From the NCBI GenBank assembly GCA_025450375.1, contig JANWHO010000219.1:1-6136 (forward strand): a DNA stretch of 6,136 nt. Direction: 5' to 3'. Position numbers and translations under genes: made by a program. Each line of letters begins with the position of its first letter. The first letter of the stretch is position 1. The DNA comes from Chloroflexota bacterium (GTDB taxonomy: Bacteria; Chloroflexota; UBA5177; JANWHV01). Shown one piece after another: positions 1-6,136 of this stretch. The notes under the pieces were generated by a model. The model searched no databases and was not told the DNA's origin. It saw only the letters and a list, made by a program, of their open reading frames with translations.

Positions 1-1
1 G

Positions 2-91
2 ATTCATGACGTGGAACTGGTGGAGCGAGGGTACGAGAACTTCGTGGATCGTCTGGGCGCCCTGGGCGCTCGGATCGAGAAGGTAGATTAA
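2..91 (+). CDS. murA: UDP-N-acetylglucosamine 1-carboxyvinyltransferase, C-terminal end (partial)
   Basis: Only the last 29 codons and a TAA stop are in the window; the 5' part lies to the left. The tail contains ERGYENFVDRLGALGARIEK, which matches the conserved MurA ending (RGYE..EDKLRALGA.I). MurA transfers enolpyruvate from PEP to UDP-GlcNAc in the cytoplasm, the first committed step of peptidoglycan synthesis. The next gene starts 5 bases after the stop, so the two are probably cotranscribed. The catalytic residues are outside the window. The call rests on this short tail but the motif is distinctive. Confidence 0.8.
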   Translation: MHDVELVERGYENFVDRLGALGARIEKVD

Positions 92-96
92 TCGCT

Positions 97-843
97 GTGT
101 TTACCCTGCTGCTTGCCGCCTGCGCCGGCCTCCCCGGTTGGTTGCGGGACATCTCTGTTCTTGGTTTACACGTCAGCATCTCGCATTTCCTCGATACCTT
201 CGGGTACATCGCGGTGTTCGTGTTTATCGGGATCGAAAGCACCGGCATCCCCTTCCCAGGGGAGACCATGCTGGTCGCCGCCTCGGTCTACGCGGCCCAG
301 GGGTGTTCATTGCAGGAGCCCTGGGTGATCGTGGCCTGCATTCTTGGGGCTACTACCGGCGATAACCTGGGCTTCTGGGTGGGGAGAACGGGCGGGCGCG
401 GACTGGTGACCAAGTACGGAAAATATGTCCGGGTAAACGAGAAGCACCTGGACCACGCGGAGCGCTACTTCCGTAAGTACGGGGGTGCCACGGTGTTCTT
501 TGGCCGCTTCCTGGCCATTCTCAGGGCCTGGGCCGCCTTCCTGGCCGGGGTGAACCGGATGAACCCCTGGCGTTTCTTTCTCTACAATGCCGGCGGGGCC
601 ATATTGTGGTCCACGACCTTTGGCCTGCTCGGCTACGAACTGGGGAAAAATCTCGGCAAGCTTCAGCAAGTGCTGACCACCCTCGGCACGGTGGGCGTGG
701 TCATCGTGGGGGTTCTGGTCGCGATCATCGTGGGGACGATCTGGTACCGAACTCGCCAGTCCCACGCGGCCAGGGAGCGCGAGGCGGCGGAAAAGCGAGC
801 GGTGGCGCCCATGTCGGCGCCGAAGCAGGCGGCGGGGGAGTAG
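97..843 (+). CDS. DedA-family (VTT/SNARE-associated domain) membrane protein
   Basis: This 248-residue integral membrane protein belongs to the DedA family. Members are inner-membrane transporters; several are established or proposed undecaprenyl-phosphate or phospholipid translocases, and others affect proton homeostasis. Visible family features are a hydrophobic segment at about 35-46 followed by ESTGIPFPGE (47-56) with its acidic residues, GATTGDNLGFWVGR (84-97), GRFLAILR (136-143) with the two arginines R137 and R143 spaced six apart as in E. coli YqjA, AGVNRM (150-155), and an N-G-G-A-I-L-W turn (164-171) before the last helices. Helices near 165-183 and 197-217 are followed by a basic, Ala/Glu-rich cytoplasmic tail (218-248). 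The usual Pro after GRF(I/L) is Ala140. The GTG start has a possible Shine-Dalgarno (GAGAAGG, 77-83) at a rather wide 13 bases. It follows murA by 5 bases, fitting a role in the lipid-carrier side of wall synthesis (inference). The family assignment is secure; the substrate is not. Confidence 0.92.
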   Translation: MFTLLLAACAGLPGWLRDISVLGLHVSISHFLDTFGYIAVFVFIGIESTGIPFPGETMLVAASVYAAQGCSLQEPWVIVACILGATTGDNLGFWVGRTGGRGLVTKYGKYVRVNEKHLDHAERYFRKYGGATVFFGRFLAILRAWAAFLAGVNRMNPWRFFLYNAGGAILWSTTFGLLGYELGKNLGKLQQVLTTLGTVGVVIVGVLVAIIVGTIWYRTRQSHAAREREAAEKRAVAPMSAPKQAAGE

Positions 844-867
844 GGGTCGGGGCGCATCGGGCCTCGG

Positions 868-895
868 GGCCTCCGACTGAGGCCGGATGGCAGGA
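868..895 (+). repeat. Left arm of a 28-bp inverted repeat (palindromic short repeat family)
   Basis: The 28 bases match the reverse complement of 1034-1061 at 26 of 28 positions. The core, TCCGACTGAGGCCGGA (872-887), is itself an imperfect hairpin. It lies 24 bases after the stop of the DedA gene and could act as a weak 3' hairpin for that transcript; no T-tract follows, so a classical intrinsic terminator is not supported. Confidence 0.75.
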
Positions 896-900
896 ACGAA

Positions 901-1028
901 CGACTGCGGTCGGGTGTGCGCGGCAAGCACCAACTGGAGACCCGCGCCCCTGAAACGGCGACCCGGACTCAGTCCCGTGCACCCAGCCTCAGCCGGAGAC
1001 CCCTCCCTACGCCCGGACTCAGCCGGCC
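901..1028. repeat. Cluster of degenerate copies of the same palindromic motif
   Basis: Between the two arms are further decayed copies of the GACTnnAGTC-type palindrome: CGACTGCGGTCGG (901-913), GGACTCAGTCC (965-975, a perfect palindrome around one base), CCTCAGCCGGAG (987-998) and GGACTCAGCCGG (1015-1026). The CAG of the last two copies and of the right arm are exactly 30 bases apart (ends at 992, 1022, 1052), while the step before is 20. The left copies read CTGA and the right ones TCAG, so orientation flips within the cluster. This whole 844-1066 gap holds no credible gene. It looks like a REP-like or small dispersed-repeat island; its genome-wide distribution cannot be judged here. Confidence 0.6.
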
Positions 1029-1033
1029 CCGTA

Positions 1034-1061
1034 TCCTGCCATCCGACTTCAGTCGGAGGCC
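1034..1061 (-). repeat. Right arm of the 28-bp inverted repeat
   Basis: This is the reverse-complement partner of 868-895. Its core TCCGACTTCAGTCGGA (1042-1057) is a perfect 6-bp stem with a TTCA loop, the best-preserved copy of the family. It begins 5 bases beyond the stop of the minus-strand gene 1067-1369 and could stabilise or end that transcript. With the left arm it could also form one large hairpin across the convergent intergenic region. Confidence 0.8.
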
Positions 1062-1066
1062 CTCGG

Positions 1067-1369
1067 TTATTCCAGATCGTGCTCCAGGGAGAGGAGTTGG
1101 GCGCGGGCCTGCAAATGGGTGAGGCGGCCCCGCAGTTCCAGGTACGGGGCATCGCTCTCCGGACCGCCGGCCGCCAGGGTAAGCTGATAGGTCTCCTCGA
1201 GATCCTGGCCAAGAGCAATCAGGTCCGCGCCCAGAGCCCAGTACTCAGTGGTGTATTCCGGACGCGGCTCAATTGCCTCGAGCAACACCTCCAGCAGATG
1301 CAATTCATCGTGCAGGGCGACCCAGCGCGTTTGCCAGGCCGCGAGCCCTTTTCCCGGTCTCCGCGTCAT
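1067..1369 (-). CDS. Hypothetical helical protein, 100 residues
   Basis: I do not recognise the family. The frame stays open upstream to 1402, but the ATG at 1369 is preferred because a GGAGGA site (1378-1383) sits 8 bases before it. The product is soluble and predicted mostly helical. A basic N-terminus (TRRPGKG, 2-8) leads to a Leu-rich amphipathic helix (about 16-34, LHDELHLLEVLLEAIE), then P-R-P-E-Y-T-T-E-Y-W (35-44), a second helix (about 45-65), a Gly/Pro turn (68-75) and a final Leu/Arg/Glu-rich helix (76-100). This suggests a three-helix bundle or coiled coil. No signal peptide, membrane segment or catalytic motif is visible. It is convergent with the DedA gene and divergent from the prenyltransferase gene. 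Support for coding is the strong ribosome site and the protein-like composition. Confidence 0.6.
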   Translation of the reverse strand: MTRRPGKGLAAWQTRWVALHDELHLLEVLLEAIEPRPEYTTEYWALGADLIALGQDLEETYQLTLAAGGPESDAPYLELRGRLTHLQARAQLLSLEHDLE

Positions 1370-1377
1370 CGATCCGA

Positions 1378-1383
1378 TCCTCC
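1378..1383 (-). promoter_or_regulatory. Ribosome binding site that sets the start of 1067-1369
   Basis: On the minus strand this reads GGAGGA, 8 bases before the ATG at 1369. It argues against the longer in-frame start at 1402, which would place this site inside the coding sequence. Confidence 0.7.
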
Positions 1384-1455
1384 GGGCACTCGTGACATAC
1401 ACTGAGTAGGATACAGGGCAGCGGGTTACTGGGCGGACGCCGTGAATACGGGACT

Positions 1456-2367
1456 TTGGAGCCTATCAATCAGGATCGAGGGCGACCGATCGATCAACAA
1501 ACGCCATTACCGTCTGTTACTCTGGGGTGCGTCGCCTGGGGATGGTTTCGCCTGCTACACCCTTTCCCCTCGACGCTGGTCACGGCGTCGTCCTGCCTGT
1601 TCGCGGAATTGGCCACCGGATGGACCGCCGATCCATGGGCCTTGGCGCGGCTGGTGCTGTCCGTGGCCTGCTCGCAGGGGGCGATAGGGGCCGCCAACGA
1701 CGTGGTGGACCGGGATCTGGATGCCGCGACCAAGCCCTGGAAGCCGGTGGCCAGGGGAGTCATGTCCCGGAGGGCGGCGGCGATTCTGGCCGGGACATTG
1801 TCCGTTGGCTGTCTCGTCCTCTCGGCGTCGCTCCCGATGCCCACCCTGCTCGCCGCTCTTCTCGGCCTGGGCTGCGGGTTGTCCTACGACCTCTGGTTGA
1901 AGCGGAGCCGCTGGAGCTGGCTCCCCTACGGGCTGGCCATTCCCACTCTCCCCGTGTGGGCCTGGGCGGCGATGGGGCAACTCACTGGGCGGCTGGCCCC
2001 CGCCTACCCGCTCGGCCTCTTGCTTGGACTGGCGATCCACCTGGCCAACACTCTCCCCGATCTGGAGGGTGATCATGGTTTCGGAGTCAGTGGCCTGGCG
2101 CACGGACTGGGCCGGCGGCGCAGTCTCTGCCTCTGCTGGGGCGCTCTGGCCCTGGCACAGGGACTCACGCTCACCTTGGCGCCACTGCTGCACTATCGCG
2201 GCTGGGCCTATCCAGCCGGACTGGGAATCTCGGTGGCGCTATTGCTGGTGGCGATCCTGGGCTACCGCGTACGTCCGACCGCCGCTACATTGCAATACAA
2301 TTTCGGGGTCATCGCTCTGGCCTCGCTGGCGCTCGCCGCCGGCTGGCTGGCCGGCGCGGTCGCCTGA
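1456..2367 (+). CDS. UbiA-superfamily prenyltransferase
   Basis: This is an integral membrane aromatic or lipid prenyltransferase of about 300 residues, a usual length for the superfamily. Family marks are RLLHPFPST near 32-40 (typical start of helix 1), the first Asp-rich motif NDVVDRDLD (81-89) followed by KPWKPVARG (93-101), a YDLWLK motif (144-149) and the second Asp-rich motif DLEGD (202-206). The two motifs bind Mg-diphosphate of the prenyl donor; all key aspartates are present, so it should be active. The rest is hydrophobic, consistent with eight or nine helices. The acceptor (4-hydroxybenzoate, homogentisate, chlorophyllide, heme or a lipid) cannot be told from sequence or neighbours. 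The start is uncertain: the only standard start codon that keeps helix 1 is TTG at 1456, without a visible Shine-Dalgarno. A GTG at 1442 lies in another frame, so a non-standard start or a small sequence error near the N-terminus is possible. Confidence 0.9.
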   Translation: MEPINQDRGRPIDQQTPLPSVTLGCVAWGWFRLLHPFPSTLVTASSCLFAELATGWTADPWALARLVLSVACSQGAIGAANDVVDRDLDAATKPWKPVARGVMSRRAAAILAGTLSVGCLVLSASLPMPTLLAALLGLGCGLSYDLWLKRSRWSWLPYGLAIPTLPVWAWAAMGQLTGRLAPAYPLGLLLGLAIHLANTLPDLEGDHGFGVSGLAHGLGRRRSLCLCWGALALAQGLTLTLAPLLHYRGWAYPAGLGISVALLLVAILGYRVRPTAATLQYNFGVIALASLALAAGWLAGAVA

Positions 2368-2443
2368 GCGCGAATACATCGCGGCCGCCTCGGATTAATC
2401 TTTCATATTTTATCGTGAAATAGATAATTATGTGACATTCTCT

Positions 2444-2471
2444 TTGAATTTTGGGAGCACTCGCCTACACT
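2444..2471 (+). promoter_or_regulatory. Probable sigma-70 type promoter for the small protein gene
   Basis: TTGAAT (2444-2449) and TACACT (2466-2471) are separated by 16 bases. Upstream, 2396-2450 is strikingly A+T-rich (2401-2460 is about 28% G+C by count) in an otherwise G+C-rich window, like an UP element or operator region. It contains the weak inverted pair TTTCA (2401-2405) and TGAAA (2416-2420). The start codon of the 63-residue gene is about 55 bases downstream of the -10 box. Confidence 0.5.
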
Positions 2472-2525
2472 AGCCCTGCGAGGTTCCGCCAAAGGGACAG
2501 CCCAGTAGCAAGGGAGTAGCGAGCG

Positions 2526-2717
2526 ATGGGGCTCTGTGTCCACCCGACCTTCGCCTATGCCTTCGTGGTCATGCGTCAGGACGAGTTGCGCGTTCTGAAG
2601 CGCGAGTGCCATGCCGCAAGTCCACATCGACATAATGATCATCCTTGGAGGATCGCCGGTCTCCTGCTCATGGTGATCGGCCGGTGGTTGCTGGCGTGGG
2701 GCGAGCGGGTTCGGTAG
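2526..2717 (+). CDS. Small hypothetical protein (63 residues) with C-terminal hydrophobic helix
   Basis: The gene has its own probable promoter and a good ribosome site (AGGGAG, 2511-2516, 9 bases before the ATG). The N-terminal part has a short Tyr/Phe-containing stretch (HPTFAYAFVV, 6-15) and a charged helix MRQDELRVLKRE (16-27), then a His-rich linker (SPHRHNDHP, 32-40). It ends with WRIAGLLLMVIGRWLLAWGE (41-60), a hydrophobic to amphipathic helix with basic ends that may lie in or on the membrane. The pattern RQDEL followed by a C-terminal G..L...G.WL..WGE helix recalls small, poorly described proteins common in high-GC bacteria; this resemblance is from memory and carries no function. 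The minus-strand frame over the same bases looks like a shadow. Confidence 0.6.
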   Translation: MGLCVHPTFAYAFVVMRQDELRVLKRECHAASPHRHNDHPWRIAGLLLMVIGRWLLAWGERVR

Positions 2718-2738
2718 AGGCTGCTGATTCGCGTCCGA

Positions 2739-2767
2739 TTGGCGCGGCGCCTGGGGTGCTGTATCCT
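2739..2767 (+). promoter_or_regulatory. Probable promoter of the nucleotidyltransferase remnant
   Basis: TTGGCG (2739-2744) and TATCCT (2762-2767) are separated by 17 bases, the ideal sigma-70 spacing. The ATG of the remnant lies about 35 bases downstream of the -10 box, behind a strong ribosome site. It lies outside the preceding gene, which ends at 2717. Confidence 0.45.
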
Positions 2768-2802
2768 TTGGGTACGTGTCAGTCGCGGTGGAGGAGGATC
2801 AG

Positions 2803-2952
2803 ATGCCTCCGTCGCAGGCACTCCACGCCCATCGTAGCGATCTCCGTGAAATCGCTGTCCTGCACAGGGTACGTAAAAAGGGAAAGATGCGCCTTCGTAA
2901 TCGGCGTACACGTCCGATCAGCCCGCATCGAGAAGCATCTCGACCAAGCTAG
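2803..2952 (+). pseudogene. 5' remnant of a MntA-type (MNT) nucleotidyltransferase gene
   Basis: An ATG preceded by GGAGGAGGA (2790-2798) opens a 49-codon frame. Its first 24 residues include PPSQALHAHRSDLREIAVLH and end in RVR, the usual N-terminal helix of minimal nucleotidyltransferases (pattern PS.AL..HR..LR.IA..H.VR). In the family this runs straight into N-x-R-V-F-G-S and then S-D-x-D, the nucleotide- and metal-binding core. Here it is replaced by a basic, unrelated tail (KKGKMRLRNRRT...) that ends at a TAG. All catalytic residues are therefore missing. Full-length members act as AMP-transferring antitoxins with HEPN partners. The last 35 bases overlap the 3' end of the convergent hydrolase gene. 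Either the gene was truncated when that DNA arrived, or the tail is a real but non-catalytic product; a remnant is more likely. Confidence 0.65.
2875..2906 (-). terminator. Possible weak intrinsic terminator of the hydrolase operon
   Basis: Reading the minus strand just past the hydrolase stop, a short stem CGCC/GGCG with a 9-base loop (2906 to 2890) is followed 4 bases later by TTTCCCTTTTT (2885-2875). The stem is only 4 bp, so ending by this hairpin alone would be inefficient. Confidence 0.25.
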
Positions 2953-5398
2953 CAAGCAACCGTACGTCCTCCTCGGAGTCGGTTTGGCTATACTCGGTTG
3001 GATCGCGACTCGCCCATAGCTCACCTATGACATATTCATTGCCCGCCGGGACAAGTTGAACGGTGAAGATGCAGTCGCCTGTCCAACTGCGATGAAAGAA
3101 GAGCGTGCTTCCTTCGAGATAGATGAACCACCGATCTTCCATTTCCTCGGGAATCAGGCCCAGTGCTATCCTCTTGTACTCATCGGCGCTGAAGGTGCGG
3201 CTATAAGCGAGTTTTGTTTTGCGCTCCGGGAGGGGTTTGACGCGCCAGTCGGTGGCCCGTGCCTGCCGCGGCGCCTGCTTTTTCAGGCCCAGCGTGTCGG
3301 TCCCGCTATGAACGGCGTTGTGGCGTTGCTCCTTGGTCTCCAACCGCGTGTCCATACCTGGATTACCACCTCCGTGTGCCAGTGCATGGAGACCGCGGGC
3401 AAGGACGGTCAATTCGTCTCTGTATTCCAACTCGGGGAGTAGGCGCTGGGGCAGGGCGGCCTCACCGCCCAGGGCGCCGCCCAGGGTGCCGGCCATCGCC
3501 GCCACCGTATCCGCGTCATGGGCCGCGTTCACGGCCAGCAGCAGGGATTCCTCCACGTTATCCGGGGATCGCAAGAAGCAATACAGGGCGGCCGGGAGGC
3601 TTTCGAGGACATAGGCCCCATTGTGGAGTCGGGCAAACACTGCCTCGGGATCCCAGGTCAGCAGTTCGGGAAGCGTGCCAATTCGATCGTGCAGGGTGGT
3701 CAGAATAGAGGGATCGCGTCGTTCAGGAAGCGGTTCCGGCTCCAGTCCGGCAATGGCAGCTTGCACGGCGGTGATGAACTCCGCGACCGTCCAGTGGCTC
3801 GGTTCTCGGGTGAGCAGCCAGGCGGTAGCGGCGGCCATGGCCACCGCGCCGGCCGCGCCCATGGGTTGGCGGTGAGTAGGAAGGGAGGACAGCACGGCCT
3901 CGCTCCGCAGAAGGGCAGGCTGGCGGTAGCGAAGCAGGCCAATTGGAGCCGAGCGCATGGCCGCCCCATTCCCCGAGCTTTCCTCCCCGGCCAGGTACCA
4001 GGGTATGCCCTGGGTCAGGCGCTCCACGGCTGCCCGCGTCGCCCTACCCTCGCCTCGGGCGTGCGGTAACCAGGCGACGAAGCGACGGGCGAGATCCTCG
4101 GGGTCGAGGAAACCACGGTGAAGCAGACACTCCGCCACGCACATGGTGTGTTGGGTGTCGTCGGTAATCGTGCCGATGGGACCGCTACGCCAGCTCCGCC
4201 AGCGGTGATAGTCCGCCAAGCGGCCAAAGCGCTCGCGTACCCGTTCCGGACTCCGACCCTCGGCGGGACGACCCAGTGCGTCCCCCATGGCGCCGCCAAG
4301 CAGGGCGGCAATGAACCGCGTCTCGGCTGCCGATATCGCGGGCGGAACAGGAGCGGCTCGAACGGATACTGCCGGGGCGGAAAGCCCGGATCCAAGCTCC
4401 AATAGCTGGTCGGCCAACTCGATGGCATCGACGGGCCAGTACACCTTCGGCCGGGGTTGCCGCACCCCAGGCTTCCCCTCCTCCGGCCGGCAACCGAGCA
4501 CCGCCTGGCGCCATTGCTGGGGGATCGCGTCCACCCCATGGATGGCGCCAAGCAGAGCGCCCGCGATGGCCCCGTTGGTATCGGTGTCGCCGCCGCCCAT
4601 CACGGTCGCCACCACGCCTTCCTCGAAGGTGGCGGCATGCAGGGCCTGGAAGAAAGCGTTCTGGAGCGCCACCAGCACATGGCCTTTGTTGTGGCCAAAG
4701 TCGGGCGGACTGGTCCGGGCCGCCGCGAGGGCCGCCGTGATGGTGGGACTGCTCCCATGTTCGCGATCCCAGGCACAAGCGACCTCGTAGGCAGCCTCCC
4801 CGTTCAGGCCGTCACGAATCACCGCCGCCACCGCCACGATGAAGGCCGCCGAAGCGTCCTGGCACACCTGGTTGGGATGGGTGAGCACGGTGTCGATCCG
4901 CGCCTGGCGATCCAGGATCGTGCTGGGCAGGGAGGACCCGAAGATGGCCAGCGGACTCTGGCGCATCAGTGCCCCGTTCGCCTCACTCGTGCTGGGCCCG
5001 GCGTCCCGCGCCGCTTCGGCCAGGCTGCCGACTTTGTCGCGCGCCATGAGCATGGCGCTGAGCGCGTGTCCGATGGTGTTACCGACATCGAACGGGTCGC
5101 TCGCCAGCCAGTCCGCGTAGGCGCCGGCCACCGCCTCGGGGTCGAAGTCGCCCACCGCGATGAGCGAGCGGGCCAGAGCGAGGGCCAGTTCGGAGTCGTC
5201 GGTCGGCTGGCCGGGCAGGGTGCGCCAGACGGGACTGGGGCCGATCAGCCGCAGCCCGTTGGGATAGAGGCGGCGAATCGCCTCGGCGGTCTTGAACTCG
5301 ACCATGCTCCCCAGGGCGTCGCCCGCGAACTGGCCAAGCAGGCATCCGCGCGCTCGGCTCGCGGTAGGGTCGTCGGTGCGCGGTGTGTCGTCTGCCAC
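2918..5398 (-). CDS. Tandem ADP-ribosylglycohydrolase with C-terminal module
   Basis: This 826-residue soluble protein has two ADP-ribosylglycohydrolase (ARH/DraG) domains, which use two divalent metal ions to remove ADP-ribose from proteins or small molecules. Domain 1 (about 15-335) has GQFAGDALG (22-30), TDDS (66-69), NGALMR (141-146), His174 and GGDTDTNGA (269-277), then PRPKVYWPVDAIELADQLLE, the usual end of a standalone member. Domain 2 (about 360-672) repeats the set: GGAMGDALG (368-376), TDDT (412-415), NGAAMR (477-482), His509 and HDADTVAA (627-634). Both metal-ligand pairs (TDD and D.DT) are intact, so both sites may work. After a polar linker (673-728) comes a module (about 729-826) with IPEEMEDRWFIYLEG (749-763) and FFHRSWTGDCIF (767-778), which I cannot name. 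A GTG start is set by AAGGAG (5405-5410) 6 bases upstream. The upstream HTH gene ends 10 bases before. Single ARH proteins are about 300-350 residues, so this is a fusion of two distinct members. The substrate is unknown. Confidence 0.9.
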   Translation of the reverse strand: MADDTPRTDDPTASRARGCLLGQFAGDALGSMVEFKTAEAIRRLYPNGLRLIGPSPVWRTLPGQPTDDSELALALARSLIAVGDFDPEAVAGAYADWLASDPFDVGNTIGHALSAMLMARDKVGSLAEAARDAGPSTSEANGALMRQSPLAIFGSSLPSTILDRQARIDTVLTHPNQVCQDASAAFIVAVAAVIRDGLNGEAAYEVACAWDREHGSSPTITAALAAARTSPPDFGHNKGHVLVALQNAFFQALHAATFEEGVVATVMGGGDTDTNGAIAGALLGAIHGVDAIPQQWRQAVLGCRPEEGKPGVRQPRPKVYWPVDAIELADQLLELGSGLSAPAVSVRAAPVPPAISAAETRFIAALLGGAMGDALGRPAEGRSPERVRERFGRLADYHRWRSWRSGPIGTITDDTQHTMCVAECLLHRGFLDPEDLARRFVAWLPHARGEGRATRAAVERLTQGIPWYLAGEESSGNGAAMRSAPIGLLRYRQPALLRSEAVLSSLPTHRQPMGAAGAVAMAAATAWLLTREPSHWTVAEFITAVQAAIAGLEPEPLPERRDPSILTTLHDRIGTLPELLTWDPEAVFARLHNGAYVLESLPAALYCFLRSPDNVEESLLLAVNAAHDADTVAAMAGTLGGALGGEAALPQRLLPELEYRDELTVLARGLHALAHGGGNPGMDTRLETKEQRHNAVHSGTDTLGLKKQAPRQARATDWRVKPLPERKTKLAYSRTFSADEYKRIALGLIPEEMEDRWFIYLEGSTLFFHRSWTGDCIFTVQLVPAGNEYVIGELWASRDPTEYSQTDSEEDVRLLASLVEMLLDAG

Positions 5399-5404
5399 GT
5401 TTTT

Positions 5405-5410
5405 CTCCTT
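5405..5410 (-). promoter_or_regulatory. Ribosome binding site of the hydrolase, overlapping the previous stop codon
   Basis: AAGGAG on the minus strand shares its two A with the TAA stop of the HTH gene and lies 6 bases before the GTG at 5398. It fixes that start and suggests translational coupling inside the operon. Confidence 0.75.
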
Positions 5411-6047
5411 ACTCGGCCTCTTCCAGCCAAGCGCGCTGCTGCTCGGGGGTCATATCATGGGCCGAACGGATCGCATCGGCGAAGGATTCCTTCCAGGCAT
5501 CCCTGAGCATCGGCGGTTCGTCGCCGAGCATAACCCGTAGGGTGTTCATATCGGCGCCGAGCAATCTGGCAAGGCGTTCAATAAAGCGGGTAGGCACGGT
5601 GGAGACATGAATCATGTGCTTGACCAACCTCCACATTAGATCCCTGCCAACCCCAAGCTCGCTGGCCAGAGTATCCAGGGAGAAACCGAATGCATCGATG
5701 TAGTCATACAGGTTGTGCCAGTGGCGGCCGGGATTGGCGAAGGCGGTGGCCAGGATGCGGCGCTCGAAGCTCAGATCGTACTTTTCGATAGCGTCGCGCA
5801 CCCAATCATCCAGCGGCGTTTCGATCAGTGCGAAGTGCGCGGCGGCAAATTCGGCCAATTGGGAGGCGTAGTCTGGGTGTTCCAGGATCAAAGTCTCAAG
5901 CGAGACGGGACCGGATTCCTGGTCACCGGGCGGGAACCAGGGCGACTCCGCTGAGTCAGGCTCATTCCTGTCCACTCTTCCGGCCGCGTACCGCTCGGCA
6001 AGTCCGAAAAGCACGTCATCTCGCTGCTCGGAGGCATTCTCGCTCAC
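5409..6047 (-). CDS. Helix-turn-helix protein, likely regulator partner of the upstream sigma factor
   Basis: This is a 212-residue soluble, acidic protein. The N-terminal part (1-50) is polar and probably flexible. An LILEHPDYASQLAEFAAAH segment (53-71) is of a kind seen at the N-terminus of sigma-linked regulators. The middle (80-115) is charged and helical. The segment FGFSLDTLASELGVGRDLMW (120-139) continues through LVKHMIHVSTVPTRFIERLARLLG (141-164), and this forms an Xre-like helix-turn-helix with the following IERLA..L helix. The C-terminus has FADAIRSAHDMTPEQQRAWL (189-208), a tail I associate with HTH proteins encoded beside ECF sigma factors and ImmA/IrrE-type peptidases; no peptidase motif (HEXXH) is present here. 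The GTG start overlaps the upstream TGA as GTGA, with AGGAGG (6058-6063) 10 bases before it. It may act as an anti-sigma or DNA-binding modulator controlling the hydrolase operon; this role is inferred from position. Confidence 0.7.
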   Translation of the reverse strand: MSENASEQRDDVLFGLAERYAAGRVDRNEPDSAESPWFPPGDQESGPVSLETLILEHPDYASQLAEFAAAHFALIETPLDDWVRDAIEKYDLSFERRILATAFANPGRHWHNLYDYIDAFGFSLDTLASELGVGRDLMWRLVKHMIHVSTVPTRFIERLARLLGADMNTLRVMLGDEPPMLRDAWKESFADAIRSAHDMTPEQQRAWLEEAE

Positions 6048-6136
6048 GATTGCAGTTCCTCCTCGTAAAATGCGCGCAAGGGCCCTTCCGCGTCGTGGAG
6101 ATAGTTCCCTACCATCTTCGTGCTCACTCCCATGGC
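6044..6136 (-). CDS. ECF-like sigma factor, C-terminal end (partial)
   Basis: The last 30 codons and TGA of a gene that continues beyond the right edge. Residues GVSTKMVGNYLHDAEGPLR, followed by AFYEEELQS, resemble the recognition helix of sigma region 4 (pattern GVS..TV.NYL..A...LR), which reads the -35 element. With the HTH gene overlapping its stop by four bases, a sigma plus regulator pair is plausible. A different HTH protein, such as a LuxR-type regulator or another protein ending in such a helix, cannot be excluded because only the tail is visible. Confidence 0.5.
   Translation of the reverse strand, partial: AMGVSTKMVGNYLHDAEGPLRAFYEEELQS

Follow-up and report, generated by a model that had tools for sequence, protein, structure and literature searches.

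Why are two ADP-ribosylglycohydrolase (ARH) domains carried on one polypeptide, and what does the nameless module behind them contribute? The question is raised by a window of 6,136 nucleotides (the whole stretch of DNA that was analysed) from a Chloroflexota bacterium, contig JANWHO010000219.1. A frame on its minus strand stays open for 826 amino acids from a GTG start at 5398 (Table 1). In the available part of PMC11833690, the known erasers of ADP-ribosylation are placed in three families: macrodomain, ARH/DraG, and NADAR.

Table 1. Features of the 826-aa protein, its motifs, and the upstream frames (positions in the window).
Feature	Position	Strand	Basis or remark
ARH(N)-ARH(C)-tail ORF	2918..5398	-	826 aa; GTG start; GGAG preceding start
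First ARH domain, residues 10-335, DraG-like	4394..5371	-	PF03747; 2woc; D104
N-site metal motif TDD (66-68)	5195..5203	-	motif alignment
N-site metal motif D271-T-D273-T274	4577..4588	-	motif alignment
Inter-ARH linker, residues 336-357	4328..4393	-	residues 341-353 pLDDT <50
Second ARH domain, residues 358-675, another ARH subfamily	3374..4327	-	PF03747; 2cwc; G449; own clade
C-site metal motif TDD (412-414)	4157..4165	-	motif alignment
C-site metal motif D628-A-D630-T631	3506..3517	-	motif alignment
Linker to tail, residues 676-712	3263..3373	-	low pLDDT stretch
Tail (HRSWTG) domain, residues 713-826	2921..3262	-	no library match; 16 relatives; own model
Tail motif GLIPEEMEDRW (747-757)	3128..3160	-	conservation in A1
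Tail motif HRSWTG (769-774)	3077..3094	-	conservation in A1
Upstream gene, 212 aa, weak helix-turn-helix	5409..6047	-	HTH_31 E 0.0041
End of further upstream frame, 30 aa	6044..6136	-	its stop overlaps start of 212-aa gene

The Two ADP-Ribosylglycohydrolase Domains

The Pfam family PF03747 (ADP_ribosyl_GH, the ARH family) matches the protein in two stretches with an E-value of 3.8e-128. The score is 427.6 bits against a curated cut-off of 26.2, and the best stretch covers residues 364-652 over model positions 1-287. Both halves belong to the family, since each separately finds solved ARHs. When compared alone with PDB sequences, the N half is closest to DraG, the dinitrogenase-reductase-activating glycohydrolase (2woc, E 1.7e-27), with 2woe and 3g9d also among its best solved relatives and the metal motifs in common. 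The C half is closest to Thermus 2cwc (E 2.1e-24). Its best solved relatives, of the Thermus 2cwc, MJ1187, and ARH3 type, share with it TDDT...D.DT and the lack of the DraG aspartate; the C half differs in sitting within a two-headed protein. When the whole protein is modelled, the two domains mostly score a pLDDT of 80-98 per ten-residue block (lowest 73), and the best solved match of the modelled ARH folds is DraG 2woe (E 3.6e-14).

The halves are readily told apart. DraG carries an extra aspartate near metal I, given as Asp97 in R. rubrum in the available text of PMC7050489. It corresponds to D104 of the N half and is present in 28/28 N halves and 0/28 C halves of proteins with the N-then-C order. 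The same column is G449 in the C half; among the 28 C halves it holds Gly in 27 and Arg in one, in a stretch that adjoins an alignment gap. In 18 proteins with the reverse order, the second half carries D in 13, A in two, and a gap in three. The tree contains an N-type ARH clade with a support of 100/99 and a length of 1.37, and the C half of the 826-aa protein falls in a clade of its own. By tree and aspartate, the two halves are separate ARH subfamilies, as the sequence-only reading had held. That reading had also called the protein no ordinary DraG, a fair description: its N half carries the DraG aspartate but no ExxA adenine motif (in R. rubrum Glu121, from the same part of PMC7050489), and STSEA stands ahead of NGALMR. 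The protein consists of two ARH domains and a tail and stays below the cut-off of the DraG equivalog TIGR02662 (241.7 against 337.05 bits). The immunity ARH Tri1 (6dre, 6drh) has the ARH fold and is a solved relative of both halves, but the protein reaches only 156.2 of the 490 bits required by the Tri1 equivalog.

The order N-then-C was found in 28/121 proteins examined. Because of this recurrence, a fusion produced by sequencing error, which had been named as the way in which the idea could fail, does not explain the protein. The ARH domains fused to members of the N-type clade belong to three further ARH clades, and for one of these both fusion orders occur. Judging from these relatives, the double-headed ARH design is common among them, and the phrase “two ADP-ribosylglycohydrolase domains” was not found among the literature matches listed.

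The Metal Sites of Both Heads

Both sites retain every metal-ligand motif residue. The N site comprises T66-D67-D68, N141-G142..M145-R146, T173-H174, and D271/D273/T274; the C site comprises T412-D413-D414, N477-G478..M481-R482, T508-H509, and D628/D630/T631. These residues match one to one in the alignment, as do the flap glutamates E34 and E380. The binuclear-metal motifs of ARHs, given as E ... [ST]DD[TS] ... D.D[TS] in the available text of PMC6309922, occur twice, as E34/TDDS/DTDT and E380/TDDT/DADT. The complete motif sets bear out the earlier view of two sites that appear intact and are dissimilar. The oddity then seen in HDADT has dissolved: at this position in alignment A2, 13/21 relatives carry YDTDT (8), YDADS (3), or YDADT (2), and HDADT, as aligned, fits the usual D.D[TS] metal motif.

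The Tail Domain

The 114-aa tail has no match in Pfam, NCBIfam, or PHROGs, and “HRSWTG”, “EEMEDRW”, and “MEDRWF” were not found in a literature search. Sixteen relatives of 95-173 aa were collected, and the conserved third module suspected earlier does recur in independent proteins. In the full-length model, whose alignment was without tail relatives, residues 678-757 have a pLDDT below 50. Modelled alone, the tail reaches a pLDDT of 92.0 and a pTM of 0.85, with a predicted order of helix, four-strand meander, and helix; this confident fold has no clear structural match.

The tail stands as a domain of its own whose M(E/D)..W / HRSWTG core is conserved. All 18 rows of alignment A1 agree at the G, P, M, E, D, and W of GLIPEEMEDRW and at the H, R, S, W, and G of HRSWTG. 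Each of 17 further relatives has E or D at position 754; W757 is kept in 16 of them and D755 in only 6. Within HRSWTG, these relatives keep H in 15 cases, R and S each in 16, and W in 15. An alignment that combined tandem proteins with standalone tails (A3) came out misaligned and was dropped.

On ARH proteins the tail is rare (3/121). It is joined to an ARH with an inositol-monophosphatase-type (IMPase) domain in P0071 and P0094, to NUDIX in P0139, and to NUDIX and TIR in P0138. The middle part of P0138 was tried as a macrodomain and rejected, as the solved macrodomain AF1521 appeared only at E 0.23-0.72 and the TAL-repeat rows, which scored better, seem to be repeat artefacts. Plasmids with tail homologues come from Pseudomonadota, Actinomycetota, and, in one case, Chloroflexota; two genomes from the same phylum as a Clostridia MAG also carry such homologues. 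One of the two genomes found with the tail has no ARH gene. On a Rhodobacter plasmid, the tail gene adjoins IMPase-ARH and NUDIX genes; across 13 tail-bearing plasmid loci, a neighbour or fusion that can be defended as ADP-ribose-linked is present in only 2.

One divergent tail copy directly follows a YD-repeat protein, in the place expected of an immunity gene. The C-terminus of a Herpetosiphon YD-repeat protein had been read by eye as a transferase; Pfam returned nothing for it and a PDB search only an unrelated isomerase (E 1.6), so this candidate was discarded.

Proposed Function and Alternatives

The 826-aa protein is best read as a predicted two-headed ADP-ribosyl hydrolase with a DraG-like head, a head of another subfamily, and an accessory HRSWTG domain of the ADP-ribose network; we put the probability at roughly 0.55. 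This reading builds on what the sequence itself holds: the domain order, full motif sets, separate subfamilies, the repeated pairing of N-type domains with other ARH clades, and the ARH and NUDIX fusions of the tail. The IMPase-type domains of many relatives and the Rhodobacter plasmid locus also favour it. Counting against it are the substituted sites of some two-domain proteins, the rarity of the tail on ARH proteins, the small share of plasmid loci with an ADP-ribose-linked partner, the tail-bearing genome that lacks an ARH gene, the residues missing from the tails of the IMPase-ARH fusions, and the lack of a transferase among the five window ORFs scanned. Each head would form a separate binuclear-metal ARH site. 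If both are active, the tethered heads would let a single polypeptide cleave ADP-ribose off two sorts of linkage or acceptor, such as an N-glycoside of arginine and an O-glycoside of serine or phosphate. The HRSWTG domain, on its flexible linker, may recognise ADP-ribosylated targets or ADP-ribose after its release, or process either of them further. The protein as a whole could play a protective, anti-ADP-ribosylation role.

More tentatively, and with odds somewhat short of even, the tail may be a new reader or enzyme of the ADP-ribose network that plugs onto ARH, IMPase-ARH, NUDIX, and NUDIX-TIR proteins and here delivers targets to two heads of different specificity. Its putative polar site would comprise acidic 754, Trp757, Arg770, Ser771, and usually His769. 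We lowered these odds slightly because the two IMPase-ARH fusions lack His769 (Cys in P0071, Phe in P0094) and Asp755.

An unlikely but serious alternative is that the enzyme acts on soluble metabolites, salvaging phosphorylated or acylated ADP-ribose or NAD(P) breakdown products like its IMPase- and NUDIX-linked relatives, and does not repair macromolecules. An IMPase-type domain is listed for 69/121 ARH relatives, a fusion not found in the literature search, and NUDIX is joined to the tail in P0138 and P0139. However, a small-molecule-specific feature was not found, and Iyer et al., in the available text of PMC9503650, argue that ARG domains favour macromolecular adducts.

It is similarly doubtful that the tail serves as a chaperone-like, peptide-binding domain or as one of the immunity type, holding ADP-ribosylated or misfolded targets without any ADP-ribose chemistry. 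The predicted order of elements in the tail resembles the description of TY-chaperones in PMC9503650 (a five-strand meander and two helices), the divergent copy behind the YD-repeat protein would suit immunity, and His769 is not universal. Against this, position 754 is acidic in 35/35 tail sequences and Arg770 is kept in 34/35, which suggests a polar site, and none of the seven weak Pfam matches of 18 tail members is a chaperone or immunity family (Pfam may be without TY-chaperone models).

Less likely again is a protein in which only the DraG-like head works, with the second head a decaying or regulatory pseudo-enzyme that still keeps its ligands. Among 47 two-domain proteins, nine have a metal-ligand column substituted in one or both sites and one is cut short. 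The changes affect only the second half in four N-C proteins (P0017, P0018, P0020, and P0021) and both halves in three more, and P0026 combines a changed second half with a cut first half. The nine substituted proteins count against a universal paired role of the two heads. Nevertheless, the C head studied here has lost none of its twelve motif residues, nor its flap glutamate, and 37/47 two-domain proteins keep both sites. Finally, a chimera or assembly artefact joining the tail to the ARH domains of this one sequence is very improbable: the tail occurs in 1/28 N-C tandem proteins (no other listed one has it) and GC3 falls from 0.86 and 0.75 in the two ARH domains to 0.65 in the tail, but P0071 and P0094 have the same ARH-then-tail order, the frame is open throughout, and the stop comes after the last predicted helix.

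Relation to Known Systems

By analogy, the protein appears close in kind to the ARG-centred host systems that Iyer et al. 2022 (PMC9503650) predict. According to section 3.8 of that paper, such systems include phosphatases as well as Nudix or WYL regulators; the phosphatases named are rhodanese-type, calcineurin-like, HD, and HAD. In the visible 6.1 kb (five ORFs scanned), the present ARH enzyme may resemble them in having no transferase beside it, and its relatives have phosphatase-type fusions. The Nudix and WYL likeness comes from two tail-bearing plasmid loci (L002 and L004) and not from the window, where the neighbour is a weak HTH_31 protein. In the available main text of PMC9503650, “inositol monophosphatase” and “IMPase” occur 0 times, and “tandem” is used only of other domains.

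The recurrent fusion of two ARH subfamilies offers a natural test of whether one polypeptide can erase two linkages. The tail has a short signature, goes unnamed in the libraries and literature searched, and occurs fused to ADP-ribose enzymes in several proteins. Should it bind or process ADP-ribose, that network would gain a component. With about 115 residues and a high-confidence model, the domain is of a size that suits expression and crystallisation.

Gene Neighbourhood

The five ORFs scanned in the visible 6.1 kb include no ADP-ribosyltransferase, sirtuin, DraT, nitrogenase gene, or toxin family. The 30-aa upstream fragment, which by resemblance we had presumed to be sigma-factor-like, has no Pfam match, and this identity was dropped. 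The HTH_31 match of the 212-aa upstream protein is weak (17.8 bits against a cut-off of 27), and a search for its relatives on plasmids found none. The GTG start of the 826-aa ORF lies 10 bases past the stop of this gene, with GGAG between them, and the two are possibly co-expressed from the same transcript.

Two Predicted Metal Sites in One Polypeptide

The 826-aa protein of the window is matched twice by the Pfam family ADP_ribosyl_GH (427.6 bits), and its final 114 residues, the tail, have no match in Pfam, NCBIfam, or PHROGs. A 212-aa gene ends ten bases before its GTG start, and GGAG lies in the gap. The motif residues of the two ADP-ribosylglycohydrolase (ARH) domains pair one to one in the alignment. 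These are T66-D67-D68, N141-G142, M145-R146, T173-H174, and D271/D273/T274 in the first domain (N half) and T412-D413-D414, N477-G478, M481-R482, T508-H509, and D628/D630/T631 in the second (C half); E34 also pairs with E380. In passages of PMC6309922, the metal motifs of ARH enzymes are written E...[ST]DDT...D.D[TS], and in ARH1 and ARH3 a change of even one metal ligand is reported to abolish activity. Across both ARH domains, the full-length model gives most ten-residue blocks a pLDDT of 80–98 (lowest 73); values fall below 50 in segments 341–353 and 678–757. The best solved match of this model is 2woe, a structure of dinitrogenase-reductase-activating glycohydrolase (DraG; E 3.6e-14). When the halves were searched separately, as the sequence-only reading had proposed, the N half led to DraG and the C half to other enzymes (table). 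The observation made in the sequence-only reading is correct, and its main claim, that the protein holds two dissimilar and complete ARH sites, is well supported.

Features of the window, domains of the 826-aa protein, and related loci
Feature	Position	Strand	Match or carrier
826-codon open frame, ARH-ARH-tail	5398 down to 2918	minus	window protein
First ARH domain	residues 10–335		DraG 2woc, E 1.7e-27 (searched alone)
Second ARH domain	residues 358–675		Thermus enzyme 2cwc, E 2.1e-24; MJ1187, E 1.3e-23 (searched alone)
Tail	residues 713–826		
VTT/DedA-type membrane protein	97–843	plus	above Pfam cut-off, below NCBIfam cut-offs
111-aa frame	1067–1402	minus	no family above cut-off (Pfam, NCBIfam)
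UbiA-type prenyltransferase	1456–2367	plus	above Pfam cut-off, below NCBIfam cut-offs
IMPase-ARH-tail fusion			P0071, P0094
NUDIX-tail-unassigned-TIR fusion			P0138
NUDIX-tail fusion			P0139, Aeromonas
Tail with N-terminal part lacking a Pfam match, 288 aa	L003:2942–3808		P0140, Paracoccus
NUDIX and tail in different frames	L002:8930–10262		Rhodobacter sp. CZR27
Divergent tail homologue	L016:6959–7330		Herpetosiphon plasmid
Standalone N-type ARH	L018:4980–5987		IMG/VR contig, 85 kb

Conservation of the Paired Sites

A site was considered intact when [TS]-D-D and D.D[TSA] occupied the six aligned metal-ligand columns; the first half of relative P0024 has A at the last of these. The first scoring found both sites intact in 34 of 47 two-domain proteins. 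Three others (P0075, P0076, and P0078) were only clipped by domain borders and have the missing motif in the full sequence, so the count rises to 37 of 47. One half of P0093 is cut short. Substitutions at metal-ligand columns occur in nine of the 47: in the second half only (P0017, P0018, P0020, and P0021), in both halves (P0022, P0023, and P0025), in the second half with the first cut short (P0026), and in the N-type half, where E replaces D (P0072). These nine speak against a strict two-site rule for double ARH proteins. The site pair is usually kept, yet either head can change.

Subfamilies and Repeated Joining

The ARH sample comprised 121 proteins, namely P0001 and 120 listed of 1076 significant matches from 7997 scored candidates, and halves were labelled N-like or C-like by the best-scoring profile. 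Among the matches listed, the N-C order was found in 28 of the 121, the reverse C-N order in 18, and two N-like halves in one; an inositol-monophosphatase-type (IMPase) domain is listed for 69. The C-N proteins are P0043, P0045, P0048, and 15 others, three with a listed IMPase domain. Three source names among the listed relatives (Chloroflexia, Herpetosiphonaceae, and Chloroflexi) are Chloroflexota by name.

A tree was built from 67 domains, selected from the 121 proteins together with eight locus ORFs. The N-type domains form one clade (100/99, branch 1.37), and their fused partners are spread over three others. The first is the C clade of the window protein, with N first; in the second, N comes first in P0030 and P0031 and second in P0043, P0048, P0060, P0065, and P0079; the third holds the partner of P0090, with N first. 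Seven C-N proteins were sampled; P0092 and P0113 among them have a second half that sits in the third clade, outside the N clade, so their profile label is loose. One long branch, L017b, is placed unsurely. Tandem ARH is a common architecture inside a known enzyme family; the listings and passages of the literature searched contained no description of it. The standalone N-type ARH on the IMG/VR contig is 61% identical (best segment) to the first domain of the window protein, and N-type ARHs on four more viral contigs (L019–L022) reach 44–48%.

Asp97 is the aspartate that marks DraG enzymes, according to a passage of PMC7050489. Among the matches listed, this column is D in 28/28 N halves of N-C proteins, and their C halves have Gly (27) or Arg (1). 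In the second half of the 18 C-N proteins, it is D in 13, A in two, and a gap in three. The halves did not arise by a recent duplication, in agreement with the sequence-only reading. The other DraG marker, the ExxA motif, is missing from the N half of the window protein, which also scores below the DraG equivalog cut-off. For these reasons, the N half is classed, by its sequence, as DraG-like and not as DraG.

The Tail Domain

Sixteen tail relatives of 95–173 aa were found, and G, P, M, E, D, W, F, H, R, S, W, and G are invariant in an 18-row alignment. In 17 further relatives drawn from fusions and loci, position 754 is always E or D; W757, R770, and S771 are each kept in 16, H769 and W772 in 15, and D755 in only six. 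H769 is replaced by Cys in P0071 and by Phe in P0094, the IMPase-ARH fusions, and D755 by Ala in both. The structure predicted for the tail has high confidence (pLDDT 92.0, pTM 0.85) and shows two short strands, a helix, a four-strand meander, and a long helix, with no clear match among solved or viral structures. The two ARH domains have GC3 values of 0.86 and 0.75, against 0.65 for the tail; this is consistent with, but no proof of, a tail acquired later. Compared with the tandem, the tail carries more novelty, and its role is put forward as a hypothesis.

Among the matches listed, the tail occurs on only three of the 121 ARH proteins. Because the search that led to the window protein, P0071, and P0094 was driven by ARH, these three are not independent evidence for a tail-ARH link; P0138 and P0139 were recovered in searches driven by the tail. 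A tail match occurs in 13 plasmid records, all of whose neighbourhoods were examined; in two of them (Rhodobacter and Aeromonas), a neighbour or fusion can be defended as ADP-ribose-linked. Similarity to the Aeromonas NUDIX-tail protein, which is continuous, extends through the Rhodobacter locus, where an IMPase-ARH gene lies alongside. At 15.7 bits, the Aeromonas gene annotated as ADP-ribosylglycohydrolase stays below the cut-off of 26.2. Three loci without a gene table (L006, L008, and L012, two of them Streptomyces) were scanned with the ARH and tail profiles only. No ADP-ribose-linked neighbour appears in the incomplete gene tables of five other Streptomyces loci, Paracoccus, and Tritonibacter. 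Two genomes with the tail were found, one with an ARH gene and one with none. The 288-aa Paracoccus tail protein is encoded on a 4.7-kb plasmid, adjoining a CcdA/CcdB pair. The Herpetosiphon tail homologue lies directly after a YD-repeat protein, in the expected immunity-gene position; the last 399 aa of the YD-repeat protein have no Pfam match.

Proposed Role and Known Systems

The window protein is proposed to be a two-specificity eraser. One head would be DraG-like and the other a member of a different ARH subfamily, each using a metal pair of its own, and the tail, as an accessory domain on a flexible tether, would recognise or further process the target or product. According to passages of PMC11833690, a bacterial ARH-like enzyme can act on ADP-ribose that is phosphate-linked to RNA, so nucleic acids may also be substrates here. 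The closest published idea found is that of the predicted ARG-centred host systems (Iyer et al. 2022, PMC9503650), of which the window, with its 6.1 kb of context, may be a part. That paper describes them as ARH enzymes that lack a coupled transferase and are accompanied by phosphatases, chaperones, and Nudix or WYL regulators; the role proposed for them is to undo virus-made ADP-ribosylation. At the Aeromonas tail locus, a WYL gene adjoins the weak ARH-annotated gene, and SNF2 and DUF262 neighbours match defence-system models.
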